Shown here: one piece after another, positions 1 to 64,000 of the stretch
Layout of the letters: each line of letters begins with the position of its first letter
Position numbering within the stretch: position 1 is the stretch's first letter
Assembly: GCF_007671725.1 (NCBI RefSeq)
Contig: NZ_VCNM01000002.1
Span: 744,001 to 808,000 of the forward strand
From: Halorubrum depositum
GTDB lineage: Archaea > Halobacteriota > Halobacteria > Halobacteriales > Haloferacaceae
Direction: 5' to 3'
Length of the DNA: 64,000 nt
Translations under genes and position numbers: made by a program
The notes under the pieces: model-generated
Databases searched by the model: none
The model's input: the letters and a program-made list of their open reading frames with translations, nothing else
What the model was told of the DNA's origin: nothing

Positions 1-502
1 TGTCCTCGCCGCGCTCCATGTCGCGGACGCGCTCGAACCCGCCCTCGACGGGTTCGCCGCGGGCGAACTCGTGGCGGTAGACGCCGCCGTCGCGTTTTAC
101 CTCGACCTCCAGCCGCTCGGAGAGCGCGTTGACGACGCTGACGCCGACGCCGTGGAGACCGCCGGAGACCTGGTAGGACTTGGAGTCGAACTTCCCGCCT
201 GCGTGGAGGACGGTCATGATCACTTCGAGCGCCGGCCGGTCGTACTTCTCGTGGGTGTCGACCGGGATGCCGCGCCCGTCGTCGCTGACGCTGACCGAGC
301 CGTCGTCGTGGATCGTGACGGTGATCTCGTCGCAGTGGCCCGCGAGGGCCTCGTCGATGGAGTTGTCGACGACCTCGTAGACGAGGTGGTGTAACCCTCG
401 ACCGTCCGTGGACCCGATATACATCGCCGGACGTTTACGGACGGCCTGTAGGCCCTCTAAGACCTGTATCTGGCCGGCTCCGTATTCACTCTGCTCTGAC
501 AT
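1..502 (-). CDS. gyrB: DNA gyrase subunit B, N-terminal part (cut by window start)
   Basis: ATPase subunit of the type II topoisomerase that introduces negative supercoils. The 167 visible residues hold the start of the GHKL ATPase domain: the N box VVDNSIDEA near residue 45, DDGRGIP near 75 and the ATP-lid motif [13 protein letters not shown] near 115, all intact. The start ATG (complement of 500-502) gives the usual [17 protein letters not shown] opening. A TATA-like box (531-540) lies about 30 nt upstream. The rest of the gene, and by the usual haloarchaeal order gyrA, lies left of the window. Identity is secure. Confidence 0.97.
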
Positions 503-508
503 AGAACT

Positions 509-540
509 TGACTGATTTAGTCAGTGCCGGGTTATAAAGC
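509..540 (-). promoter_or_regulatory. gyrB promoter with overlapping inverted repeats
   Basis: Read on the minus strand there is a TATA-like TTTATAAC at 531-538, about 30 nt before the gyrB ATG. Between box and start lies an inverted repeat, TGACT-N5-AGTCA at 509-523, which overlaps a second one, ACTGA-N5-TCAGT at 511-525. The dyad sits where transcription should begin, a usual place for an archaeal repressor site. Function is inferred. Confidence 0.5.
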
Positions 541-619
541 CGGCGCACGCGCACGCGGGCGTGAAGAACCCCCAGACGGCGCCGGCGTAGTCCCGGCCCA
601 CCCCGTCCGCGGGCCCGAG

Positions 620-1585
620 TTACTTCGCGCCGTCCGGCCCGCCGTGGCCCCCGTCTCGGCGGTCGTCGAGGAACGCTCGCGCGCGCTCGACGACGGACGC
701 GCGGAACCGGGCGGTGTCGACCCCGGCCGGGTCAGTCTGCTCCTCCCCGAACCGGAGTGGCGTCTCCCTGGCGACCGCCTCGACGGTCCGGTCCGCGAGG
801 GCGTCGACCGTCGCCGGCTCGCCGCGCCGTTCGAGGGTCGCGAGGACGCCTTCGAACCGCCCTCGTCCGGCGTGGACCGCGGCGAGGTCGTCGGGGTCGG
901 GCGGGTCCGGCTCCCGGGCGCCTCTCGCGCGGCCGTCTCCCGCATCGCCGTCACCGACGCCCGCCTCCATCGCGATCGTCCCGCGTCCGCCGCGTTTGTT
1001 TCGGACCACGACGCCCGCAACCGGGCCGTCGCGCCACGCCGACGCCGGGACCGCGTACCCGTCGGGATCGAAGTCGCGGGCGTTCACCTCGCGCGCCAGC
1101 GCGTTCACCGGGTCGAGCCCGACCCCCTCGAAGATCGCCGCGGCGGCGTCGGGCGGTCGGAACGCTCCGTCCGATGCTCCGATCTCCAACCTCCCGTCCG
1201 CACCCGTCGCCCCACCTCCGTCCGCACCCACCCAGACGTCGGTGCCGAGGAACGGCGGGATCCGGTCCCAGTCGTAGTCGATGCGGCGACTGTGGGGCGC
1301 GACGCCGAGGAACGTCACGCCGGCGGGGTCGGCGACGGCCTCCCGGAGCGCGTCCCGGTCGAACCGGTCGCGAACGTGTCGGACCGCGGGCCGGAGCGCG
1401 AGCGGGACGGCGTCGAGGTCGGGGTACGTCGCGTCCGGACCGCCGAACCGGAGGAGCCCGGAGTCGTCCATGCTGAACCGAAGCCCCGTTCCGTCGATCA
1501 GTTCGAGGAGCCAGAGGTGTCCCTCGAGGAGGTCGTCGGGCGCTTCCGGGTCGTCGAGGTCTGGGAGCGGCGGGAATCGGTGCAT
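620..1585 (-). CDS. RNA-ligase-fold (nucleotidyltransferase-like) protein lacking the catalytic lysine
   Basis: 321 aa, acidic, soluble. The part up to about residue 208 resembles RNA/DNA ligase nucleotidyltransferase domains: a motif I-like ELIDGTGLRF (28-37), a TFLGVAPHSRRIDYDW segment (91-106), a motif III-like GTDVWVG (114-120) and a motif IV-like AGVVVRN (190-196). In active ligases motif I reads K-x-D-G and motif IV E-G; here the lysine is Leu29 (codon CTG) and the glutamate is Ala190, so covalent nucleotide transfer is unlikely. The C-terminal third is unassigned. It lies upstream of gyrB on the same strand and is divergent from the Fe-ADH-like gene. Fold assignment is inferred from motifs alone. 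Confidence 0.6.
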   Translation of the reverse strand: MHRFPPLPDLDDPEAPDDLLEGHLWLLELIDGTGLRFSMDDSGLLRFGGPDATYPDLDAVPLALRPAVRHVRDRFDRDALREAVADPAGVTFLGVAPHSRRIDYDWDRIPPFLGTDVWVGADGGGATGADGRLEIGASDGAFRPPDAAAAIFEGVGLDPVNALAREVNARDFDPDGYAVPASAWRDGPVAGVVVRNKRGGRGTIAMEAGVGDGDAGDGRARGAREPDPPDPDDLAAVHAGRGRFEGVLATLERRGEPATVDALADRTVEAVARETPLRFGEEQTDPAGVDTARFRASVVERARAFLDDRRDGGHGGPDGAK

Positions 1586-1738
1586 GATGGAGCGGTCGAG
1601 CGACCGACCTGAGCCTCCGACCCGCAGCGGGTTGGCTCTTTGGGAGGCCCCGAGCGGCGCCGCTCGGCCCGTCGCGTCGCCGGCGGCGTGCCTCCCGTTC
1701 CCACAGCTACAAGCGGCCGCCCGCCGTACCGACTCGCG

Positions 1739-2950
1739 ATGTTACCGATCGCGGACGCATTCGAGCACGACTACCGGGGCTGTGAGATCCTGTACGGACG
1801 CGGTCGCGCGAGCGACCTGAGCGCGGTCCTCGGCGACCGGGGACTCGGCGACGCGCTCGTCGTCTGCGGCTCCAACGTCGGCGCCAACGACGACCTGATG
1901 GACCCGATCCGCGAGGGGCTCGGCGACCGGCTCGCGGGCGTCTTCGACGGCACGACCCCGGACAAGCGGGTCGAGACGGCGTACGACCTCCTCGATAAGC
2001 GCGCCGAGGTCGGCGCGGACGCCCTCGTCGCGGTCGGCGGCGGGAGCAGCCTCGATATCGCCCGACAGGCGGCGATGCTCGACGTCGACGGCCGCGACCT
2101 CGCGGAGCTCCGCGCCGACGCGGCGGCGGGACCCGACGCGCTCGGGTCGCTCGCGCCCGGAAGCGACCCCTCGCTCCCGGTCGTCGTGATCCCGACGACG
2201 TTCGCCGGCGCGGACCTCTCGACCGGCGGCTCGCTGGAGGTGCTCCCGGCCGACGAGTCGCCCACGGGTCAGCCGCTGACCGTCAGCGGCGACGGGCCGA
2301 TGCCGGCCGTCGACCTCGCCGACCCGGCGCTGTTCGAGACGACCCCGACGTCGGTGCTCGCGGGATCGGCGATGAACGGCTTCGACAAGGGGATCGAGAC
2401 GCCGTACGCGAGCGACGCGACCCCTGTGAGCGACGCTGCCGCGGTCCACGGACTCCGGCTTCTCTCCGACGCGCTTCCGCGGGTCGCCGGAGACCGGCCG
2501 GAGAGCGAGGCCGCCGTGGACCGCGCCGTGGTCGGCGCGCTACTCGTCCAGCTCGACCGGCGGATCTCGGTGATCCACGCGTTCGGTCACGGGTTCGCGC
2601 GCCGCTACGACGTCCAGCAGGGCGACGTCCACGCGGCCGTCGCCCCGCACGTCCTCGCGTACCTCTTCGACGAGGTCGACGCGAGCCGCCGGGCGCTCGC
2701 GGTCGGCCTCGGCGTCGACACAGACGGCCGCGGCGACGACGCGGTCGCCGAGGACGTCGTCGCGGCCGTCGCCTCGGTCCGCGACGCGCTCCCGGTGCCC
2801 GAGCGCCTCCGCGATCTCCCGGGGACAGCGGAGCGCGATCTCCCCGCGATCGCCGAGTACGTCGCCGACGACTGGTGTATGGACCGCGCGCCCGACGGCC
2901 TCGACGCGACGCCGGAGGCGATCGAGGGCGTGTTGCGCTCGGCCTGGTAG
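1739..2950 (+). CDS. Iron-containing alcohol dehydrogenase family protein with altered metal site
   Basis: 403 aa, starting at the ATG at 1739 (MLPIADAFEHDY). The Rossmann part carries the NAD-binding GGGSSLDIAR (about 100-109) and the family's IPTTFAGAD loop (151-159). The C-terminal helical domain shows HAFGHGF (280-286). Aligned by eye with E. coli FucO, whose metal ligands are D196, H200, H263 and H277, this protein has N213, K217, H280 and Q294, so only one ligand remains. H298 is nearby and might compensate. The fold is secure; classical Fe/Zn-dependent alcohol oxidation is doubtful and the substrate is unknown. Monocistronic between convergent and divergent neighbours. Confidence 0.8.
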   Translation: MLPIADAFEHDYRGCEILYGRGRASDLSAVLGDRGLGDALVVCGSNVGANDDLMDPIREGLGDRLAGVFDGTTPDKRVETAYDLLDKRAEVGADALVAVGGGSSLDIARQAAMLDVDGRDLAELRADAAAGPDALGSLAPGSDPSLPVVVIPTTFAGADLSTGGSLEVLPADESPTGQPLTVSGDGPMPAVDLADPALFETTPTSVLAGSAMNGFDKGIETPYASDATPVSDAAAVHGLRLLSDALPRVAGDRPESEAAVDRAVVGALLVQLDRRISVIHAFGHGFARRYDVQQGDVHAAVAPHVLAYLFDEVDASRRALAVGLGVDTDGRGDDAVAEDVVAAVASVRDALPVPERLRDLPGTAERDLPAIAEYVADDWCMDRAPDGLDATPEAIEGVLRSAW

Positions 2951-2992
2951 CGTCCCCGACGGGCTACCGCAGCGACGGCTCGGGCGCGCTCC

Positions 2993-4252
2993 TCACCGGT
3001 CCCGAAGCCGACCCGCGGCGCCGGCCGCGGCGAGCAGGGCGAGGACCGCGGCGACGACGCCGAAGCCGGGCGCGCCGTCGTCGGTGGCCCCCGCGTCGTC
3101 GCCGTCCGTACCGTTTCCGTCGGTGTCGTTCCCGTCCGCCTCGTCCGCGGTCTCGACGCCCTCGACCGTCGCCGGTTCGGACTCGACGTCCCCGTCGCGC
3201 GCGACGATCGTCCGGTCCCCGGCGGACGAGATCGGCACGTCGATCTCACCGCGCTCGTCGGTCTCGCCGACCTCGTCGCCGTCGACCTCGACCGTGACGC
3301 CGGACACCGGCTCGTCGTACGCGTTCCGCACCGTCACGCGCGTCGTCTCGCCGACGAGCACGCGCTCGTTCGCCGGCGTGACGGAGAGCGCGGGGGTCCG
3401 CTGGGCCGTGGCGTTCACGCTCGCCGCGGACTCCCGCACACGGATCCGCTCGGACGAGGCGTCGTACCCGTCCTTGACCACTTCGACCGTGTACGCCGCG
3501 TTCACGGGGACGTTGAGCGAGGCCGTCCCCTCGGTCACGCTCACCTCGCCGTCGAACACCGACGACGAGACCCGGACCGCTCCCGTCTCGATCGGCTCGG
3601 GCGGGTCGAAGTGGTCGTCGAGGGCGCGGACGTCGAGCGTCACGGTCCCCCGCTCGATCGCGACCGTCGTCTCCGTGTTCAGCGACACCGTCACCTCGCG
3701 CTCCGTCTCGTAGTAGCCGGGCTTCACGACCGTGACGTTGTACGTGCCCCGCTCGAGGCGAACCGTCTCGTAGACCCCGTCCGAGCCGGTCTCGCCGCGG
3801 TCGACGGACCGCCCGTCCTCGCGGACGACCACTCTCGCGTCGGCCTGCGACCGGTTCCGGTCGTCGACGACCGACACCGTCGCGGTCCCGCTCCGAGTGA
3901 CGCCGAGCTCGACGCCTCTCGCGGTCGCGTTCTCGATCTCGAGCGGCCGGTTCCGGACGTACGTGTCGTCGTCGACGTCCAGCTCGACGGTCGATCCCTC
4001 CGGAACGTCGAGGAGCACTTGTCCGTTGCTCGCCGTCGAGCCGGACGCGCTCCCCGTCTCGCCCGATTCGGTCTCCCACGACCCCTCGACGGTCGCGCCG
4101 CCGACGGCGTCGCCGTCCTGATCGACGACCGAGACGGTGAGCGTCACCGGATCGGCGCTCTGACCGACCGCGCCGCCGGTCGCGGCGACCGCGACGAACA
4201 GTACCGCTGCGACGACGAGCGCCGAACGTGAAACGTTCATACGCGGACTCAT
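2993..4252 (-). CDS. PGF-CTERM surface/secreted protein with repeated beta-sandwich domains
   Basis: 419 aa exported protein. A hydrophobic signal segment follows MNVSRS (about residues 10-30, ending near VGQSADP). The body is a series of Ig-like/carboxypeptidase-regulatory-like domains rich in Thr and Val (VTLTVSVVDQDGDAV, NVTVVKPGYYETEREVTV, YTVEVVKDGYDASSERI). An acidic Gly/Asp/Thr linker precedes a C-terminal tripartite signal: PGF at about 395-397, a hydrophobic helix, then RLRDR. This is the archaeosortase A substrate signature, so the protein is expected to be cut and lipid-anchored at the cell surface. An alternative start is the ATG at 4240. Specific role unknown. Confidence 0.85.
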   Translation of the reverse strand: MSPRMNVSRSALVVAAVLFVAVAATGGAVGQSADPVTLTVSVVDQDGDAVGGATVEGSWETESGETGSASGSTASNGQVLLDVPEGSTVELDVDDDTYVRNRPLEIENATARGVELGVTRSGTATVSVVDDRNRSQADARVVVREDGRSVDRGETGSDGVYETVRLERGTYNVTVVKPGYYETEREVTVSLNTETTVAIERGTVTLDVRALDDHFDPPEPIETGAVRVSSSVFDGEVSVTEGTASLNVPVNAAYTVEVVKDGYDASSERIRVRESAASVNATAQRTPALSVTPANERVLVGETTRVTVRNAYDEPVSGVTVEVDGDEVGETDERGEIDVPISSAGDRTIVARDGDVESEPATVEGVETADEADGNDTDGNGTDGDDAGATDDGAPGFGVVAAVLALLAAAGAAGRLRDR

Positions 4253-4330
4253 GGCCCCGGTAGTATTGGTATGGGGCGATTACCGTGGTCTTCAGTGACA
4301 TTTCCCCGGGGTTACTCGGCGCACGTCACG

Positions 4331-4422
4331 GCTCTCCCGCAGAGCGGATCCCGGCTCTCCCGCGACGGCGACTCCGGTTCTCTCGCAGAGCGGATCCCGG
4401 CTCTCCCGCGACGGCGACCCCG
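4331..4422. repeat. Nested 23/46-nt tandem repeat upstream of ileS
   Basis: Two 46-nt units (4331-4376 and 4377-4422) differ at only a few positions. Each unit is itself two related 23-nt halves that begin g(c/t)tctc(c/t)cgc, giving an A-B-A'-B' pattern with a core of cagagcggatcccg in the A halves and cgcgacggcgac in the B halves. The array ends just before the ileS TATA-like segment. It is not coding in any convincing frame. Confidence 0.85.
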
Positions 4423-4429
4423 ACTCCGC

Positions 4430-4445
4430 CGTATTCAAATACGCG
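4430..4445 (+). promoter_or_regulatory. ileS core promoter
   Basis: GTATTCAAATACGC, centred roughly 26-30 nt before the ileS ATG at 4463, is the best TATA-like segment. It abuts the 23-nt repeat array. Consistent with a leaderless or short-leader transcript. Confidence 0.45.
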
Positions 4446-4462
4446 CGCGAAGACCAACGGAT

Positions 4463-7400
4463 ATGGAGCAGATCGACGACCAGTACGCGCCGGCCGACGT
4501 CGAGTCGGCGGTCGACGAGTACTGGGACGACGTGGACGCCTACGAGTCGGCAAAGGAGGCGCACGCCGACGACCCGCCCTTCTTCTTCGTGGACGGGCCG
4601 CCGTACACCTCCGGGCAGATGCACCTCGGCACGGCGTGGAACAAGACGCTGAAGGACGCGATCATCCGCCACAAGCGGATGACCGGCCACCGCGTCACCG
4701 ACCGCCCGGGCTACGACATGCACGGGCTCCCGATCGAGGTGAAAGTCGAGGAGGAGCTCGGCTTCGAGAACAAGCGAGACATCGAGGAGTACGGGATGGA
4801 GGCGTTCATCGAGAAGTGCAAGCAGTTCGCCTTACAGAACCGCGCGGCGATGGACGAGGACTTCGAGTCCATCGGCGTCTGGATGGACTGGGACGACCCG
4901 TACGAGACCATCTCGCCGGAGTACATGGAGGCCGCGTGGTGGGCGTTCTCCGAGGTCGCCGACAACGGGCTCGTCGAGCAGGGGAAACGCTCCATCTCGC
5001 AGTGCCCGCGCTGCGAGACCGGGCTCGCCAACAACGAGGTCGAGTACGAGGACGTCGAGGACCCCTCGATCTACGTGAAGTTCCCGCTCGCCGACCGCGA
5101 GGGGAGCCTCGTCATCTGGACGACGACGCCGTGGACGATCCCCGCGAACACCTTCGTCGCCGTCGACGAGGACCTTGCGTACAACGCCGTCCGCGCCGAG
5201 CGGGACGGCGAGGAGGAGCTGCTGTACGTCGCCGAGGAGTGCGTCGAGGACGTCCTGCAGGAGGGGCGCTACGAGAGCTACGAGGTCGAGGCCGAGCTGA
5301 CGGGCGCGGAGCTCGTCGGCTGGGCGTACGACCACCCGCTCGCCGACCGCGTCGCCGACTACCCCGACTTCGAGGGCGCCGGTCGGGTGTACGCCGCCGA
5401 CTACGTGGAGGCCGACCGCACCGGGCTGGTCCACTCCGCGCCGGGCCACGGGGAGGAGGACTTCCACCGCGGCAGCGAGCTGGGGCTCGACATCTTCTGC
5501 CCCGTCGGCCCCAACGGCGAGTTCACCGAGGCGGCCGGCGAGTACGCCGGCCAGTTCGTGCGCGACGCCAACGACGACATCATCGACGACCTGGTCGCCG
5601 ACGGCCACATGCTCGCGCACGGCACCGTCGACCACAGCTACGGCCACTGCTGGCGCTGTGACACCGGGATCATCCAGCTGGTCACCGACCAGTGGTTCAT
5701 CTCGATCACCGACGTCAAGGAGGACCTCCTCGACAACATGGAGGAGTCCGAGTGGCACCCGCAGTGGGCCCGCGACAACCGCTTCCGCGACTTCATCGAG
5801 GACGCCCCCGACTGGAACGTCTCCCGCCAGCGCTACTGGGGCGTCCCGATCCCCATCTGGGTTCCCGAAGGCGCCGACGCCGGGAACCTCGACGAGGACA
5901 TGATCGTGATCGGCACCCGCGAGGAGCTCGCCGAGCGCGTCGAGGAGGACGTCGACCCCGAGTCGATCGACCTCCACCGCCCGGCCGTCGACGACCTGAC
6001 GATCGTCGAGGACGGCGTCACGTACCGCCGGGTCGAGGACGTGTTCGACGTGTGGCTCGACTCCTCGGTCGCCAGCTGGGGCACGCTCGGGTACCCCTCG
6101 AACGAGGACGCCCACGACGAGCTGTGGCCCGCCGACCTCATCGTCGAGGCGCACGACCAGACCCGCGGCTGGTTCTGGTCGCAGCTCGGCATGGGGACCG
6201 CCGCGGTCGGCGAGATCCCCTACGAGGAGGTGCTGATGCACGGGTTCGCCAACGACGAGGACGGCCGCAAGATGTCGAAGTCGGTCGGCAACATCGTCAC
6301 CCCCGAGGAGGCGATCGAGCGCGCCGGCCGCGACCCGCTCCGCACCTACCTCCTCTCCCACGACCAGCAGGGCGTCGACCTCGCGTTCGAGTGGGACGGG
6401 CTCGGCGAGCTCCAGGGGAAGCTCAACATCCTCTGGAACGTGTTCCGCTTCCCGCTGGAGTACATGGAGCTCGACGGCTACGACCCCGCCGAGGCCGACC
6501 TCTCGGACGGCGAGCTCGAACTCGTCGACGAGTGGGTGCTCTCCCGGCTCCAGTCGGTCGAGACCGAGGTGACCGAGGCGTGGGCCGACTACCGCGTCAG
6601 CGACGCCGTCAACGCGGTGATCGAGTTCGTCACGCAGGACGTCTCGCGGTTCTACGTGAAGGCCGTCCGCGACCGGATGTGGGAGGAGGCGGACTCCGCC
6701 TCGAAGCGCGGCGCCTACGCGACGCTCGCGACCGTCCTCGACGAGGTGGTCAGGATGCTCGCGCCGATCGCGCCGTACATGACCGAGCGGATGTACCAGA
6801 CGCTCGACGGCGAGGCCGCGACCGTCCACCAGCTCGACTACCCCGAGCCGGACGACGGGCTCCGCGACCCGGACCTCGAGCGCGACGTGGCCGTCCTCCG
6901 CGACGTCGAGGAGGCCGCGGCGAACGCCCGCCAGCAGGCCGGGCGCAAGCTCCGGTGGCCCGTGCCGCGCGTCGTCGTCGAGAGCGACGACGGGGAGGTG
7001 ACCGCCGCCGTCGAGCGCCTCGCCGACCTGATCGGCGAGCGCGTCAACGCCCGCGAGGTGACCGTCACCGACGCGTTCAACGAGCTCGTCGAGACCGCCG
7101 AACCGCAGATGGCCGAGATCGGTCCCGCCTTCGGCGCCGACGCCCAGAAGGTGATGGACGCGGTGCAGGGCGCGACGCGCGCGGCGGTCGAGGGCGGCGC
7201 GGTGACCGTCGACGGCGAGCCGGTCGACCTCGACGACGCGATGGTCGAGTACGTCGCCGAACCCCCGGAGAACGTCTCCGGCGTCGACTTCGAGGGCGGC
7301 ACCGTCTACGTCGACACGTCGCTCACTCCTGAGATCGAGTCGGAGGGATACGCCCGCGACGTGATCCGCCGGATCCAGGAGATGCGCAAGGAGCTCGACT

Positions 7401-7615
7401 TGGACGTCGAGGCCCGGATCCGCGTCGGCGTCGACGTCGACGACGACCGGATCGCCGGCTTCGTCGACGACCACGCCGACCTGATCGCCGGCGAGGTGCG
7501 CGCCGACGAGTGGCTCGACGACCCGAGCGACGCCGCCGCCGACGAGGACGGCCTCGTCGAGGAGTGGGACGTCGAGGACGTCGTCGTGACGATCGGGATC
7601 GAGCCGGTCGCGTAG
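4463..7615 (+). CDS. ileS: Isoleucine--tRNA ligase
   Basis: 1050 aa class I aminoacyl-tRNA synthetase that charges tRNA-Ile in the cytoplasm. The HIGH motif appears as HLGT (54-57) within PPYTSGQMHLGTAWNK, and KMSKS is intact at 603-607. The editing (CP1) domain region includes TTTPWTIPANTF and the anticodon-binding domain follows. Length fits archaeal/eukaryotic-type IleRS. Start chosen at ATG 4463 (MEQIDDQYAPADVES); the reading frame upstream is open only because of the repeat array. No T-box is expected in archaea, and none is seen; the repeat array is the obvious regulatory candidate. Confidence 0.98.
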   Translation: MEQIDDQYAPADVESAVDEYWDDVDAYESAKEAHADDPPFFFVDGPPYTSGQMHLGTAWNKTLKDAIIRHKRMTGHRVTDRPGYDMHGLPIEVKVEEELGFENKRDIEEYGMEAFIEKCKQFALQNRAAMDEDFESIGVWMDWDDPYETISPEYMEAAWWAFSEVADNGLVEQGKRSISQCPRCETGLANNEVEYEDVEDPSIYVKFPLADREGSLVIWTTTPWTIPANTFVAVDEDLAYNAVRAERDGEEELLYVAEECVEDVLQEGRYESYEVEAELTGAELVGWAYDHPLADRVADYPDFEGAGRVYAADYVEADRTGLVHSAPGHGEEDFHRGSELGLDIFCPVGPNGEFTEAAGEYAGQFVRDANDDIIDDLVADGHMLAHGTVDHSYGHCWRCDTGIIQLVTDQWFISITDVKEDLLDNMEESEWHPQWARDNRFRDFIEDAPDWNVSRQRYWGVPIPIWVPEGADAGNLDEDMIVIGTREELAERVEEDVDPESIDLHRPAVDDLTIVEDGVTYRRVEDVFDVWLDSSVASWGTLGYPSNEDAHDELWPADLIVEAHDQTRGWFWSQLGMGTAAVGEIPYEEVLMHGFANDEDGRKMSKSVGNIVTPEEAIERAGRDPLRTYLLSHDQQGVDLAFEWDGLGELQGKLNILWNVFRFPLEYMELDGYDPAEADLSDGELELVDEWVLSRLQSVETEVTEAWADYRVSDAVNAVIEFVTQDVSRFYVKAVRDRMWEEADSASKRGAYATLATVLDEVVRMLAPIAPYMTERMYQTLDGEAATVHQLDYPEPDDGLRDPDLERDVAVLRDVEEAAANARQQAGRKLRWPVPRVVVESDDGEVTAAVERLADLIGERVNAREVTVTDAFNELVETAEPQMAEIGPAFGADAQKVMDAVQGATRAAVEGGAVTVDGEPVDLDDAMVEYVAEPPENVSGVDFEGGTVYVDTSLTPEIESEGYARDVIRRIQEMRKELDLDVEARIRVGVDVDDDRIAGFVDDHADLIAGEVRADEWLDDPSDAAADEDGLVEEWDVEDVVVTIGIEPVA

Positions 7616-7777
7616 GGCGTCCGTCGCGTGGCGACGCTTGTCGCGCAAGACGCCCGTCGGTCGCACGGCGGACGGGTCGGTTGCGGAACTGATCGTCCTT
7701 TTCGTTCGCCCCGCCGCTCGGGTGCCGGCGGTTCCCGTCCCGAAACCTATAGGTGCGTTCTTTACTCACGGTCGACT

Positions 7778-8248
7778 ATGCATGTCCGGGCGGCGCGGCC
7801 CGACGACGCGGAGGCGCTGCGAACGGCGGTCTCGCGGGCGCGCGAGGCGACCGTCTTCGACGACATCGGATCCCCTCTCCTGGACGTGTCCGCCGCCGGC
7901 GTCCGCGAGGCCGCCGCGGAGGCGGAGTGGTCGTTCCTGATGGAGGACGACGACGGCCCGGTCGGCGTCGCCATCGCGCACCCCGACGCCGAGGGGCCGG
8001 AGGCGGAGCTGCTCGCGCTGTGGGTCCACCCCAGCCACGCGGGCGAGGGCGTCGCCGCCGACCTGCTCGCGCGCGTCGCGTCGTCGGTGACCGACCGCGG
8101 CGTCGACACGCTCCGGGCGAGCGTCCCCGCCGACAGCCCCGGCGCACAGGAGTTCTTCGCCGCGCACGGGTTCAGCCCCCGCGGCACCCGCCGCGGGCCC
8201 GCCGGCGACGAGTCGATCGTCGTCGTCGACGCGAGCGACCTGCGGTAA
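7778..8248 (+). CDS. GNAT family N-acetyltransferase
   Basis: 156 aa. Starts MHVRAARPDDAEALR, the usual beta1-alpha1 of GNAT proteins. Beta4 and the acetyl-CoA pyrophosphate loop are seen in ELLALWVHPSHAGEGVAADLL (residues about 85-105); the loop is the Q/R-x-x-G-x-G/A variant with HAGEGV. The C-terminal AQEFFAAHGFSPRG is the typical beta5-alpha4 signature. Acceptor unknown (small molecule or protein N-terminus). A TATA-like AACCTATA lies at about 7744-7751. Stand-alone gene after ileS. Confidence 0.9.
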   Translation: MHVRAARPDDAEALRTAVSRAREATVFDDIGSPLLDVSAAGVREAAAEAEWSFLMEDDDGPVGVAIAHPDAEGPEAELLALWVHPSHAGEGVAADLLARVASSVTDRGVDTLRASVPADSPGAQEFFAAHGFSPRGTRRGPAGDESIVVVDASDLR

Positions 8249-8325
8249 CGCGTCCGGCCCCCTCGTCGCGCTCGCCTATCGGTAACTGGGATTCGGCGGC
8301 GTCGGACCGGTCGACCGGCCCGCGC

Positions 8326-8754
8326 TCACTTCAGCCGTTCCTGCAGGAAGGAGGGATGCGCCGCGGTGACGCCGTCGATCGCCAGCAGTTTCTCGGAGAT
8401 GACGTCGCCGAGCTCGTCGCCGTCGCCGGCGCGGACCTCGGCCATCAGCATGTGGTCGCCGGAGGAGGTGTACAGCGCCTGCACCTCGTCGAGCTCTTTC
8501 AGCTGGCGGGTCGCGCCCACGTACTTCCCGGAGTCGACGTCCATCCCCACCATGGCGATCGACTGCGACGAGAGCTTCTTCGGGTCTATCTCCGCGGAAT
8601 AGCCGACGATCACGCCCCGCTCTTCCAGCCGGTCGATGTACTTCCGCACCGTCGGCTTCGAGACGTCGGCGCGCTCGGCGATCTCCGCACAGGAGGCCTG
8701 CGCGTCCTCCTCTAACACCGACAGGATCCGTTCCTCCGTCGATACCGTGCTCAT
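8326..8754 (-). CDS. Lrp/AsnC family transcriptional regulator
   Basis: 142 aa: an N-terminal winged HTH (residues about 5-50, with AEIAERADVSKPTVRKYIDRLEERGVI) followed by a RAM ligand-binding domain (about 65-140, with the turn SSGDHMLMAEVRAGD). Lrp proteins bind DNA as dimers or octamers and respond to amino acids or other small ligands. The gene follows porB on the same strand after 107 nt and has its own TATA-like AAGGTATTTTTTCC (8776-8788), so it may be independently transcribed. Its position suggests control of porAB, itself or amino-acid metabolism; this is inference. Confidence 0.93.
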   Translation of the reverse strand: MSTVSTEERILSVLEEDAQASCAEIAERADVSKPTVRKYIDRLEERGVIVGYSAEIDPKKLSSQSIAMVGMDVDSGKYVGATRQLKELDEVQALYTSSGDHMLMAEVRAGDGDELGDVISEKLLAIDGVTAAHPSFLQERLK

Positions 8755-8775
8755 GTCCGGCTCTTTGTCGCCACG

Positions 8776-8788
8776 GAAAAAATACCTT
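8776..8788 (-). promoter_or_regulatory. Promoter of the Lrp-type regulator
   Basis: An AT-rich run, read on the minus strand as GGTATTTTTTCC, lies about 25-30 nt before the ATG at 8754 in an otherwise GC-rich gap. Position and composition fit a TATA box. Confidence 0.45.
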
Positions 8789-8861
8789 GCGAATTGAAAA
8801 ACGAGACGAACGGACGGCGAACCGCGGCGGGACCGGCCGGCGATCCCGGCCTACGGTCGCC

Positions 8862-9800
8862 TCAGGCGTGCTTGTCGAGGAAGTGGTCGTGCGAGCGCTC
8901 CCACTCGTAGTCGTCGTCCCAGTAGCGCTCCGCCAGGGGCTCCTCGGGCATCTCGCCGATGGCCTGCTTCTCCTCGCCGTAGGACGGGCGGTCCTCGTCG
9001 ACGTAGTAGCGGCCGGTGAGGACCTTCCCCTCGTACAGCGACTCCTCGGTCTCACGCATCATCTCCGCGGCCTCGACGCGGTCCGTCGGGTCGAAGTCGT
9101 AGTCGTCGGACTCGTTGACGTCGATGTACGGGACGTACTGGCGCGCGTCCTTGTTCCAGGTCGGGCACTGGGTGAGGAAGTCGACGTGCGCGAAGCCGTC
9201 GTGCTCGATCGCCTCGATGATGATCTCCTTCGCCTGGTTGGGGTTGACCGCGGCCGTGCGGGCGACGTAGGAGGCGCCGGCGTTCAGCGACATCGAGAGC
9301 GGCTTGATCGGCTCCTTGGCGCTGCCGGACGGCTGCGTCTTCGACTTGTGGCCCTTCGGGCTGGTGGGCGACGTCTGGCCCTTCGTGAGCCCGAAGATCT
9401 CGTTGTTGAAGACGATGTACGTCATGTCGTGGTTCTCCCGGGCCGTGTGGATGAAGTGGTTCCCGCCGATCCCGTAGCCGTCGCCGTCGCCGCCGGCGGC
9501 GATCACTTCGAGGTCGGGGTTCGCGAGCTTCGCGGCGCGGGCCACGGGCAGCGAGCGCCCGTGGATCGTGTGGAACCCGTACGTGTCGAGGTAGCTGTTC
9601 AGCTTGCCGGAACAGCCGATCCCGGTGCACAGCAGGGTCTCCTCGGGCGTGCGCCCGACTTCCGGGAGCGCCTGCTTGAGCGCCTTGAGGACGCTGAAGT
9701 CACCGCAGCCCGGACACCAGGTCGGCTGCGGCTCGACGCCGGGGGTGTACTCGTCGCGGTCGATCTCTCGCTCCTCTCCGATTGCTGAAAACGTGCTCAT
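8862..9800 (-). CDS. porB: Pyruvate (2-oxoacid):ferredoxin oxidoreductase, beta subunit
   Basis: 312 aa TPP-binding subunit. WCPGCGDF (residues 28-35) and CTGIGCSGK are cluster/TPP-loop cysteines, and GGDGDGYGIGGNH followed about 20 residues later by FNNEIFG is the TPP/Mg motif. With PorA it oxidatively decarboxylates pyruvate to acetyl-CoA and reduces ferredoxin. Start codon lies 2 nt after the porA stop, so the two are one operon. The alternative is KorB (2-oxoglutarate); the 312-aa size and the GLTKGQTSPTSPKGHKSK stretch match what I recall of haloarchaeal PorB. Confidence 0.88.
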   Translation of the reverse strand: MSTFSAIGEEREIDRDEYTPGVEPQPTWCPGCGDFSVLKALKQALPEVGRTPEETLLCTGIGCSGKLNSYLDTYGFHTIHGRSLPVARAAKLANPDLEVIAAGGDGDGYGIGGNHFIHTARENHDMTYIVFNNEIFGLTKGQTSPTSPKGHKSKTQPSGSAKEPIKPLSMSLNAGASYVARTAAVNPNQAKEIIIEAIEHDGFAHVDFLTQCPTWNKDARQYVPYIDVNESDDYDFDPTDRVEAAEMMRETEESLYEGKVLTGRYYVDEDRPSYGEEKQAIGEMPEEPLAERYWDDDYEWERSHDHFLDKHA

Positions 9801-9802
9801 TG

Positions 9803-11698
9803 TTAGTCACCTGCGGCTGGGACGAAGGTGGTCTGATGGCCGGACGCGTCGCCGTCGCCCTCGACGATAGCGGCCTCGAACCCGTCGACGATCTCCGCCG
9901 GCTCGAACGGGTTCCCGTTGTACTTCAACAGGCTCGACAGCTTCTCACCGTAGCGGCCGAGGTTCTTCTGGACGAGCCCGCGGAACTGCCCCGAGGCGGT
10001 CATCTCGACGACGAGGACCTCGTCGACGCTCTCGACGAACGCCTCGACCTGCTCGGTCGGGAACGGGAGCATGTCGGAGACGCCGTACGACTTCACCGAG
10101 ACCCCGGCGTCGTTGAGGCGCCCGACGGCCTCCTCGACGGTGCCCTGCTGGCTCCCGAAGGTGAGGATGCCGTACTGGGCGTCGTCGGGGCCGGCGTACG
10201 AACCCGTGTCGACCGTGTCGAGGTCGGCGCGGATCGCCTCCAGCTTCTGGGTCCGCCGGTCGATCTGCGCGACGCGGTTGTCCGGCGACTCGGCGATGTG
10301 GCCGGTCGGGTCGTGCTCGTTGCCGGTCGCGAGGAAGCGACCGCCCTTCTGGCCGGGGATCGAGCGCGGAGAGACCCCGTCCTCGACGTCGTGCTGGAAC
10401 CGGTGGAACTTCCCGTCGGCCGAGTGCGGCTCCTCCGCCAGCGCGTCCTCGCTCAGGGTCTTCCCGAGCGTCGGGTTCGGCTCGCGGTCGAAGTGGCTCT
10501 TGGGGACGTTCGTCATCTCGCCGCCGAGCTTCTGGTCGTACAGGAGGATCGACGGGATCTGGTACTCGTAGGCCAGCCGGAAGGCGATCCGCGACTGCTC
10601 GTACGCCTCCTCGACGGTCCCGGGCGCGAGGACGACGCGCTGGGAGTCGCCCTGAGAGGTGTAGAGGACGTGTTCGAGGTCGGACTGCTCCGGCTTCGTC
10701 GGCATCCCGGTCGAGGGGCCGGCGCGCATGGCCTCGACGAGGACGACGGGCGTCTCCGTCATCTCCGCGAGCCCGAGCGGCTCCGACATCAGCGCGAAGC
10801 CGCCGCCGGAGGAGCCGGACATGGCCTTCACGCCGGCGTGCGAGGCGCCGACCGCGAGCGCGGCCGCCGCGATCTCGTCTTCGACCTGCTCGGAGATCCC
10901 GCCGAGCTTCGGCAGGTTCTTCGTCATGATCGTGAACACCTCGGTCCACGGCGTCATCGGGTAGCCGGCGATGAACCGACAGCCCTCGTCGATGGCGCCG
11001 TAGGAGATGGCGTCCGACCCGGACATGAGCAGCTGCGTCTCGTCGTGTTCGCCGGTCGGGACGCCCACGTCGGGCGCGTCGACGTCGTACTCCTCCCGTA
11101 CCTGATCGTAGGCGGTCTGGAGGATCTCCAGGTTCGGATCGAGGATCTTCTCCGGCATCGCGTCCCGCATGAGGTCCTGGACGTGGTCGAGGTCCATCCC
11201 GGTCAGCGCGCAGGTGGCGCCGACGCCGGCCGTGTTGCGCATGACCTCGCGGCCCATGTCGCGGGCGAGCCCGCGGAGGTCGAGGGGGTACACGTGCCAG
11301 TCGTTCTCCTCGGCGCGCTCCTCGAAGTTCGGGATCTCGGAGGCGTCGAGGAGCCCCTCGTCGTAGACGATGACGCCGCCCTGGCGGAGCTCGTCTAAGT
11401 TCTCCGAGAGCGGTTTGATCTCCTCGTTCCCGTAGACGGCCTCCTCCTGCGGGTTCCGGGCGAACGAGTCGCCGAGCGCCAGCAGGAAGTTGTAGCCGTC
11501 GCCGCGGGAGTTCACCGGGTCCGCCGAGGCGCGGACTTCGGTGTAGGTGTGACCGCCGCGGATGCGGGACGGGTAGTGGCGATGCGTGAACACGTCGAGC
11601 CCCGATCGCATCAAGGCCTTTGCGAAGTTCTGGCTCGTCGAAGCGATCCCGTCGCCGGATCCCCCCGATATCCGCCAGATGAGTTCGTCGTCAGTCAT
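9803..11698 (-). CDS. porA: Pyruvate (2-oxoacid):ferredoxin oxidoreductase, fused gamma-alpha subunit
   Basis: 631 aa. Residues 1 to about 190 form the gamma domain (WRISGGSGDGIASTSQNFAK, RIRGGHTYTEVR, GVGATCALTGMD). A short linker is followed by the alpha (pyrimidine-binding) domain with GYPMTPWTEVFTIM, EDEIAAAALAVGASHAG and a C-terminal transketolase-like domain (GILTFGSQQGTVEEAVGRL). This two-subunit gamma-alpha plus beta layout, lacking a delta ferredoxin-type subunit, is the known haloarchaeal type. First gene of porAB; it lies divergent from dphB across a 172-nt intergenic region. KorA is the alternative. Confidence 0.88.
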   Translation of the reverse strand: MTDDELIWRISGGSGDGIASTSQNFAKALMRSGLDVFTHRHYPSRIRGGHTYTEVRASADPVNSRGDGYNFLLALGDSFARNPQEEAVYGNEEIKPLSENLDELRQGGVIVYDEGLLDASEIPNFEERAEENDWHVYPLDLRGLARDMGREVMRNTAGVGATCALTGMDLDHVQDLMRDAMPEKILDPNLEILQTAYDQVREEYDVDAPDVGVPTGEHDETQLLMSGSDAISYGAIDEGCRFIAGYPMTPWTEVFTIMTKNLPKLGGISEQVEDEIAAAALAVGASHAGVKAMSGSSGGGFALMSEPLGLAEMTETPVVLVEAMRAGPSTGMPTKPEQSDLEHVLYTSQGDSQRVVLAPGTVEEAYEQSRIAFRLAYEYQIPSILLYDQKLGGEMTNVPKSHFDREPNPTLGKTLSEDALAEEPHSADGKFHRFQHDVEDGVSPRSIPGQKGGRFLATGNEHDPTGHIAESPDNRVAQIDRRTQKLEAIRADLDTVDTGSYAGPDDAQYGILTFGSQQGTVEEAVGRLNDAGVSVKSYGVSDMLPFPTEQVEAFVESVDEVLVVEMTASGQFRGLVQKNLGRYGEKLSSLLKYNGNPFEPAEIVDGFEAAIVEGDGDASGHQTTFVPAAGD

Positions 11699-11791
11699 AG
11701 TGGTATGGTAGCCCGTGAGGGCCTCGTGCTCTGTGGTTGTGGTGGTTACCTCTTAGGGCTTGCTATGGAATCACAAGGAACAATCATGAAA

Positions 11792-11803
11792 GACCTTTAG
11801 GTC
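11792..11803. promoter_or_regulatory. Inverted repeat GACCT-TT-AGGTC between porA and dphB
   Basis: A perfect 5-bp dyad with a 2-nt spacer in the 172-nt divergent intergenic region, about 95 nt upstream of the porA ATG and about 70 nt before the dphB ATG. Its position would allow action on either gene. Candidate operator only; short dyads arise by chance. Confidence 0.3.
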
Positions 11804-11870
11804 GGAGGTCAGAAGGCCCACCGCACCGCGGTTCCGCGCCCTTTTACTCGCCGCCCGCCTGACGGCGGGT

Positions 11871-12668
11871 ATGCTCACGTTCATCGGGCTCGGGCTCTAC
11901 GACGAGCGGTCGGTCACCGTCGAGGGGCGCGAGGCCCTGCGCGCCGCCGACCGCGTCTTCGCCGAGTTCTACACCAGCCGGCTGGTCGGCGCCGACGTCG
12001 ACGAGCTGGAGGCGTACCACGGCGTCGAGATCGAGGTCCGGCCGCGCGAGGGTGTCGAGCGGGACCCCGAGGCGATCCTCTCGGCCGCCGCCGACGGCGA
12101 CGTCGCCTTCTGTACCGCCGGCGACACGATGATCTCGACGACGCACGCGGACCTCCGGCTGCGCGCCGAGGAGCGGGGTATCGACACCCGCGTGATCCAC
12201 GGCGTGACCGCCCAGTCGGCCGCGTCGAGTCTCACGGGGCTCCAGAACTACCGCTTCGGCAAGGCGACGACCCTCCCCTTCCCGTACGCCCACGGCGGCG
12301 ACGAGGTGCCGGAGAGCGTGGTCGAGACGATCGAGGCGAACCGCGAGCGCGGCCTCCACACCGTCGTCTACCTCGACATCAAGGTCGGAACCGGTCCGAC
12401 GGGTCCCGACCCGGAACACGAGGAGTACATGACGGCCGACGTCGCGGCCGGTCTCCTCGCCGACGGCTGGCGCGACGAGCTGGCCGTCGTCGTCGCCCGC
12501 GCGGGCTCGCCCGACGCGGTGGTCGCCGCCGACCGGCTCGGCGCGCTGGCCGATCGGGAGTTCGGCGACCCGCTTCACCTCCTCGTGATCCCCGGCGACC
12601 TCCACCACCTCGAGGCCGACGCGCTGGCCGGACTCGCCGGGGCACCGGCCGAGCTCGTCGAGGAGTGA
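11871..12668 (+). CDS. dphB: Diphthine synthase
   Basis: 265 aa SAM-dependent methyltransferase of the tetrapyrrole-methylase fold. It methylates the modified histidine of translation elongation factor 2 during diphthamide synthesis. The start MLTFIGLGLYDERSVTVEG, the GDTMISTTHADL loop (about 84-95) and GVTAQSAASSLTGLQNYRFG are hallmarks of archaeal DphB. Size matches the family. Start at ATG 11871, just after a short GC-rich leader. Confidence 0.96.
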   Translation: MLTFIGLGLYDERSVTVEGREALRAADRVFAEFYTSRLVGADVDELEAYHGVEIEVRPREGVERDPEAILSAAADGDVAFCTAGDTMISTTHADLRLRAEERGIDTRVIHGVTAQSAASSLTGLQNYRFGKATTLPFPYAHGGDEVPESVVETIEANRERGLHTVVYLDIKVGTGPTGPDPEHEEYMTADVAAGLLADGWRDELAVVVARAGSPDAVVAADRLGALADREFGDPLHLLVIPGDLHHLEADALAGLAGAPAELVEE

Positions 12669-12746
12669 AGCGCCTCGGGAGGCGAGCGCGCCGAGGGTCG
12701 CCACCGACCGGACGTTTGATATTCCCGTCCCGCGTTATCACAGCGC

Positions 12747-13136
12747 ATGACAAACGTGCCCGTCGAACGGCTGATGTCCACCGAGCTCGTCACGATTCCC
12801 ATGGGAGCGGCGGCCGCCACCGCGGCCGAACGCATGCTGGAGACGGGCGTGAGCTCCGTTCTCGTCGTCGACGGCGACGGGGGCCTCGCGGGGCTGATCA
12901 CCGCGACGGACTTCGTCTCACTCGTCCGGCGGAACGACCCGGAAGACGAGACGCCGGTCGAGGCGTTCATGACGACGGACGTCGTCACCGTCTCCCCCGA
13001 CGACTCGATCGAGGAACTCGCGGAGCCGACCAACCGGGGATACACCCACCTGCCGGTGGTCGGCGCGGACGGGAAACTGGTCGGGATGCTGTCGACGACC
13101 GACCTGACGGCGTACCTCTCGAAGCACCGCCGCTGA
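12747..13136 (+). CDS. CBS-domain-pair protein
   Basis: 129 aa consisting only of two CBS motifs (about 8-60 and 70-125), seen in VERLMSTELVTIPMGAAAATAAERM, VLVVDGDGGLAGLITATDFV, and THLPVVGADGKLVGMLSTTDL. CBS pairs bind adenosyl nucleotides or metals and act as energy or redox sensors. No attached effector domain. Followed after 130 nt by a second CBS protein on the same strand. Confidence 0.93.
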   Translation: MTNVPVERLMSTELVTIPMGAAAATAAERMLETGVSSVLVVDGDGGLAGLITATDFVSLVRRNDPEDETPVEAFMTTDVVTVSPDDSIEELAEPTNRGYTHLPVVGADGKLVGMLSTTDLTAYLSKHRR

Positions 13137-13266
13137 CCTCGCCTCTACCGGCCGTCGACGCCCGGCTCGCGACGGAACGGGTCGGGAGCGAGCGTCCCGC
13201 GACCTCGACCGCCGCTCCGTTGCGCGTTCCGGAAGAGTAATCAGATCTGGTAGCACATGACAGGGT

Positions 13267-13641
13267 ATGGACCTGAACGACCGGACCCGCGTCAGCGAGG
13301 TCATGTCGACGCCGCTGGAGACGATCGGAGCGGACGTGCCGCTTCGCGAGGCCGCGCGTCGGATGAGCGACGGCGACATCAGCGCGCTCGTCGTGACGAC
13401 CGGGGGCGGCTGCATCATTACGCAGAGCGACATCGTCGGCGCCGTCGCGGCCGGCCGCGACCTCGACGAGGCCGTCGTCCGCGACGTGATGACCGAGAAC
13501 GTGGAGACGGTGACGCCGGACCTCATGATGGAGGAGGTCGCGGCGATGATGACCATGTACGGGGTCAAACATCTCCCCGTCGTCGACGACGACTACGTCG
13601 GCATGGTCTCGTCGACCGACGTCGCGGCGCACCTGTCGTGA
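13267..13641 (+). CDS. CBS-domain-pair protein (neighbouring paralogue)
   Basis: 124 aa with two CBS motifs: RVSEVMSTPLETIGADVPLREAARRM with ISALVVTTGGGCIITQSDIV, then DVMTENVETVTPDLMMEEVAAMM with HLPVVDDDYVGMVSSTDVAAHL. Related to, but well diverged from, the preceding CBS protein. It overlaps no neighbour and ends before a convergent membrane-protein gene. Ligand and partner unknown. Confidence 0.93.
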   Translation: MDLNDRTRVSEVMSTPLETIGADVPLREAARRMSDGDISALVVTTGGGCIITQSDIVGAVAAGRDLDEAVVRDVMTENVETVTPDLMMEEVAAMMTMYGVKHLPVVDDDYVGMVSSTDVAAHLS

Positions 13642-13676
13642 GTCGGAACCGGGCTCGGGCGTCGTCGACCGCCCGG

Positions 13677-14939
13677 CTACAACAGGAGTAGCGGAACGCC
13701 GACCGCGACCCCGACGGCGATCAGCACGAGGTTCCAGAGCAGCACCGGGCGGACGAGCTCGCGAGCGATGCTCGCCGCGAACGCGGTCTTGACCAGGATG
13801 CTCGCGGCGGTCCCGGCGATGACCCCCGTGACCGCCGTTTCGACCGATATCTGCCCGGTCCCGAGCAGCGAGACGGCGGTCGTCGTCGCGGTCCCGGAGG
13901 AGACGAGCCCCGCGAGGAACGACGTGGCGACGAACCCGCCGGCGCCGAACATCCGCTCGGCGCCGGCGGAGACGAGCAGCACCGCGAGGAACAGCGCGCC
14001 GAACGTCAGGGCGTTCCGGAGGCTGAACGGGGAGGTGAGCTCCGCCTCCATCGTCGTCCGCCAGTCGCTCCGCCAGATCGCGATGGAGACGCCGGCGAGC
14101 GTGACCGCGCCGAGCGGCGCGCCGACCACGAGGGCGGCCTCCGGAACGAAGACGGCGACGACGGCGGCGTTCCGGAGGGCCATCGCGGCGTTCGCCAACA
14201 GGATCGATCCGACCGCGATGTCGAGCAGGTCCGCCTGTCCCTTCGCCCGTTTCGCCATCTCCGCGACGACCGCCGTCGAGTTCACGAGCCCGCCGAAGAA
14301 GCCGGTCACCGCGTAGCCGCGCCCCTGGTACCGCTTCACGAGCACGTAGTTGACGAACCCGATGGCGCTGACGGCGACGACGAGCGACCAGATGAGCCGC
14401 GGCTGGACCGCCCCCCACGGGTCGATCGTCTCGGTCGGGAGCAGCGGGAAGACGACGAACGCGAGGATGGTGAACTCCACGGCGCTGCGGACCTCCTCGC
14501 GGGAGAGCCCCCACGCGAACTGGTGGAGCTCCCGCTTCAACACGAGCAGCAGCGAGGAGAGCATCGCCACCGTCACCGCCTCGATGAAGAATTCCTCGGC
14601 GACCAGCGCCCCGACCCCGTACGTGACGAGCATCGACACGGAAGTGGTGAGCGAGAGGCCGTCGACGTCCGACTCGACGAAGCTCCGGACGGCCAACAGC
14701 ACCGCGATGGCGACGATCAGGACGCCGCCGACGATCAGGAGCCCGTCCTGGTCGAGCAGCGAGAACACCGCCGACGCGAGGCCGATCAGCGCGAACGTCC
14801 GGATCCCCGCCGACTTCTGGGACCACTCCCGCTCGAGTCCGAGGAACATCCCGAGCGCGGTCGCCAAGATCAGTTTCGCGACGTTGGTCTGGAGGTACAC
14901 GAGGGGGTCGACCGGGGTCGCGGCGACCGGGGTCAGCAC
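13677..14939 (-). CDS. MgtC/SapB and DUF4010 family membrane protein
   Basis: 420 aa polytopic membrane protein with about 12 hydrophobic segments. The N-terminal third matches MgtC/SapB proteins (KLILATALGMFLGLEREW, then AGIRTFALIGLASAVFSLL). The C-terminal two thirds match DUF4010 (GLVNSTAVVAEMAKRAKG, AGLVSSGTATTTAVSLL). Transport or envelope role is unproven for the family. Start MLTPVAATPVDPLVYL. It points towards the CBS proteins and shares no promoter with artA upstream, which is 116 nt away on the same strand. Confidence 0.87.
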   Translation of the reverse strand: MLTPVAATPVDPLVYLQTNVAKLILATALGMFLGLEREWSQKSAGIRTFALIGLASAVFSLLDQDGLLIVGGVLIVAIAVLLAVRSFVESDVDGLSLTTSVSMLVTYGVGALVAEEFFIEAVTVAMLSSLLLVLKRELHQFAWGLSREEVRSAVEFTILAFVVFPLLPTETIDPWGAVQPRLIWSLVVAVSAIGFVNYVLVKRYQGRGYAVTGFFGGLVNSTAVVAEMAKRAKGQADLLDIAVGSILLANAAMALRNAAVVAVFVPEAALVVGAPLGAVTLAGVSIAIWRSDWRTTMEAELTSPFSLRNALTFGALFLAVLLVSAGAERMFGAGGFVATSFLAGLVSSGTATTTAVSLLGTGQISVETAVTGVIAGTAASILVKTAFAASIARELVRPVLLWNLVLIAVGVAVGVPLLLL

Positions 14940-15055
14940 GGCCGATCACCCCGGCCGTGACACCGTCGCGCCGACCGAGACGTCCCGTCCATGGGCCGAT
15001 GTCTCGCGCAATCGACCCTATACTTTGGCATGACGGTCGGCCCGTCCGTCCCGCC

Positions 15056-16018
15056 TCAGCGGTTCGTCGGCTCCCGCGGGAGGTCCAGCGACTCCGTCAG
15101 GTCGTGTTCCTCGCCCGTGAGCAGGTAGAGGACGTCCTCGAGGATGACGGCGAGCTCCGGGAGCTCCCGCACCGCGAGGAACGTGATGCCGATCAGCGCG
15201 ACGACCGCGAGGAGCTGGCTCATGATCCGGTCGGAGATGAGGAACGAGACCCGGTACGGGTCGCTCGCGCCGAACATCGCGAGCACGAGGTCGGTCTGCC
15301 ACTGCATGTACTGGTTGCCCGCGACGACGGAGATGAACGTCGTCCGGAGGATGTTGAGCACGTAGATGAGCGGGATCGAGACCGCGAGCGCGCGGAGCTT
15401 CCGCGAGAGCGGCGCCCGCACGGCGGCGACGAGCCCGCCGAAGATCGCCATGCTCCCGAGCCCCGTACACGCCAGCACGACGTGGATCGTGACCGTGTGG
15501 CCGTCGGGGAGCGTCCACGCGTACGCCGCGTCGTACCCCTCGTAGCTCGTCACGCGCTCCGGCGCGTAGCCGAGGAGATCGATGAGGAATCCGGTCTGGG
15601 TGGCGACCGCCTCGATGAGGATCCGGCGGGGCTCGGGGAACGCGACGCCCGCGAGCGTGAACGCCGGGATCGTCTCGAACGGGAGGTAGATGAACAGCAT
15701 GAGCGAGATGGCCCGCGTGAGCGTGAACAGCGAGGCGCGGCCGTTGTACAGCAGGTAGCCGGCGTAGATGCAGGCCGGGACGCCGACGAGCGCCAGGATC
15801 GACTCGACGTAGCTCTGGTGTTCGAACGCGAAGTACGGGACCGTCGTCAGCCAGAACAGTCCGAACAGCGCCCACGTCCCCGCCGCGAGCGACCGGCCCG
15901 CGGCCAGTCCGCGGCTGTCGAGCAGCCACGAGACGGCGAAGAGGATCGCGACGAGCCAGGCGAAGGTGAACGTGTCGGGGATCAGGCTCAGGATCGCCGG
16001 CACGCCGGGACCGAACAT
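15056..16018 (-). CDS. artA: Archaeosortase A
   Basis: 320 aa integral membrane transpeptidase-like enzyme that processes PGF-CTERM proteins (including S-layer glycoprotein) and couples cleavage to lipid anchoring. Many transmembrane helices. Catalytic residues are visible: Cys184 in ACTGLGSM, Arg225 in NILRTTF and Arg264 in ISDRIM. Their spacings (41 and 39) equal those of the C173/R214/R253 triad of Haloferax ArtA as I recall it. Both PGF-CTERM proteins in this window (2993-4252 and 25822-28626) are predicted substrates. The gene stands alone with a short upstream gap to spt5. Confidence 0.95.
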   Translation of the reverse strand: MFGPGVPAILSLIPDTFTFAWLVAILFAVSWLLDSRGLAAGRSLAAGTWALFGLFWLTTVPYFAFEHQSYVESILALVGVPACIYAGYLLYNGRASLFTLTRAISLMLFIYLPFETIPAFTLAGVAFPEPRRILIEAVATQTGFLIDLLGYAPERVTSYEGYDAAYAWTLPDGHTVTIHVVLACTGLGSMAIFGGLVAAVRAPLSRKLRALAVSIPLIYVLNILRTTFISVVAGNQYMQWQTDLVLAMFGASDPYRVSFLISDRIMSQLLAVVALIGITFLAVRELPELAVILEDVLYLLTGEEHDLTESLDLPREPTNR

Positions 16019-16163
16019 GTCCGAACCGTCGGTCGTCGTCGGATAAAGCCCTTGTCGTTGCCGACGATCCGTGGGGTAGTTCCGGAGCGCGGCGAACGGA
16101 GACAGACGGCGGTGCGGGGCGCCGGAGAGAGACGGAGAAGAGAGGAAACGCGATTCGACGCGG

Positions 16164-16616
16164 TCAGCGCTCGTCGGAGTCGAGCACCCGGATCTGGTCG
16201 CCGCGGACGGTGACCGGGATCGGGACTGTCGCCTCGTACAGCTCGACGGTCACCTGGTCTTTCCCCTCGTCGATGCGCTGGACGCGGGCCTTCTCGCCCT
16301 TGAACGGGCCGGCGATCAGCTCGACGATGTCGCCCTCGGCGATCCCCTCGACGTCGGGGGTCGGCGAGAGGAAGTGCTCGACCTCGGAGAAGGGGCTCTG
16401 GGCAGGCCCCTCGGAGCCCTGGATGACGCCGCGGGCGTGGGGGATCTCGTCGAGGATCCGGGCGAACACGCTGCCGTCCGTCGCCTCGACCATCACGTAG
16501 CTCGTGAGCTGGTCGGGGGCGATGACCGCCTGGATCTCCGGCATCTCCTTCTCCGCGAGCATGTCGGCGACGGTGCGCTCCTGGCTCGCGGTGGTCTTGA
16601 CCGAGAAGATCGGCAT
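16164..16616 (-). CDS. spt5: Transcription elongation factor Spt5 (NusG-like)
   Basis: 150 aa. N-terminal NGN domain (MPIFSVKTTASQERTVADML to about residue 90) that binds RNA polymerase with Spt4, then a KOW domain (GDIVELIAGPFKGEKARVQRID, about 94-115). It closes the polymerase clamp and supports processive transcription. The ATG overlaps the secE stop by one base (TGATG), so it is translationally coupled to secE, the classical secE-nusG arrangement. Confidence 0.97.
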   Translation of the reverse strand: MPIFSVKTTASQERTVADMLAEKEMPEIQAVIAPDQLTSYVMVEATDGSVFARILDEIPHARGVIQGSEGPAQSPFSEVEHFLSPTPDVEGIAEGDIVELIAGPFKGEKARVQRIDEGKDQVTVELYEATVPIPVTVRGDQIRVLDSDER

Positions 16617-16792
16617 CAGGCGCCGACCCCCGGCAGGAGGCTCATGATCGCGAACATCAGGAAGCCGATGAAGCCGACGAGGAGGATGCCGGCGCCGGCG
16701 ATCTTCGAAACCTGGAGGAACTCGTCGGTGCTCGGCGTGCTCGCCAGTTTCAGCACCCGAACGTAGCTGTTGAGGTCGTACGGAACGTCCAT
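16616..16792 (-). CDS. secE: Protein translocase subunit SecE (Sss1-type)
   Basis: 58 aa, below the size of most automatic calls. Translation of the complement from the ATG at 16792 gives MDVPYDLNSYVRVLKLASTP, an amphipathic surface helix, then a single transmembrane helix (about 32-54, ILLVGFIGFLMFAIMSLL). It is the essential gamma subunit of the SecYE channel. The stop overlaps the spt5 start by one base. A TATA-like AAAAGGTAAAAACC (16819-16832) lies about 30 nt before the ATG, so the promoter serves both secE and spt5. Confidence 0.95.
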   Translation of the reverse strand: MDVPYDLNSYVRVLKLASTPSTDEFLQVSKIAGAGILLVGFIGFLMFAIMSLLPGVGA

Positions 16793-16818
16793 GTTACGAC
16801 GCGCTTCGAGGCGAGGCG

Positions 16819-16832
16819 GTTTTTACCTTTTG
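16819..16832 (-). promoter_or_regulatory. Promoter of secE-spt5
   Basis: Minus-strand AAAAGGTAAAAACC, about 30 nt upstream of the secE ATG in a GC-rich gap downstream of ftsZ1. It is the only TATA candidate there and indicates that secE-spt5 can be transcribed separately from ftsZ1. Confidence 0.55.
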
Positions 16833-16908
16833 ATGCGGGGCGATCCCGGACCCGAGAGCGGGGACCGCGAGAAGGAGCGCTATCGAGACGGGCCGCGCGG
16901 GCGACGCG

Positions 16909-18063
16909 TCACTCCACGTAGTCGATGTCTTCCATCTCCGCCGCCGTTCCCTCCGGCGGCTCGCCGTTGTTCCCGTAGATCTGCGGCGACTCGACGCCGG
17001 TCACGACGATCATGGTGCGCATCTCGCCCTCCAGCTCGTCGTCAACCGAGGTGCCCCAGATAATCCGCGCGTCGGGGTCGATCCGGTCGTAGATCTCCTC
17101 GACGACGCCCTCGGCCTCCTCGATGGACATGTCCGTGCCGCCCGTGACGTTCACGAGCGCGGAGTTCGCGCCGGAGATGTCGACGTCGAGCAGCGGCGAG
17201 CGAAGCGCCGATTTCACCGAGTCCTGCGCCTTCGAGTCGGAGTCGGACTCGCCGAGGCCGATCATCGCGACGCCGCCCTTCTCCATGACGGTGCGGACGT
17301 CGGCGAAGTCGAGGTTGACCAGCCCGGGCATCGTGATGAGCTCCGTGATCCCTTTCACCGAGCGCATCAGCACCTCGTCGGAGACCTTGAACGCCTGCCG
17401 GACCGGGAGCTTCCCGACCGCGTCGAGCAGGCGGTCGTTGGGGACGACGATGACCGTGTCGCTCACGTCGCGGAGGCGTTCGAGGCCGGCCTCGGCGTTC
17501 GTCCGGCGGACCTCGCCCTCGGCGGTGAACGGGGTCGTGACGATGGCGATGGTGAGCGCGCCCGACTCGCGGGCGGCCTTCGCGACGACCGGGGCCGAGC
17601 CCGTGCCGGTGCCCCCGCCGAGCCCGGCGGTGACGAACACCATGTCGGAGCCGTCGATGGCGTCCTGGATCTCCTCTTGGGACTCGATGGCGGCCTCCTC
17701 GCCGACTTGGGGGAGGGAGCCGGCGCCGCGCCCCTGGGTCTTCTGCTGGCCCATGAGGATCTTCGTGTCGGCCTCGATGTTGACGAGGTGCTGGACGTCG
17801 GTGTTGGCCGCGACCAGCTTCGCGCCGTGGATCCCCTCCTCGGTCATCCGGTTGACCGTGTTCCCGCCGGCGCCGCCGCAGCCGACGACCGTGATGTTCG
17901 TCTGGAGGTCCTGTAAGACGTCCTGTAGCTCGTCGTCGGTCATCGTCCCGGACTGCGGCGGGGCGCCGGCCGCCGCGTCGGTCGCACCGGCGCCGGCCTC
18001 CCCGGCGTCGTCCGCCGGGGGCTCCTCGGCTTCGTCGATGGCGTCCTCCACGATAGAATCCAT
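16909..18063 (-). CDS. ftsZ1: Cell division protein FtsZ1
   Basis: 384 aa tubulin-like GTPase that forms the mid-cell ring. GTP-binding loops are intact: GCGGAGGN (61-68), [12 protein letters not shown] (147-158), and the [12 protein letters not shown]7 segment. An acidic disordered N-terminal tail of about 50 residues and a C-terminal tail ending EMEDIDYVE are typical of FtsZ1, one of the two haloarchaeal division FtsZs. Its position next to secE-spt5 is the conserved FtsZ1 neighbourhood. A strong TATA-like AAAAATAAATAC lies at 18088-18100. Confidence 0.96.
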
Positions 18064-18087
18064 TATGTGGTGTGGTTGCGACCCGGA

Positions 18088-18100
18088 CGTATTTATTTTT
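18088..18100 (-). promoter_or_regulatory. ftsZ1 promoter
   Basis: Minus-strand AAAAATAAATACG, 26-37 nt before the ftsZ1 ATG. It is the clearest TATA box in this region, which suggests a short leader and strong expression. Confidence 0.6.
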
Positions 18101-18163
18101 GCCCAATGTCTGACGCGAGTCAGACGCCGGGAGACCGGCGACAGCGCGGGAAAGCCGTCGGCT

Positions 18164-19603
18164 TCACTCCGCCGCGTCCGCGGCGTCGATCGGGAACCGC
18201 TCCGTCCGCGACCGCGACACCTCCTCCGGGGCCACCGCGTCGCCGTCGACCTCGACCGACTCGCCGTCGGCGAGCCGACCGAACGCCGGCCCCTCGGGGA
18301 CGCCGCGGTCCCGTGCCAGTTCGGGATCGAAGGCGGTCTCGCGGGCGACGACCGCGCCGTCGGCCACCTCGACCGCGTCGTACCCCTCTCCGAGCACCGC
18401 CGCGAGATCGGTGACGAGGTCGGCGTAGTCTGGGGCGTCCGCGCCGTCCGCGAAGGCGGCCGCCCCCGCCGCGCGGGTGCCGGCCTGTTCCGTGTCGAAG
18501 GCGACGGCGTTCGCCGCCACGGCCTCTCGGGTCGCCTCCGGGTCGATCCCCTGCGCCCGCGACAGGAGCCCCCCGGGAAGCTCGCGGACCGAGACCGCGT
18601 CGAGCGCGCCCGACTCCGCGGGGGCGACGTCGCCGAACCGGAGCCCCTCCTCGACGGTCGCGAGGTCGCGCTCCAGCCGCTCGACCAGCGGGAGCGGCCG
18701 GTCGCCGACCTCCCGGACCCACGTCTCGCTCACGACCCCGTGCCCGAGCTCCTCCACGACGGCCGCGAGCTCGGGCCTGTCGCCCTCGATCACGGCGCGG
18801 TCGGCGCGGCTGCGCGCGAACGCCTGCTCGATCGTCTCGCGGTTCGCCTCGGGCGCGCCCATCTCGCCGAGCGCCCAGTCGGCGCCGACGTGCCCCACGG
18901 CCCACGCCGTCTCGCGGACGATGCGGGTGAACCGCGGCGCGTAGTGGCCCCCGCCGAAGCCGACGACGTGGCGGGGGGCGTCGCCGTCGACGAGGTCCGG
19001 CCCGGTGCCGCGGAGGTCGAGGACCGCGCGGGCGACCGCCTCGGCCGCTTCCGGATCCTCCCACTGCGCCTCGTCGGACCCGAGCTCGACGAACAGCGAG
19101 GGGACGGAGACGTTCGTCGGCCCGTGGTGGGTACACTCGACGCCGACGTCGTACCCCTCGGGGGCGCGCGCCGCCAGCGCCTCGACGACCCGCTTCTCGG
19201 CGCCGGGGGCGGGGTCCGCGAGCGTCTCCGGCTCGCCGCCGTACGGCGCCGGGCCGAAGTTCCCGGTGACGTGGGCGGTCAGGAGCTCCCCCGTCTCCCC
19301 GGAGTGCCGGGAGACGAAGACGAGGAAGTCGGGGTCGCCGGCGCCCTTGGCGTCGTTCTCCGTGGCGGCGTCGCCCGCGTCGACCTCGCCGCCGCCGCCG
19401 AACGCGGCGGCCGGGTCGTCCAGTTCGATGTGGAGGCCGTCGAACTCCCGGAGCTCGAACCCGTCGGTCCGGTAGTAGGTCCCGCCGCCCGCGGCGTCGG
19501 GGCGGGTCTCGTCCACGCGCTCCTCCCAGTCGCCGACCGCGAGCAGGCGCTCGCCGATGTGTTCGGAGGCGCTGTCGGCCCGGCTGACGACGATCGCTAT
19601 CAC
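18164..19603 (-). CDS. dtdA: D-aminoacyl-tRNA deacylase, archaeal type
   Basis: 479 aa enzyme that hydrolyses D-amino acids mischarged on tRNA. Family marks: the start [34 protein letters not shown] (about 165-180) and [12 protein letters not shown] (about 235). I use the GTG at 19603: a longer open frame runs into the coding region of the exchanger gene upstream, and homologues begin at this point. The C-terminal third (EEGLRFGD onward) is a haloarchaeal-type extension with an acidic low-complexity insert near residues 75-90. Convergence with ftsZ1 is not seen; both are on the minus strand. Confidence 0.92.
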
Positions 19604-19676
19604 GGATTCCGGTCCGGGTCGGGCCGCCGAATAGGCGTCGATTCCGGGCGCCGAACCGTCGGGACCCGGAGCGCGC

Positions 19677-20627
19677 TCACGGGAGCAGCAGGTACGCGAA
19701 GGCGACGTAGCCGGCGACGAGGACCGCGCCGTCGACCCGGGAGATCCGATCGCCGCGATACATGATTCCGACGAGCCCACCGGTGAACGCGAGCAGCGCG
19801 GGGAACTCGAAGCCGCGGACGCCCGAGCTCACGCCGATCGGCCGGATGACCGCGATGATCCCGATGACGGCGAGGACGTTGTAGATGTTCGACCCGACGA
19901 CGTTGCCGACGCTGAACTCGGCCTGGCCGCGCACGGCGGCGACGACGCTCGCCGCCAGCTCGGGGAGCGAGGTACCCAGCGCGAGCACGGTGAGCCCGAT
20001 GAAGATGTCGGAGAAGCCGGCCGCGGAGAGCAGCGACTCCCCGCCGTCGATCAGCCACCGCGACCCGAGCACCAGCGCGGCGATCCCGCCGACCACGGCG
20101 GTGACGTCGCGGAGGCTGGCGTCCGGCATCTCCGCGCGCTCCGCGGTGGAGATGCCGGACTGGGTCTGCCGGATCCGGCGCATGACCACGACGGTGAACG
20201 CCACGAGCGTCCCGAGCAGGAGGAGGCCGCCCGGTCGGCCGATGCGCCCGTTCCAGCCGAGCCCCACGAGCAGCAGCGCGGCGAGCACCATGAAGGGGAC
20301 GTGGCGCTCGAACACCGTCTCGGAGACGTTGAGGGGGCGGATCAGCGCGGAGACGCCCAACACGAGCCCAATGTTCGCGATGTTCGACCCGAGGATCGTC
20401 CCGAGCCCAACGTCCGTCGACACGGTGACGGCGCCGAGGAGGGAGACGAACAGCTCGGGGGCGGTCGTCGCGAACGCGATGACGGTGACCCCGACCGTCG
20501 ACGCCTTCAGGCCGACGGCGAGCGCCAGGTCGCTGGCGCCCTTGACGAGCAGTTCGGCGCCCGCGTACAGGAGGGCGGCGCCCCCGACGAGGAGCAGGAG
20601 TTCCGTGAGCGGCGACCCGAGCAACAC
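19677..20627 (-). CDS. Calcium/sodium exchanger family protein (CaCA, YrbG-like)
   Basis: 316 aa with about 10 transmembrane helices. The duplicated alpha repeats that carry the cation site are clear: AFATTAPELFVSLLGA followed by GSNIANIGLVLG, and ALGTSLPELAASVVAA followed by GSNIYNVLAVIG. These match the G-T-S/A-x-P-E motif of Na/Ca exchangers. Probably exports Ca2+ or another cation in exchange for Na+ or H+. A TATA-like TTTTTAAATATGA lies at 20645-20657, giving a near-leaderless transcript. Overlap with the dtdA frame is only apparent. Confidence 0.93.
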   Translation of the reverse strand: MLLGSPLTELLLLVGGAALLYAGAELLVKGASDLALAVGLKASTVGVTVIAFATTAPELFVSLLGAVTVSTDVGLGTILGSNIANIGLVLGVSALIRPLNVSETVFERHVPFMVLAALLLVGLGWNGRIGRPGGLLLLGTLVAFTVVVMRRIRQTQSGISTAERAEMPDASLRDVTAVVGGIAALVLGSRWLIDGGESLLSAAGFSDIFIGLTVLALGTSLPELAASVVAAVRGQAEFSVGNVVGSNIYNVLAVIGIIAVIRPIGVSSGVRGFEFPALLAFTGGLVGIMYRGDRISRVDGAVLVAGYVAFAYLLLP

Positions 20628-20644
20628 GGCTCCCGGTTGTCGGT

Positions 20645-20657
20645 CATATTTAAAAAG
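20645..20657 (-). promoter_or_regulatory. Promoter of the Ca/Na exchanger
   Basis: Minus-strand CTTTTTAAATATGA, 20-30 nt before the ATG at 20627. AT-rich island in GC-rich flanks. Confidence 0.5.
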
Positions 20658-20718
20658 CGCCGCGGTTCGGATCAGCCCGCCCCCGCCGTCGCGGCGGTCA
20701 CGGGTCAGCGCGAGCCGG

Positions 20719-20913
20719 TCAGGCGTGCGTCGCCCGGAACTGGCCGTGCTTCACGCCGATCGCGAAGGCGACCGCTCCGAAGGCGAGCATCGACGGAACG
20801 ACCATCATCAGCGTGATCCGCAGCGGCATCACTCCGCTTCCGATCAGTCCCGCGGCGCCGACCGCGACGATCAGTACCAGCAGCGCTGCCGCGCGTGGGA
20901 GGTCGAACTCCAT
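20719..20913 (-). CDS. Small haloarchaeal membrane protein
   Basis: 64 aa: a short polar start (MEFDLPRA), two hydrophobic helices (about 8-27 and 33-53) and the tail GVKHGQFRATHA. Coding is supported by clean GC-rich third positions and a start and stop that fit the gap exactly. I recognise the pattern as a conserved haloarchaeal small membrane protein of unknown function (possibly the DUF7333 type, uncertain). Confidence 0.75.
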   Translation of the reverse strand: MEFDLPRAAALLVLIVAVGAAGLIGSGVMPLRITLMMVVPSMLAFGAVAFAIGVKHGQFRATHA

Positions 20914-21007
20914 GTCAGCGGTACGTCCCGGGACGGCCTAAACGTTCGGCTCGGCGACGGCGTCCGGGTCGCGTCCCGGAGACCGGCGCCGCGGGGCTCG
21001 GACGCGC

Positions 21008-21925
21008 TCACGCCTCGATGATGTCGTCGTCCCGCTCCGCCGGCAGCGTCAGCTCGCCCTCCGTCGAGACGACCGCGCGACCGCCGACCCGGACCTCGTC
21101 GCCGTCGACTCGCACCCTGACGTGCCCGGGGCGGTCGAGGAAGTGGCCCTGTTCGAAGCGGAGGTCGTCGGGGAGCTCGCCGTCGAACGCGTCGACCGCC
21201 CGGAGGTACGCCCCGACCGCGCCGCTCGCCGTGCCCGTCACGGGGTCCTCGTCGATGCCCAGAGCGGGCGCGAACGCCCGGCCGTGGAGCGTCGACGCCG
21301 CGTCGAGCGCGTCGAACGTGTACGCGTAGATCCCGGCGACGTCGTGCTCGGTCGAGATCGCCTCGACGGCGGCCGCGTCGGGCTCGGCCTCGCCGAGGCG
21401 CTCCAGGAAGTTGACGGGGACGACGAGCCACGGGAGCCCGGTCGAGGCGACCGCGACGGGGAGGTCGGCGCCCACGTCCCTGAGGGCCGCGGGGTCGATC
21501 CCGAGCGCGTCGCCGAGGCGGTCGGCGTCGAGCTCGGCGCCGTCAACCGGCTCGACGGTCGGCGGGTTCTGTCGCATCCAGACGGTGCCGTCCTCGTCGA
21601 CCCGGATCGAGAGGTCGCCGACGTTCGTCCGGAGGGTGCGCTCGCCGGCGTCGATCTCCCCCGCGTCGTACAGCGCGGCGTAGCTCGCGATCGTGGCGTG
21701 GCCGCAGAGGTCGATCTCCGTGGACGGGGTGAAGTAGCGGACCCGCTCGTCGGCGCCGTCGCCCGCGTCGAAGAGGAACGCTGTCTCGGAGGCGCCGAGC
21801 TCGGCGGCGATCCGCCCCATCCGGTCGTCGCTCAGTCCCGCGGCGTCCGGCACGACGCCGGCGACGTTCCCGGCCAGCGGTTCGTCCGTGAACGCGTCGA
21901 CGAGCAGCGCGCGTCGCGTCTCCAT
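21008..21925 (-). CDS. PhzF family isomerase/epimerase
   Basis: 305 aa. Two-lobed DapF-like fold; signatures are FTDEPLAGNVAGVV (12-25), ELGASETAFLF with the likely catalytic Glu near 47, CGHATIASYAALY (74-86) and IDEDPVTGTASGAVGAYL (about 225-242). Family members isomerise small metabolites; the substrate in haloarchaea is unknown. It lies divergent from the phosphatase-superfamily gene, with an 89-nt gap. Confidence 0.92.
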   Translation of the reverse strand: METRRALLVDAFTDEPLAGNVAGVVPDAAGLSDDRMGRIAAELGASETAFLFDAGDGADERVRYFTPSTEIDLCGHATIASYAALYDAGEIDAGERTLRTNVGDLSIRVDEDGTVWMRQNPPTVEPVDGAELDADRLGDALGIDPAALRDVGADLPVAVASTGLPWLVVPVNFLERLGEAEPDAAAVEAISTEHDVAGIYAYTFDALDAASTLHGRAFAPALGIDEDPVTGTASGAVGAYLRAVDAFDGELPDDLRFEQGHFLDRPGHVRVRVDGDEVRVGGRAVVSTEGELTLPAERDDDIIEA

Positions 21926-22014
21926 GCGTCACCATCGCGGGGCGGCCCCAAAAGGGTCCCGAGCCGGTCCGGGACGATGTCAACCCTTTTGCCCTCCACG
22001 CCGGATGTACCCCT

Positions 22015-23361
22015 ATGGGCCTCTTCGACCGGTTGCGCGGGAACGACACCCCGCGCGTGGCGTTCATCGGGATCGACGGTCTCCCGCACGGTCTCGTCGC
22101 CGACAACCCGGACACGTTCCCGACGCTCTCGGCGATCGCCGCCGACGGCGACGGCGGGCCGATCGACAGCACCGTGCCGCCGGAGTCGAGCGCGTGCTGG
22201 CCCGTCCTCACCAGCGGCCGGAATCCCGGAGAGACCGGCGTCTACGGCTTTCAAGACCGGGAGATCGGATCCTACGACACCTACGTTCCGATGGGGCGAG
22301 ACGTCCAGACGACCCGCGTGTGGGACCGCGCCACCGACGCCGGGCTCGACGCGACGGTGATGAACGTCCCGGTCACGTTCCCGCCTCAGCGGACGGTCCA
22401 GCGGATGGTGTCGGGCTACCTCTCGCCCGACTTGGACAAGGCCGCCCACCCCGACGAGCTCCGCGAGTACCTCACGGGCAGCGACTATCGGCTGTCGGTG
22501 AACGCGAAGCTCGGGCACAAGGCGGACAAGTCGGAATTCATCGAGCACGCCCGGGAGACGCTCGACGCCCGCGCCGCCGCCTTCTCCCGGTACGTCGAGC
22601 GCGACGACTGGGACCTGTTCGTCGGCGTGTTCACGGCGCCGGACCGGATCAATCACTTCCTGTGGGGCGATTACGCGGAGAACGGGGAGTACCGCGAGGC
22701 GTTCCTCGACTTCTACGCCGCGCTCGACGAGCACATCGGTGCGGTCCGGAAGGCCCTCCCGGACGACGTCCGCCTCGTCGTGGGATCGACCCACGGGTTC
22801 GCGCGGCTCCGCTACGACGTCTACTGTAACGAGTGGCTGGAGCGGGAGGGCTGGCTCTCGTACGACGACGACGACCACGGCGCGCTGACGGACATCGACG
22901 GCGACACCCGCGCGTACTCGCTCGTCCCCGGCCGGTTCTATCTCAACCTGGAGGGCCGCGAACCCGACGGGGTCGTCCCAGAGTCGGAGTACGAGTCCGT
23001 GCGCGCCGAGCTGCAGTCGGCCCTCGAATCGTGGGCGGGCCCCGACGGGAAGCCGGTCGCGAAGCGCGTCGTCGAGCGCGAGACCGTCTTCCGCGGCGAC
23101 CACGACGAGATCGCGCCGGACCTCGTCGTCATCCCGAACGAGGGGTTCGACCTCAAGTCCGGCTTCCGCTCCCACGACGCGGTGTTCGACCCGGACGGCC
23201 CGCGGACGGGGATGCACACCTTCGAGGACGCCGCCCTCTTCGTCGACCACCCGGACGCGAACGTCGAGGACGCCGACCTCCTCGACGTCGCGCCGACTCT
23301 CCTGCGACTGCTCGACGTCGACTACGGGCGGACCGACCTCGACGGCGCGAGCCTGATCTGA
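22015..23361 (+). CDS. Alkaline phosphatase superfamily (type I phosphodiesterase-like) protein
   Basis: 448 aa. Fold markers: FIGIDGLPHGLV (first metal Asp near 22), PPESSACWPVLTSG with a Ser where the nucleophile is expected, APDRINHFLWGDY, and a C-terminal DVAPTLLRLLDV. The usual SDHG metal motif reads GSTHGF, so one expected Asp ligand is Thr. Proteins of this group act on phosphodiesters, nucleotides or phospho-/sulfo-glycans. The next gene starts 1 nt after this stop, so the two are co-transcribed. Confidence 0.85.
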   Translation: MGLFDRLRGNDTPRVAFIGIDGLPHGLVADNPDTFPTLSAIAADGDGGPIDSTVPPESSACWPVLTSGRNPGETGVYGFQDREIGSYDTYVPMGRDVQTTRVWDRATDAGLDATVMNVPVTFPPQRTVQRMVSGYLSPDLDKAAHPDELREYLTGSDYRLSVNAKLGHKADKSEFIEHARETLDARAAAFSRYVERDDWDLFVGVFTAPDRINHFLWGDYAENGEYREAFLDFYAALDEHIGAVRKALPDDVRLVVGSTHGFARLRYDVYCNEWLEREGWLSYDDDDHGALTDIDGDTRAYSLVPGRFYLNLEGREPDGVVPESEYESVRAELQSALESWAGPDGKPVAKRVVERETVFRGDHDEIAPDLVVIPNEGFDLKSGFRSHDAVFDPDGPRTGMHTFEDAALFVDHPDANVEDADLLDVAPTLLRLLDVDYGRTDLDGASLI

Positions 23362-23362
23362 G

Positions 23363-23917
23363 ATGGAGCGGACGCCGGACGGGACCCCGGTCGGCGTCGA
23401 CGACCCGTACGCGGTCGCCGGCGTCTGCGACCACCTGACCGACGAGGGTCGCTGTCGGTTCGCGCTGACGCGCTCCGGCGACGATCCCGAGTTCGCCGCG
23501 GCCCGCCGCGCCGACGGCTACGCCTGCCACGTCGGTCCCGGCGGCGCGTGGCGGAAGTGTCCCCACTACCGCTCGACGACCGACGGCCGCGAGTGTCACC
23601 GCTGCGGGCTCGAGGAGGTCCGGATCGCCCACGACGACGCCCGACCGCTGGTGGAGGAACACCACCTCTCGTACGGGAGCGCGGACGGCGGCGCGGCGGA
23701 ACGCGAAACCACCGAGAGCGACGACGCCGGGCCCCACGAGATCACGGTCGCGCTGTGCCGCTGGTGTCACACGAAGGTCCACAAGTCGTTCGCGCGGATC
23801 GACGACGACGCGAGCCCGGACCCCGAGGCGATCGCGGCACGCGAGGGTCGGCGGAGCAGAGAGAAGTCCGAGTCCGCCTTCGAGACGGCGAGCGAGCGGT
23901 TCGACGCGGGAGAGTAA
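23363..23917 (+). CDS. Cys-rich HNH-like protein coupled to the phosphatase-superfamily gene
   Basis: 184 aa. The N-terminal half has cysteines at 22, 31, 55 and 66 (VCDHLTDEGRCRF, YACHVG, KCPHYR), perhaps a metal site. The second part looks like an HNH nuclease core: C78-x2-C81, EHH at 99-101, then LCRWCHTKVH (C132, C135, H136, H140). About 20 residues of acidic insert separate the two halves of the core. The tail is charged and probably disordered. One base separates it from the upstream stop. Nuclease activity is inferred and the true family may be a haloarchaeal DUF. Confidence 0.7.
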   Translation: MERTPDGTPVGVDDPYAVAGVCDHLTDEGRCRFALTRSGDDPEFAAARRADGYACHVGPGGAWRKCPHYRSTTDGRECHRCGLEEVRIAHDDARPLVEEHHLSYGSADGGAAERETTESDDAGPHEITVALCRWCHTKVHKSFARIDDDASPDPEAIAAREGRRSREKSESAFETASERFDAGE

Positions 23918-23961
23918 CCCTGTTTCCGAGGCGCCCTCGGCGCCGAAGCCTGAGCGGGGTC

Positions 23962-24729
23962 TCAGGCGTCGGGCTTCGGCCGGATCAGGTTCGCAAGCGC
24001 GACGAGGACGCCCAGGAACCAGCCGAGCGGGACGGAGATGCCGAGCCACATCAGGACGTAGCCGAGGCCGGCGACCCCCCACTGCTCGCCGAACGTCTCC
24101 AGGTCGAAGGCCCCGCGGAGCGTCTCGTTGATCCCGCCGACGGAGAGGAACGTGTCGAGGATCCAGACCGCGAGGTCGTAGCTCGGATCGAGCACCAGGT
24201 TCGAGATAGAGGGGGTGAGGAGCCCGGCGACCACCGGCGGCAGGAAGATGGCCGTCATCGCGAACGGGTACGCGAGGAGGACGCTGACGAACCGCCCGCC
24301 GGCCTTCGAGAACCCGGCGGCCGCGCCCGCGGAGACGACCGCCACGACGCTGGCGCCGCCGATCCCGAGCATCACCTCGGTAGGGAGCTGGAAGTGCGCG
24401 AGCAAGGTGAGCGACCCCCAGACGAGCGTCGCGACGAGGACCGCGCCGAGCACGCCGAAGCGGGCCACCGCCGAGTCGAGCTTCGCGGCGTAGTACCGCG
24501 TGGCGAACCCGACGAGCAGGAGCGGGTACGCGACCGCGACCAGCGGGCCGCCGAGGATCGCCCAGAGGTAGTACCCGACCGTCTGGACGGCGGTCTCCGG
24601 TTTCCACTTCCCCAGCACCGCGCTCGGATCCAGCTGTCGCGGGAAGACGACTTCCATCCACGTCTCGTGGAGACGGACCACGTCAAGGAGGAGCGCTTCC
24701 ACCAGCCCCGTCTGTCCTCGGCGTTCCAT
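23962..24729 (-). CDS. Yip1-like haloarchaeal membrane protein
   Basis: 255 aa. A soluble N-terminal 60 residues (VVRLHETWMEVVFPRQLDPSAVLGKWKP) precedes about five transmembrane helices. The pattern matches archaeal YIP1-family proteins, whose function is unknown. Start set at the ATG of MERRGQTGLVEALLL: the open frame extends 35 codons upstream, but with a Ser/Arg-rich composition unlike the protein. Convergent with the HNH-like gene across 44 nt. Confidence 0.75.
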   Translation of the reverse strand: MERRGQTGLVEALLLDVVRLHETWMEVVFPRQLDPSAVLGKWKPETAVQTVGYYLWAILGGPLVAVAYPLLLVGFATRYYAAKLDSAVARFGVLGAVLVATLVWGSLTLLAHFQLPTEVMLGIGGASVVAVVSAGAAAGFSKAGGRFVSVLLAYPFAMTAIFLPPVVAGLLTPSISNLVLDPSYDLAVWILDTFLSVGGINETLRGAFDLETFGEQWGVAGLGYVLMWLGISVPLGWFLGVLVALANLIRPKPDA

Positions 24730-24895
24730 TTGGCTCACTTCGCGCGCGCCACACCGTGAACTTTGTGCCTTCGTTCGCGCGGCTGACATCGAGCGCGCAC
24801 TGACCGACTGCGCGCCGACCGAGCGCGCCGCCAATTATCAGACAGGGATCCCCGCGTCGATACGCTTAACCGTTACAACGGGCCTAACAGTGCTC

Positions 24896-25564
24896 ATGCA
24901 CAGACGTGGACTGCTCGCGGCGATCGCCGCATCGACGTCCGTCGCCGTCGCCGGGTGCGCCGGCGGAGAAGACGGGAGCTACGAGTACGACGCGGATCCC
25001 GCCCGGATCCCGTCGGAAACGGCCTCCGACGCCGGGTACGAGGGCGAGGAGCCGGAGTCGTTCACCATCGAACAGGAGTTCGACGTGGCGGGCGTGAACG
25101 CCCAGGTGTCGGCGACGACCTGGGTCGCCGGGTACGAGAACCCGGACAACGGGTCGGCGCTGTTCGTGGCGAGCACCCCGGACGCGTCGGTCGGCGGCCA
25201 GTCGGTCAATCCCCTCGTCCGCGCGGACGACGCGGAGCTGATCCGCCGGCTGTTAGAACAGACCGACCAGCGGGGATTCGGCGGCGAGGGCACCGACGTG
25301 GAGGCCGAGGACATCGAGAACCGCGGGTCGGAGACGCGGACTATCCTCGAGCAGGAGGTCGAGGTCTCGATCCTCGAAACCACGATCAACGCGGAGGTCG
25401 ACGCCGGGAACAACCAGAGCGGCAGCGCCGAGGACGTCCCCGTGTTCCTCTACGTCGCGACCGTCCGGCACGACGATGACGTGATCGCTCTCGTCGGCGT
25501 CCATCCCACCGCTATCGACGCCGGCGACGCCGTCCTCTCGCTGATGGAACAGGTCGAACACTGA
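24896..25564 (+). CDS. Secreted lipoprotein, DUF6517-like
   Basis: 222 aa. A Tat-like/lipoprotein signal MHRRGLLAAIAASTSVAVAGC ends in a lipobox with the Cys at about 21. The mature part reads YDADPARIPSETASDAGYEG, then a domain with STPDASVGGQSVNPL and LVGVHPT near the end, the layout of haloarchaeal DUF6517 lipoproteins. Start chosen at ATG 24896; an in-frame GTG two codons earlier is possible. The AT-rich CGCTTAACCG upstream may be the promoter. Function unknown. Confidence 0.85.
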   Translation: MHRRGLLAAIAASTSVAVAGCAGGEDGSYEYDADPARIPSETASDAGYEGEEPESFTIEQEFDVAGVNAQVSATTWVAGYENPDNGSALFVASTPDASVGGQSVNPLVRADDAELIRRLLEQTDQRGFGGEGTDVEAEDIENRGSETRTILEQEVEVSILETTINAEVDAGNNQSGSAEDVPVFLYVATVRHDDDVIALVGVHPTAIDAGDAVLSLMEQVEH

Positions 25565-25821
25565 TCGTCGGCCGGCCCGGCAGTCCACTCCTTCCGACGT
25601 CGCCAACGGCCAGAGAGCGACGGCTCAGATCGCCGGACGTGAATCGATCCGACAGCGACGTTTCCGCGAAAGGAAGCTTCTGTCTCCGTAAATCCTATAA
25701 TAAACAATCAACCGAATGAGCGTGTTCCACGAACGCCAGACGGTGGCAGCGTAGCGAGCTCGTCGACTCCTGCGGTGCGGACGCTGCCTAGCCTCGGCTC
25801 TGTCGATCGTGGTCCGTCACG
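25565..25821. other. Intergenic region before the mosaic surface protein
   Basis: 257 nt. It holds an AT-rich island (about 25690-25715, AATCCTATAATAAACAATC) that could be an old promoter, and then a GC-rich stretch up to the start. I see no gene. The low-GC island foreshadows the AT-rich part of the next gene. Confidence 0.5.
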
Positions 25822-28626
25822 ATGGATCGAAGAAACTCAACTCAGCGTGGGCCGGTGGTTATTCTCGTCATCTGTGTTGTCGTGATTTCAGTTGTCGCGG
25901 TGGGTGTAACTCTGGCTTCTGGGGAAGCGGATGGGAGCCGATCTCACAATATAACAACTTCAGGAGAATATAATTCTGTAAACGGTTCTATTACAGTTCA
26001 AGATCAGGCAACAGTTTCTACGAATTTTGTTAGAAACAGCAGAACTACATCTGGAGTGACTATTAGTGAAATCGAATCAAATGTAAATTCGACGATCGTC
26101 CTTACTGACAAGGATACTAGCGACATTGTTGGATATAAATCGCTTTCAGTAGAACAAATAAATGACAAAGACAATATGTCGCTCAATACGTCAAATTTGG
26201 GCGGGGCAGTTGGGGCATATCTCATACCGAGTGAGAACATTAGTATAAATCAAGATCGTATCGATACAGAACTATCTGAACAAGAGAAAAATTCAGCAGT
26301 TGATAAAGACAGAGCGCACGTGTACCTGGGTACTGTAGAGTTTGAAAATCAAGAATTCAAAAAAGCAGGAGCAGCCAATATCTCTGTGGCAACTTCTGAA
26401 GTACGAGACACGATCGGGATGAACACACCATATATTATTTCTATCCACCCAATTACTTCCAGTAATAAAGTTGTGTATGATGAGTATATTGGATATTCAG
26501 ATGTTCTTGTTGGTGTGAACGATGGGATAAAAATACCTGTTAGAGATGCAAATGGAAGCAAAAGCAGAATTTGGCACAGTAACCGATATGTGGCAACTAT
26601 TCGGCTTGCACAGGGACAAAAACCGGGAGACCCCGTGAATTTGGCATCAACGAAGCGGTTGCCGAATTCAGATATAAACCATCAATTTGTAGAGGGAGAT
26701 GTGTCCGATAGTGCAGATGTGCGCATTACCAATGTTCCCTTGGATATAAACAACAGTAGTAGACTGGATCGTAAGTTCAATCATACGAACTACACTGGTA
26801 AACAAATTTATTCTGGAGAAGTAGTCCTGTTCGAAAATAACACCTCCACAACAAACTCTATTAAATTGCATAGAAGACTACCAGATAACCGTTCAATAAT
26901 AGCCGGATTAGGAACGCCTCTGAATGGCACAGAGGGAGTAGTTTTTAATACGACTGGCTTACCCACAGGGACTTATTCACTCACCGGTGGTGGATTTGAG
27001 AAGGGAAATCGATTCAAATTAATCGGGAGGGATGCCCAAGAAGTAGAAATCGACAACATCAGGGAAGAAATGGAAATCGGAATCCAGACAGACTATGAGC
27101 TATGTCATCACACCCCGGAAGTTAGTGTGAGAATCTTTAACTTAAATACAAACAGCACACTCGCAACTGCCAACCTCTCCACACCATCTTCCGGTCGCAC
27201 CTCGATTGGGATCAACACGTACGCACTCGGTAACGAATCGCTGACGGACGGTCTCGTCACCGCGGGGCCGGGTGCGACCGTCGAATCGGTCAACACATCG
27301 ATGTCGAACGAGACGCTGCCACCGGGGGAGTATCGGGTCGCGGTCCGCTCCGAGCAGGGACTCGCCGCGACGGCGGACGAGACGACTGTCATGGTCGCGA
27401 ACCGGTCGACGAACGGGCTGACCGCCTACGCGACGGCCGACCTCGATCGGAGCGACCTCGGGACGGCCGATGCGGTACAGCGGGCGATCGCGAACGGGAC
27501 GCTCTCGCCGACGTCAACCGTCACTTCCGGCGAAACCGTGGTGTACGTCGCGAACGCCACGGGACTGACCGGGCTGCCGGCCGCGCGGAACGCGACCCCG
27601 GAGACGGGCGCCGACCTGGCTCGGCTCGACGGGCTCGCCTTCGGCGTACGCTCGAACGCGTCGACGATTTCGACGGCGGAGGACGACCGAACCGACGCGA
27701 ACGGGTCGGTCCCGAGGAACTCGTCCGTTCACGTCGACGACCGAGGCCTGTACCTCGTCGCCGATGCCGACGACGCCCTCGCGACCGACGAGACGCCCGC
27801 CGACGGGGAGGCGTTCACCGCAGAGTTCCTCGTGGCGGACGAACGGCTCCGCGAGGCGGCGTCGGATCCGACCGGCGGTCACACCGCGTCGACGACGGTG
27901 ACCTTCGAGACGCCGCCTCCAGACGGGGAGGACGGCGATTCGAAGAGCGACGGCAGCCTCGAAGGCGGTGGAGGCGAGGGTGGGTCCGACGGCGGAGCGA
28001 CGGGAGGTGACGCGACCGGCGGCGGGACGTCCGGCGGAAGCGCTGCGACGGGGAGCGGCGGAACCGCCGGCGGCAGAGCGACCGGGTCCCCACCCGAGAC
28101 GGGCTCTCCGCCGAGAGGGACGAAGGCGGGAGAGGCGGGAAACGAGAACGGTGACGGGCCGCGGTCCGAACTCGGGCGGAGCGGGGGTCGCTTCGGGATC
28201 CGGCCGGTCGCCGACGTCCGGACGGTCGCGCGCGACGATTCCACCGGATCACCCGCGTCCGTCTCTCGGACGGCGGCGTCCTCCGGGGTAGGCATCGCCT
28301 CGCCGGGAGACGGCAGCGTCCGGTCCGAGGCGGGTGCGGGCCGCGGCGACGCCGGGTCGGACGACACGGGTGCCGGGAGCGACGAGGCGGCGAGAGCGAA
28401 CGGAGCGGACGCGGAGGCCCCCGCAAGCGACGGTTCGGGATCGAAATCGGATACGGCGGGATCGAACCCCGACACGACCGACACGGACCCGGCGACTCCG
28501 AGCTACGACGACGCGCCGATCCGGACGACCGCCGAGGACGTGCCCGGGTTCGGTCCGCTCGCCGCCCTGGTCGCGCTCCTGTTCGCCGGTGGGCTCGCCG
28601 CGCGTCGGCGGGATCGGGAGGCGTGA
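25822..28626 (+). CDS. Mosaic PGF-CTERM surface glycoprotein
   Basis: 934 aa exported protein. A signal/TM segment (about 12-32) follows MDRRNSTQRGPVVILV. Residues from about 33 to 455 form beta-rich, Asn/Ser/Thr-rich domains with many N-x-S/T sequons. A second domain (about 520-700) resembles haloarchaeal BGTF-type surface domains. A long Gly/Ser/Asp linker leads to PGF (908-910), a hydrophobic helix and RRRDREA: an archaeosortase A substrate. Codon use is split: about 25850-27190 is strongly AT-rich with A/T third positions, while the rest is normal GC-rich haloarchaeal sequence. The frame is intact across the junction. Confidence 0.85.
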   Translation: MDRRNSTQRGPVVILVICVVVISVVAVGVTLASGEADGSRSHNITTSGEYNSVNGSITVQDQATVSTNFVRNSRTTSGVTISEIESNVNSTIVLTDKDTSDIVGYKSLSVEQINDKDNMSLNTSNLGGAVGAYLIPSENISINQDRIDTELSEQEKNSAVDKDRAHVYLGTVEFENQEFKKAGAANISVATSEVRDTIGMNTPYIISIHPITSSNKVVYDEYIGYSDVLVGVNDGIKIPVRDANGSKSRIWHSNRYVATIRLAQGQKPGDPVNLASTKRLPNSDINHQFVEGDVSDSADVRITNVPLDINNSSRLDRKFNHTNYTGKQIYSGEVVLFENNTSTTNSIKLHRRLPDNRSIIAGLGTPLNGTEGVVFNTTGLPTGTYSLTGGGFEKGNRFKLIGRDAQEVEIDNIREEMEIGIQTDYELCHHTPEVSVRIFNLNTNSTLATANLSTPSSGRTSIGINTYALGNESLTDGLVTAGPGATVESVNTSMSNETLPPGEYRVAVRSEQGLAATADETTVMVANRSTNGLTAYATADLDRSDLGTADAVQRAIANGTLSPTSTVTSGETVVYVANATGLTGLPAARNATPETGADLARLDGLAFGVRSNASTISTAEDDRTDANGSVPRNSSVHVDDRGLYLVADADDALATDETPADGEAFTAEFLVADERLREAASDPTGGHTASTTVTFETPPPDGEDGDSKSDGSLEGGGGEGGSDGGATGGDATGGGTSGGSAATGSGGTAGGRATGSPPETGSPPRGTKAGEAGNENGDGPRSELGRSGGRFGIRPVADVRTVARDDSTGSPASVSRTAASSGVGIASPGDGSVRSEAGAGRGDAGSDDTGAGSDEAARANGADAEAPASDGSGSKSDTAGSNPDTTDTDPATPSYDDAPIRTTAEDVPGFGPLAALVALLFAGGLAARRRDREA

Positions 28627-28687
28627 GGCGACGCTCCGACGCCGCGGTGGCGGTATCCTTTTGCTGGACCGCTCCCTTCCGTCGGGT

Positions 28688-28855
28688 ATGAGCGTGACCA
28701 TCACCCCGCCGCGGAAGCGGGAGTGCGAGCTGTGCGGTCGCCGCGAGCGGTGGGACGAGGAGAACACCGGCTGGCAGATCGCCGACGAACCGGGCGAGGT
28801 CTACTGCATCCACGAGTGGGACATCAACGGAACGTTCACGCCGCTTCGCGAGTGA
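28688..28855 (+). CDS. HEWD family small zinc-ribbon-like protein
   Basis: 55 aa: a CELCGRRERW motif (13-22), then EVYCIHEWDINGTFTPL. The name-giving HEWD tetrapeptide is present. Only three cysteines (13, 16, 40) plus His42 are available for a metal. Short conserved haloarchaeal family of unknown function. Start at ATG 28688 after TCCTTTTGCTGG, a plausible promoter remnant. Confidence 0.85.
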   Translation: MSVTITPPRKRECELCGRRERWDEENTGWQIADEPGEVYCIHEWDINGTFTPLRE

Positions 28856-29166
28856 CCGGCCGGGTTCCGATCGACGACGAGTTCGGTTTCGCTCAACGGT
28901 GAATTCGATTTCGGCCGACTATCGCGCGGTTTTTCTTCCGTTGACGATAACGCACCTATTTTCCGTATCGTTCTCTGTCTCGGCGGTTTTATTTCCAATT
29001 ACAAATTATAACTAGGCTATCTCCGGATTATAACTGATCAAACAGGAAACGAATTGTGTGTTATTCACCCCTGATGAATAATTACCTTATATTCCCTAAT
29101 GTGTGTACGAGGGATCCTACCCGTATCAGGGTTATACCTTTAAGTGATCATCTGTGAGTGGGGAGC
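28856..29166 (+). promoter_or_regulatory. AT-rich gltB upstream region with direct repeats
   Basis: 311 nt without a gene, far more AT-rich than its flanks. Core promoter candidate: GTTATACCTTTAAG at 29131-29144, about 25-30 nt before the gltB ATG. Upstream, ATTATAACT occurs twice (29005-29013 and 29027-29035), 22 nt apart, that is about two helical turns. This looks like a regulated promoter, fitting a nitrogen-assimilation gene. Confidence 0.5.
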
Positions 29167-32100
29167 ATGACCGAGCCACGTAGTGACACCCGGGGGGGTT
29201 CGGAATCCTCGGGCCACGGTGGGGGGCTTGCGGACGTATCAGACGAGCGGTCGAACTGCGGGATCGGCGGGATCGTCGACCTCGACGGGGACCCGAGCCA
29301 CGACACGGTGACCGACGCGGTCCGGCTGCTGGAGAACCTCGAGCACCGCGGGACCACGGGCGCCGAGGAGAACACCGGCGACGGGGCCGGGATCATGGTC
29401 GCGCGCCCGGACGACTTCTTCCGCGACGTCGTCGACGCCGACCTCCCCGACGAGTACGCGGTCGGCTCCGTCTTCATGCCGACCGAGGGGAGCGTCCAGG
29501 CGGAGATCCACGACGTCATCGCCGAGGTGTTCTCCGTCTACGGGCTGGAGGTGCTCGCGTGGCGCTCCGTCCCGACGGACAACGCCGACCTCGGCGAGAC
29601 CGCGCTCGACTCCGAGCCGGAGATCGCCCAGCTGTTCGCCGCGCCCGTCGAGGGCGCCGGCCTCGCCGAGCGGTTCACCAGCGAGGAGGCCCGCCCGGAC
29701 GACGCCGACCCCGAGCTCCTCGGCTTCGACCGCGCGCTGTACGCCGCCCGCCGCGAGATCGAGAACGCGGTCGCCGACGTCGACGGCGCCGGCCGGTTCT
29801 ACGTCTGCTCGCTCGACCGCCAGCGCGTCGTGTACAAGGGCCTGCTGAAGGGCTCCCAGCTCGCCGACTACTACCCCGACCTGACCGACGAGCGCTTCGC
29901 CAGCCACGTCGCCTTGGTCCACGCGCGGTTCTCGACGAACACGCTCGGCGCGTGGCACCTCGCGCACCCGTACCGCAACATCGTCCACAACGGCGAGTTC
30001 AACACGATCCGCGGGAACGTCAACTGGATGCGCGCCCGCGAGAACGACCTCGAACACCCCGCGTTCGGCGCCGAGCTCGACACGATCAAGCCGGTGATCG
30101 ACGACCCGAACCAGTCGGACACCGCGAGCGTCGACAACGCGGTCGAACTCCTCCTGCAGGCCGGTCGGGACCTCCCGCACACCCTCCGGATGCTGATCCC
30201 GGAGGCGTTCCGCGACGACGACCTGATGGACGCGGCGCGCACCGACTTCTACGACTACCACGCGTCGCTCGTCGAGCCGTGGGACGGTCCCGCCCTGGTC
30301 ATCGGCTTCGACGGCGACCGCGTCGCCGGCGTCCTCGACCGCAACGGGCTCCGCCCCTGCCGGTACGAGGTGACCGAGGAGAACCGCCTCGTCGTCGGCA
30401 GCGAGGTCGGCGCGCTGCCGACCGATCCCGCCGAGGTGCAGCGCCGCGGGCGGCTCCAGCCCGGCGAGATCTTCGTCGCCGACCCCGAGGAGGGGCGGAT
30501 CGTCCCCGACGACGAGGTGTTCGCCGAGCTCACCGACGAGAAGTACGGCGAGTGGGTCGACGAGCGCCAGGTCGACCTCGACGAGGTCGCGAGCGAGGTC
30601 GACCCCGAGACGGAGGCGGTCGACGCCCCCGGCGTGGACGAGGGCGGCGAAGACGCCGAGAGCGACGAGTCGACAGTCCGGATCCACCAGGCCGCGTTCG
30701 GCTACACGACGGACTCGCTGAACCACCTCGTCGAGCCCATGGCGAAAGACGGGAAAGACCCCGTGGGCTCGATGGGCGACGACACGCCGCTGTCGGTGCT
30801 CGCGGACGTCGACCGCCCGCTGTTCACCTACTTCAAGCAGCTGTTCGCGCAGGTGTCGAACCCGCCGATCGACTACATCCGCGAGGAGCTCGTCACCTCG
30901 CTGGAGACCCGGATGGGGAACCAGCGGAACCTGCTCGACGAGACCCCCGAACACGCCGAGCAGATCGTCTCGGATTCGCCGATCCTCACCGACGCCGAGA
31001 CGGCCGCACTGAAGGGGCTCGACGGCGAGCCGGTCGACGGCGACGGCCCGGCGTTCGCCTCGGCGACGGTCGATATCACGTACGACCGCGAGGGGTCGCT
31101 CGTCGACGCCGTCACCCGGATCCGCAACGAGTCCGCGGCCGCGATTCGGGACGGCGCCGACGTGGTCGTCCTCTCGGACCGCGCGGTCGGCCCGGACCGG
31201 CTCGCGGTCCCGAGCCTGCTCGCGACCGGCGCGGTCCACCACCACCTCGTCCGGAACGGGCTGCGGAACCGCGCCGGGATCGTCGTCGAGTCGGGCGAGC
31301 CGCACGAGGTCCACCACATCGCGACGCTGGTCGGCTACGGCGCCGACGCGATCGACCCGTACCTCGCGTACGAATCCATCGCCGACGTCGTCGCGGGGCC
31401 GGACGGCGCCGACGAGGAGGAGGCGCTCGCGGCGTACCGCGGCGCGCTGGAGGACGGGCTCCTCAAGACGATGGCGAAGATGGGCATCTCGACGATGGAG
31501 TCGTACCAGGGCGCCCAGATCTTCGAGGCGGTCGGGCTCGCCTCCGAGTTCGTCGGCGAGTACTTCGAGGGGACCGAGATCCGCACCGAGGGGATCGGGA
31601 CCGAGGAGATCGAAGGCGACCTCCGGACGCGTCACGCGATGGCGTTCGGCGCCGATCCCAAGCTGGAGACGACCGGCGAGTACGAGCACCGCTCGTCGGG
31701 GATCAAACACGGCTGGAACCCGCAGACGGTCGGGACGCTCCAGCAGGCGGTTCGCGGCGGCGACTACGAGCAGTACGGGGAGTTCGCCGAGCTGGTGAAC
31801 GACCAGTCCGAGGAGCTCCAGACGCTCCGCGGCCTCCTCGAGTTCGAGTCCGACCGCGATCCGGTGCCGGTAGAGGAGGTCGAGCCGGTCGAGTCGATCG
31901 TCGAGCGCTTCTCGACGGCGGCGATGAGCCTCGGGAGCATCTCGCCGGAGGCCCACGAGAACAACGCGATCGCGATGAACCGGATCGGCGCGAAGTCGAA
32001 CACCGGCGAGGGCGGCGAGCCCCCGGAGCGATTCGGTACCGAGAAGGAGTGCAACGTCAAGCAGGTCGCCTCCGGCCGGTTCGGCGTCACCGCCGACTAC

Positions 32101-33837
32101 CTCGCGAGCGCTGACGAGCTCCAGATCAAGATGGCGCAGGGCTCGAAGCCCGGCGAGGGCGGCCACCTCCCCGGCGAGAAGGTCAACGAGATGATCGCGC
32201 ACGTCCGGTGTTCGACGCCCGGCGTCGGGCTCATCTCGCCGCCGCCGCAACACGACATCTACTCGATCGAGGACCTCAAACAGCTCATCTTCGACCTGAA
32301 GGCCGCGAACCCCGACGCCGACGTCAACGTGAAGCTGGTGTCGGAGGCCGGCATCGGCACCATCGCGGCCGGCGTCGCGAAGGCGAACGCGGACGTCGTC
32401 CACGTCTCCGGCCACGACGGCGGGACGGGCGCGTCCCCGAAGACGTCGATCAAGAACGCGGGGCTCCCGTGGGAGCTCGGCCTCGCCGAGGCGAACCAGA
32501 TGCTCCGCGCGACCGGCTTGCGCGACCGCATCCGCGTCACCGCGGACGGCGGGCTCAAGACCGGCCGCGACGTCGCGGTCGCCGCCGCGCTCGGCGCCGA
32601 GGAGTACGTGTTCGGCACCGCGTCGCTCGTCACCGCCGGCTGCGTGATGGCCCGCCAGTGCCACGAGAACACCTGTCCGGTCGGCGTCGCGACCCAGCGG
32701 GAGGACCTCCGACAGCGCTTCCCCGGCCAGCCGGACCACGTCATCAACTACATGACGTTCATCGCCCAGGAGCTCCGCGAGATTATGGCCGAGCTCGGCT
32801 ACACGGAGGTCGAGGAGTTCATCGGGCGGCCCGAGCTCCTCTCCCAGCGCGAGACGGACCACGAGAAGGCGAAGCACCTCGACCTCTCGGCGGTGATCGC
32901 CGAGCCCGCGGGCGACGCCCGAACCAAGACCCGCGAACAGGACGACGCCGACATCGAGGCGCTGCTCGACTGGGACCTCATCGACGAGGCGGCTCCGGCC
33001 ATCGAGGACGGCGCGCCCGTCGCGCTCACCCGCGACGTGGAGAACGTCGACCGCGCTGTCGGCGCGACGCTCTCGAACCGCGTCGTCTCCGAGCACGGGG
33101 GCGAGGGGCTCCCCGACGACACCGTCACTTGCCGGTTCGACGGCTACGCCGGCCAGAGCTTCGGCGCGTTCCTCGCGTCCGGCGTCACCTTAGAGCTCAC
33201 CGGCGCCGCCAACGACTACCTCGGGAAGGGGCTCTCCGGCGGTCGGATCGTGGTCAACACGCCCGAGGAGGCCGGCTACGACCCCGCGGAGAACGTCGTC
33301 GCCGGCAACGTCGGGCTGTACGGCGCCACCGCCGGCGAGGTGTACGTCAACGGCGTCGTCGGCGAGCGCTTCGGCGTCCGCAACTCCGGCGTGCGGGCGG
33401 TCGTCGAGGGCGTCGGAGACCACGGCTGCGAGTACATGACCGGCGGCGTCGTCGCCGTGCTCGGCGACACGGGCCGGAACTTCGCGGCCGGGATGTCCGG
33501 CGGCGTCGCCTACGTGTACGACCCCGACAACCGGCTCGACGACCGCGTCAACCGCGGGATGGTGTCGGTCTCGGAGACGCTCGACGACTCCGACGAGCGC
33601 ATGCTCCGCCGGCTCGTGGAGAACCACCGAGCGTACACCGGCAGCGACCGCGCGGCCGAGCTGCTCGACGACTGGGCGGCGACCCTGGACGACTTCGTCC
33701 GGGTCTTCCCCGACGCGTACGCCGACGTCATCGCCGAGGGCAAGGGCGCCGACGTGCGCGACGAGCCGCCGGCGGCGGCCGAGGCCGTCCCGGGCGCGGC
33801 GAGCGAGTCGACCGGACAGGCGTCGAGCGACGACTGA
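29167..33837 (+). CDS. gltB: Glutamate synthase, large subunit
   Basis: 1556 aa. It makes two glutamates from glutamine and 2-oxoglutarate. Domain order: class II glutamine amidotransferase (catalytic Cys31 in SNCGIGG, with NLEHRGTTGAEENTGDGAGI), central domain, FMN-binding synthase barrel (SLGSISPEAHENNAIAMNRIG, AQGSKPGEGGHLPG, VHVSGHDGGTGASPKTS), the 3Fe-4S cysteines in TAGCVMARQCHENTCPVGV, and a C-terminal beta-helix glutamate-synthase domain (GLYGATAGEVYVNG). Start at ATG 29167. No gltD small subunit follows, so ferredoxin rather than NADPH is a likely electron donor. Residues 1-28 and about 480-510 are acidic insertions. Confidence 0.96.
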   Translation: MTEPRSDTRGGSESSGHGGGLADVSDERSNCGIGGIVDLDGDPSHDTVTDAVRLLENLEHRGTTGAEENTGDGAGIMVARPDDFFRDVVDADLPDEYAVGSVFMPTEGSVQAEIHDVIAEVFSVYGLEVLAWRSVPTDNADLGETALDSEPEIAQLFAAPVEGAGLAERFTSEEARPDDADPELLGFDRALYAARREIENAVADVDGAGRFYVCSLDRQRVVYKGLLKGSQLADYYPDLTDERFASHVALVHARFSTNTLGAWHLAHPYRNIVHNGEFNTIRGNVNWMRARENDLEHPAFGAELDTIKPVIDDPNQSDTASVDNAVELLLQAGRDLPHTLRMLIPEAFRDDDLMDAARTDFYDYHASLVEPWDGPALVIGFDGDRVAGVLDRNGLRPCRYEVTEENRLVVGSEVGALPTDPAEVQRRGRLQPGEIFVADPEEGRIVPDDEVFAELTDEKYGEWVDERQVDLDEVASEVDPETEAVDAPGVDEGGEDAESDESTVRIHQAAFGYTTDSLNHLVEPMAKDGKDPVGSMGDDTPLSVLADVDRPLFTYFKQLFAQVSNPPIDYIREELVTSLETRMGNQRNLLDETPEHAEQIVSDSPILTDAETAALKGLDGEPVDGDGPAFASATVDITYDREGSLVDAVTRIRNESAAAIRDGADVVVLSDRAVGPDRLAVPSLLATGAVHHHLVRNGLRNRAGIVVESGEPHEVHHIATLVGYGADAIDPYLAYESIADVVAGPDGADEEEALAAYRGALEDGLLKTMAKMGISTMESYQGAQIFEAVGLASEFVGEYFEGTEIRTEGIGTEEIEGDLRTRHAMAFGADPKLETTGEYEHRSSGIKHGWNPQTVGTLQQAVRGGDYEQYGEFAELVNDQSEELQTLRGLLEFESDRDPVPVEEVEPVESIVERFSTAAMSLGSISPEAHENNAIAMNRIGAKSNTGEGGEPPERFGTEKECNVKQVASGRFGVTADYLASADELQIKMAQGSKPGEGGHLPGEKVNEMIAHVRCSTPGVGLISPPPQHDIYSIEDLKQLIFDLKAANPDADVNVKLVSEAGIGTIAAGVAKANADVVHVSGHDGGTGASPKTSIKNAGLPWELGLAEANQMLRATGLRDRIRVTADGGLKTGRDVAVAAALGAEEYVFGTASLVTAGCVMARQCHENTCPVGVATQREDLRQRFPGQPDHVINYMTFIAQELREIMAELGYTEVEEFIGRPELLSQRETDHEKAKHLDLSAVIAEPAGDARTKTREQDDADIEALLDWDLIDEAAPAIEDGAPVALTRDVENVDRAVGATLSNRVVSEHGGEGLPDDTVTCRFDGYAGQSFGAFLASGVTLELTGAANDYLGKGLSGGRIVVNTPEEAGYDPAENVVAGNVGLYGATAGEVYVNGVVGERFGVRNSGVRAVVEGVGDHGCEYMTGGVVAVLGDTGRNFAAGMSGGVAYVYDPDNRLDDRVNRGMVSVSETLDDSDERMLRRLVENHRAYTGSDRAAELLDDWAATLDDFVRVFPDAYADVIAEGKGADVRDEPPAAAEAVPGAASESTGQASSDD

Positions 33838-34066
33838 GGCGGGCGCGCCTGCCTCGGTGATCCGTTGATATCTTTTGCAGTTCGGACGACTCGGATCGGT
33901 TGCCGCGACGCTTTCGGAGTCCGATCGATCGCTGCGGCGGCTCGCTATCTGTCGAGAGCGTCGGAAAACGCCGCGGGTTCGGTCAAGCGACGGCGCGTCC
34001 GCGTCGCGCCGAGGCGATTCGACTCACCGGCGATTCGCGTCCGCCACTAAAAGGAAGACCAAACGC
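33838..34066. other. Intergenic region after gltB
   Basis: 229 nt between gltB and a candidate small gene. Short open frames occur, but they overlap one another in several frames and have Arg/Ser-rich compositions unlike halophilic proteins. I see no supported gene. A T-rich CTTTTGC at about 33873 could help terminate gltB. Confidence 0.4.
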
Positions 34067-34189
34067 TCAGGAGCGCAGCCACGCCAGGAGGCGGGCGGCG
34101 GGGCTGGGCGTCGACTCGAGGTCCTCGGGTCGCGGGGTGTCTTTCAGTCGCATGGTGCCGTGTTCGGAATTCGACTTACGAGCTGCCAT
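34067..34189 (-). CDS. Candidate 40-aa protein
   Basis: Translation from the ATG at 34189: MAARKSNSEHGTMRLKDTPR, then an acidic/proline stretch and the C-terminus ARLLAWLRS. Codon third positions become GC-rich after the first ten codons, as in real genes here. An AT-rich segment upstream (34190-34260, with GTATTTTATTGCC on the minus strand at about 34214-34226) offers a TATA box about 30 nt before the start. An internal ATG at codon 13 is an alternative. No family recognised. Confidence 0.4.
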   Translation of the reverse strand: MAARKSNSEHGTMRLKDTPRPEDLESTPSPAARLLAWLRS

Positions 34190-34359
34190 AACAACAATCA
34201 TTTGTGGCCGTACGGCAATAAAATACTCGAATTGTCAACGTATATTCGCTGAAAGTAGATTATATTGATCTATCATCGCCGTCTTCGGAGAGGGATTCGC
34301 GAGTCGCTCCGCACGCGGTCGTCGCGACGCGCCCCCGGCCGTGACGTCGGCCGCTCCGT

Positions 34360-36423
34360 TCAGTCGTCGAGCGACTCGCTCTCGACCTCGCCGTCCACCG
34401 CCCGCTCGACCGTGCGGTCGACGTGGCGCTCGCGGGCGCGGTCGACGAACTCCTGTGGCAGCTCATCGATCTCGCCGGCCTGCACGCCCCAGAGCTTCGC
34501 GTAGAGCCCGTCGGCTTCGAGCAGCTCGTCGTGGGTCCCGCGCTCGACGACCTCGCCGTCCTCTAACACGAGCGTCGCGTCGGCGTCGGTCACCGTCGAG
34601 AGGCGGTGCGCGATGACGAACGTGGTGCGGTCGGCCGCCAGCTCGTCGAGCGAGCGCTGGATCAGCATCTCCGTCTCGGTATCGACCGCGGAGGTCGCCT
34701 CGTCGAGGATGAGGATGGCGGGGTCCTGCAGGACGACCCGCGCGATGGCGACCCGCTGGCGCTGGCCGCCCGAGAGCTTCACCCCCTGCTCGCCGATCCG
34801 CGTCTCGTAGCCGTTCGGGAGCGAGTCGATGAACTCGTGGGCCTCGGCGGCCTTGGCGGCCTCGATCACCCGCTCGCGGACCGCGTCGCTCTCGACGTCG
34901 CCGTCGACGCCCGTGAATCGGCCGTACCGGATGTTCTCGGCGATGGTGCCGTCGAACAGCGTCGTGTCCTGCGCGACGTAGCCGACCGCGGAGCGCAGGC
35001 TCTCGACGGTGACGTCGCGCACGTCGTGACCGTCGACCCGGACCGCGCCGTCGGTGACGTCGTAGAGGCGCAAGAGGAGCTTCAGAAGCGTCGACTTTCC
35101 GGCGCCGGTCGGTCCGACGAGGGCGACGGTGTCGCCCGGGTCGGCCGTGAACGAGACGTCGCTGATCACCTCCTCGTCGGCGTCGGTCGGGTCGACGAGG
35201 GCGTTCTCGGGGTACGCGAAGGAGACGCCGTCGTACTCGACGGCGCCGGCGACGCCGCCGTGGTCGGGGCCCTCTCGGTCGGCGGTTCCGTCGCCTTCCG
35301 CGGTTCCGCGCTCGCGCCCCAGCACCACCGTGTCGCCGTCGTCGGTGATCCGGATCGGGATGTCCCGGAGGCCGAAGACGCGCTCGCAGGACGCCTTCGC
35401 GTTCTCGTACTGGTCGATGATGTTCGACACCTCCGCGAGCGGCGCGACGAACTGCTGGGTGAGCAGGACGAACGTGACGAACGTCCCGACCGTGAGCGTC
35501 GTCGTGAACGGGCCCGGCGGTCCGGCGGAGAGCCAGTAGCCGCCGACCGCGAAGGTGGCGGCGAACGCGAGGCCGGCGAACAGCTCCATCCCGGGGCGGT
35601 AGACGTAGTTGAGCCGGAGGATCGACATCGTCCGCTCGAAGTACTGGTATGAGGCGGTCTCGACGCGGTCGCTCTCGTACGGCTCGGTGTTGGAGGTCTT
35701 CACCAGCTCGACGCCCGAGAGCGCGTTCTCCAGGGCGGTGTTGAGGTCGCCGACCACGGAGCGCTGGGCGACGTACCGCGGCTCGACGGCCCGCATGAAC
35801 CAGAGCGTGAAGAGGATCATCAGGGGGATGGCGGAGAGGGTGACCAAGGCGAGCTCCCAGTTGTAGTAGAAGAGCACGCCCGCGATGCCGGCGACCATCA
35901 CGCCGAGCCGCGCCGAGTTCTGGAGCGCGTTGTCCAAGAACACCTCGAGGTTGGAGGCGTCGTTGTTGAGGACGCTCATCACCTCGCCGGTCTGCTTGTC
36001 GTCGAAGAAGGTCATGTCGAGCCGCTGCATTCGGTCGAAGGAGTCGGTCCGGACCGCGTGCATCACCCGGTGTGCGAAGTTGTTCGCGGCGATGCCGTAG
36101 ATCCACGTGAACACGCCGGTGACGAGGAAGGAGCCGACGATGAGGGCGACGGAGAGCCGGAACTGCGCCGGCCCCGCGGTGGGGAGCCACGCGTCCGGGA
36201 CGACCGGGAGGGTGTACGGGCCGTCCCCCGTGAACACGGCGTCGATGGCGACGCCGAGCACGACCGGGGGGAGGAGGCCGGCGACGCGGGCGACGACGTT
36301 CGCGGCCATCCCGATCGCGAGCCAGTGGGCCTCGGCGGCGCCGTACTCGCGGAACAGCCGGAGGAGGGGCCTGTCGACCCGGTCGCGGTACACTTCGAAG
36401 GCGTTGCGCTCGTCGGCGGCCAT
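34360..36423 (-). CDS. ABC transporter, fused permease/ATPase (exporter type)
   Basis: 687 aa half-transporter. N-terminal six-helix ABC exporter domain (about 40-345), with MTFFDDKQTGEVMSVLNND in the coupling region. The ATPase domain from about 415 contains Walker A GPTGAGKST, Q-loop YVAQDTTLFDGTI, signature LSGGQRQRV, Walker B ILILDEATSA and the H-loop IAHRLST. An acidic Gly-rich insert (about 380-400) separates the domains. Probably homodimeric; lipid or drug export is typical of the family, but no substrate can be assigned. It is divergent from the histidine kinase gene. Confidence 0.93.
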   Translation of the reverse strand: MAADERNAFEVYRDRVDRPLLRLFREYGAAEAHWLAIGMAANVVARVAGLLPPVVLGVAIDAVFTGDGPYTLPVVPDAWLPTAGPAQFRLSVALIVGSFLVTGVFTWIYGIAANNFAHRVMHAVRTDSFDRMQRLDMTFFDDKQTGEVMSVLNNDASNLEVFLDNALQNSARLGVMVAGIAGVLFYYNWELALVTLSAIPLMILFTLWFMRAVEPRYVAQRSVVGDLNTALENALSGVELVKTSNTEPYESDRVETASYQYFERTMSILRLNYVYRPGMELFAGLAFAATFAVGGYWLSAGPPGPFTTTLTVGTFVTFVLLTQQFVAPLAEVSNIIDQYENAKASCERVFGLRDIPIRITDDGDTVVLGRERGTAEGDGTADREGPDHGGVAGAVEYDGVSFAYPENALVDPTDADEEVISDVSFTADPGDTVALVGPTGAGKSTLLKLLLRLYDVTDGAVRVDGHDVRDVTVESLRSAVGYVAQDTTLFDGTIAENIRYGRFTGVDGDVESDAVRERVIEAAKAAEAHEFIDSLPNGYETRIGEQGVKLSGGQRQRVAIARVVLQDPAILILDEATSAVDTETEMLIQRSLDELAADRTTFVIAHRLSTVTDADATLVLEDGEVVERGTHDELLEADGLYAKLWGVQAGEIDELPQEFVDRARERHVDRTVERAVDGEVESESLDD

Positions 36424-36569
36424 GGAGACGGGAATCGTGCGAGCCCCATGTATCCGACGGCTTCGGTCGGTTCGGCCGGGTTCGGCCGGGTTCGACGGAC
36501 GCTCGGGCCGGCACCGTCCGGTTTAAGGCGAGCGGAGACCGTAGTACGGTATCGCAGTCGTGATCGACG

Positions 36570-37706
36570 ATGAGTGACGGCCCGTCCGAGGGCGACGCCC
36601 TCCGCCGCATGTACCGGATCACCGCCGACCAGGAGCGGCCGTTCGAGGAGAAACTCCCGGACCTGTTGGACCTCGGTCGCGCGTACCTCGGCGTGGAGAC
36701 CGGCTTCCTCACCGAGATCGACGACGAGACGCAGGTGATCGTGGACGCCCGCGGCGACCACGAACTGCTGCAGGCGGGCCGGAGCTGTCCGCTCTCGAAG
36801 GCGTACTGCAGGCGGACCGTCGACGTCGACGGCGCGCTGACGGTCCAGCACGCCCGCGTTGAGGGGTGGGAGGACGACGCCGCCTACGAGGAGTTCGGGC
36901 TGGAGGCGTACATCGGCGCGAAGGTCGTGGTCAACCGCGAGGTGTACGGCACCTTCTGTTTCGCCGACACCGAGGCGCGGGATCGTCCCTTCTCGGAGGA
37001 CGAGGAGACGTTCGTGGAGCTGTTGGGCCAGTGGGTCGGCTACGAGCTGTTCCGGAAGCAGGCGACCGAGCGGATGCAGCGGCAGCGCGACGAGCTGGAG
37101 GAGTTCTCCCGGGTCGTCTCGCACGACATCCGGAACCCGCTGGGGATCATCGACGGCTACCTCGACATGGCGGAGCGGACCGGCGACCCGGAACATTTCC
37201 AGCGGTGTCGCGACGCGGTCGACCGGATGGAGTCGCTGATCGACGACCTGCTCTTCCTCACCCGCGAGGGCCGGACGATCGGGGGACGCGAGGAGGTCGA
37301 CCTCGTGGCGCTCGCCCGCGAGTCGTGGTCGTTCGTGAGCGCCGGCGACGCGACGCTGGCGGTCGACACCGACCGCGTCGCCTTCGGCGACTGGAGCCGC
37401 CTCCAGCAGGTGTTCGAGAACCTGTTCCGGAACGGCGTCGAGCACGGCGGCGACGACGTGGCGATCCGGGTCGGCGACCTCGCGGACGGGACGGGAATCT
37501 ACGTCGAGGACGACGGCGAGGGCATCCCGGAGGCCGAGCGCGACGACGTGTTCGTCGACGGCTACACCACCGACGCGTCGGGCACGGGGCTGGGGTTGAC
37601 GATCATCCAGCAGGTCGTCTCGGCGCACGGCTGGGAGATCGCCGTGACGGAGGGCGCGGCGGGCGGAGCGCGGTTCGAGATCACCGGGATGGAGTTCTCC
37701 GAGTAG
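36570..37706 (+). CDS. GAF-domain sensor histidine kinase
   Basis: 378 aa cytoplasmic kinase with no transmembrane helix. GAF sensor domain about 30-165 (ETGFLTEIDDETQVIVDA, CPLSKAYCRRTV). HisKA: FSRVVSHDIRNPLGIIDGYL with phospho-acceptor His185. HATPase: N box FENLFRNGVEHG, G1 DDGEGIPEAERDDVF and G2 GTGLGLTI. No response regulator lies nearby, as is usual for haloarchaeal orphan kinases. The input may be redox or light, since Cys-containing GAF domains can bind cofactors; unproven. The TATA-like GGTTTAAGG is at about 36520. Confidence 0.93.
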   Translation: MSDGPSEGDALRRMYRITADQERPFEEKLPDLLDLGRAYLGVETGFLTEIDDETQVIVDARGDHELLQAGRSCPLSKAYCRRTVDVDGALTVQHARVEGWEDDAAYEEFGLEAYIGAKVVVNREVYGTFCFADTEARDRPFSEDEETFVELLGQWVGYELFRKQATERMQRQRDELEEFSRVVSHDIRNPLGIIDGYLDMAERTGDPEHFQRCRDAVDRMESLIDDLLFLTREGRTIGGREEVDLVALARESWSFVSAGDATLAVDTDRVAFGDWSRLQQVFENLFRNGVEHGGDDVAIRVGDLADGTGIYVEDDGEGIPEAERDDVFVDGYTTDASGTGLGLTIIQQVVSAHGWEIAVTEGAAGGARFEITGMEFSE

Positions 37707-37735
37707 GCGGGGAGACGGTCCGAAAAGGCGCCGCG

Positions 37736-39337
37736 TCAGTCGTGTCGGAAGCAGCGCGACCCGGTGAACGCCATCGCCATGTCGTGCTCGTCGGCGGCGG
37801 CGATCACGTCCTCGTCGTTGACGGAGCCCCCCGGCTGGATCACGGCCTCGATCCCGGCCTCGGCGGCCTCCTCGATCGCGTCCGGGAACGGGAAGAAGGC
37901 GTCCGAGGCCATCACGGCGCCCTCGGCGGACTTACCCTCGGCGTCCTTCTCGGCCTTCATCGCCGCCAGCGTCACGGCGTCGACGCGCGACACCTGCCCC
38001 ATGCCGACGCCGACCGTCTCCGTGCCGGTCGCGAACAGGATGCCGTTCGACTTGACGTGTTTGAGCGTCTTCCACGCGAAGACCATCGTCTCCAGCTGCT
38101 CGTCGGTGGGCTCGCGCTCGGTGACGACCTCCAGGTCCGCGGGGGTCGGCGACTGGAGGTCCCGCTCCTGCACGAGGCGGCCGCCGACGATCGGCTTCTC
38201 GGAGAAGCGCTCGGCGAAGCGGTCGTCGCCCTCGCCGAGCGGGCCGACGTCGAGCACGCGGAGGTTCCCCTTCTCCCGGAGCACGTCGAGCGCGCTGTCG
38301 GTGTAGCCGGGAGCGACGACGACCTCCTTGAACGAGTCGACGATCGCGGTCGCGGTGTCGGCGTCGCACTCGCGGTTCAGGGCGACGATGCCGCCGAACG
38401 CCGACTTCGCGTCGGTGCTGAGCGCGCGGTCGTACGCGTCCGCGAGCGCGTCGCCCGTCGCGCAGCCGGCGGGGTTCGTGTGCTTGATCACGGCGGCCGC
38501 GGGGTCGTCGAACTCCTTCACGAGGTTCAACGCGGCGTCGGCGTCGTTGTAGTTGTTGTACCCCATCCCCTTCGCGCCGGGGTTCAGCCGGTCGGCGCCG
38601 ACGACGCTCGCCTCCTCGCAGCCGTCGTCCGCGTAGAGCGCGGCGTCCTGATGCGGGTTCTCCCCGTAGCGGAGCGTCTCGGCGCGTTCCTCGGAGACGA
38701 ACCGGCGCTCGGGGAAGTCCCCGCCCGCGTCGCCCTCGACGGTCACGTCCACCGGGTCGCCGCGCTCGCGCTCGACCGTCACGCGCTCCTCGGCGAACCA
38801 CCGGACCGCCCGCGGGTACGCCGTGAACTCCGCGTCGCGGAGCACCCGCTCTTTCAGCGCGTCGGCGTCGTCGTCGCCGTAGACGGGGACCGGCTCCTGG
38901 GTGACGATCGGGCCGCCGTCGATCTCCTCGGTGACGACGTGGACGGTACAGCCCGTCGTCCGGACGCCAGCGGCGAGCACCTGCTCGTGGGCGTCCATGC
39001 CGGGGAACGCCGGGAGCAGGGAGGGGTGGACGTTCAGTGTCGTCGGCGCCGCGTCGAGGAACTCGTCGGTGAGCACGCGCATGTACCCGTCGAGGCAGAC
39101 CAGGTCGAAATCGTAGTCGGCGAGTCGATCGAGGATCCGGCGCTCGTGGGACGCGCGCGACTCCTCCTCGTCGCGCTCGACGACTTCGGTCGGGATCCGG
39201 CGCTCGGTCGCGGCCTCCAGCACGGGCGCCTGCTCCCGGTTCGTCAGGACGACCGACAGCTCCGCGCCGCCCGGCGCGACGTCGGCGATGTGTCTGAGGT
39301 TCCGCCCCCGGTTGCTCGCGAGTCCGGCGATCTTCAT
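37736..39337 (-). CDS. purH: PurN-AICAR transformylase fusion
   Basis: 533 aa. Residues 1 to about 185 are a GAR-transformylase-like (PurN) domain: MKIAGLASNRGRNLRHI, LNVHPSLLPAFPG with the catalytic Asn/His, and EEIDGGPIV with the catalytic Asp. From about 205 comes the AICAR transformylase half of PurH (LRYGENPHQDAAL, KHTNPAGCATG with the catalytic Lys-His, KSAFGGIVALN, PGGSVNDEDVI). The IMP cyclohydrolase domain of bacterial PurH is missing, as expected in archaea that use PurO. Start at ATG 39337, 20 codons into the open frame, with TATA-like CGATATACGCG just upstream. Divergent from purB. Confidence 0.93.
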   Translation of the reverse strand: MKIAGLASNRGRNLRHIADVAPGGAELSVVLTNREQAPVLEAATERRIPTEVVERDEEESRASHERRILDRLADYDFDLVCLDGYMRVLTDEFLDAAPTTLNVHPSLLPAFPGMDAHEQVLAAGVRTTGCTVHVVTEEIDGGPIVTQEPVPVYGDDDADALKERVLRDAEFTAYPRAVRWFAEERVTVERERGDPVDVTVEGDAGGDFPERRFVSEERAETLRYGENPHQDAALYADDGCEEASVVGADRLNPGAKGMGYNNYNDADAALNLVKEFDDPAAAVIKHTNPAGCATGDALADAYDRALSTDAKSAFGGIVALNRECDADTATAIVDSFKEVVVAPGYTDSALDVLREKGNLRVLDVGPLGEGDDRFAERFSEKPIVGGRLVQERDLQSPTPADLEVVTEREPTDEQLETMVFAWKTLKHVKSNGILFATGTETVGVGMGQVSRVDAVTLAAMKAEKDAEGKSAEGAVMASDAFFPFPDAIEEAAEAGIEAVIQPGGSVNDEDVIAAADEHDMAMAFTGSRCFRHD

Positions 39338-39505
39338 ACGCGAGTGGACCGACCGATCGCGTATATCGATTGCGGTCCGGGGCGCCCGAGTATCCACGTT
39401 CGCGGATACAATGGGCGATCCGGGGTGGGAAACGGGAGGGAGCTATCCACGTCCGTGCGTCACGCCATCGACACGCTTTTGCTGGCTCCGGGGGCAGTCG
39501 CGGAC
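39338..39505. promoter_or_regulatory. Divergent purH/purB control region
   Basis: 168 nt shared by two purine-biosynthesis genes. The purH-side TATA candidate is at 39358-39370 (minus strand CGATATACGCG). TATCCACGT occurs twice in the same orientation, at 39391-39399 and 39444-39452. Another small motif, CGCGGATAC, adjoins the first copy. These are candidate operators for purine regulation. Confidence 0.4.
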
Positions 39506-40945
39506 ATGACGGACCACGCCATCGACGGCCTGTCGCGGTCGGACCCCCTCGCGGCCGTCTCCCCGCTGGACGGGCGCTACGCCTCGCGGACCGCGCCGCT
39601 GTCGCCGTACGCGAGCGAGGCCGGGCTCATGCGCGCCCGGACCCGCGTCGAGGTCGAGTACCTGATCGAGCTGGCCGCGCTCGACGCGACCCCGATCGCG
39701 CTCGTCGACGAGACCGAGACCGCCCTCCGCGACGTGTACGAGTCGTTCTCGGCCGAGGACGCGCGCCTGATCAAGGCGCTCGAAGTCGAGGGCGCCGAGG
39801 GGTACGCCGCGACCAACCACGACGTGAAGGCGGTCGAGTACTTCCTCCGCGTTCGGCTGGACGAACTGGAGGCGTCCGGGACGGTCGACGTCGCCGAGGC
39901 GCTGTACCCGTGGATCCACTTCGGGCTCACCAGCGAGGACGTCAACAACCTCGCGCACCGACTGCTGCTGAAGCCCGCGGTGAGCGAGGTGCTGGTGCCC
40001 GCGGTCCGCGAGGTCAGGGACGCCCTGGTCGACCTCGCGCAGGAGCACCGCGGGACGCCGATGCTCGCGCGCACTCACGGCCAGCCCGCGACGCCGACGA
40101 CGTTCGGCAAGGAGATGGCGGTGTACGCCTCGCGCCTCGGCCGCGCGCTCGGTCGCGTCGTCGTCGCGAACGGCGACCTCTCCGGGAAGCTGGCTGGCGC
40201 CTCCGGCACCTACGCCGCCCACGACGCCGCATACCCCGACGTGGACTGGCGGGCCTTCTCCGAGTCGTTCGTGCGCGGGCTCGAGTTGGAGCACACGCCG
40301 CTCGCGACGCAAGTGAACCCCTGCGACGACCTCGCGGCGCTGTTCGACGCGCTGCGAGGGGTGAACAACGTCCTGCTCGACTTGGACCTCGACGCGTGGC
40401 TCTACGTCTCCGACCGGTACCTCGGCCAGCGAACGGTCGAGGGCGAGACCGGCTCCTCGACGATGCCGCACAAGGTGAACCCGATCGACTTCGAGAACAG
40501 CGAGGGGAACCTCTCGAAGGCGAACTCGGACCTCGCGTTCCTCGCCGACTACGTGACGAGCTCGCGGCTCCAGCGCGACCTCTCGGACTCCACCGTCAAG
40601 CGCAACGTCGGCGCCGCGCTCGCGCACTGCCTCATCGGCTACTCGAAGGCCGAGAACGGGCTCGCGAAGGTGGTGCCGAACGAGACCGTGATGCGCGAGG
40701 AGCTGGCGGCGACCCCCGAGGTGATCGGCGAGGCCGTCCAGACGATCCTCCGGCGCGAGGGCGACACCGACGCCTACGAGCGGGTGAAGGCGCTGACCCG
40801 GGGGCGGTCGGTGACGCTCGACGACTTCCGCGAGCTGTTCGCCGACCTCGACGTCGACGAGGACGTGCGCCGGGAGCTACAGGCGATGACTCCCGCGGGG
40901 TACGTCGGCGTCGCCGACGACCTCGTCGACGAGATCGACGAGTAA
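39506..40945 (+). CDS. purB: Adenylosuccinate lyase
   Basis: 479 aa fumarase/aspartase-superfamily enzyme acting twice in purine synthesis (SAICAR to AICAR and adenylosuccinate to AMP). The signature loop GSSTMPHKVNPIDFENSEGN (about 318-337) with its catalytic Ser is intact; also LTSEDVNNLA, ARTHGQPATPTTFGKE and NPCDDLAALFDAL. Size fits the E. coli-like PurB class. Start at ATG 39506 (MTDHAIDGLSRSDPLAAVSP); the much longer open frame upstream overlaps purH antisense and the kinase and is not coding. Confidence 0.97.
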   Translation: MTDHAIDGLSRSDPLAAVSPLDGRYASRTAPLSPYASEAGLMRARTRVEVEYLIELAALDATPIALVDETETALRDVYESFSAEDARLIKALEVEGAEGYAATNHDVKAVEYFLRVRLDELEASGTVDVAEALYPWIHFGLTSEDVNNLAHRLLLKPAVSEVLVPAVREVRDALVDLAQEHRGTPMLARTHGQPATPTTFGKEMAVYASRLGRALGRVVVANGDLSGKLAGASGTYAAHDAAYPDVDWRAFSESFVRGLELEHTPLATQVNPCDDLAALFDALRGVNNVLLDLDLDAWLYVSDRYLGQRTVEGETGSSTMPHKVNPIDFENSEGNLSKANSDLAFLADYVTSSRLQRDLSDSTVKRNVGAALAHCLIGYSKAENGLAKVVPNETVMREELAATPEVIGEAVQTILRREGDTDAYERVKALTRGRSVTLDDFRELFADLDVDEDVRRELQAMTPAGYVGVADDLVDEIDE

Positions 40946-41046
40946 GCAGCGGGGTCGCCGACGGCCCGCGCCGAGCGCCGATCCGCGCCGCGAGGAGGCC
41001 GTCGGCGCCACAAGAGGTTTGTCGGTCGCGCGTGCAGATGCGGTCG

Positions 41047-41385
41047 ATGCCCTCCGACGACACCGACGAGACGGAGTACTCCGTCTTCGGCAACGAACCG
41101 AGCGACGACTGGGCGGACGCGGGCGACGACCGACGCGCCGACCCCGACTCAACCCGTCCGGGAGACGGGTCCGAATCGCTGGCGACCGGGGAGGACGACG
41201 GCTGCCCGAAATGCGGGAGCGAGGAGACAGAGACGGACGAGATCGCGACGAGCGGCACCGGTCTCACGAAGATGTTTGACGTGCAGAACCGCTCGTTCGT
41301 CGTGGTCTCCTGTGCGAACTGCGGCTACTCGGAGCTGTACAAGGGCCAGTCGACGGGGAACGCCATCGACTTCTTCGTCGGCTGA
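41047..41385 (+). CDS. Zinc-ribbon nucleic-acid-binding-like protein
   Basis: 112 aa: an acidic, disordered N-terminal half (MPSDDTDETEYSVFGNEPSDD), then a zinc ribbon with CPKCGSEETETDEI and, 30 residues on, SCANCGYSELY (C-x2-C pairs). The sequence TGLTKMFDVQNRSFVVVSC and the C-terminus NAIDFFVG match a family widespread in archaea of unknown function. An in-frame ATG at 41038 adds three residues. Single gene after purB. Confidence 0.85.
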   Translation: MPSDDTDETEYSVFGNEPSDDWADAGDDRRADPDSTRPGDGSESLATGEDDGCPKCGSEETETDEIATSGTGLTKMFDVQNRSFVVVSCANCGYSELYKGQSTGNAIDFFVG

Positions 41386-41489
41386 GAGCGACCGTCAGCC
41401 TCCGTGGTCGCTCTGGTGGCCTCTGAGACCGCCGCACGCCGCCGGGAGCGACCGATTTATGTCGACAGCGGAACCGGTTCCGACCGGAC

Positions 41490-42296
41490 ATGGTCTCCCT
41501 CCGTCACCCCTCCGCGCTCCCCGTCGTCGGCGTCGTCGCCGACGGCCGCACGTACAGGCACCTGTTGTACCTCCTGCTCGCGGTCCCGCTCGGATTCGTC
41601 TACTCGACGCTGTTCACGTTCGGCGTCGCGTTCGGGCTGGTCCTCTCGGTCGCGCTCGTCGGGCTCGTCGTCCTGTTCGCGGCCCTGATCGGGGCCCGGC
41701 TCGCAGCGGGACTGGAGCGTCGGCTCGCGAACGCACTGCTCGGGACCCACCTGCTGCGCCCGGACGACCTCGCCGACGCCGACGGCGCGCTCGCGGGCGT
41801 CAGGAAGTACGTCGACGCCCCGTCGACGTGGGCGGGGCTCGGCTTCCTCTCGCTGAAGTTCTGGGTGAGCCTCCTCGCGTTCGTCCCCCTCTTCCTGCTG
41901 GCGAGCGCGCTGCCGCTGGTCGCCGCCCCCCTGCGGTACCCCTACGAGGCCGACTTCGGCGAGGTGAACGGCGAGCCGGTGACGTGGGCGATCGACACCC
42001 TCCCGGAGGCGCTGATCGCGCTCCCGCTCGGCGTCGTCGGCGTCCTCCTCGCGCTTCACCTCACCAACCTCGTGGCGTACGTCTCCCGGCGGATGGGCCT
42101 CGCGCTGCTCGGTCGTCGGGAGCCGGCCGAGTCGCATTCGGCGGACTCGGTGGAGGACGACGATGGCGAGAGCGACGAAGACGTCTCGATCGACGGCGAC
42201 TTCGATTTCGTCGACGACCCCGCTCCGGCCGACCGCGACGCCGCCCCCGCCGACCGCGACGCCACCTCTACTGACCGCGACGACGACGCCCGCTGA
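41490..42296 (+). CDS. Putative sensor-domain membrane protein
   Basis: 268 aa. Two pairs of transmembrane helices (about 24-75 and 122-215) flank a soluble loop, matching the putative sensor domain (PF13796-like) that in other proteins precedes kinases. Here no kinase is attached; instead there is an acidic tail with a short repeat, DRDAAPADRDATSTDRDD, from a 24-nt-scale DNA repeat around 42220-42290. Role unknown. Confidence 0.72.
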   Translation: MVSLRHPSALPVVGVVADGRTYRHLLYLLLAVPLGFVYSTLFTFGVAFGLVLSVALVGLVVLFAALIGARLAAGLERRLANALLGTHLLRPDDLADADGALAGVRKYVDAPSTWAGLGFLSLKFWVSLLAFVPLFLLASALPLVAAPLRYPYEADFGEVNGEPVTWAIDTLPEALIALPLGVVGVLLALHLTNLVAYVSRRMGLALLGRREPAESHSADSVEDDDGESDEDVSIDGDFDFVDDPAPADRDAAPADRDATSTDRDDDAR

Positions 42297-42365
42297 CCCG
42301 GAGACCGCTCGGCGAACGGGACGATCCCCCGAGCGACTTATTCGCGTGCGGTCGTCAGGACGGGT

Positions 42366-43094
42366 ATGGCACCGACGCTGGTCAACGCCGCGTTCGGCGC
42401 GCTGCTCGCGGCCGCCCTTCTCGGCGTCGCGTTCGACCGGCGCTCGGTCGCGGTGGTCGTCGCCGCCGCGATGCTCCCGGACCTCGACGCGGTCGCGAGC
42501 CTCGCGGTCCCGGGCGCGACGAACGCCCTCCTCCACGCGGTCTGGCTCCCCCTCGCCGCCGGGATCGCCCTCTACTGGGACACGGAGATCCGCGACGCCT
42601 CCCGGCTCCGCGAGCGGGCGGGGCGACGGGGAGTCCGGGTCGCGTGGGTCGCGCTCGCGGCGTTCCTCGTCGCCGGCGTCGGCCCGGACCTGTTCGGTAG
42701 CGAGGGGGTGAACCTGCTGTACCCGCTCGCCGACGCCTACTACCTCGTCGACGGGGGGCTCCTCTTCTCGACGGAGGACGGCGTCGTCCAGACGTTCGTC
42801 GCGTTCGGCGCGGGGGGTCCGGGGATCCTTCCGCTGGAGACGCTCGGCACGACCGAGTCGTACGCGATTCCGATGTTCTCGAACCCCGACGGCCGACCGG
42901 GGCTCTCGCCGGGCGCCGAGCGCGAGCTCCACCTCGTCCGCACCGGCTGGCAGCTGGTCGTCGTCGCCGCCGCGGTGGCGCTGCTGGCGGTCCGGCTCCG
43001 GTGGGAGAGGCGGGGCGGGACGGGGAGGGCCGACGTCGAGTCGGCCGGCGTCGACACGGCCGAGACCGACGACGACCCGGAGGTGACCCGGTAG
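42366..43094 (+). CDS. Membrane-bound metal-dependent hydrolase-like protein (YdjM/DUF457-like)
   Basis: 242 aa with about five hydrophobic segments. AAMLPDLDAVASL (36-48) and LLHAVWLPLAAG (58-69) follow the DLD and His-containing motifs of the YdjM family. A second acidic motif, GVGPDLFG, lies in helix 4, and the LVDGGLLFSTEDGVVQTFV block is shared with the next gene. Ends in an acidic tail. The next gene begins immediately after the stop (TAG-ATG), so this is a tandem pair. Confidence 0.8.
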   Translation: MAPTLVNAAFGALLAAALLGVAFDRRSVAVVVAAAMLPDLDAVASLAVPGATNALLHAVWLPLAAGIALYWDTEIRDASRLRERAGRRGVRVAWVALAAFLVAGVGPDLFGSEGVNLLYPLADAYYLVDGGLLFSTEDGVVQTFVAFGAGGPGILPLETLGTTESYAIPMFSNPDGRPGLSPGAERELHLVRTGWQLVVVAAAVALLAVRLRWERRGGTGRADVESAGVDTAETDDDPEVTR

Positions 43095-43775
43095 ATGGTC
43101 TCCACAGTGGTCCACGCCGGGTTCGCGGTCCTGCTCGCGGCCGGGCTGCTCGACGACCGGTTCGACCGCCGGGCGCTCGCGGTCCTGCTCCTCGTCGTCG
43201 TCGCGCCCGAGGCCGACAGCTTCCTCGGCCCGATCATGCCGGGCGCCCACCGGACGGTCGGCCACACGCTCGTGATCCCCGCGGTCGCCGCGGTCCTGTT
43301 GTACTACGACACGCGGATCCGGGAGACGTCAGCGGTGCGCGCGCGCCTCTCGGCGCGGTGGATCACCGTCGCGTGGGCCGCGCTGTTCGCGCACGTCTTC
43401 GCGCACGTGGCGCTCGACTGGGTCCATCTCGACGGGGTGAACTACCTCTGGCCGCTCCGCGACCAGTTCCTCCGGCTCGACGGGGAAATCATGCTCTCGA
43501 CGGCGGACGGGTTCGTCCAGACGTTCGTCGACCTGCGGGTCGACCCGGAGACCGGGACGCGCACGGTCGACGCCGGCGCCACGGGGACCACGGAGACGGT
43601 CCACGTCAACAACCCGGTCGAGCCGCGCGATCCCGCCGAGGAGATCGAGGAACCGGTCGAGCGTATCTTCCCGGTCGCGAGCGCCGGTTGGCGGCTCTAC
43701 CTGATCGGAACCGGGCTCTTCGCGCTGGCCGCCCGGCGATTGCAGGACAGGGCGCCGCGGGAGGAGGGCGCGTGA
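43095..43775 (+). CDS. Membrane-bound metal-dependent hydrolase-like protein, tandem paralogue
   Basis: 226 aa. Same layout as the upstream protein: VVAPEADSFLGPIMPGAHRTVGHTLVIP, AHVFAHVALDWVHLDGVNYLWPL, and LDGEIMLSTADGFVQTFV. Its His/Asp set is fuller (GAHRT-VGHT, FAHVALDWVH) and closer to canonical YdjM proteins than the first copy. It starts directly after the upstream stop and is surely co-transcribed. Substrate unknown; may act on membrane lipids. Confidence 0.82.
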   Translation: MVSTVVHAGFAVLLAAGLLDDRFDRRALAVLLLVVVAPEADSFLGPIMPGAHRTVGHTLVIPAVAAVLLYYDTRIRETSAVRARLSARWITVAWAALFAHVFAHVALDWVHLDGVNYLWPLRDQFLRLDGEIMLSTADGFVQTFVDLRVDPETGTRTVDAGATGTTETVHVNNPVEPRDPAEEIEEPVERIFPVASAGWRLYLIGTGLFALAARRLQDRAPREEGA

Positions 43776-43856
43776 GGACGGTCGGCCGCGGGAGGGGTGA
43801 CGGGCCGACATTGTATGGCTGGAGAGTGAATCCGCTGTAGGCCGTACCGCCTCGCG

Positions 43857-45410
43857 ATGAGCCCTCGTTCACGCGACGACGAGCGCCTCGCCGGCGAGGA
43901 GGTCGCGGTGGTCGGCGCCGGGTTCGGCGGCCTCTCCGCGGCCGCCTACCTCGCCGACGCCGGCGCGGACGTGACGGTGTTCGAGCGCAACGAGCGTCTG
44001 GGAGGATGCGCCGGCCGGATCGAGCGGGACGGCTTCCGGATCGACACCGGCCCCTCGTGGTACCTGATGCCGGAGGTGTTCGACCGCTTCTTCGGCCACT
44101 TCGGGCGGTCGACCGAGGAGTTCTACGAGCTGACGGAACTGGACCCCCTCTACGAAGTCGTCTGGAAGGACGGCGACCGCGCGGCGATGCCCGCGGACCG
44201 GGCGGGCCAGAAGGCACTGTTCGAGTCGTACGAGGCGGGCGCCGGCGACCGGCTCGACGCCTACCTCGCCGACGCCGCGGAGGCGTACGAGCTCGGGATG
44301 GACCGGTTCGTCTACCCGAGCCGCTCCCGGCTCCGTGACATGGTCGACGCGGACGTGCTGCGCTCGGGCCGTGCGCTCCCGAAGCTCCGGGCGATGGACG
44401 ACTACGTCGGCGACTACTTCGACCACGAGAAACTGCGGCAGATCGCGGAGTACAAGCTCGTCTTCCTCGGCGGGTCCCCGTACAACACGCCGGCGATCTA
44501 CACGCTGATGAGCCACGTCGACATGAACCTCGGCGTCTACCACCCGACCGGCGGCATCGCGAGCGTCGTCGACGGGATGGCGGCGCTCGCGGGCGACCTC
44601 GGCGCCGAGATCCGCACCGAGGCGCCGGTTACGGCGATCGAGCCCTCGGTCGCGGCCGCGGGGCCGACGTTCGAGGTGGACGCCGGGGGATCGAGCGCGC
44701 GGTTCGACCGCGTGGTCGCGAACGCCGCGCCGCCGCACGTCGAGCGCGACCTCCTCCCCGACGAGTTCGCGCGCCGCGAGGCGTACTGGGAGTCGCGGAC
44801 GTACGCCCCCTCCGCGTTCCTCATGTACTTCGGCGTCGAGGGCAACGTCGACCTCGACCATCACGCGCTCGTGTTTCCGACCGACTGGCGGCCCCACTTC
44901 GAGTCTATCTTCGACGACCCGGCGTGGCCGGACGACCCGGCGTACTACGTCCACGTCCCCTCGAAGACGGACCCGGAGGCGGCGCCCGAGGGTCACGAGG
45001 CGGTGTTCGTCCTCGTCCCGCTGGCGCCCGGGCTCGACGACGGCCCGGAGGCCCGGGAACGCTTCCGCGAGTTGGTGCTCGACGATCTGGCCGAGCACGC
45101 CGGCGTCGACTTCCGCGATCGGGTCGTCTTCGAGGAGACCGCTTGCGTCTCCGACTTCCGCGAGCGCTTCAACGCGCCGCGGGGCACCGCGCTCGCGCTC
45201 TCGCACACGCTCGGCCAGACGGGGCCGCTCCGGCCGGCGCACCGGGCGCCGGGCGTCGAGGGGCTCTACTACGTCGGCGCGTACACGAACCCCGGGATCG
45301 GGATGCCGATGTGCCTGCTCAGCGGCGAGCACGTCGCCGACGCCGTGATCGAAGACGCCGCGGGCGACGGGGTGTTCCCGTCCGTGGTGCCGACGTCGAC
45401 GCTGCGGTAG
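43857..45410 (+). CDS. crtI: Phytoene desaturase family FAD enzyme (CrtI-like)
   Basis: 517 aa. N-terminal FAD-binding GAGFGGLSAAAYLADAGADV (about 21-40) then ERNERLGGCAGR; RIDTGPSWYLMPEVFDRFF is typical of carotenoid desaturases; the C-terminal AYTNPGIGMPMCLLSGEHVADAV is the second FAD motif. Likely introduces double bonds into phytoene on the way to lycopene and bacterioruberin. No other carotenoid gene lies close, so CrtI versus a CrtD-type desaturase cannot be settled here. Confidence 0.85.
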   Translation: MSPRSRDDERLAGEEVAVVGAGFGGLSAAAYLADAGADVTVFERNERLGGCAGRIERDGFRIDTGPSWYLMPEVFDRFFGHFGRSTEEFYELTELDPLYEVVWKDGDRAAMPADRAGQKALFESYEAGAGDRLDAYLADAAEAYELGMDRFVYPSRSRLRDMVDADVLRSGRALPKLRAMDDYVGDYFDHEKLRQIAEYKLVFLGGSPYNTPAIYTLMSHVDMNLGVYHPTGGIASVVDGMAALAGDLGAEIRTEAPVTAIEPSVAAAGPTFEVDAGGSSARFDRVVANAAPPHVERDLLPDEFARREAYWESRTYAPSAFLMYFGVEGNVDLDHHALVFPTDWRPHFESIFDDPAWPDDPAYYVHVPSKTDPEAAPEGHEAVFVLVPLAPGLDDGPEARERFRELVLDDLAEHAGVDFRDRVVFEETACVSDFRERFNAPRGTALALSHTLGQTGPLRPAHRAPGVEGLYYVGAYTNPGIGMPMCLLSGEHVADAVIEDAAGDGVFPSVVPTSTLR

Positions 45411-45453
45411 GCCCGTTCCGGGACGCCCGATCGGTCGCGTCGCGCGGGGCGCC

Positions 45454-46059
45454 TCAGAAGTCCCGACCGGTCGCGGCGTCGGGAAGGTCGTACTGGTCGA
45501 CGGGGAGACCGAGCTCCTCGAGGGCGGCCTTCAGGTGTTCGGTCGCGACGTACTCGTCGCCGGCGGCGACGCGGGCCGCCTGCGCGTGCGCGAGCACCTC
45601 GCCCTTCCGGTCGTCCGGGAGCTCGAACTTGTCGGCCGCGAGCTCGATGACGAGCCCGTTGTGGTCGTGGGTGTACAGCGAGTGGAAGGCGCCGCGGTCG
45701 AACTCGCTCACCTCGTGGCCGGCGTCGAGCAGGCGGTCGCGGATCGCCGGGAGCTCCTCCGGTTCGACGCTGAACGCGAGGTGATGGACCGCTCCGATCT
45801 CCGGATCCTGCGTCTCGACGGAATCGCGCGACTCGTCGACGAAGAAGGTGACCAGCCGCCCGTCGCCCGCGTCGAAGAAGAGGTGTTCGACCTCCTCGCG
45901 GTCGAGGTTGGGCTGTCTGACGACCAGGGGGAGGCCGAGCACGTCACGGTAGAACGCGACCGTGTCGTCCGCGTTGCTCCCGATCAGCGTGACGTGGTCC
46001 CAGCCGGTCGCGTGCAGCAGGCTGTCCGGGCGCTCCGCCGTGACCTCGTGTGACGACAT
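45454..46059 (-). CDS. VOC family (glyoxalase/extradiol dioxygenase-like) protein
   Basis: 201 aa. One complete vicinal-oxygen-chelate module, with HVTLIGSNADDTVAFYRDVLGLPLV at the start, VHHLAFSV in the middle and FHSLYTHDHNGLVIELA at the end, giving a likely H-H-E metal triad. The C-terminal 55 residues (FELPDDRKGEVLAHAQ, then GDEYVATEHLKAAL) form an extra helical tail. Start placed at the ATG at 46059 (MSSHEVTAERPD). Reaction unknown. Confidence 0.87.
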   Translation of the reverse strand: MSSHEVTAERPDSLLHATGWDHVTLIGSNADDTVAFYRDVLGLPLVVRQPNLDREEVEHLFFDAGDGRLVTFFVDESRDSVETQDPEIGAVHHLAFSVEPEELPAIRDRLLDAGHEVSEFDRGAFHSLYTHDHNGLVIELAADKFELPDDRKGEVLAHAQAARVAAGDEYVATEHLKAALEELGLPVDQYDLPDAATGRDF

Positions 46060-46204
46060 GCAGTGATCCACGGGAGCGTCCCTCATGAGTTCGCGGTAAC
46101 ACCGATGTCAGTCGGGGAACGCGCGGCGGACCGAACCGACGGAGGCTAAAAGAGCGATTTGAGAGTCCCGACCCGTTATCCCGACCGAAGCGGAAGGGCG
46201 ACGC

Positions 46205-47041
46205 GTGCAACGGAACACGCGGCAGGCGGGCCGGCCCCGCGGGCTCGCCACGGAGACGTGCACGCTCTCGGACGGTCGAACGCTCGCCTACGCCGTCGGC
46301 GGGGCCGAAGACGGGACGCCGGTGATCGCGCACCACGGAACCCCTGGATCGCGGCTGTTCGCGGCGCTCCTCACCGAGGCCGCGGCCGAGACCGGAGTCC
46401 GGCTCATCGTCCCGGACAGACCGGGGTACGGTCGGTCGTCGCCGCCGCCGGACGACTGGGAGTGGCGCGACTGGCCGGCGGACCTCGCGGCGCTCCTCGA
46501 CGCGGAGTCGGTCGATCGGTGCGGGGCCGTGGGGTTCTCTGGCGGCGGGCCGTTCGCGCTCGCGGCCGCGGCGGACGAACGGGTGGGTCGCGTCGGACTG
46601 GTCAGCAGCGTCGTCCCGCCGGCCGACGTCGGCCTCGTCACGCTGTCGCGGGTCCCGCTCGCCGTGCGTGCCCTCTTCCGACTGTCGGAGGCGTACGCGT
46701 CGGTCGCCGGGCCGAGCACGATCGTCGGTCAGTACACGGAGCGCTCGGTGTCGGAGCCCGTTTCGCGGGCGGTCGCGGACGACTTCCACGAGGCCCTGCG
46801 GCAGGGGGCGAAGCCGGTCGCCCGGGAGAACCGGTCGTTCGCGGGCGAATGGAGCGGGGTCGACCGAGTGTCAGGGCCCGTTCGCGCTTGGCACGGCACG
46901 CGCGACGAGAACGCGCCGCTCTCTGCCGTGCGGGACTTCGCGAGCGGGAACGACGTGAGCCTCACTGTCACCGAGACCGACCACCTCGCGACGCTGCTCG
47001 ATCACCGAGACGAGGCGTTGCGCTGGCTCAGTGAGACGTGA
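46205..47041 (+). CDS. Alpha/beta hydrolase
   Basis: 278 aa. Oxyanion HHGTPGSR (43-50), nucleophile elbow GFSGGG with Ser112, and a late TDHLATLLDH carrying the catalytic His. Cap region about 150-205. Starts with GTG at 46205 (MQRNTRQAGRPRG); a later start near the conserved TCTLSDGRTLAYAVGG is possible. Substrate class (ester, lactone, haloalkane) cannot be told. Stand-alone gene. Confidence 0.9.
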   Translation: MQRNTRQAGRPRGLATETCTLSDGRTLAYAVGGAEDGTPVIAHHGTPGSRLFAALLTEAAAETGVRLIVPDRPGYGRSSPPPDDWEWRDWPADLAALLDAESVDRCGAVGFSGGGPFALAAAADERVGRVGLVSSVVPPADVGLVTLSRVPLAVRALFRLSEAYASVAGPSTIVGQYTERSVSEPVSRAVADDFHEALRQGAKPVARENRSFAGEWSGVDRVSGPVRAWHGTRDENAPLSAVRDFASGNDVSLTVTETDHLATLLDHRDEALRWLSET

Positions 47042-47316
47042 GGCGGGTGGGAGCACGCGGAAGAACGGCCGATCGAACGGAGTGAGTTAACCGGGTTCGA
47101 GGGGGAGCGGTTTCTCGGCGAGACCGCGTCGCTCGACGTGACTGTGACCCTGTGCCGTCGGTCCCGAACGAACTCCCTGCCAAGCCGCGTCTTCCCGATC
47201 GCAGATCGATCGTCTCGATGCCGCTCGATGCCCTCGCGCGAACCGTTCGACACTGCGTTCCCGACCGGTCACACGGCAGAGGGCGGGCGACGCGGAATGG
47301 TCGACGACGCCCGATA
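47042..47316. other. Intergenic region between hydrolase and usp
   Basis: 275 nt, GC-rich, at the convergent 3' ends of two genes. Several short open frames overlap here on both strands with Arg/Ser-rich products; none looks like a halophilic protein. Possibly eroded coding sequence. Nothing supported. Confidence 0.4.
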
Positions 47317-47775
47317 TCAGTCTTGGCGGACGAACGTCACGGGGCAGGGCGCGTTCAACAACACGTTCTGTGCGACCGAACCGAAGACGGCCTTGCCGCT
47401 CGGCGAGCGGCGTCGGCCACCGATGACGACCAAGTCCGCACCGACATCTTCCGCGATTCCGATGATGGCCTCGCCGACGGCGCCCCCTTTGGCCAACCGA
47501 CCGTGTTCCGTGTGCTCGACGCCCGCGTCCTCCATGTCGTCGATGAGCGCCTGGATGTTCACGTACCGCTGGGCGGTAACGTCCGGCGTGACCTCGCTGT
47601 CGCGGTCGAAATCCAGGTTGTTGCGTGCCTTTTGGTACTCCCCCTCGGTGAACACGTGGGCCAGCGCCACCGACGCACCGGGCGGCCCGGCGATATCCGC
47701 TGTGATCGATGCGAGGTCGTCAAGTCGGTCATCGTCCTTCTCGCCGACGGCCAAGAGTACCGTTTCCAATCCCAT
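47317..47775 (-). CDS. Universal stress protein (UspA family)
   Basis: 152 aa single Usp domain. Start MGLETVLLAVGEKDDD at ATG 47775 matches strand beta1, ALAHVFTEGEYQKAR follows, and the ATP-binding signature is near the C-terminus: GADLVVIGGRRRSPSGKAVFGSVAQNVL, with the G-x2-G-x9-G(S) pattern read loosely. AT-rich promoter region 47800-47842 upstream, including GTAAACATTA and ATTAATGAATTAAT. Role in stress or osmotic adaptation is a family inference. Confidence 0.93.
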   Translation of the reverse strand: MGLETVLLAVGEKDDDRLDDLASITADIAGPPGASVALAHVFTEGEYQKARNNLDFDRDSEVTPDVTAQRYVNIQALIDDMEDAGVEHTEHGRLAKGGAVGEAIIGIAEDVGADLVVIGGRRRSPSGKAVFGSVAQNVLLNAPCPVTFVRQD

Positions 47776-48049
47776 ACACCCCAACTCAAAGGCGATACTG
47801 GTAAACATTAGTTATTTACGGCTATAGATTAATGAATTAATATGTTCCCCTCGCGGTCGGCCCGATCGCGCTCTCTGTCGGAGAGGAGCTTTCCAGAGAG
47901 ACGATTTCAGACGACCAGCGTTCGAAAGCCCGCGTCGCTCGGGTTCACACTCCTCAGCACGGCGAAGCGATTCGAGTGGACTCGCGGGGTCCCCACGAGC
48001 GAAGCGAGTGGGGGCACGCGAGGAAAGAAGACGAACGAAGTGAGTCGAG
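47776..48049. other. usp promoter region and tRNA-Ala downstream region
   Basis: 274 nt without a gene. Left part: AT-rich usp promoter (47800-47842). Right part: an 18-nt copy of the tRNA-Ala 3' end (47972-47989) and a GC hairpin, CCCCAC/GTGGGG, at about 47992-48013. Confidence 0.55.
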
Positions 48050-48062
48050 TGGACTCGCGGGG
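47972..48062. repeat. 18-bp direct repeat of the tRNA-Ala 3' end
   Basis: TCGAGTGGACTCGCGGGG is present at 47972-47989 and again at 48045-48062, where it covers the last 13 nt of the tRNA plus 5 nt of downstream flank. The 55-nt interval carries no gene. The arrangement resembles attL/attR left around an integration site in a tRNA gene. Confidence 0.7.
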
Positions 48063-48121
48063 ATTTGAACCCCGGGCCTTCCCCGTGCCAGGGGGATGAT
48101 CTACCACTGATCTACGAGCCC
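48050..48121 (-). tRNA. tRNA-Ala (anticodon GGC)
   Basis: 72 nt on the minus strand. Acceptor GGGCTCG pairs with CGAGTCC and includes the G3-U70 alanine identity pair; discriminator A73. D arm GATCAGTGGTAGATC; anticodon arm TCCCC-CTGGCAC-GGGGA with anticodon GGC; T arm CGGGG-TTCAAAT-CCCCG. No intron and no encoded CCA. All four arms pair well. Confidence 0.97.
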
Positions 48122-48212
48122 TCGTACGCGTTCCATCGTTCCCCGCTGGATATATTAAGGCCTTCGACTCGGCGACGGTCGGGGAATCGGCTTGCACCGG
48201 GTCGTTCTGCCC

Positions 48213-48758
48213 TCAGATCTGCTCGGAGTCGACGTACACGTCCAGATCGACGTTTCGGGTCGACCCCTCTAAGTCGCGGACGGCGCGCTGGACGACGCGC
48301 TCGGCCTCGGTCCGGATGAGCGGGACCGCCTTCTTTACCACCCAGTCGAAGGAGACGAGCCGCGGGAGGTCGAGCGCGTCCGGGCTGGCCGACCCCGGAT
48401 CGAACTCGACTTCGAGCGCGACCTCGCAGGCGGGGTCGCCACTCTCGTTTCCGTCGGACCCGGGTTCCGGCTCCGTCGGCGTCACGCGCCAGCAGCCCCC
48501 GGCGTCGATGTCCTTCGTGATCTCCCAGTCGATCCGCTCCGGCGGCTCGACCCCTGTCACCCGCGAGTGGGCCGTGTAGGTGACCTTCCACCACGCGAAC
48601 CGGAGCGCGTAGCGGGTGCCGGGGCCGCCGTCGCCCTCGATCGTCCGCACGTCGTCGAGGTACTTCGAGTAGCGGGCGTAGCCCGGGAAGTCGAGCAGGA
48701 ACTCGTACACCGCCTCGGGGTCGGCGTACACCTCGGTCCTCACGACGAGTTCGTCCAC
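48213..48758 (-). CDS. SRPBCC/polyketide-cyclase-like (START fold) protein
   Basis: 181 aa. Helix-grip fold: MDELVVRTEVYADPEAVYEFLLDFPGYARYSKYLDDV at the start (characteristic of coenzyme Q-binding/polyketide cyclase proteins), a central beta-sheet with PPERIDWEITKDIDAGGCWRV, and a long C-terminal helix with LIRTEAERVVQRAVRDLE. A short acidic loop lies at about 98-110. Probably binds a lipid or other hydrophobic ligand. It is upstream of the tRNA-Ala on the same strand. Confidence 0.88.
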   Translation of the reverse strand: MDELVVRTEVYADPEAVYEFLLDFPGYARYSKYLDDVRTIEGDGGPGTRYALRFAWWKVTYTAHSRVTGVEPPERIDWEITKDIDAGGCWRVTPTEPEPGSDGNESGDPACEVALEVEFDPGSASPDALDLPRLVSFDWVVKKAVPLIRTEAERVVQRAVRDLEGSTRNVDLDVYVDSEQI

Positions 48759-48902
48759 GCACGGTGGTTCGGGCGGCGCGTAATAAGCGGTCCGGCGAGA
48801 CTACGTGTGAGAGGATCGGGTAGGTCGTCGGCGTGTGTTCGACATGGTCGGAGGCGTCTTCGGTATCTCAGTCGGTAACTAATTAACGAATACCACCAGG
48901 CC

Positions 48903-49182
48903 GACGGTGAACGCCTCCAAAGCCCCAGCCGCGACGGCTCGCGTGACTCGCTGCGCTCCTCAGTCGCTCACTTCGTTCGCTCCCTGCGGTGCTTGCGTCG
49001 TCAGGCGTCGCCCTCGCGGCTGCCCCTTTGAGTCCCACCCCAACCGCACCCCAACCGCACCGCAACCGCGCCTCACGCCTCCCCAGCCTCGTCGGTCGTC
49101 CTCCGCGTTGCTCCGGACGACCGACTCCCTCGCACGCGCTCCTCGCGGCCGCCGGCGGCGGCCACTCGGAGGCGCGCGCCAC
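48903..49182 (+). repeat. Modular non-coding hairpin element, copy A
   Basis: About 280 nt. It shares with copy B four conserved blocks in the same order: GACGGTGAACGCCTCC(A/G)AAG followed by CCCCAGCCGCGA (from 48903), CTGCCCCTT(T/C)GAGTCCCACC (49020-49040), CCTCAC(G/A)CCTCCCCAGCCTC followed by GTCG (49071-49094) and GGC(G/A)CGCGCCAC (49171-49182). Between blocks the sequence differs and can fold: TCGGTCGTCC/GGACGACCGA, and GGCCGCC-GGC-GGCGGCC (49147-49163). CCAACCGCAC is repeated three times near 49040-49070. No open frame of halophilic character. It ends right at the M42 peptidase stop. Confidence 0.8.
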
Positions 49183-49191
49183 CGCGGCTGG

Positions 49192-50244
49192 TTATAGGGT
49201 GTAGTCGTGCTCGCCGGTCTCGGAGTCGAGGAACGCCGTCAGCAGGTCGATCGTCGCCGCGACGTCCTCGCCGTCGGCGGTCTCGGTGACGGTATGGAGG
49301 TAGCGCGTCGGGATCGAGATGGCGCCGACCGGCTTCGCCCCGGCCGTGTTCTGGAACCCCGCGGTGTCGGTGCCGCCCGCGGGCAACACCTCATGCTGGT
49401 GGTCGATCCCCTCCGCCTCGGCCACGTCCGTCAGTCGGCCGTGGACCTTCGGGCTGGTGATCACCGAGGAGTCCTTGAGCTTGATCGCGGTCCCCTCGCC
49501 CAGCTCGGTCACGGCGTCTGCCGGCTCGCCGATCTGCGGGACGTCGTTGGCGACGGTGACGTCGAGGGCGACGGCGAGGTCCGGATCGATGTCGACGCCG
49601 AGCGCGCTCGCGCCCCGGAGGCCGACCTCCTCCTGTACGGTCGCCGCGAAGTGAATCGTCACGTCGGGGTCGTCGATCCGGCGAGCGGCCTCCAGCATCG
49701 CGAACACACAGATCCGGTCGTCGAGCGCCTTCCCGGTCACCCGGTCGCCCATCCGCGTCGTCGTCTGGTCGAGGGTGACGAGGTCACCGACGCCGACGAG
49801 CTCGTCGACTTCCCCGCCGTCGCGGCCGAGGTCGATAAACACGTCTTTCACCTCTTCGTCCTTCTCCTTCTGTTCGTCCGTGAGCGTGTGCGGCGGCACG
49901 GAGCCGATGACGCCGGTGAGGTCCTCCTCGCCGTGGACGGTGACGCGCTGGGCGCGGAGCACGCGGGCGTCGAACCCGCCGAGCGGGTCGACCTGCACGA
50001 ACCCCTCGTCGGTGACGTGACGGACCATGAAGCCGATCTCGTCCATGTGGGCCGCGACCGCGACCGAGTAGTCGGCGTCGCCCTCGACGGTCCCGACCAC
50101 GTTCCCCATCGCGTCGGTGCGGACCCGGTCGGCGGTGTCGGCGAGCTCCCGGCGCACGATCTCGCGGACGTCGTCCTCGTAGCCCGGGACGCCACGGGCC
50201 TCGGTCAGCTCTCGCAACAGCTCGAAGTCGAAGTCGAACGACAT
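49192..50244 (-). CDS. M42 family metallopeptidase (TET-like aminopeptidase)
   Basis: 350 aa co-catalytic zinc aminopeptidase, in this family often a large tetrahedral complex that trims peptides. Metal/catalytic signatures: AHMDEIGFMV (about 64-73), GKALDDRICVF, VQEEVGLRGA (catalytic EE), ALDVTVANDVP, and IPTRYLHTVTE with the last His ligand. Start at ATG 50244 (MSFDFDFELLRELTEARG). The much longer open frame upstream overlaps other genes and is not coding. Endoglucanase names sometimes given to this family are misleading. Confidence 0.94.
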   Translation of the reverse strand: MSFDFDFELLRELTEARGVPGYEDDVREIVRRELADTADRVRTDAMGNVVGTVEGDADYSVAVAAHMDEIGFMVRHVTDEGFVQVDPLGGFDARVLRAQRVTVHGEEDLTGVIGSVPPHTLTDEQKEKDEEVKDVFIDLGRDGGEVDELVGVGDLVTLDQTTTRMGDRVTGKALDDRICVFAMLEAARRIDDPDVTIHFAATVQEEVGLRGASALGVDIDPDLAVALDVTVANDVPQIGEPADAVTELGEGTAIKLKDSSVITSPKVHGRLTDVAEAEGIDHQHEVLPAGGTDTAGFQNTAGAKPVGAISIPTRYLHTVTETADGEDVAATIDLLTAFLDSETGEHDYTL

Positions 50245-50421
50245 GGGCGACCGTTGGAGTCCAGCACCAAAGGTAGGGAGGTTCCGGCACGCTCGTCGCC
50301 GTTCTCGCCGGTCCCCCGCGCCTCCGACGTCCGCACCGACCCCGCGTCGTCGTTCGAGAACGTCAAATAAGTTTATCGTTGTTCCGCAACGCTTTTGCGG
50401 CGGCTCGCGGGATGGGAGTGT

Positions 50422-50679
50422 ATGAGTGACGTCAGAGCGGAACTCCGCGAACAGTTCCTCGACGCGTTCGGCGGCGCCGACTTCCCCGTCGAGAACCAGA
50501 TGGACCTCGTCCCGGCGCTCCCGAACGGCCCGGCCACGAAGTTCGAGGCCGGCGACGTGAGCCTCACGGCGATGGAGATGGCCGCGAAGCTCGGCAGCGA
50601 ACAGGAGTTCCCCTACGAGACCGCCGAGGAGCTCGTCGACGACATCCTCGACGGCCTCGAGTCGAAGGGGATCATCTGA
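50422..50679 (+). CDS. MTH865-like small protein
   Basis: 85 aa, helical, acidic: MSDVRAELREQFLDAFGGAD, a central PVENQMDLVPALPNGPATKF and the C-terminus ILDGLESKGII. It matches the archaeal MTH865 family (EF-hand-like helical fold, unknown function) in length and pattern. TATA-like AAATAAGTTTATCG at about 50366-50380. Divergent from the M42 peptidase. Confidence 0.85.
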   Translation: MSDVRAELREQFLDAFGGADFPVENQMDLVPALPNGPATKFEAGDVSLTAMEMAAKLGSEQEFPYETAEELVDDILDGLESKGII

Positions 50680-50787
50680 CGCCGACGCCCCCTTTTCCGA
50701 CGGTCGGCTCCCGTCAGTAGCGCGTCGCTCGGCGATCTCCCGCGATCTCGGCGAGGGGTTGATAGGCGCCGAGCCGTTACCGGAGCC

Positions 50788-51483
50788 GTGGTCGTCGAGT
50801 TCATCGGCGCGGTGCCGCCGTGGATCCTCCTCGGGGTCGCACTCGGCGGCGTCGCCTCCGCGCTCGCGGCGCTCGCCTTCTACCTCGGGAACCGGTTCGT
50901 CGCCCCGGGCGTCGCCGCGGCGGGCGGAGGCCGGTCCGCCGCGGGCGACGAGCGGCGCCGCCGAGAGATCCGCGAGTACCTGACGGCGATCGACGAGCGG
51001 TTCCGCGAGGACCACGCGCTCGGCGAGGTGGCCGTCCCCTTCTACCTCCCCGAGCGCGAGGTCGCCATCACGTTCGACGCGCACGACTACTTCCGACTGG
51101 AGGGCGAGGGCGTCTACACCGTCCTCTGCGAGCACGAGATGCCGGGCCGGGGGCTCGGCCGCCGCCTCCCGTTCGACGTTATCGAGCCGGACTGGGGACC
51201 GGACCCGTCCGTCGACCGGGGCGACCGCGACCCGGTCGCCGCGGCGTTCGCGGAGCTCGATGTCGCCCGCGGCGCCGACGCCGACGAGGTGAAACGCGCC
51301 TACCGCGAGCGCGTCAAAGAGACCCACCCGGACCAGGGGGGCGACGAGGAGTCGTTCCGTCGCGTCCGCGAGGCGTACGCGACCGCCCGCAATCACGCCG
51401 CGAGCGCGGGCGAGGGGAGCGGACGCGGGCGCGCCGCGCCCCGGGGCGATCGCACCGATCCCCCGGCGGGATTCGGCCGGTGA
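50788..51483 (+). CDS. Membrane-anchored J-domain protein
   Basis: 231 aa. One N-terminal transmembrane helix (about 9-33), a conserved central domain (EIREYLTAIDERFREDHALG, then EREVAITFDAHDYFRLEG), and a C-terminal J domain (about 152-205) with AYRERVKETHPDQGGDEESF; the HPD triad is at 180-182. J proteins stimulate Hsp70 ATPase; this one would recruit DnaK to the membrane. Starts with GTG (50788). Tail Gly/Arg-rich. It ends 47 nt before the phosphoesterase gene. Confidence 0.88.
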   Translation: MVVEFIGAVPPWILLGVALGGVASALAALAFYLGNRFVAPGVAAAGGGRSAAGDERRRREIREYLTAIDERFREDHALGEVAVPFYLPEREVAITFDAHDYFRLEGEGVYTVLCEHEMPGRGLGRRLPFDVIEPDWGPDPSVDRGDRDPVAAAFAELDVARGADADEVKRAYRERVKETHPDQGGDEESFRRVREAYATARNHAASAGEGSGRGRAAPRGDRTDPPAGFGR

Positions 51484-51487
51484 CGGG

Positions 51488-51539
51488 GAGAAGTCGATGA
51501 CGGGGGGCGGTCGATGACGAGGGGCGGTCGATGACGGGG
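51488..51539 (+). repeat. 17-bp triplicated start region before the phosphoesterase gene
   Basis: GTCGATGACGRGGGGCG is repeated with a 17-nt period, placing three ATGs at 51497, 51514 and 51531. Because 17 is not a multiple of three, only the third ATG is in frame with the phosphoesterase. The GGGG runs before each ATG could act as weak ribosome-binding sites. Confidence 0.75.
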
Positions 51540-52289
51540 GTCGCGTTCGCCGAGCGCGCGGCGTATCTCGGCCGCCACGACGCGCTCGTCGTCGCCGACC
51601 TCCACGTCGGCCGCGGGGAGGCCTCCGCGGTGTCGCTCCCGATCGGCGAGCGCGAGGACCTCGTCGATCGGCTTCGCGGACACCTCGCGCGGTTCGACCC
51701 CGCGACCGTCGTCGTCGCCGGCGACGTCGTCCACACGTTCGACCGCGTCACCGACCGCGTGCTCGGGACCCTAGCGGCGCTTCGCGACGCCTGCGACGCG
51801 AACGGCGCCGCCCTCGAACTCGTCGCGGGCAACCACGACGCGGCCCTCGCGGACGCTTGGGACGGTCCGGTTCGCGAGGAGCACGTGTTGGACGCCGCTG
51901 GTGCCCCCCGGACCGTCGTCTGCCACGGCCACGAGGCGCCGTCGACGGCGGCCGACCGGTACGTGATCGGTCACGTCCACCCGACGATCGAAATCGAGGG
52001 CGACAGGCGTCCCTGCTTTCTCCGGGGTGAGGGCGTCTACCGCGGCGCCGACCTCCTCATGCTCCCTGCATTCACCCGACTCGCCCCCGGCGTGGCCGTC
52101 AACGACATGCGAACGGGGGCGTTCGACTCCCCGCTCGTCACCGACGCGGACCGGCTGGCGCCGGTCGTGGTCGACCCGGGAGCGGCGGGCGCAGACGACG
52201 CCGGCCGCGCGGACACCGCCGGCGGCGCGGGCAACGTCGGAGAACCACTCCGATTCCCGCCGCTGGGGAAGTTCCGCGAGCTGTTGTGA
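51531..52289 (+). CDS. Calcineurin-like metallophosphoesterase
   Basis: 252 aa. All metal-binding motifs present: VADLHVG (D23, H25), VAGDVVHTFDR, GNHDAAL and GHVHP. Resembles the archaeal phosphoesterases often found beside DNA-repair helicases; substrate (nucleic acid or phosphodiester) unknown. C-terminal 40 residues are Ala/Asp-rich before the conserved end PPLGKFRELL. The start at 51531 is the only in-frame ATG of a triplicated repeat. Confidence 0.92.
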   Translation: MTGVAFAERAAYLGRHDALVVADLHVGRGEASAVSLPIGEREDLVDRLRGHLARFDPATVVVAGDVVHTFDRVTDRVLGTLAALRDACDANGAALELVAGNHDAALADAWDGPVREEHVLDAAGAPRTVVCHGHEAPSTAADRYVIGHVHPTIEIEGDRRPCFLRGEGVYRGADLLMLPAFTRLAPGVAVNDMRTGAFDSPLVTDADRLAPVVVDPGAAGADDAGRADTAGGAGNVGEPLRFPPLGKFRELL

Positions 52290-52321
52290 ACGCTTTTGTC
52301 GACGCGTGCGTATCGTGAGCT

Positions 52322-52519
52322 ATGAACACGGAGAACGCCTGCCTCGGCTGCGGCGAGCCGTTCGACTGGGGCGAGGGCGAGTGCCCGGACTGCGGCTGGG
52401 ACCGCGACGAGTGGGCCGCGAGCGGTCGCCACGGACTGGAGAAGGAGGGCCACGGCGAGCCCGAGGAGGACGATCGCTCGGGAGGCGGCAGGCTCGGAGG
52501 TCTCGGGCCGATCCGCTGA
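52322..52519 (+). CDS. Small zinc-ribbon protein
   Basis: 65 aa. CLGCGEPFDWGEGECPDCGW (8-27) contains two C-x2-C knuckles of a compact zinc ribbon, followed by a charged Gly-rich tail. Small haloarchaeal zinc-finger proteins like this often act as regulators or in protein interactions; no function is known for this one. Start ATG 52322 after a T-rich CGCTTTTGTCG that may be its promoter. Confidence 0.85.
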   Translation: MNTENACLGCGEPFDWGEGECPDCGWDRDEWAASGRHGLEKEGHGEPEEDDRSGGGRLGGLGPIR

Positions 52520-52576
52520 GGGCGGGCGAACGCGACGGAGAGAGACGAGGAGAGCGACGGACCGATCGCTAGCGGC

Positions 52577-53482
52577 TCACTCCTCGGTCGCGAGCGTCCA
52601 CGTCGAGGTGAACTCGTCGCCGTCGTACGTCGACCGGTCGCCGTCCGACGGGTCGACGTACTTCGGTCCCGATCCGTCCGGACCGTCGGGACCGTGGCGG
52701 GCGCGGTGGAGCGCGTCGCAGACGGCGCCCTGCCCGCCCATGTTCACCGTCGCGAGCCGGGACCGCTTCTGGACCACGTCGAGTTCGTCCGCGGGGATCG
52801 GGTCGCCCTCCGGGGTCAGGAACAGCGTGTCCGCCGGCTCGGTCACGTGCCCGCTCGTCGTGACGCGGTCGAGGTAGTCGGCGATCGGCGCGGCGTCGAC
52901 GACGAGCGAGAATCCGTCGAGGTCGACGTGCGCCTCGTCCCCGGCGATCGTCAGGTCGGCGCGAACGAGCGAGACGACCTGTTCGGGGTCGGCCCCCGCG
53001 TCGAGCAGCGTCCGGACCGCCTCGCGCTGCCGAGAGACGCGGGCCTTGTCGGCGATGGCGGCTCGGACCGCCGCGACGTCGCCGTCGGCGTCCGGGAACG
53101 TCTCGCCGAAGCTATCCCGGGCGTTGACGCCGGCGGTTATCTCCTCGCCGTGCATGTGGTCGCACAGCTCGATCCGCGCCTCGCGCACCCGGTCGAGCGC
53201 CTCGACCTCGTCCCGGGCGTCGGTCGCCATCATCCACGCGAAGGCGGGCGAGCACCACGCCGTCGGGAGCGTGAACCTGACCTCGACGCTGTCGCCGTCG
53301 ACCTCGATCGCGTCGATGTAGTCGAGCTCGACGATGGAGCGGGCGAGCTCCGGATCCTCGACGCGGTCCAGTCGCTCCCTGACCGCCGCCACGCCGTCGG
53401 CGTCGCCGGCGTGCTCCCCCGTCGAGTCCCCTCGGGGATCGCCGCCGGCGTCGCCGGTCGGATCCGCGCTGCTCCCCGACAT
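52577..53482 (-). CDS. MIP18/DUF59 (Fe-S assembly-like) fusion protein
   Basis: 301 aa. After a disordered acidic Gly/Asp-rich start comes a MIP18-type domain (about 32-115): LDRVEDPELARSIVELDYID, then VRFTLPTAWCSPAFAWMM with the conserved Cys. The remaining about 185 residues (TLLDAGADPEQVVSLVRADL, then TPEGDPIPADELDVVQKRSR) are not assigned. MIP18 proteins help mature metal clusters. ATG overlaps the amidohydrolase stop by one base, so the two are translationally coupled. Confidence 0.85.
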   Translation of the reverse strand: MSGSSADPTGDAGGDPRGDSTGEHAGDADGVAAVRERLDRVEDPELARSIVELDYIDAIEVDGDSVEVRFTLPTAWCSPAFAWMMATDARDEVEALDRVREARIELCDHMHGEEITAGVNARDSFGETFPDADGDVAAVRAAIADKARVSRQREAVRTLLDAGADPEQVVSLVRADLTIAGDEAHVDLDGFSLVVDAAPIADYLDRVTTSGHVTEPADTLFLTPEGDPIPADELDVVQKRSRLATVNMGGQGAVCDALHRARHGPDGPDGSGPKYVDPSDGDRSTYDGDEFTSTWTLATEE

Positions 53483-54543
53483 CAGTCCGCCGCGGCCCCC
53501 GCGTCGCCGCCGTAGTGGTCCGCCAGATCGAACCGCTCGGAAATGTCGTCGTCGCGGAACTGGCGCTTCTTCGCCTCGATGTCGATGTCGTACAGCTCCG
53601 CGGCGTTCTCGCCCATGATCTTCTTCATGGTGTCGACGTCGAGCTCGACCCCGTACTCGTCTTTCTGCTCGTCGGTGAGCTCCGCGTTCATCACCTGGTC
53701 GACGAGCCAGTCGGGGTTCCACAGCGCGTAGTCGGAGCCGAACAGGATCCGGTCCTCGCCGAGCCAGAAGAGGAGCTCGCCCATGATCTCGCCGAACTTC
53801 CGCTCGCGGTGGGTCGACATCGCGGAGGCGACCGCGAGCCCGCCGTACACGTTCGGCTCCTGGGCCGCGATCCAGCAGAAGTCGTCGAGCCGCGGGAGCC
53901 CGACGTGGTTGACGATGAAGTTGAGCTCCGGGAACGACGAGGCGGCGTCGTCGACGTCCTTCACGTCGAACGCGTCGCGGTTGAGCGGACGGATCGTCGG
54001 CCCCTTGTGGGCGTTGATGTTCTCGATGCCGAGCTCCGCGCACTTCTCTAAGAACTCGAAGGCGTCGTCGCTGTCGAGCCGCCACCCCTTCGAGTCGCCG
54101 CGCCACTCGGCGGTGTACAGCTTCACGCCGGGGATGTCGTACTCCTCCTTGAGGTGTTCGAGGTAGCGTAACCCCTCCTCGCCGTCTCGCGGATCGAAGC
54201 TCCCGTTGAGCACGAACCTCTCGGGGTACTCCTCGGCGAGCTCGGCGTTCTGTTCGGTCGTGTTGAACCCCTCGTCGTAGAAGTCGTCGAGGTACGTCGG
54301 CTGGAAGACCGCCATGTCCGCGGCCGCGTTCCCGAACAGGTCCTCGGTCATCTTGTCGGCGCCGTAGTGGCGGTACGTGTCGATGTCCCACTGCTCCTCC
54401 TCCGGGGTGAACCCGGTGTGGTAGTCGTAGAAACACTGGAGGAACTGCTCGCCCCCCTCGTGGATGATGTTCTCCTGTCGCGCGTCCCACAGGTGAACGT
54501 GGCCGTCGATGACGAAGATCTCCTCGCCGTCCTTCTCGTACAT
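53482..54543 (-). CDS. Amidohydrolase family (amidohydrolase_2, TIM barrel) protein
   Basis: 353 aa. VIDGHVHLWDARQ (11-23) has the HxH of strand 1; NINAHKGP and LNFIVNHVGLPRL supply further His, and ILFGSDYALWNP holds the terminal catalytic Asp. Members act as hydrolases or decarboxylases; the exact reaction is unknown. In actinobacterial propane monooxygenase (prm/mim) operons a protein of this family sits beside a DUF59 protein, the same pairing seen here. Start ATG 54543 with TATA-like CCTTATAGTTAT at about 54571-54582. Confidence 0.88.
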   Translation of the reverse strand: MYEKDGEEIFVIDGHVHLWDARQENIIHEGGEQFLQCFYDYHTGFTPEEEQWDIDTYRHYGADKMTEDLFGNAAADMAVFQPTYLDDFYDEGFNTTEQNAELAEEYPERFVLNGSFDPRDGEEGLRYLEHLKEEYDIPGVKLYTAEWRGDSKGWRLDSDDAFEFLEKCAELGIENINAHKGPTIRPLNRDAFDVKDVDDAASSFPELNFIVNHVGLPRLDDFCWIAAQEPNVYGGLAVASAMSTHRERKFGEIMGELLFWLGEDRILFGSDYALWNPDWLVDQVMNAELTDEQKDEYGVELDVDTMKKIMGENAAELYDIDIEAKKRQFRDDDISERFDLADHYGGDAGAAAD

Positions 54544-54731
54544 ACGAGTGAATGTGTGACTCGACAACACATAACTATAAGGATCGTTCAGGTAAATTAC
54601 GCACCGGTTTTTCGTTCACGCGTCGGGTCGGCGGTTTCGCTTCGTCGGCGTCGTCCCCGAAGCCGGGAGCGATGTGAGAAGCCCTCACCGTAACGAACGT
54701 TTATGATGTAGGCTGCGAGATATTATGTCAC
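54544..54731. promoter_or_regulatory. Divergent control region of the amidohydrolase and alcohol dehydrogenase genes
   Basis: 188 nt. Minus-strand TATA candidate CCTTATAGTTATG (54570-54582) before the amidohydrolase; plus-strand GTTTATGATG (54700-54709) about 28 nt before the dehydrogenase ATG. Both are AT islands, suggesting a shared, regulated divergent promoter. Confidence 0.5.
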
Positions 54732-55772
54732 ATGCAAGCAGCCAGACTCCACGAGTACACCGATGACATGAGCGAGGGGCTCACGATCGACGAGGTAGAC
54801 CGGCCGCACGCGACGGGCGCGAGCGACGTGATCGTCGAGGTCGAGGGCGCCGGGTGGTGCCAGACGGACAACCACATCATCGAGGGGATGTGGACGGAGT
54901 ACGTCCCCCAAGATCTCCCCATGACGCTGGGCCACGAGAACGCGGGCACCGTCGTCGAGACGGGCGAGGACGTCGAGATCGTCTCGGAGGGCGACCCGGT
55001 GATCTGCCACCCGGTCCAGACCTGCGGCACCTGTCGTCCCTGCCGGCTCGGCGAGACGATGTACTGCGAGAATAACGCGTTCAACGGACTCACCGTCGAC
55101 GGGGGGTTCGCCGAGTACCTCCACACCAGCGAGCGCTCGGTGATCCCGCTGCCGTCCGGCGTCGAGCCGATCGACATCGCGCCACACGCCGACGCCGGGA
55201 TAACGGCGTATCACGCCGCGAAGAAGGCGGTCGCCGACCTCGCCCCCGGCGACCACGGGGTCGTCATCGGCGTCGGGGGGCTGGGCCACATCGGCCTGCA
55301 GTGCCTGAATGCCATGAGCGCGGCCCGGATCACCGCGGTCGACCTGAAGGAATCGGCGCTCGATCTGGCCGACAGCTACGGGGCCGACCACCTGATCAAC
55401 CCCTCCGAGTCGGACGTCCCGGCGGAGATCGAGGGGATCACCGACGGCACGGGCGCCGCGCAGGTGCTCGACTTCGTCGGTGAGGACGTCACCACCGCGT
55501 ACGCCCCCGACATCACCGCCGCCGGCGGCGACCACCACATCATCGGCTACGGCGGGCACGTCCACGAGCCCGCGCAGGCGCTGGTGAACGGCGAGTTCTC
55601 CTTCGTCGGCAACATCGTCGGCCGGTACGCCGAGCTCCAGGAGCTGGTCGCGCTCGTCGAACAGGGCGACGTCGACCTCCACACGAGCCGGTACGACCTC
55701 GGCGACGTGAACACGGTCGCCGAGAAGCTCGAACACGGCGAGATCGACGGGCGCGCCGTGATCACCCCCTGA
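54732..55772 (+). CDS. Zinc-dependent medium-chain alcohol dehydrogenase
   Basis: 346 aa MDR-superfamily enzyme. Catalytic zinc: Cys in GAGWCQTDNH and LGHENAG; structural zinc cysteines in CGTCRPCRLGETMYC; cofactor site GVGGLGHIGLQ, with acidic Asp in TAVDLKES at the end of beta2, favouring NAD over NADP. Oxidises an alcohol to an aldehyde or ketone. Its divergent placement from an amidohydrolase/MIP18 pair recalls propane/isopropanol-type clusters, so a secondary alcohol is a reasonable guess. Confidence 0.92.
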   Translation: MQAARLHEYTDDMSEGLTIDEVDRPHATGASDVIVEVEGAGWCQTDNHIIEGMWTEYVPQDLPMTLGHENAGTVVETGEDVEIVSEGDPVICHPVQTCGTCRPCRLGETMYCENNAFNGLTVDGGFAEYLHTSERSVIPLPSGVEPIDIAPHADAGITAYHAAKKAVADLAPGDHGVVIGVGGLGHIGLQCLNAMSAARITAVDLKESALDLADSYGADHLINPSESDVPAEIEGITDGTGAAQVLDFVGEDVTTAYAPDITAAGGDHHIIGYGGHVHEPAQALVNGEFSFVGNIVGRYAELQELVALVEQGDVDLHTSRYDLGDVNTVAEKLEHGEIDGRAVITP

Positions 55773-55842
55773 GTCGGGGGCCGACCGCCGAGGTCCGCAC
55801 GGCCCGCAGAAGATATTTATCGATCGTTATAAACTGTCGATC

Positions 55843-57246
55843 ATGGAGCGCAGAGCCCTCCTCTCCGCGATCGGCGGATCGGTCGTCGCGCTCTCCGGAT
55901 GCGTCAGACTCGATCCGAGCGCGGACCCGGCGACGAACGGAACCGACGACGGGTCGACGGAAACCGGCGACGAGGCGGCGGACGACGGCGACGGGGCGAC
56001 CGACACTCTCGACGTCGAGCTCCGGACGGTACCCCACGTCGTCACCGCCTACGAGCCGTCGCCGAGCCGCGGAATCGACCCGGAGCACGTCGTCCCCGAG
56101 TCGGAGGTCCCGGCCGCGCTACGCGACCCCCTCGCCGAGGCGCGCGGCGGGCGGTTCGAGACCGACGACCCGAGCGACGCGCTGCTGGCCGCGGTCGACG
56201 AGTTCCGCGTCTACGACCGCGGCGAGCTCAAGCCGTACGTCGAGCTGGACGGGACGCGCTACGCGTTCGACCCGACCCTCCCGACGTTCACGGCAGCGCT
56301 CGTCGACGAGGAGGCCGAGGGGTACGACGAGGACCGCGTCCTCCGGGAGGCGGGGCGACGCGACGACCTCGGCTCCGAGGCGGTCGAGACGTTCGTGAAC
56401 GCCCTGACGGCGTACGGTCCGAACGCGGCCCGCGGCGAGTACCGCCGGTGCGTGCGGCCGGGCGCCGTCGCCGCGTTCCTCGACGAGTACGACTACCTGG
56501 AGGACGGACGCGGTGTCTCCCGGATCCGCACGGTCGTCGAGAACGAGGACCCCCCGTACGCGATCACGGCGCGCGAGCTGACCGGGACGGACATGTGGGA
56601 CCGGCCGGTGGTCGACGAGTCGGTGCTCGACGCCGAGGTGGTGGCGTTCTTCGAGCGCGCGCTGGTGTCGCGGCACCGGGCCCCCGCGTTGACGACTCCC
56701 GACCGCAGCCAACTGTTCGCGGACGACGTGCCGGACGCCTACGGAGACGTCGCCGCCGAGTACGACGAGCCGCCGTACTACCGGCTCGACGGGACCGTGT
56801 ACGACGTTATCGTCGGCGAGGCGCGGTACGATCGGCTCCCGGTGTCGGTGTCGGTCGCGGCGAGCGAGGACGCCGACCGCGAGTTCACGCTCAGGGTCGC
56901 ACCGGCGCCCGAGAACGCCGAGGGCGACGCCGAGGGGCCGTACACGTTCACGAGCCGCGGCGCGCTACCGAGCGCGCTCTGGGTCGTTTACGAGGACGAG
57001 CGGACGGAGCTGGACATCGTCGAGACCGAGGGGATCGACGGCCCGCGGCCGAGCCGCAGCGACGGCGAGGCGCTGGAGTCGCTCGACGCGGGCGACGAGA
57101 TGGCCGCGACGTACGCGGTCCCGGAGTCGCTGCCCGCCGGCTCGTACGTGAGCCGCGGGCTGTTCCGCGTCTCCTGGAGCGTCCCGGATCGGACGCCGGA
57201 GGAACACGGGGCGTACCCGTTCAGGCTGAAAATCGCGGTCGGGTGA
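55843..57246 (+). CDS. Secreted lipoprotein of unknown family
   Basis: 467 aa. Signal MERRALLSAIGGSVVALSGC with the lipobox Cys at 20, then an acidic Thr/Asp/Gly linker (about 27-60). The long mature domain contains FDPTLPTFTAALVDEEAEGYD, TFVNALTAYGPNAARGEY and a C-terminal beta-rich part ending YPFRLKIAVG. Looks like an anchored extracellular haloarchaeal protein; no domain recognised. TATA-like ATATTTATCG at about 55813. Confidence 0.82.
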   Translation: MERRALLSAIGGSVVALSGCVRLDPSADPATNGTDDGSTETGDEAADDGDGATDTLDVELRTVPHVVTAYEPSPSRGIDPEHVVPESEVPAALRDPLAEARGGRFETDDPSDALLAAVDEFRVYDRGELKPYVELDGTRYAFDPTLPTFTAALVDEEAEGYDEDRVLREAGRRDDLGSEAVETFVNALTAYGPNAARGEYRRCVRPGAVAAFLDEYDYLEDGRGVSRIRTVVENEDPPYAITARELTGTDMWDRPVVDESVLDAEVVAFFERALVSRHRAPALTTPDRSQLFADDVPDAYGDVAAEYDEPPYYRLDGTVYDVIVGEARYDRLPVSVSVAASEDADREFTLRVAPAPENAEGDAEGPYTFTSRGALPSALWVVYEDERTELDIVETEGIDGPRPSRSDGEALESLDAGDEMAATYAVPESLPAGSYVSRGLFRVSWSVPDRTPEEHGAYPFRLKIAVG

Positions 57247-57356
57247 GCCGGCGCGGCGGTCCGCCCACCGATCGAGGGAGCCGCCGTCGCAGCGGAGACA
57301 CAAGTCGGCGTTTCACCCACGGGAAACGTTTTAGTTCGCTTTCACGACGTTCGAGT

Positions 57357-57839
57357 ATGGACGACGCTTATCCGTCCGAGTCGGGACTCCCGTCGCCGCA
57401 GCGGTGGGCGCTGCTCGCCGGCGTCTATGCGTTCGGCTGCGCGACTCTCACGGCGTTCGTGCTCTCCGACATGCTCGGCCTCTTCGCGGAGGTGATCGGC
57501 CTCCCGACCGCGTTCTCGATGCCGCTTCTCGCGACGCCGGCGCTCGTCGTCGGCGCGGGCGTCTGGTGGGCGCTCGTCGAGCGACGAGGGGCCCTCACCT
57601 ACCCCCGCGGAGCCGCGTTCGGGCTGCTCACCGCGCTCGTCACCGGCGGCCTCTGGACGGCCCGGTTCGTATACGTCTGGGGACCGGAGATGCTGACTGC
57701 GGGCCCCGTGCCCCTGCTCATCGGGTTCGTGCTCGGCGCGGTCGCCGTCGCGGGCGTGCTCGTCGGCCTCCCGATCACGTACGTCCGTCGACGGAGCCGA
57801 GAGCGGTCGGAGGCCGCCGGGACCGCTAACTCCTTGTGA
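57357..57839 (+). CDS. Four-helix membrane protein of unknown function
   Basis: 160 aa with four hydrophobic helices (about 17-40, 50-72, 82-103, 115-142) and a short basic C-terminus (YVRRRSRERSE), which suggests a cytoplasmic tail. Start at ATG 57357 after CGTTTTAGTTCG (possible TATA). It is followed after 22 nt by pdhA on the same strand and may be co-transcribed. Not recognised. Confidence 0.8.
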   Translation: MDDAYPSESGLPSPQRWALLAGVYAFGCATLTAFVLSDMLGLFAEVIGLPTAFSMPLLATPALVVGAGVWWALVERRGALTYPRGAAFGLLTALVTGGLWTARFVYVWGPEMLTAGPVPLLIGFVLGAVAVAGVLVGLPITYVRRRSRERSEAAGTANSL

Positions 57840-57861
57840 CCGGCGCGCACACCGATCTACC

Positions 57862-59064
57862 ATGGACGAGAACGGCACCGACGCCGCCGGCTCCACCGAT
57901 TCGCCTGCCGACCCGTCCGACGCCGCGACCGACCCGCTCGCCGACGCCGACGTCTTCAGGGTGCTCGGGCCGGACGGCAGCCCCCTGCCGGACGCGACCG
58001 TCCCGGACCTCTCCGACGAGCGGTTCCGCGCGATCTACCGCGACCTGGTCGTCACGCGCCGGTTCGACGAGCGCGCGGTGAGCCTCCAGCGACAGGGTCG
58101 GATCGGGACGTACGCGCCCTGCGCCGGGCAGGAGGGGTCGGCGGTCGGGTCGACGCACGCGCTCGCGGACGACGACCTGATCAGCTACCAGTACCGCGAG
58201 CACGGCGCGGTCGTCGTCCGCGACCTCCTCTCCGAGTACCTCCCCTACTGGATGGGCCACGAGTCCGGGACCGAGGCGATCGCGGAGGGGAACGTGTTCC
58301 CGCTGAACATCGGGATCGCGGCGCACCTCCCGCACGCGGTCGGCGCCGCGTGGGCGTTCGACTACCGGGACGAGGACCGAATCTCGGTTGCGCATTTCGG
58401 CGACGGCGCGACCAGCGAGGGCGACTTCCACGAGGCGATGAACTTCGCCGGCGTCTTCGACGCGCCGACCCTCTTCTGCTGTCACAACAACGGCTGGGCG
58501 ATCTCTATCCCCGAGTCGCGCCAGACCGCGAGCGACACGTTCGCCGAGAAGGCGGCCGCCTACGGGTTCGAGGGCGTCCGCGTCGACGGGATGGACCCGC
58601 TCGCGAGCTACGCGGTCACGCGGGCGGCGGCCGAGCGCGCCCGGGGAGCCGGCGGCGGTCCGGAGGGCGACGGCGACCCATCCGCCGACGGCGACACCCC
58701 CCGCCCCGCCCTCATCGAGTTCGTCGAGTACCGGTTCGGCGCGCACACGACCGCCGACGACCCGACAGCCTACCGCGACCCGGACGACGTGGACCCGTGG
58801 CGCGCGCTCGACCCGCTCGACCGCATGGAGGCGTTCCTGCGGGAGACCGGCCGGATCGACGACGAGGGGGTCGCGGCGATCCGCGACGAGGCCGACAAGG
58901 TCGTCGCCGACGCGATCGACTTCGCCGAGTCGGTCGAGGCCGACCCGACCGACATGTTCGAGCACGCGTACGCCGACCTCCCGCCCGAGATCCGTCGCCA
59001 ACGCGACGAGCTGCTCGCGGCGGTCGAGGAGCACGGGGAGGGGGCGTTCCGGCGGGAGGAGTAG
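57862..59064 (+). CDS. pdhA: Thiamine-dependent 2-oxoacid dehydrogenase E1 alpha subunit (PDH-type)
   Basis: 400 aa. TPP motif HFGDGATSEGDFHEAMNF (about 173-190) ending with CHNNGWAIS, plus YAPCAGQEGSAVGSTHAL and FRFGAHTT-like YRFGAHTTADDPTAYR (phosphorylation-loop region). Such alpha subunits need a beta subunit (PdhB) and E2/E3, none of which are in the window. Acidic N-terminal tail of about 35 residues. Could work on pyruvate or branched-chain 2-oxoacids. Confidence 0.88.
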   Translation: MDENGTDAAGSTDSPADPSDAATDPLADADVFRVLGPDGSPLPDATVPDLSDERFRAIYRDLVVTRRFDERAVSLQRQGRIGTYAPCAGQEGSAVGSTHALADDDLISYQYREHGAVVVRDLLSEYLPYWMGHESGTEAIAEGNVFPLNIGIAAHLPHAVGAAWAFDYRDEDRISVAHFGDGATSEGDFHEAMNFAGVFDAPTLFCCHNNGWAISIPESRQTASDTFAEKAAAYGFEGVRVDGMDPLASYAVTRAAAERARGAGGGPEGDGDPSADGDTPRPALIEFVEYRFGAHTTADDPTAYRDPDDVDPWRALDPLDRMEAFLRETGRIDDEGVAAIRDEADKVVADAIDFAESVEADPTDMFEHAYADLPPEIRRQRDELLAAVEEHGEGAFRREE

Positions 59065-59090
59065 GGCGCTCGGGGAGCGTTTCGCGGCGG

Positions 59091-60404
59091 CTACAAGTAC
59101 CCGCCTGCCGCGTCGGCCGCCGTCCGCCCGCTCTTCAGCGCGCCCTGAATCGACGACCACTCCGTGTAGTCGCCGGCGAGCACGACCGGCCCCTCGGGAT
59201 CGTCCGAGTCCGGAAGGTCGGCGTGGACGCCCGGCGGCTGCGCGAACTGCGCGAACCGGATCCGGTGAACGTCGAGGGTCTCCAGCCCCCCGAAGTCGCG
59301 GTCGGGGTACCACGCTTCGAGGGCGTCGCGGACGTCCTCGCGGAGCGCGCCGGCGGGACGGTCGAGGGAGTCCTCGCCGAGGAACGTCGCGGCGAGCAGC
59401 GCGCGGTCGTCGGGCGCGTACTCGGGGGCGACCTCCGACATCGGGACCACGGCGTTCGGCGAGTCGTTCGCGGCGTTGAGCAGGATCCGCCCGCCGGTCT
59501 CGAACGACTCGCCCGCGGGGAGCGCGTACCAGCCGGTGGCGTTCGGGACGCCCTCCGTGGGAATCGACTCGACGCCGGTGAGCCGGCGGGCCTCCGGCGG
59601 GGTCGCCGCGACGACGACCGCGTCGGTCTCGCGCGTCGAGCCGTCGGCGAGCTCGACGGTGGCGCCCTCGGCGTCGGCGCGTCCCGTGCGGAAGGGGATC
59701 CGCCCCTGGCCCGCGGTCCGGACCGACTCCACGTCCGCGCCGGTCTCGATCGTCACGCCCGCCTCGCGGGCGCGGGCGGCGAGCGCCTCGGGGATCGCGG
59801 CCATCCCCGCGGCGGGGACCCCGATCGCGCCGCGGCTCATGGCGCGGAAGGTGTACTCGAACACGTGCTTCGAGGTCGAGAGGCTCCGGTCGAGCGTGAT
59901 CCCGCCGTAGAACGGCTCGACGAAGTTCTCCACGTAGTCGTCGGCGAACCCCCAGTCGTCGAGGTACTCGCGGATCGAGGCGTCCCGGCCCGCGAAGAAG
60001 TCGCCATCGTCGCGCTTCGAGAGGTCGTACCGGAGCGCGAGCGTCCGGAGCTTGTCGGAAAAGGAGATCTCGTCGTTCAACAGCGAGGGGAGCGCACCGC
60101 GGGGGTCGCGGAGGGGGTCAGAGAGCGTCGAGCGCGACCCCGGCCGGCAGATCGTCGCGCCGGGCGCGAAGGGCCGGACGTCGAGGGCGTCGACGTCGAG
60201 TTCGTCCGCGACCGCCGGGTAGCTCGTGAACAGCACTTGGAAGCCGCGGTCGAGCGTGAAGCCGTCTACCGTCTCGGTGCGCACGCGCCCGCCGACCGCG
60301 GGCCGTCGCTCGTACAGCGTCACGTCCGCGCCCGCCTCGGCGAGCCGGCTCGCCGCGACGAGCCCGGCGAGCCCGCCGCCGACGACCGTAACGTCTCCGT
60401 TCAT
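59091..60404 (-). CDS. FAD-dependent amine oxidase/desaturase-like oxidoreductase
   Basis: 437 aa. N-terminal dinucleotide-binding GGGLAGLVAASRLAEAGADV followed by YERRPAVGGRVRTE; the C-terminal AGDYTEWSSIQGALKSGR is the second FAD motif. FVEPFYGGITLDRSLSTSKH and RGAIGVPAAGMAAIPEAL resemble protoporphyrinogen-oxidase/carotenoid-desaturase-like proteins of cyanobacteria and halophiles. Substrate unknown. Start at ATG 60404 (MNGDVTVVGG). TATA-like TTATAAAC at about 60427. Confidence 0.88.
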   Translation of the reverse strand: MNGDVTVVGGGLAGLVAASRLAEAGADVTLYERRPAVGGRVRTETVDGFTLDRGFQVLFTSYPAVADELDVDALDVRPFAPGATICRPGSRSTLSDPLRDPRGALPSLLNDEISFSDKLRTLALRYDLSKRDDGDFFAGRDASIREYLDDWGFADDYVENFVEPFYGGITLDRSLSTSKHVFEYTFRAMSRGAIGVPAAGMAAIPEALAARAREAGVTIETGADVESVRTAGQGRIPFRTGRADAEGATVELADGSTRETDAVVVAATPPEARRLTGVESIPTEGVPNATGWYALPAGESFETGGRILLNAANDSPNAVVPMSEVAPEYAPDDRALLAATFLGEDSLDRPAGALREDVRDALEAWYPDRDFGGLETLDVHRIRFAQFAQPPGVHADLPDSDDPEGPVVLAGDYTEWSSIQGALKSGRTAADAAGGYL

Positions 60405-60783
60405 ACGTCCGTGATCGGGTCGCGAGTTTATAAGCGGTCGCTGACGGAGCGACGGTGAACGCCTCCGAAGCCCCAGCCGCGAGGCGCGAAGCGCCTCTGG
60501 CAGCCGGCGGCACCGCCGCCGGCGACTGCCCCTTCGAGTCCCACCCGACCGCACAGCACCTCACACCTCCCCAGCCTCGTCGCTGGCGCCGAGGCGCCAG
60601 CGACTCCAGCGAGAATCAAAGATTCTCTGGCAGCCGGCGCGGAGCGCCGGCGACCTCGCGCGTGCTCCTCGGCCGCGAGGCGGCCTCGCAGGCACGCGCC
60701 ACAGCACAAATGACGGACTCTCCCGAGCGAGACTGAACGTCCCGAGAGGGAAGCGATTAGTCGCCGCCGCCGCAACGGTGCGT
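60405..60783. other. Divergent intergenic region carrying hairpin element copy B
   Basis: 379 nt between two divergent genes. The left edge holds the promoter of the FAD oxidoreductase (TTTATAAGC on + at 60427-60435); the middle is the repeat element (60451-60702); the right edge has the likely promoter of the threonine-synthase-like gene (AGCGATTAGTC, about 60752-60762). No protein gene is apparent. Confidence 0.6.
60451..60702 (+). repeat. Modular non-coding hairpin element, copy B
   Basis: About 252 nt with the same four blocks as copy A, starting at 60451, 60526, 60559 and 60691. Between them is a run of perfect, tight hairpins: GAGGCGC-GAA-GCGCCTC (60481-60497), GCCGGCGGC-ACC-GCCGCCGGC (60503-60523), TCGCTGGCGC-CGAG-GCGCCAGCGA (60580-60603), GAGAATC-AAA-GATTCTC (60611-60627), GCCGGCGC-GGA-GCGCCGGC (60633-60651) and GGCCGC-GAG-GCGGCC (60671-60685). 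The short stem-loops replace sequence of different content in copy A. No halophile-like open frame. Confidence 0.82.
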
Positions 60784-62010
60784 ATGGAGTCGACGGAGAC
60801 GACGACGGCGTTCCGCGGGCTGGAGAGTCGCGCGTCGGGTCGCGTCCACGAGACGGCCGACCCGACGACGGTGTCGGCCGAGGAACAGGCGCGGGGGCTC
60901 GACCCCGCCTACGACTACGACGCGGTCGACCCGGAGGCCCTCCTCGGGGCTCCGCGGGACGGCCCCGCCGGAACGGGACGCGGCCACTGGCGCTTCGACG
61001 CGCTGCTCCCGTTCCCGGCGGACGCGGCGCTCTCGGCCGGCGAGGGCGCCACGCCGCTCGTCCCGACGGAGCGGCTCGCCGACGAGCTCGACGTCGACGC
61101 GGTGTATGTCAAGGATGAGGGCCGGAACCCCACCGGGACGGTGCTCGACCGCGGGCTCTCGGTGGCGCTCACCGCGGTCGCGGCGCGGGCGGCCGACGGG
61201 GCCGATGTCGAGCCGCTCGCGTGCGCGAGCCCGGGCAACGCCGGGCAGTCGATGGCGGCGTACGCGGGCCGGGCCGACCTGCGCTCGTACGCGTTCGTCC
61301 CCTCCCGGTGCGCGTTCTCGAACAAGGCGATGACGAACGTCCACGGCGGCGACATGCGCGTGGTCGGCGGGCGCTTCCCGGACGCGGCCGCGGCGGTGGA
61401 CGAGCAGTTGGAGACGGAGTACACCGACCTCGGCGAGTTCGCGACGCCGTACCGCCACGACGGCGTGAAGACGCTCGCGTTCGAGCTGGTCGCCGACCTC
61501 GGCGAAGCGCCCGACGTCGTCGTCGTCCCGACCGGGTCCGGCGAGGTCGTCGCGGGCGTTTATAAGGGATTTACGGAGCTGGAGCGGGTCGGAGCGATCG
61601 ACGCGGTCCCGAAGATTGTCGCTGCGCAGGCGGCGGGCTGCGCGCCGATCGCGGCGGCGGTCGAGCGCGGGCTCGACGAGCCGGAGCCGTGGTCGACGCC
61701 GGACACGATCTGCGGCGAGCTGGAGATCGCCGACCCCGCGGGCGGCGCGGCCGCGGTCGAGGCGGTCGCGGAGAGCGGCGGGACGGCGGTCGGCGTCGAG
61801 GACGAGGACGTGCTCGCGAGCGCGGTCGCCGTCGCGCAGAACGAGGTGATGGAGATGGGCGCCACCGGCGGCGCCGCGCCGGCCGGCGCGTGGGCGCTCA
61901 AAGAGGAGGGGTTCTTCGACGGGACGGAGACGGTCGTCCTGATCAACAGCGACGCCGGCCTCAAGACGCCCGACGTGCTGCGCAGCCACCTGATGGGTCA
62001 GGGGATCTGA
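60784..62010 (+). CDS. Threonine-synthase-like protein lacking the PLP lysine
   Basis: 408 aa fold-type II PLP enzyme relative. Typical features remain: EGATPLVPTERL (87-98), VKDEGRNPTGT (109-119), ASPGNAGQSMAAYAGRADL, and the phosphate-binding PTGSGEVVAGVYKGF. In threonine synthases the segment is NPTGSFKDRG and that Lys forms the Schiff base; here it is NPTGTVLDRG, with Leu121 (codon CTC). The N-terminal zinc knuckle of some archaeal ThrC is absent. So the fold is clear, but threonine synthesis is doubtful. Start at ATG 60784. Confidence 0.85.
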   Translation: MESTETTTAFRGLESRASGRVHETADPTTVSAEEQARGLDPAYDYDAVDPEALLGAPRDGPAGTGRGHWRFDALLPFPADAALSAGEGATPLVPTERLADELDVDAVYVKDEGRNPTGTVLDRGLSVALTAVAARAADGADVEPLACASPGNAGQSMAAYAGRADLRSYAFVPSRCAFSNKAMTNVHGGDMRVVGGRFPDAAAAVDEQLETEYTDLGEFATPYRHDGVKTLAFELVADLGEAPDVVVVPTGSGEVVAGVYKGFTELERVGAIDAVPKIVAAQAAGCAPIAAAVERGLDEPEPWSTPDTICGELEIADPAGGAAAVEAVAESGGTAVGVEDEDVLASAVAVAQNEVMEMGATGGAAPAGAWALKEEGFFDGTETVVLINSDAGLKTPDVLRSHLMGQGI

Positions 62011-62110
62011 GCGCGGGCGCTGCGAGCGCGGCCGGCGCGCCGCCGCGCTCCGCCGCGGTCGCCTCGGCGCCCGGGGAACGGTTTTTACGTCGGCCCGCGT
62101 ACGTGAGCGT

Positions 62111-62701
62111 ATGTACGTCCGCGACGCCAAGAACCGTGACGAGGCGTGGTTGCTGGACGCGATCGAGCGGCTCGGGCTCGACGACGTCGCGTTCCGGTCG
62201 CGGGACTACGTGATCGCGGTCGACCAGGAGTCGGGCGACCGGGCCGGGTTCGGCCGGCTGCGCCTGCACCGCGGCGACGAGGACGAGGAGAACCGCATCG
62301 AGCTCACCGGGATCGGCGTGCTCCCCGAGTGGCGCGGCCGCGGCGTCGGCGCGCACGTGGTCGAGCGCCTCGTCGACACCGCGGCCGCGGACGGGTTCGA
62401 GACGGTGTACGTGCTCACCGACCAGCCCGACTACCTGACCCAGTTCGGCTTCGAGGCGGTCGACACCGACGACCTCCCGGCGGCGCTCTCCGACCGGCTC
62501 GGCGAGAAGCGCGAGTTCCTCGGCGGCGGCGTCGTCGGCCTGCGGCTCCCGGTCGACGCCTTCGAGATGCCGGACCGGTTCCGCGAGGCGTTCAAGGAGG
62601 CCGAGCCGGCGGACGCGGCCGAGGAGGACACCGCGGAGTCGCCGGAGGACTTCGGGATCGACCCCGAGTCGGCGACGTACAAGTACGACACCGGGCGGTG
62701 A
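62111..62701 (+). CDS. GNAT family N-acetyltransferase with acidic tail
   Basis: 196 aa. MYVRDAKNRDEAWLLDAIER start; acetyl-CoA loop GIGVLPEWRGRGVGAHVVERL (R-G-x-G-x-G intact, about 68-88); then TVYVLTDQPDYLTQFGFEAV, the beta5/alpha4 signature. A roughly 60-residue acidic extension (EAFKEAEPADAAEEDTAE) follows, ending SATYKYDTGR. TATA-like GGTTTTTACG about 25-30 nt upstream (62081-62090). Substrate unknown. Confidence 0.9.
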   Translation: MYVRDAKNRDEAWLLDAIERLGLDDVAFRSRDYVIAVDQESGDRAGFGRLRLHRGDEDEENRIELTGIGVLPEWRGRGVGAHVVERLVDTAAADGFETVYVLTDQPDYLTQFGFEAVDTDDLPAALSDRLGEKREFLGGGVVGLRLPVDAFEMPDRFREAFKEAEPADAAEEDTAESPEDFGIDPESATYKYDTGR

Positions 62702-62792
62702 CTCCCGTCCGGACGGCCTCGCCCCGCCGACCGCGTGTCACCTCCCCGACCGCGACCCGGCCGCTTATCGCCCCGCCGGCCGACGACCGGGT

Positions 62793-63194
62793 ATGGACCT
62801 GATCGAGGCCGCGCGCGACGCGCTCGACGACGCGCACGTCCCGTACTCCGAGTACCGCGTCGGCGCCGCGCTCCGGACCGCCGACGGCACGGTGTACACC
62901 GGCTGTAACATCGAGAACGCGAACTACTCCAATAGCCTCCACGCCGAGGAGGTCGCGCTCGCGGAGGCGGTGAAGAACGGCCACCGCGAGTTCGACCGGA
63001 TCGCGGTCACCTCGGGCGTCCGCGACGGCGTCACCCCCTGCGGGATGTGCCGGCAGACGCTGGCGGAGTTCGCGGCCGACGACCTCGTCGTCGTCTGCGA
63101 CGAGGGCGACGGCGAGACGAGCGCGTACACGCTCGGCGATCTCCTGCCGAACACCATCTCCGAGGGGACGCTCGACGACGCGAAGGAAGTCTGA
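62793..63194 (+). CDS. cdd: Cytidine deaminase
   Basis: 133 aa zinc enzyme turning cytidine/deoxycytidine into uridine/deoxyuridine. Zinc motifs: HAEE with His50 and catalytic Glu52, and PCGMCRQ (C83, C86). The substrate loop GCNIENANYSNSLHAEE is clear. Small (tetramer-size) cytidine deaminases normally use Cys in CAER; here the first ligand is His and the following Arg is Glu, as in the larger dimeric class. Next to the uridine phosphorylase gene, forming a pyrimidine salvage pair. Confidence 0.95.
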   Translation: MDLIEAARDALDDAHVPYSEYRVGAALRTADGTVYTGCNIENANYSNSLHAEEVALAEAVKNGHREFDRIAVTSGVRDGVTPCGMCRQTLAEFAADDLVVVCDEGDGETSAYTLGDLLPNTISEGTLDDAKEV

Positions 63195-63274
63195 GGGCGG
63201 AGGGGAGGCCGAATCGCCGGACGACGGACCGCGAGACGGAACTACTTTTGTACGGCTCGCCGAAGGTCGGGGAT

Positions 63275-64000
63275 ATGACCGACGAGAGCGAGACCCCCGC
63301 CGACGAGGCCGGCGCGAGCGACAGCGAGGACCCCAACGACGAGATCGGCTACCACGTCGAGGTGGGTTCCGACGACGTCGCCGACGCCGTGCTCCTCCCC
63401 GGGAACCCCGAGCGCGTCGACAAGATCACGGCGCTGTGGGACGACCACGAAGAGGTCGCCCACCACCGCGAGTACCGCACCGCGACCGGCAGCTACGACG
63501 GCGCGCCGATCTCGGTGACGTCGACGGGGATCGGCTCCCCGTCGGCCGCCATCGCCGTCGAGGAGCTCGCGCGGGTGGGCGTGGACACGTTCGTCCGGGT
63601 CGGCTCCTGCGGCGCGATCCAGCCCGGAATGGACGTCGGCGACCTGGTGATCACGACCGGCGCGGTCCGGCAGGAGGGGACGAGCGACGAGTACGTCCGC
63701 GAGGACTACCCGGCCGCCGCCGACGGCGAGGTCGTCTCGGCGCTCGTCGCCGCGGCGGAGCGGTTGGGGTACGAGTACCACACTGGGGTGACGATGAGCG
63801 CCGACTCCTTCTACGCCGGGCAGGGCCGCCCCGGTTTCGAGGGGTTCGAGGCCGCCGGCTCCGACGAGCTGGTCGCGGAGCTGCGGGACGCGAACGTGAA
63901 GAACATCGAGATGGAGGCGTCGGCGATCCTCACGATCGCGAACGTGTACGGGCTCCGGGCCGGGGCGGTCTGCTCGGTGTACGCGAACCGAGTGACCGGC
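63275..64000 (+). CDS. udp: Nucleoside phosphorylase, uridine phosphorylase type (cut by window end)
   Basis: 242 residues visible. Phosphate-binding LLPGNPERVDKI (about 41-52) and RVGSCGAIQPG (108-118); TGIGSPSAAIAVEEL; and the ribose/base motif NIEMEASAIL near 211-220. It splits uridine (perhaps also purine nucleosides) into base and ribose-1-phosphate, directly using the product of cdd upstream. Acidic N-terminal tail of about 25 residues. TATA-like CTACTTTTGTACGG at about 63241. The last about 20-30 residues should lie beyond 64000. Confidence 0.92.
   Translation, partial: MTDESETPADEAGASDSEDPNDEIGYHVEVGSDDVADAVLLPGNPERVDKITALWDDHEEVAHHREYRTATGSYDGAPISVTSTGIGSPSAAIAVEELARVGVDTFVRVGSCGAIQPGMDVGDLVITTGAVRQEGTSDEYVREDYPAAADGEVVSALVAAAERLGYEYHTGVTMSADSFYAGQGRPGFEGFEAAGSDELVAELRDANVKNIEMEASAILTIANVYGLRAGAVCSVYANRVTG

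Follow-up and report, generated by a model that had tools for sequence, protein, structure and literature searches.

Does an AT-rich half-gene in a GC-rich haloarchaeal chromosome record the recent arrival of foreign DNA, or does its composition belong to the locus itself? The question is raised by a surface-protein gene of Halorubrum depositum located at 25822-28626 on the forward strand of the 64,000-nucleotide stretch of contig NZ_VCNM01000002.1 analysed here, hereafter called the window. A first-pass annotation, made from the letters of the window, proposed that the exposed N-terminal region had been swapped in register by recombination with foreign DNA, which would diversify the cell surface, for example against viruses. 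We searched 69 relatives, comprising 41 genomes of the same genus (the window's own included) and 28 from outside the genus, with one genome per species in the sample. In 39 of the 41 genomes of the genus, the region between the signal peptide and the C-terminal domain (about 1.3-1.75 kb) was found as one of two forms, designated A and B, and the window carries form A.

Architecture of the gene and its neighbourhood

The frame is unbroken, as first annotated, and a single uninterrupted open reading frame encodes a protein of 934 aa. Its signal peptide region (25822-25917, aa 1-32, with a predicted helix at aa 10-30) is a conserved 5' end common to both forms within a clade; DNA identity between A/B sister pairs is high up to this point and then falls to chance level. 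The exchangeable AT-rich ectodomain block follows (25918-27177, aa 33-452), scoring 612 bits against profile A and having no match to profile B, and its AlphaFold2 model predicts all-beta, Ig/FN3-like domains at 25975-27036 (aa 52-405, pLDDT 53-91 per 10 residues). A first ectodomain domain of about 130-145 aa, which the other full-length A forms carry directly behind the signal peptide, is absent from the window protein and from its nearest relative (G047); the match to profile A skips positions of about 63-193, and with alignment A2 this places the approximate site of the missing domain at 25960-25978. Homology between A and B genes resumes at the 3' junction (27154-27201), and a conserved GC-rich C-terminal domain common to both (27190-27888; 37-80% identical to that of the window across the 14 sequences, from both forms, in alignment A1) is followed in the translation by a low-complexity stalk rich in G, S, T and D (27910-28521) and by a PGF-CTERM sorting signal (28528-28611, aa 903-930), all on the forward strand.

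This anchor had also been recognised at first pass, and the NCBIfam model TIGR04126 confirms it at 32.6 bits against a cut-off of 24.5. The genome in addition encodes an archaeosortase A homologue (TIGR04125, 339 bits), the expected processor of the PGF-CTERM signal, so that the protein has both of the marks of an archaeosortase A substrate, namely the motif and the enzyme in the same genome. The archaeosortase A gene lies on the reverse strand of the same window (15098-15961; G000:C2:759098-759961), about 10 kb from its presumed substrate, and a second, partial match was observed on contig C4.

AlphaFold2 models of form A (window aa 1-700) and form B are all-beta and of moderate confidence (mean pLDDT 66 and 74). 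Fold searches with these models returned generic Ig/FN3-like all-beta matches only (best Z 8.4 over 86 residues for A and 10.2 for B), from which we draw no function, and sequence searches for relatives of solved structure gave a best E of 0.094 for profile A and nothing up to an E of 1 for profile B. A DUF7282-like match (Pfam PF23951, E 0.0012) was seen in one of 12 members and is too weak for a firm assignment. The haloarchaeal S-layer glycoprotein was also considered as an identity and rejected, given that TIGR04216 matched the C-terminal end only, at 19.7 bits against a cut-off of 400 bits; no gene of the genome passed that cut-off.

The gene was located by sequence match in 40 of the 41 genomes of the genus, as a positional orthologue within a conserved neighbourhood. 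Upstream lies a syntenic gene for a lipoprotein-like DUF6517 protein (24890-25564, forward strand, Pfam PF20127), and downstream lie, likewise syntenic and on the forward strand, genes for a HEWD domain protein (28688-28855, Pfam PF20576) and for the large subunit of glutamate synthase, gltB (29158-33837, NCBIfam NF008730, 1627 bits). This neighbourhood was recognised on both sides in 29 genomes, of which 26 have it on a single contig and three have it split over two; eight genomes showed the downstream side only, one the upstream side only and two neither side.

Two ectodomain forms and their junctions

Form A was assigned to 23 genomes, including that of the window, and form B to 16; the two untyped genomes are one in which the gene is cut off before the block (G001) and one with no match (G051). 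An all-against-all comparison of the N-terminal parts yielded exactly two clusters, of 23 A and 15 B sequences, and one further genome (G029), untyped in the tree of the flanking proteins, was typed as B afterwards, which raises B from 15 to 16. Each sequence scores 392-859 bits against the profile of its own form and at most 66 against the other. The B query matches these 16 genomes, whereas the 23 A genomes and the 28 outside the genus gave no hit. Hits to the A profile come from every one of the 23 A genomes, with a best E of 2.3e-80 or lower, and from two of the 28 outside the genus; those in B genomes are weaker and lie either in other genes or at the beginning of this one. No genome examined carries both versions, and a search of the genus genomes at E up to 1e-3 found no silent second copy of either block, distant A-like domains aside.

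Such distant A-like domains occur in other genes of several genomes (G045:C62, G045:C5, G029:C27 and others). One of them (L137, on G045:C62) belongs to a 1629-aa frame of another surface protein; at a different locus (L050, on G025:C1), three A-like domains stand in tandem in a 991-aa frame, in a genome whose 18-kb stretch has a GC content of 0.49.

The two forms are distant from each other even as profiles. Aligned with their ends, they match at 99.1% probability; trimmed, they match at 47.7% (E 1.9e-4), and the match is then confined to the final 119 columns. This trimmed similarity is marginal, and equal function of the two forms is therefore not to be assumed.

A search of genome contigs with an alignment of the C-terminal domain returned 28 named loci, a set that overlaps the 41 genomes, so that the counts are not to be added together. 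These were typed as 13 A and 14 B, with one untyped; named examples of form A are Hrr. saccharovorum, Hrr. ezzemoulense and Hrr. xinjiangense, and those of form B are Hrr. lipolyticum, Hrr. tebenquichense, Hrr. distributum and Hrr. sodomense. All are from Halorubrum except one Halobellus captivus record and one Halobacteriales MAG. In the Halobellus captivus ZY8 record (L129) the gene groups with Halorubrum genes, and the label may be outdated or wrong.

The limits of the exchangeable unit are seen in the DNA of three sister pairs of opposite form (G015/G032, G049/G016 and G014/G052). In all three, identity stays high along the signal peptide and the greater part of the upstream region. Counted per 30 columns, it drops to values of mostly 20-53% in the block, and it recovers to 70-100% at a shared position, to within about 30 bases, that lies 12 codons ahead of a conserved NTY motif. 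The stretch of unrelated DNA between the two sharp junctions measures about 1.65-1.75 kb. The closest pair (G015/G032) differs by 2.5% in its flank proteins and by 7.6% in the C-terminal domain, and its ectodomains are unrelated in DNA. The 3' junction seems, from the models, to fall inside a beta domain and not between domains. The conserved C-termini and unrelated N-termini that the first-pass annotation anticipated among orthologues are thus what A and B sister genes display. Since unrelated ectodomains stand between near-identical ends, replacement of the domain in register, with the signal peptide and the PGF-CTERM half retained, holds for the genus; AT-richness, however, is not its mark, and the replacement does not account for the composition.

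The block is also, in some genomes, broken. It is apparently interrupted by insertion-sequence-like DNA in four of them (G003, G006, G008 and G029). The copy of G003 contains a 0.9-kb insert (L040:11670-12601) with a DDE transposase (PF01609, E 2e-15) and a second break. In G008, G006 and G029 the block runs into contig ends (L047, L134, L042, L135, L043, L136) whose terminal sequences are repeated and which we read as probable insertion sequences; one short sequence forms the end in both G006 and G029, and another is common to G003 and G008. A fifth genome (G005, L033:1523-4751) has a frameshift, real or a sequencing error, that leaves frames of 487 and 594 aa. With the block broken in four genomes by apparent insertion sequences and in one by a frameshift, the gene appears not to be always needed. 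Occasional loss is what would be expected of a costly receptor, or else AT-rich DNA may simply attract such elements.

Base composition, phylogeny and competing explanations

The composition of the block is exceptional within the window. The GC content of 25918-27160 is 0.405, against a mean of 0.706 (s.d. 0.034, minimum 0.60) over 122 stretches of 500 bp elsewhere in the 64 kb, and no comparable AT-rich block was found in the rest of the window, the stretches at 28601-29400 and 47701-48250 being far milder (GC minima of 0.53 and 0.58). Per block of 30 codons, GC3 is 0.20-0.47 over codons 1-450, 0.70 over codons 451-480 and 0.77-0.93 in the later full blocks, with a change point at about 27196. 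Fourfold-site GC is 0.34 for aa 33-445 and 0.85 for aa 460-934, compared with 0.97 in gltB and 0.94 in the lipoprotein gene. The compositional mosaic described at first pass, with an AT-rich stretch of about 1.3 kb and a GC-rich C-terminal half, is thereby reproduced by the GC3 plot. The signal peptide, described then as GC-rich, is in fact intermediate and clearly below the neighbouring genes (GC3 0.47; fourfold GC 0.48 over 23 codons), so that the AT-rich stretch has a sharp 3' edge and a gradual 5' edge.

The same split, at the same place, is present in all 34 genes of the genus that are long enough to test, in both forms. Mean GC3 over these genes is 0.324 (range 0.23-0.51) in the block and 0.865 (0.74-0.96) in the C-terminal domain, and the GC3 change point lies between -22 and +20 codons from the junction of A/B homology (median -3). 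Mean block GC3 is nearly equal in the two forms (0.324 and 0.323), though A and B are unrelated in DNA. AT-richness as a trait of the domain family is ruled out, given that the A-like domain on G045:C62, which belongs to a different gene in a genome of the genus, is GC-rich, with a GC3 of 0.70-0.76. From the recurrence of the split in 34 of 34 genes and from the GC-rich related domain elsewhere it follows that the composition belongs to the locus and is silent on a recent foreign source. The mosaic is an old, genus-wide state; AT-richness is stable in both forms and is not evidence of a recent import here.

The view that the N-terminus of this strain was recently replaced by foreign AT-rich DNA, viral or from other haloarchaea, was prompted by the sharp step in composition at about 27196, and we now consider it extremely improbable. 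The same step is present in every gene tested, so the segment is not unlike its orthologues in composition, as a recently imported one would be, and form A is common to the five nearest relatives of the window and follows their phylogeny. Nor were the expected viral homologues of the N-terminus confirmed in phages, plasmids or viral contigs: tblastn against phages and plasmids gave no match, PHROGs nothing better than E 0.24, and scans of viral contigs with the form A and form B alignments, which have limited divergence reach, gave 32 and 64 pattern matches, none of them confirmed. A scan of genome contigs with the window protein alone likewise returned 41 pattern matches, none confirmed. The first-pass annotation had named, as evidence against replacement, the same AT-rich N-terminus in orthologues together with vertical phylogeny throughout; the former was found and the latter was not.

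The distribution of the forms was assessed on two trees. The first was built with IQ-TREE from concatenated flanking proteins of 37 genomes, 36 of them typed, and the second from the DNA of EF-2, a gene on a different contig in the window's own genome, for 38 typed genomes; the latter is weakly resolved. One genome with few flank columns filled (G009) was excluded from the distance and split comparisons, another whose gene lies outside the usual neighbourhood (G046) was left out of the distance table and kept in the EF-2 tree, and a third with neither recognised flanks nor a full-length EF-2 match (G013) is in neither tree. The form changes at least 10 times on the flank tree (mean of 10.8 for shuffled labels, 193 of 500 being as low) and at least 12 times on the EF-2 tree (mean of 12.1, 282 of 500 being as low). 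As these counts are close to those of the shuffles, form is statistically random on the tree, and the two allelic classes cross species boundaries on both. Form is likewise not linked to the upstream DUF6517 gene, on whose tree the A/B labels require 9 changes (8.8 on average when shuffled).

Within each class, the genealogy does follow the species tree. Of the 19 splits in the N-terminal tree of form A (22 genomes), 13 recur in the flank tree, against a maximum of 3 in 2000 shuffles; for form B (13 genomes), 4 of 10 recur, against a maximum of 2 in shuffles. Agreement with the EF-2 tree is weaker (6 of 19 splits for A and 3 of 10 for B), beyond most shuffles nonetheless. Forms that track the species tree within themselves while species switch between them make up the pattern of a trans-species polymorphism, which exchange biased towards relatives could mimic. 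The block is under purifying selection, its dN/dS being 0.16-0.24 in 12 same-form pairs, an average that denotes constraint and not diversifying selection. For the same pairs, dS is 0.67-1.76 in the N-terminal block against 0.27-0.49 in the C-terminal domain, which fits a greater age of the block but may reflect different codon use.

We favour, with moderate confidence, the explanation that this is a single-copy surface gene with two ancient, mutually exclusive ectodomain versions at one chromosomal position throughout the genus, which are swapped by recombination and kept by balancing selection. Strains would exchange the entire block in frame by homologous recombination within its conserved ends, and balancing selection of the negative frequency-dependent kind would have preserved the two versions over many speciations. 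Most likely, the ectodomain would act as a recognition surface for viruses or partner cells, on which the rarer version is favoured; our searches of phages, plasmids and viral contigs confirmed no viral homologue of the ectodomain, and nothing ties it directly to a virus or partner cell. The near-random recurrence of both versions across the genus suggests that selection keeps both in play, and balancing selection probably maintains the dimorphism. However, A and B were not seen to coexist within a species in this sample of one genome per species, and exchange among close relatives could yield much of the same pattern with no selection at all. Haloarchaea recombine readily (PMC5867893), and if the block were occasionally swapped between related species through its conserved ends, neutrally or under mild selection, form would be random with respect to phylogeny, relative-biased exchange would also give congruence within forms, and species may each be fixed for one of them. 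Such introgression is possible, if rather unlikely: the near-even split of 23 to 16 and the presence of exactly two forms genus-wide are harder to explain by drift, and 13 of the 19 form A splits agree with the flank tree. Far less probable is that an A gene and a B gene were once adjacent as ancient paralogues, of which one or the other was then lost. The forms are indeed as divergent as paralogues, but A and B sister genes are near-identical in DNA on both sides of the block and no genome has retained both forms.

Two further proposals bear on role and composition. The locus may be a two-allele recognition locus, with two ectodomain idiomorphs kept genus-long by balancing selection in a mating-type-like manner, not only as a virus receptor, and with a non-exchanging block that drifts AT-rich. 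A role of this kind would presumably lie in cell-cell recognition before fusion and gene exchange, and we regard the proposal as doubtful. A tentative explanation, for the composition only, is that the block is exempt from whatever holds the rest of the genome at high GC, and lies close to its mutational equilibrium; as an example, it could be speculated that A and B cannot pair and thereby experience less recombination-associated GC bias. Its composition does look like an equilibrium at near-saturated silent sites. Unrelated A and B sequences share their mean GC3, this equality persists with synonymous sites within forms near saturation, and a similar domain elsewhere is GC-rich. Escape from the GC force is nevertheless speculative, as each form is still able to recombine with its own kind, and selection on mRNA, on expression or on an Asn/Ser/Thr-rich protein make-up would be alternatives.

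Relation to known systems and significance

Going by published descriptions, the closest known kind to the A/B locus is that of the Halorubrum homeoalleles and homeocassettes. Feng and co-authors describe homeocassettes in Hrr. ezzemoulense as divergent, mutually exclusive islands, bordered by the same core genes and swapped by recombination, and infer homologous recombination in the flanks and long-term persistence of the homeoalleles (PMC11078007). The A/B locus belongs to the same genus and resembles them in having mutually exclusive divergent variants at one position with conserved core-gene borders, and, like homeoalleles, A and B exclude each other at an equivalent site flanked by the same core genes. 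Homeoalleles are also homologous despite their high divergence, a point on which A and B show the marginal trimmed-profile similarity given above. It differs in that the exchanged unit is part of one gene, from the signal peptide to the C-terminal domain, and that its forms recur genus-wide; a homeocassette is an island with a gene content of at least 50% homeoalleles, which part of one gene is not. In Table 1 of that article gltB is a border gene in none of the nine island pairs, and 'glutamate synthase' is absent from its main text.

S-layer proteins are known to vary through recombination or replacement in both Haloquadratum and Haloferax (PMC4535781, PMC3119063, PMC5867893). In Haloquadratum walsbyi the region of the S-layer glycoprotein is divergent, and the authors propose virus escape (PMC3119063, PMC4535781). 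As at the A/B locus, a surface protein there varies in a conserved syntenic setting, and the N-terminal part of one S-layer orthologue lacks a clear counterpart (PMC3119063, PMC4535781). The variation described in that species, however, involves large multi-gene islands in many versions within one species and not a two-form block in one gene whose ends are conserved. Haloferax offers two distant types of surface protein in one genus, as the A/B locus does, and these are discussed together with virus sensitivity and mating preference (PMC5867893); each of the Haloferax S-layer types belongs to one clade, whereas the A/B forms are scattered over the tree and the protein fails the S-layer model. 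In Hrr. lacusprofundi, the S-layer is the receptor of virus HRTV-DL1, and escape mutants alter S-layer proteins (PMC10544981). That receptor is from the same genus as the A/B protein, but different genes are involved and no virus is known for the A/B protein.

Among the open-licence PMC papers listed in our literature searches, none describes the locus as dimorphic. Long-lived two-form polymorphisms that persist across species borders are a classic sign of balancing selection in eukaryotes, as in the MHC, self-incompatibility and mating type. A clean case in one archaeal gene, with precise junctions, would be a tractable test of whether viruses, mating or ecology lie behind the surface diversity of haloarchaea. 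The locus also calls for caution, as an AT-rich half-gene in a 70% GC genome mimics fresh foreign DNA and is here an old state shared by two unrelated sequences. By the same token, the cause of the high GC content of haloarchaea becomes directly testable at the A/B locus.

Follow-up and report, generated by a model that had tools for sequence, protein, structure and literature searches.

Copies A and B, two elements in the 64,000-nucleotide stretch of the Halorubrum depositum genome that was analyzed (the window), belong to a dispersed family with exchangeable stems, which we interpret as structured noncoding RNA elements (probability about 0.6). Transcription, an RNA rather than a single-stranded DNA nature and a cellular role are inferred, and no expression data are at hand. 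If transcription is left out of the claim, what remains, namely an element family which folds on one strand and exchanges hairpin cassettes, is very likely, and our confidence in it is much higher than that in the RNA reading.

Copy B occupies positions 60451..60705 of the window and copy A positions 48903..49185; the folded strand of B is the minus strand, and A is likewise placed on the minus strand. The length of the element is about 250-300 nt. The two copies possess conserved blocks in one order and orientation (GACGGTGAACGCCTCCRAAGCCCCAG; CCCCTTYGAGTCCCACCC; CACRCCTCCCCAGCCTCG; right end CTCGC..GCGCCACNGC). On the minus strand, block 1 lies at 60451..60476 in B (CUGGGGCUUCGGAGGCGUUCACCGUC, conserved in the family) and at 48903..48928 in A, block 2 at 60529..60546 (GGGUGGGACUCGAAGGGG) and 49023..49040, and block 3 at 60562..60579 (CGAGGCUGGGGAGGUGUG) and 49074..49091. 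The long outer stem P1 links block 1 with block 2. In B, P1 (60474..60528, minus strand) has its interior replaced by a doublet-hairpin cassette, composed of hairpin 1 (60481..60497, plus-strand loop GAA) and hairpin 2 (60503..60523, plus-strand loop ACC), whereas P1 of A (48926..49022, minus strand) carries the common apical region. P2 of B is a hairpin of 11 bp with the plus-strand loop CGAG (60579..60604, minus strand), and P2 of A (49091..49125, minus strand) is of another cassette type. A second doublet cassette of B, with the plus-strand loops AAA and GGA, is found at 60607..60659; no strand is given for either doublet of B. The outer stem P3 lies at 60658..60699 in B and at 49132..49179 in A, both on the minus strand, and that of A has GA opposite GA on this strand. 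The original prediction, that A and B share ordered blocks and that B contains six hairpins with the loops GAA, ACC, CGAG, AAA, GGA and GAG, held, and all of these were located (stems of 7, 9, 11, 7, 8 and 6 bp, respectively). Four of the hairpins form the two doublet cassettes, which are almost confined to the element family, and the last one is the tip of the longer stem P3. For both copies, the folding on both strands was better than that of dinucleotide shuffles (z -3.7 to -4.2).

The pairing of the stems was analyzed across the family. In 171 copies, the P1 base (CAAAG/CTTTG) was paired in 97-99%, and the stem beyond the GGG/GGG loop was paired in 77-98% per position, out to position 16. 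This GGG/GGG internal loop, which lies on the minus strand between the P1 base and the next stem, was kept in 167 of the 171 copies. At positions 7 and 10-16 of P1 (109 distinct arm pairs), pairing was above that of every column shuffle (0/1000). In other families, the outermost C-G of the P1 base is replaced by G-C, giving GAAAG/CTTTC. In P3, 94.7% of cells were paired. The covariation score for P3 and P2 was 0.330 versus 0.129 for shuffles (0/500), and slid partners gave at most 0.089. With 22 model-aligned matches from outside Halorubrum, the score was 0.349 versus 0.099, although this alignment leans towards structure, the matches having been aligned to the covariance model. The helices thus covary strongly, also beyond Halorubrum.

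Several features distinguish the two strands. Among the P1 mismatches (distinct cells), those readable as G.U on the minus strand numbered 69, versus 17 on the plus strand (44 versus 16 without position 7), and in P3 the corresponding numbers were 37 and 5. No such bias was detected in P2 alone (8 minus versus 6 plus). In 220 distinct small hairpins, GNA triloops were found 69 times on the minus strand versus 30 times on the plus strand, and GNNA tetraloops 18 times versus 4 times. Furthermore, tandem G·A (GA opposite GA on the minus strand) was present in P3 of 83 of the 88 copies. Its plus-strand image, TC/TC, is the commonest 2x2 internal loop of the family, and in distant genomes several P3 stems differ in sequence with GA/GA retained. 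Since the three independent asymmetries (wobble, loop and GA/GA) all favour one strand, the minus strand of the window folds as one molecule. Because a duplex or a cruciform is symmetric, this asymmetry points to a folded single strand, either RNA or DNA. Strand-biased mutation could possibly add to the wobble excess, but would not produce the GA/GA or loop patterns. The apical region was inverted in 3 of 174 copies; thus, a part of the fold tolerates flipping. As a separate observation, in L211, L212 and L229 two P1 half-elements face each other as an inverted pair, a few tens of bases apart.

The unpaired segments are G-rich. On the minus strand of 88 copies, CGAGGCUGGGGAGG, GUGAGG and GGGUGGGACUCAAAGGGGCAG were nearly invariant, and four G-tracts (each of at least 3, on one strand) occurred together in 161 of 174 full copies. 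These figures for the core are upper estimates because the copies were collected with anchors in the same blocks. The covariance-model search recovered the same core motifs in other families. The haloarchaeal cytoplasm is rich in K+, and K+ favours G-quadruplexes. It is therefore plausible, though no more than a possibility, that the core acts as a K+-stabilised G-quadruplex or as a platform for protein or RNA binding; both the folding and the binding are inferred from sequence alone. We also observed a Shine-Dalgarno-like GGAGGYG on the minus strand of two conserved unpaired blocks (window 60466-60476, 60562-60579 and the homologous blocks). Pairing of this motif with the anti-Shine-Dalgarno of 16S rRNA was considered, but its conservation is insufficient for such a claim: in block 3, C predominates at Y and disrupts the match. 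It remains only a lead.

To the conserved core corresponds a high turnover of hairpins. P2 was found as 116 distinct sequences in 147 copies, in recurrent types, and five types of double-hairpin cassette occur in both orientations, almost exclusively inside elements. The possibility that the doublet hairpins are free REPs was ruled out by this confinement. In 47 orthologous locus pairs, the median identity was 0.90 for the flanks and 0.86 for the linker versus 0.53 for P2, and the P2 identity of orthologs (0.53) was that expected of random paralogs (0.54). For example, between L267 and L272 the linker, P3 and right flank are practically identical, whereas the hairpins forming P2 and the P1 apex differ. 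In most related species, locus B has an element at the same site and in the same orientation with other hairpins; L243 and L248 have no element, and L251 has a stripped remnant. In L241, L242 and L255, an apparent small gene stands at this site in place of the element. The element is present in L277 and L278 and absent at the same place in L268, L270 and L276. Deletions run between the CCCCAGCC common to blocks 1 and 3 (L083, L246). The simplest account of the exchange is gene conversion over short tracts, with the conserved blocks as anchors; alternatively, template switching could have taken place between copies.

The genome of A and B contains about 65-75 copies of the element, these two included. 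In the pattern search of this genome, block 2 was found at 64 places and block 3 at 77 (0 and 1, respectively, with the reversed-pattern controls), and blastn of copy B detected 78 pieces. Within the window, block 2 has 2 matches versus 0.00 expected. By pattern or covariance model, the family was present in all 52 Halorubrum genomes sampled. Block 2 (at most 2 mismatches) was found in 49 of them, at up to 186 places; in the three genomes without the pattern and in five with few matches, the covariance model detected 10 to 79 matches each. Pattern counts per genome are thus lower bounds. Beyond the genus, the block-2 pattern was matched in 34 of the 66 genera of the order, the control being near zero. 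The covariance model (P3-P2-linker) was matched in at least 57 of 190 genomes, from 16 of the 66 genera and eight families of the order, seven of them other than the own family; this count is a lower bound because only 16 candidates were scored per genome with stricter filters. In plasmid records, the element was found at 13 places in 10 records, and no element was detected among 50,697 phage records. Contig ends of the own genome (G000, the window belonging to its contig C2) coincide with element copies at G000:C3:33-95 and G000:C2:1386229-1386249 (of 1386341), and it is likely that these copies broke the assembly.

Open reading frames cross A and B, yet a coding origin was rejected: a simple codon-score gene caller set all 60 own copies between genes (0/60 inside). 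The 487-aa reading frame starting inside B corresponds to the gene at 60404, the start having been set too early. For 59 own copies, the neighbouring genes were convergent in 22, co-directional in 17 and 11, and divergent in 9. In 39 of the 59, the left gene has its end facing the element; in 26, there is no right-hand gene that would read into it in the folded direction. B is flanked by divergent genes and A by two minus-strand genes. Since all arrangements occur, no single cis role fits. At locus A (window 48213-50244), in most other Halorubrum genomes the left gene and the element are located away from the M42 peptidase gene; the left gene is often about 15 kb from it and in the opposite orientation. 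Thus, a rearrangement breakpoint lies beside copy A.

In many copies, the element reaches as far as TATA-like boxes on either side. The right-hand box, TTTATAA, is located 6-8 bp past the element end, often with TTTAAATA 33 bp further; this outer box was found in a minority of copies. The left-hand box, TTATAA, precedes AACACC by about 30 bp, and the left unit is tandemly repeated. The occurrence of the right boxes did not depend on how the right-hand gene is oriented (p 0.21 and 0.43). The left box was more frequent next to the end of the left gene than next to its start (p 0.005). These statistics suggest that the boxes are parts of the element. If transcription is assumed, the outer right box would suit a minus-strand start just before P3; the inner one is too close to P3 for such a start. 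The left box would suit a plus-strand start, and this conflict with the minus-strand reading is the main weakness of the RNA reading. In L236 and L272, the unit with the TATA-like box to the left of the element is present in tandem, with up to five units detected. These repeats are nearly identical, which indicates a recent local amplification. In genomes of the f17 family (L214, L215, L217, L222 and L224), CCCACCC is followed by a roughly 27-bp tandem repeat (GTGTCACCGGCCGTTTTCGGTGGATT-like).

In the RNA reading, the minus strand of the window would give the RNA 5'-P3-P2-[CGAGGCUGGGGAGGYGUGAGG]-linker-[GGGUGGGACUCAAAG]-GGG-P1-GGG-[CUUUGGAGGUGUUC]-3'. The stems would serve as a scaffold, for which any pairing sequence suffices, and would thus be freely replaceable. 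The G-rich segments left unpaired, among them the GGG/GGG loop of the P1 base, would form the conserved working core. Hairpin cassettes would move between copies by the gene conversion (or template switching) described above, and insertions, slippage deletions and flips would be rarer additional events. A bolder reading, which we regard as falling a little short of an even chance, is that of a new haloarchaea-wide RNA class with tens to nearly two hundred copies per genome, evolving by whole-helix cassette swaps between loci with the G-rich core kept; its core might form a G-quadruplex favoured by the molar K+ of the cells, which is merely possible.

Three possibilities had been named in the original prediction: a structured RNA, a small mobile element family and a recombination module. 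Structured RNA fits best, and active transposition was not shown. The claim of a family with swapped stems held, the exchange of hairpins between copies being real. The checks proposed with it concerned matches at other loci, compensatory changes and overlap with genes; many loci match, the compensatory changes are strong and no own copy lies in a gene, so that none of them refuted it.

The main rival of the RNA reading is folded single-stranded DNA, which would show the same strand asymmetries. As a specific form of it, the element may be a non-autonomous mobile element (MITE, PATE or REP/REPIN-like), the minus strand of which folds as single-stranded DNA and is acted on by a transposase in trans. 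The high copy number between genes, the presence or absence at orthologous sites (L277 and L278 versus L268, L270 and L276; L243 and L248 at locus B) and the folded-strand asymmetry are compatible with this explanation. GAA mini-hairpins and tandem GA pairs are stable in single-stranded DNA as well. However, no match to the Y1 transposase (PF01797) was detected in the own genome, which possesses only one TnpB (PF07282 search; L291). Across 51 genomes, Y1 number and block-2 copy number were not correlated (rho 0.004, p 0.98; pattern counts being lower bounds), and six more Halorubrum genomes without Y1 have at least 27-99 block-2 places. Two Y1-bearing genomes gave 13 and 29 covariance-model matches. 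Thus, a Y1 transposase is not the present driver here, and a link to IS200/IS605 or RAYT was rejected on the basis of the PF07282 and PF01797 searches. No clear target duplication was observed in the occupied and empty pairs (about 93% identity), the flanks of which are too diverged, and the element ends have only CGGTG/CACCG in common, the left one being variable. In addition, orthologous positions are common to many species, and the element is absent from the phage records and found at only 13 plasmid places. We consider this explanation unlikely.

A DNA-level repeat, such as a BIME-like site for protein binding or recombination in which pairing would matter merely in a cruciform or result incidentally from template switching, is very unlikely. 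The near-perfect palindromes with short loops, the slippage deletions between CCCCAGCC repeats, the flips and the breakpoint beside copy A are in agreement with it. However, the wobble pairs, loops and GA/GA loops are strand-asymmetric, unlike those of a duplex or cruciform, and the GGG/GGG loop is unpaired in 167/171 copies, a mismatch which template switching would repair. Also very unlikely is a 3'-UTR or terminator element that acts in cis on the ends or stability of neighbouring mRNAs: convergent neighbours are commonest (22/59) and the left gene mostly ends towards the element (39/59), but 26/59 copies have no right-hand gene reading in the folded direction, all arrangements occur, and the long invariant unpaired core exceeds the needs of a terminator.

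As an RNA, the element would rank with the most abundant structured RNA families of haloarchaea, with no name in Rfam or the literature searched. Because entire helices are exchanged and the unpaired core is retained, it offers a natural test of which parts of an RNA are important. The exchange of cassettes between dispersed copies can also be clearly read from the sequences. Should the element act as DNA instead, it would be the haloarchaeal equivalent of the BIME/BOX repeats, with a fold specific to one strand.

The supposition that the family has no name held in Rfam and the searchable literature. In the Rfam scan, no family scored up to its gathering cut-off, the best of the weak matches (E = 0.078) falling far short of it, and the block sequences were absent from the open-access literature searched; subscription papers were not covered, and a prior description cannot be excluded. 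The nearest kinds of element are BOX, ERIC and REP, together with the MITE, PATE and SMR groups of Haloquadratum. BOX, ERIC and REP/BIME are intergenic repeats of bacteria (review PMC10969869). Like them, the element is multi-copy, intergenic, palindromic and partly modular, a mosaic with nested pieces; of the REP/BIME features, it meets high copy number, extragenic location and palindromy. Unlike them, it is haloarchaeal, has entire helices replaced around a long, conserved, unpaired G-rich core, and shows strand-specific covariation and tandem GA loops, with no link to a Y1/RAYT transposase found. The repeat groups MITE, PATE and SMR described in Haloquadratum walsbyi (PMC3119063) are linked to transposons and carry either terminal inverted repeats or palindromes close to their ends. 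They are likewise short, transposase-free haloarchaeal repeats, some palindromic and some nested. In contrast, judged by features and not by direct sequence comparison, the ends of our element share only CGGTG/CACCG, its own genome lacks Y1, and hairpins are replaced between orthologs. As in the structured noncoding RNA families of Rfam, covarying helices surround a conserved unpaired core; a copy number of tens to nearly two hundred per genome, combined with the replacement of stems, is, however, unusual for such a family.
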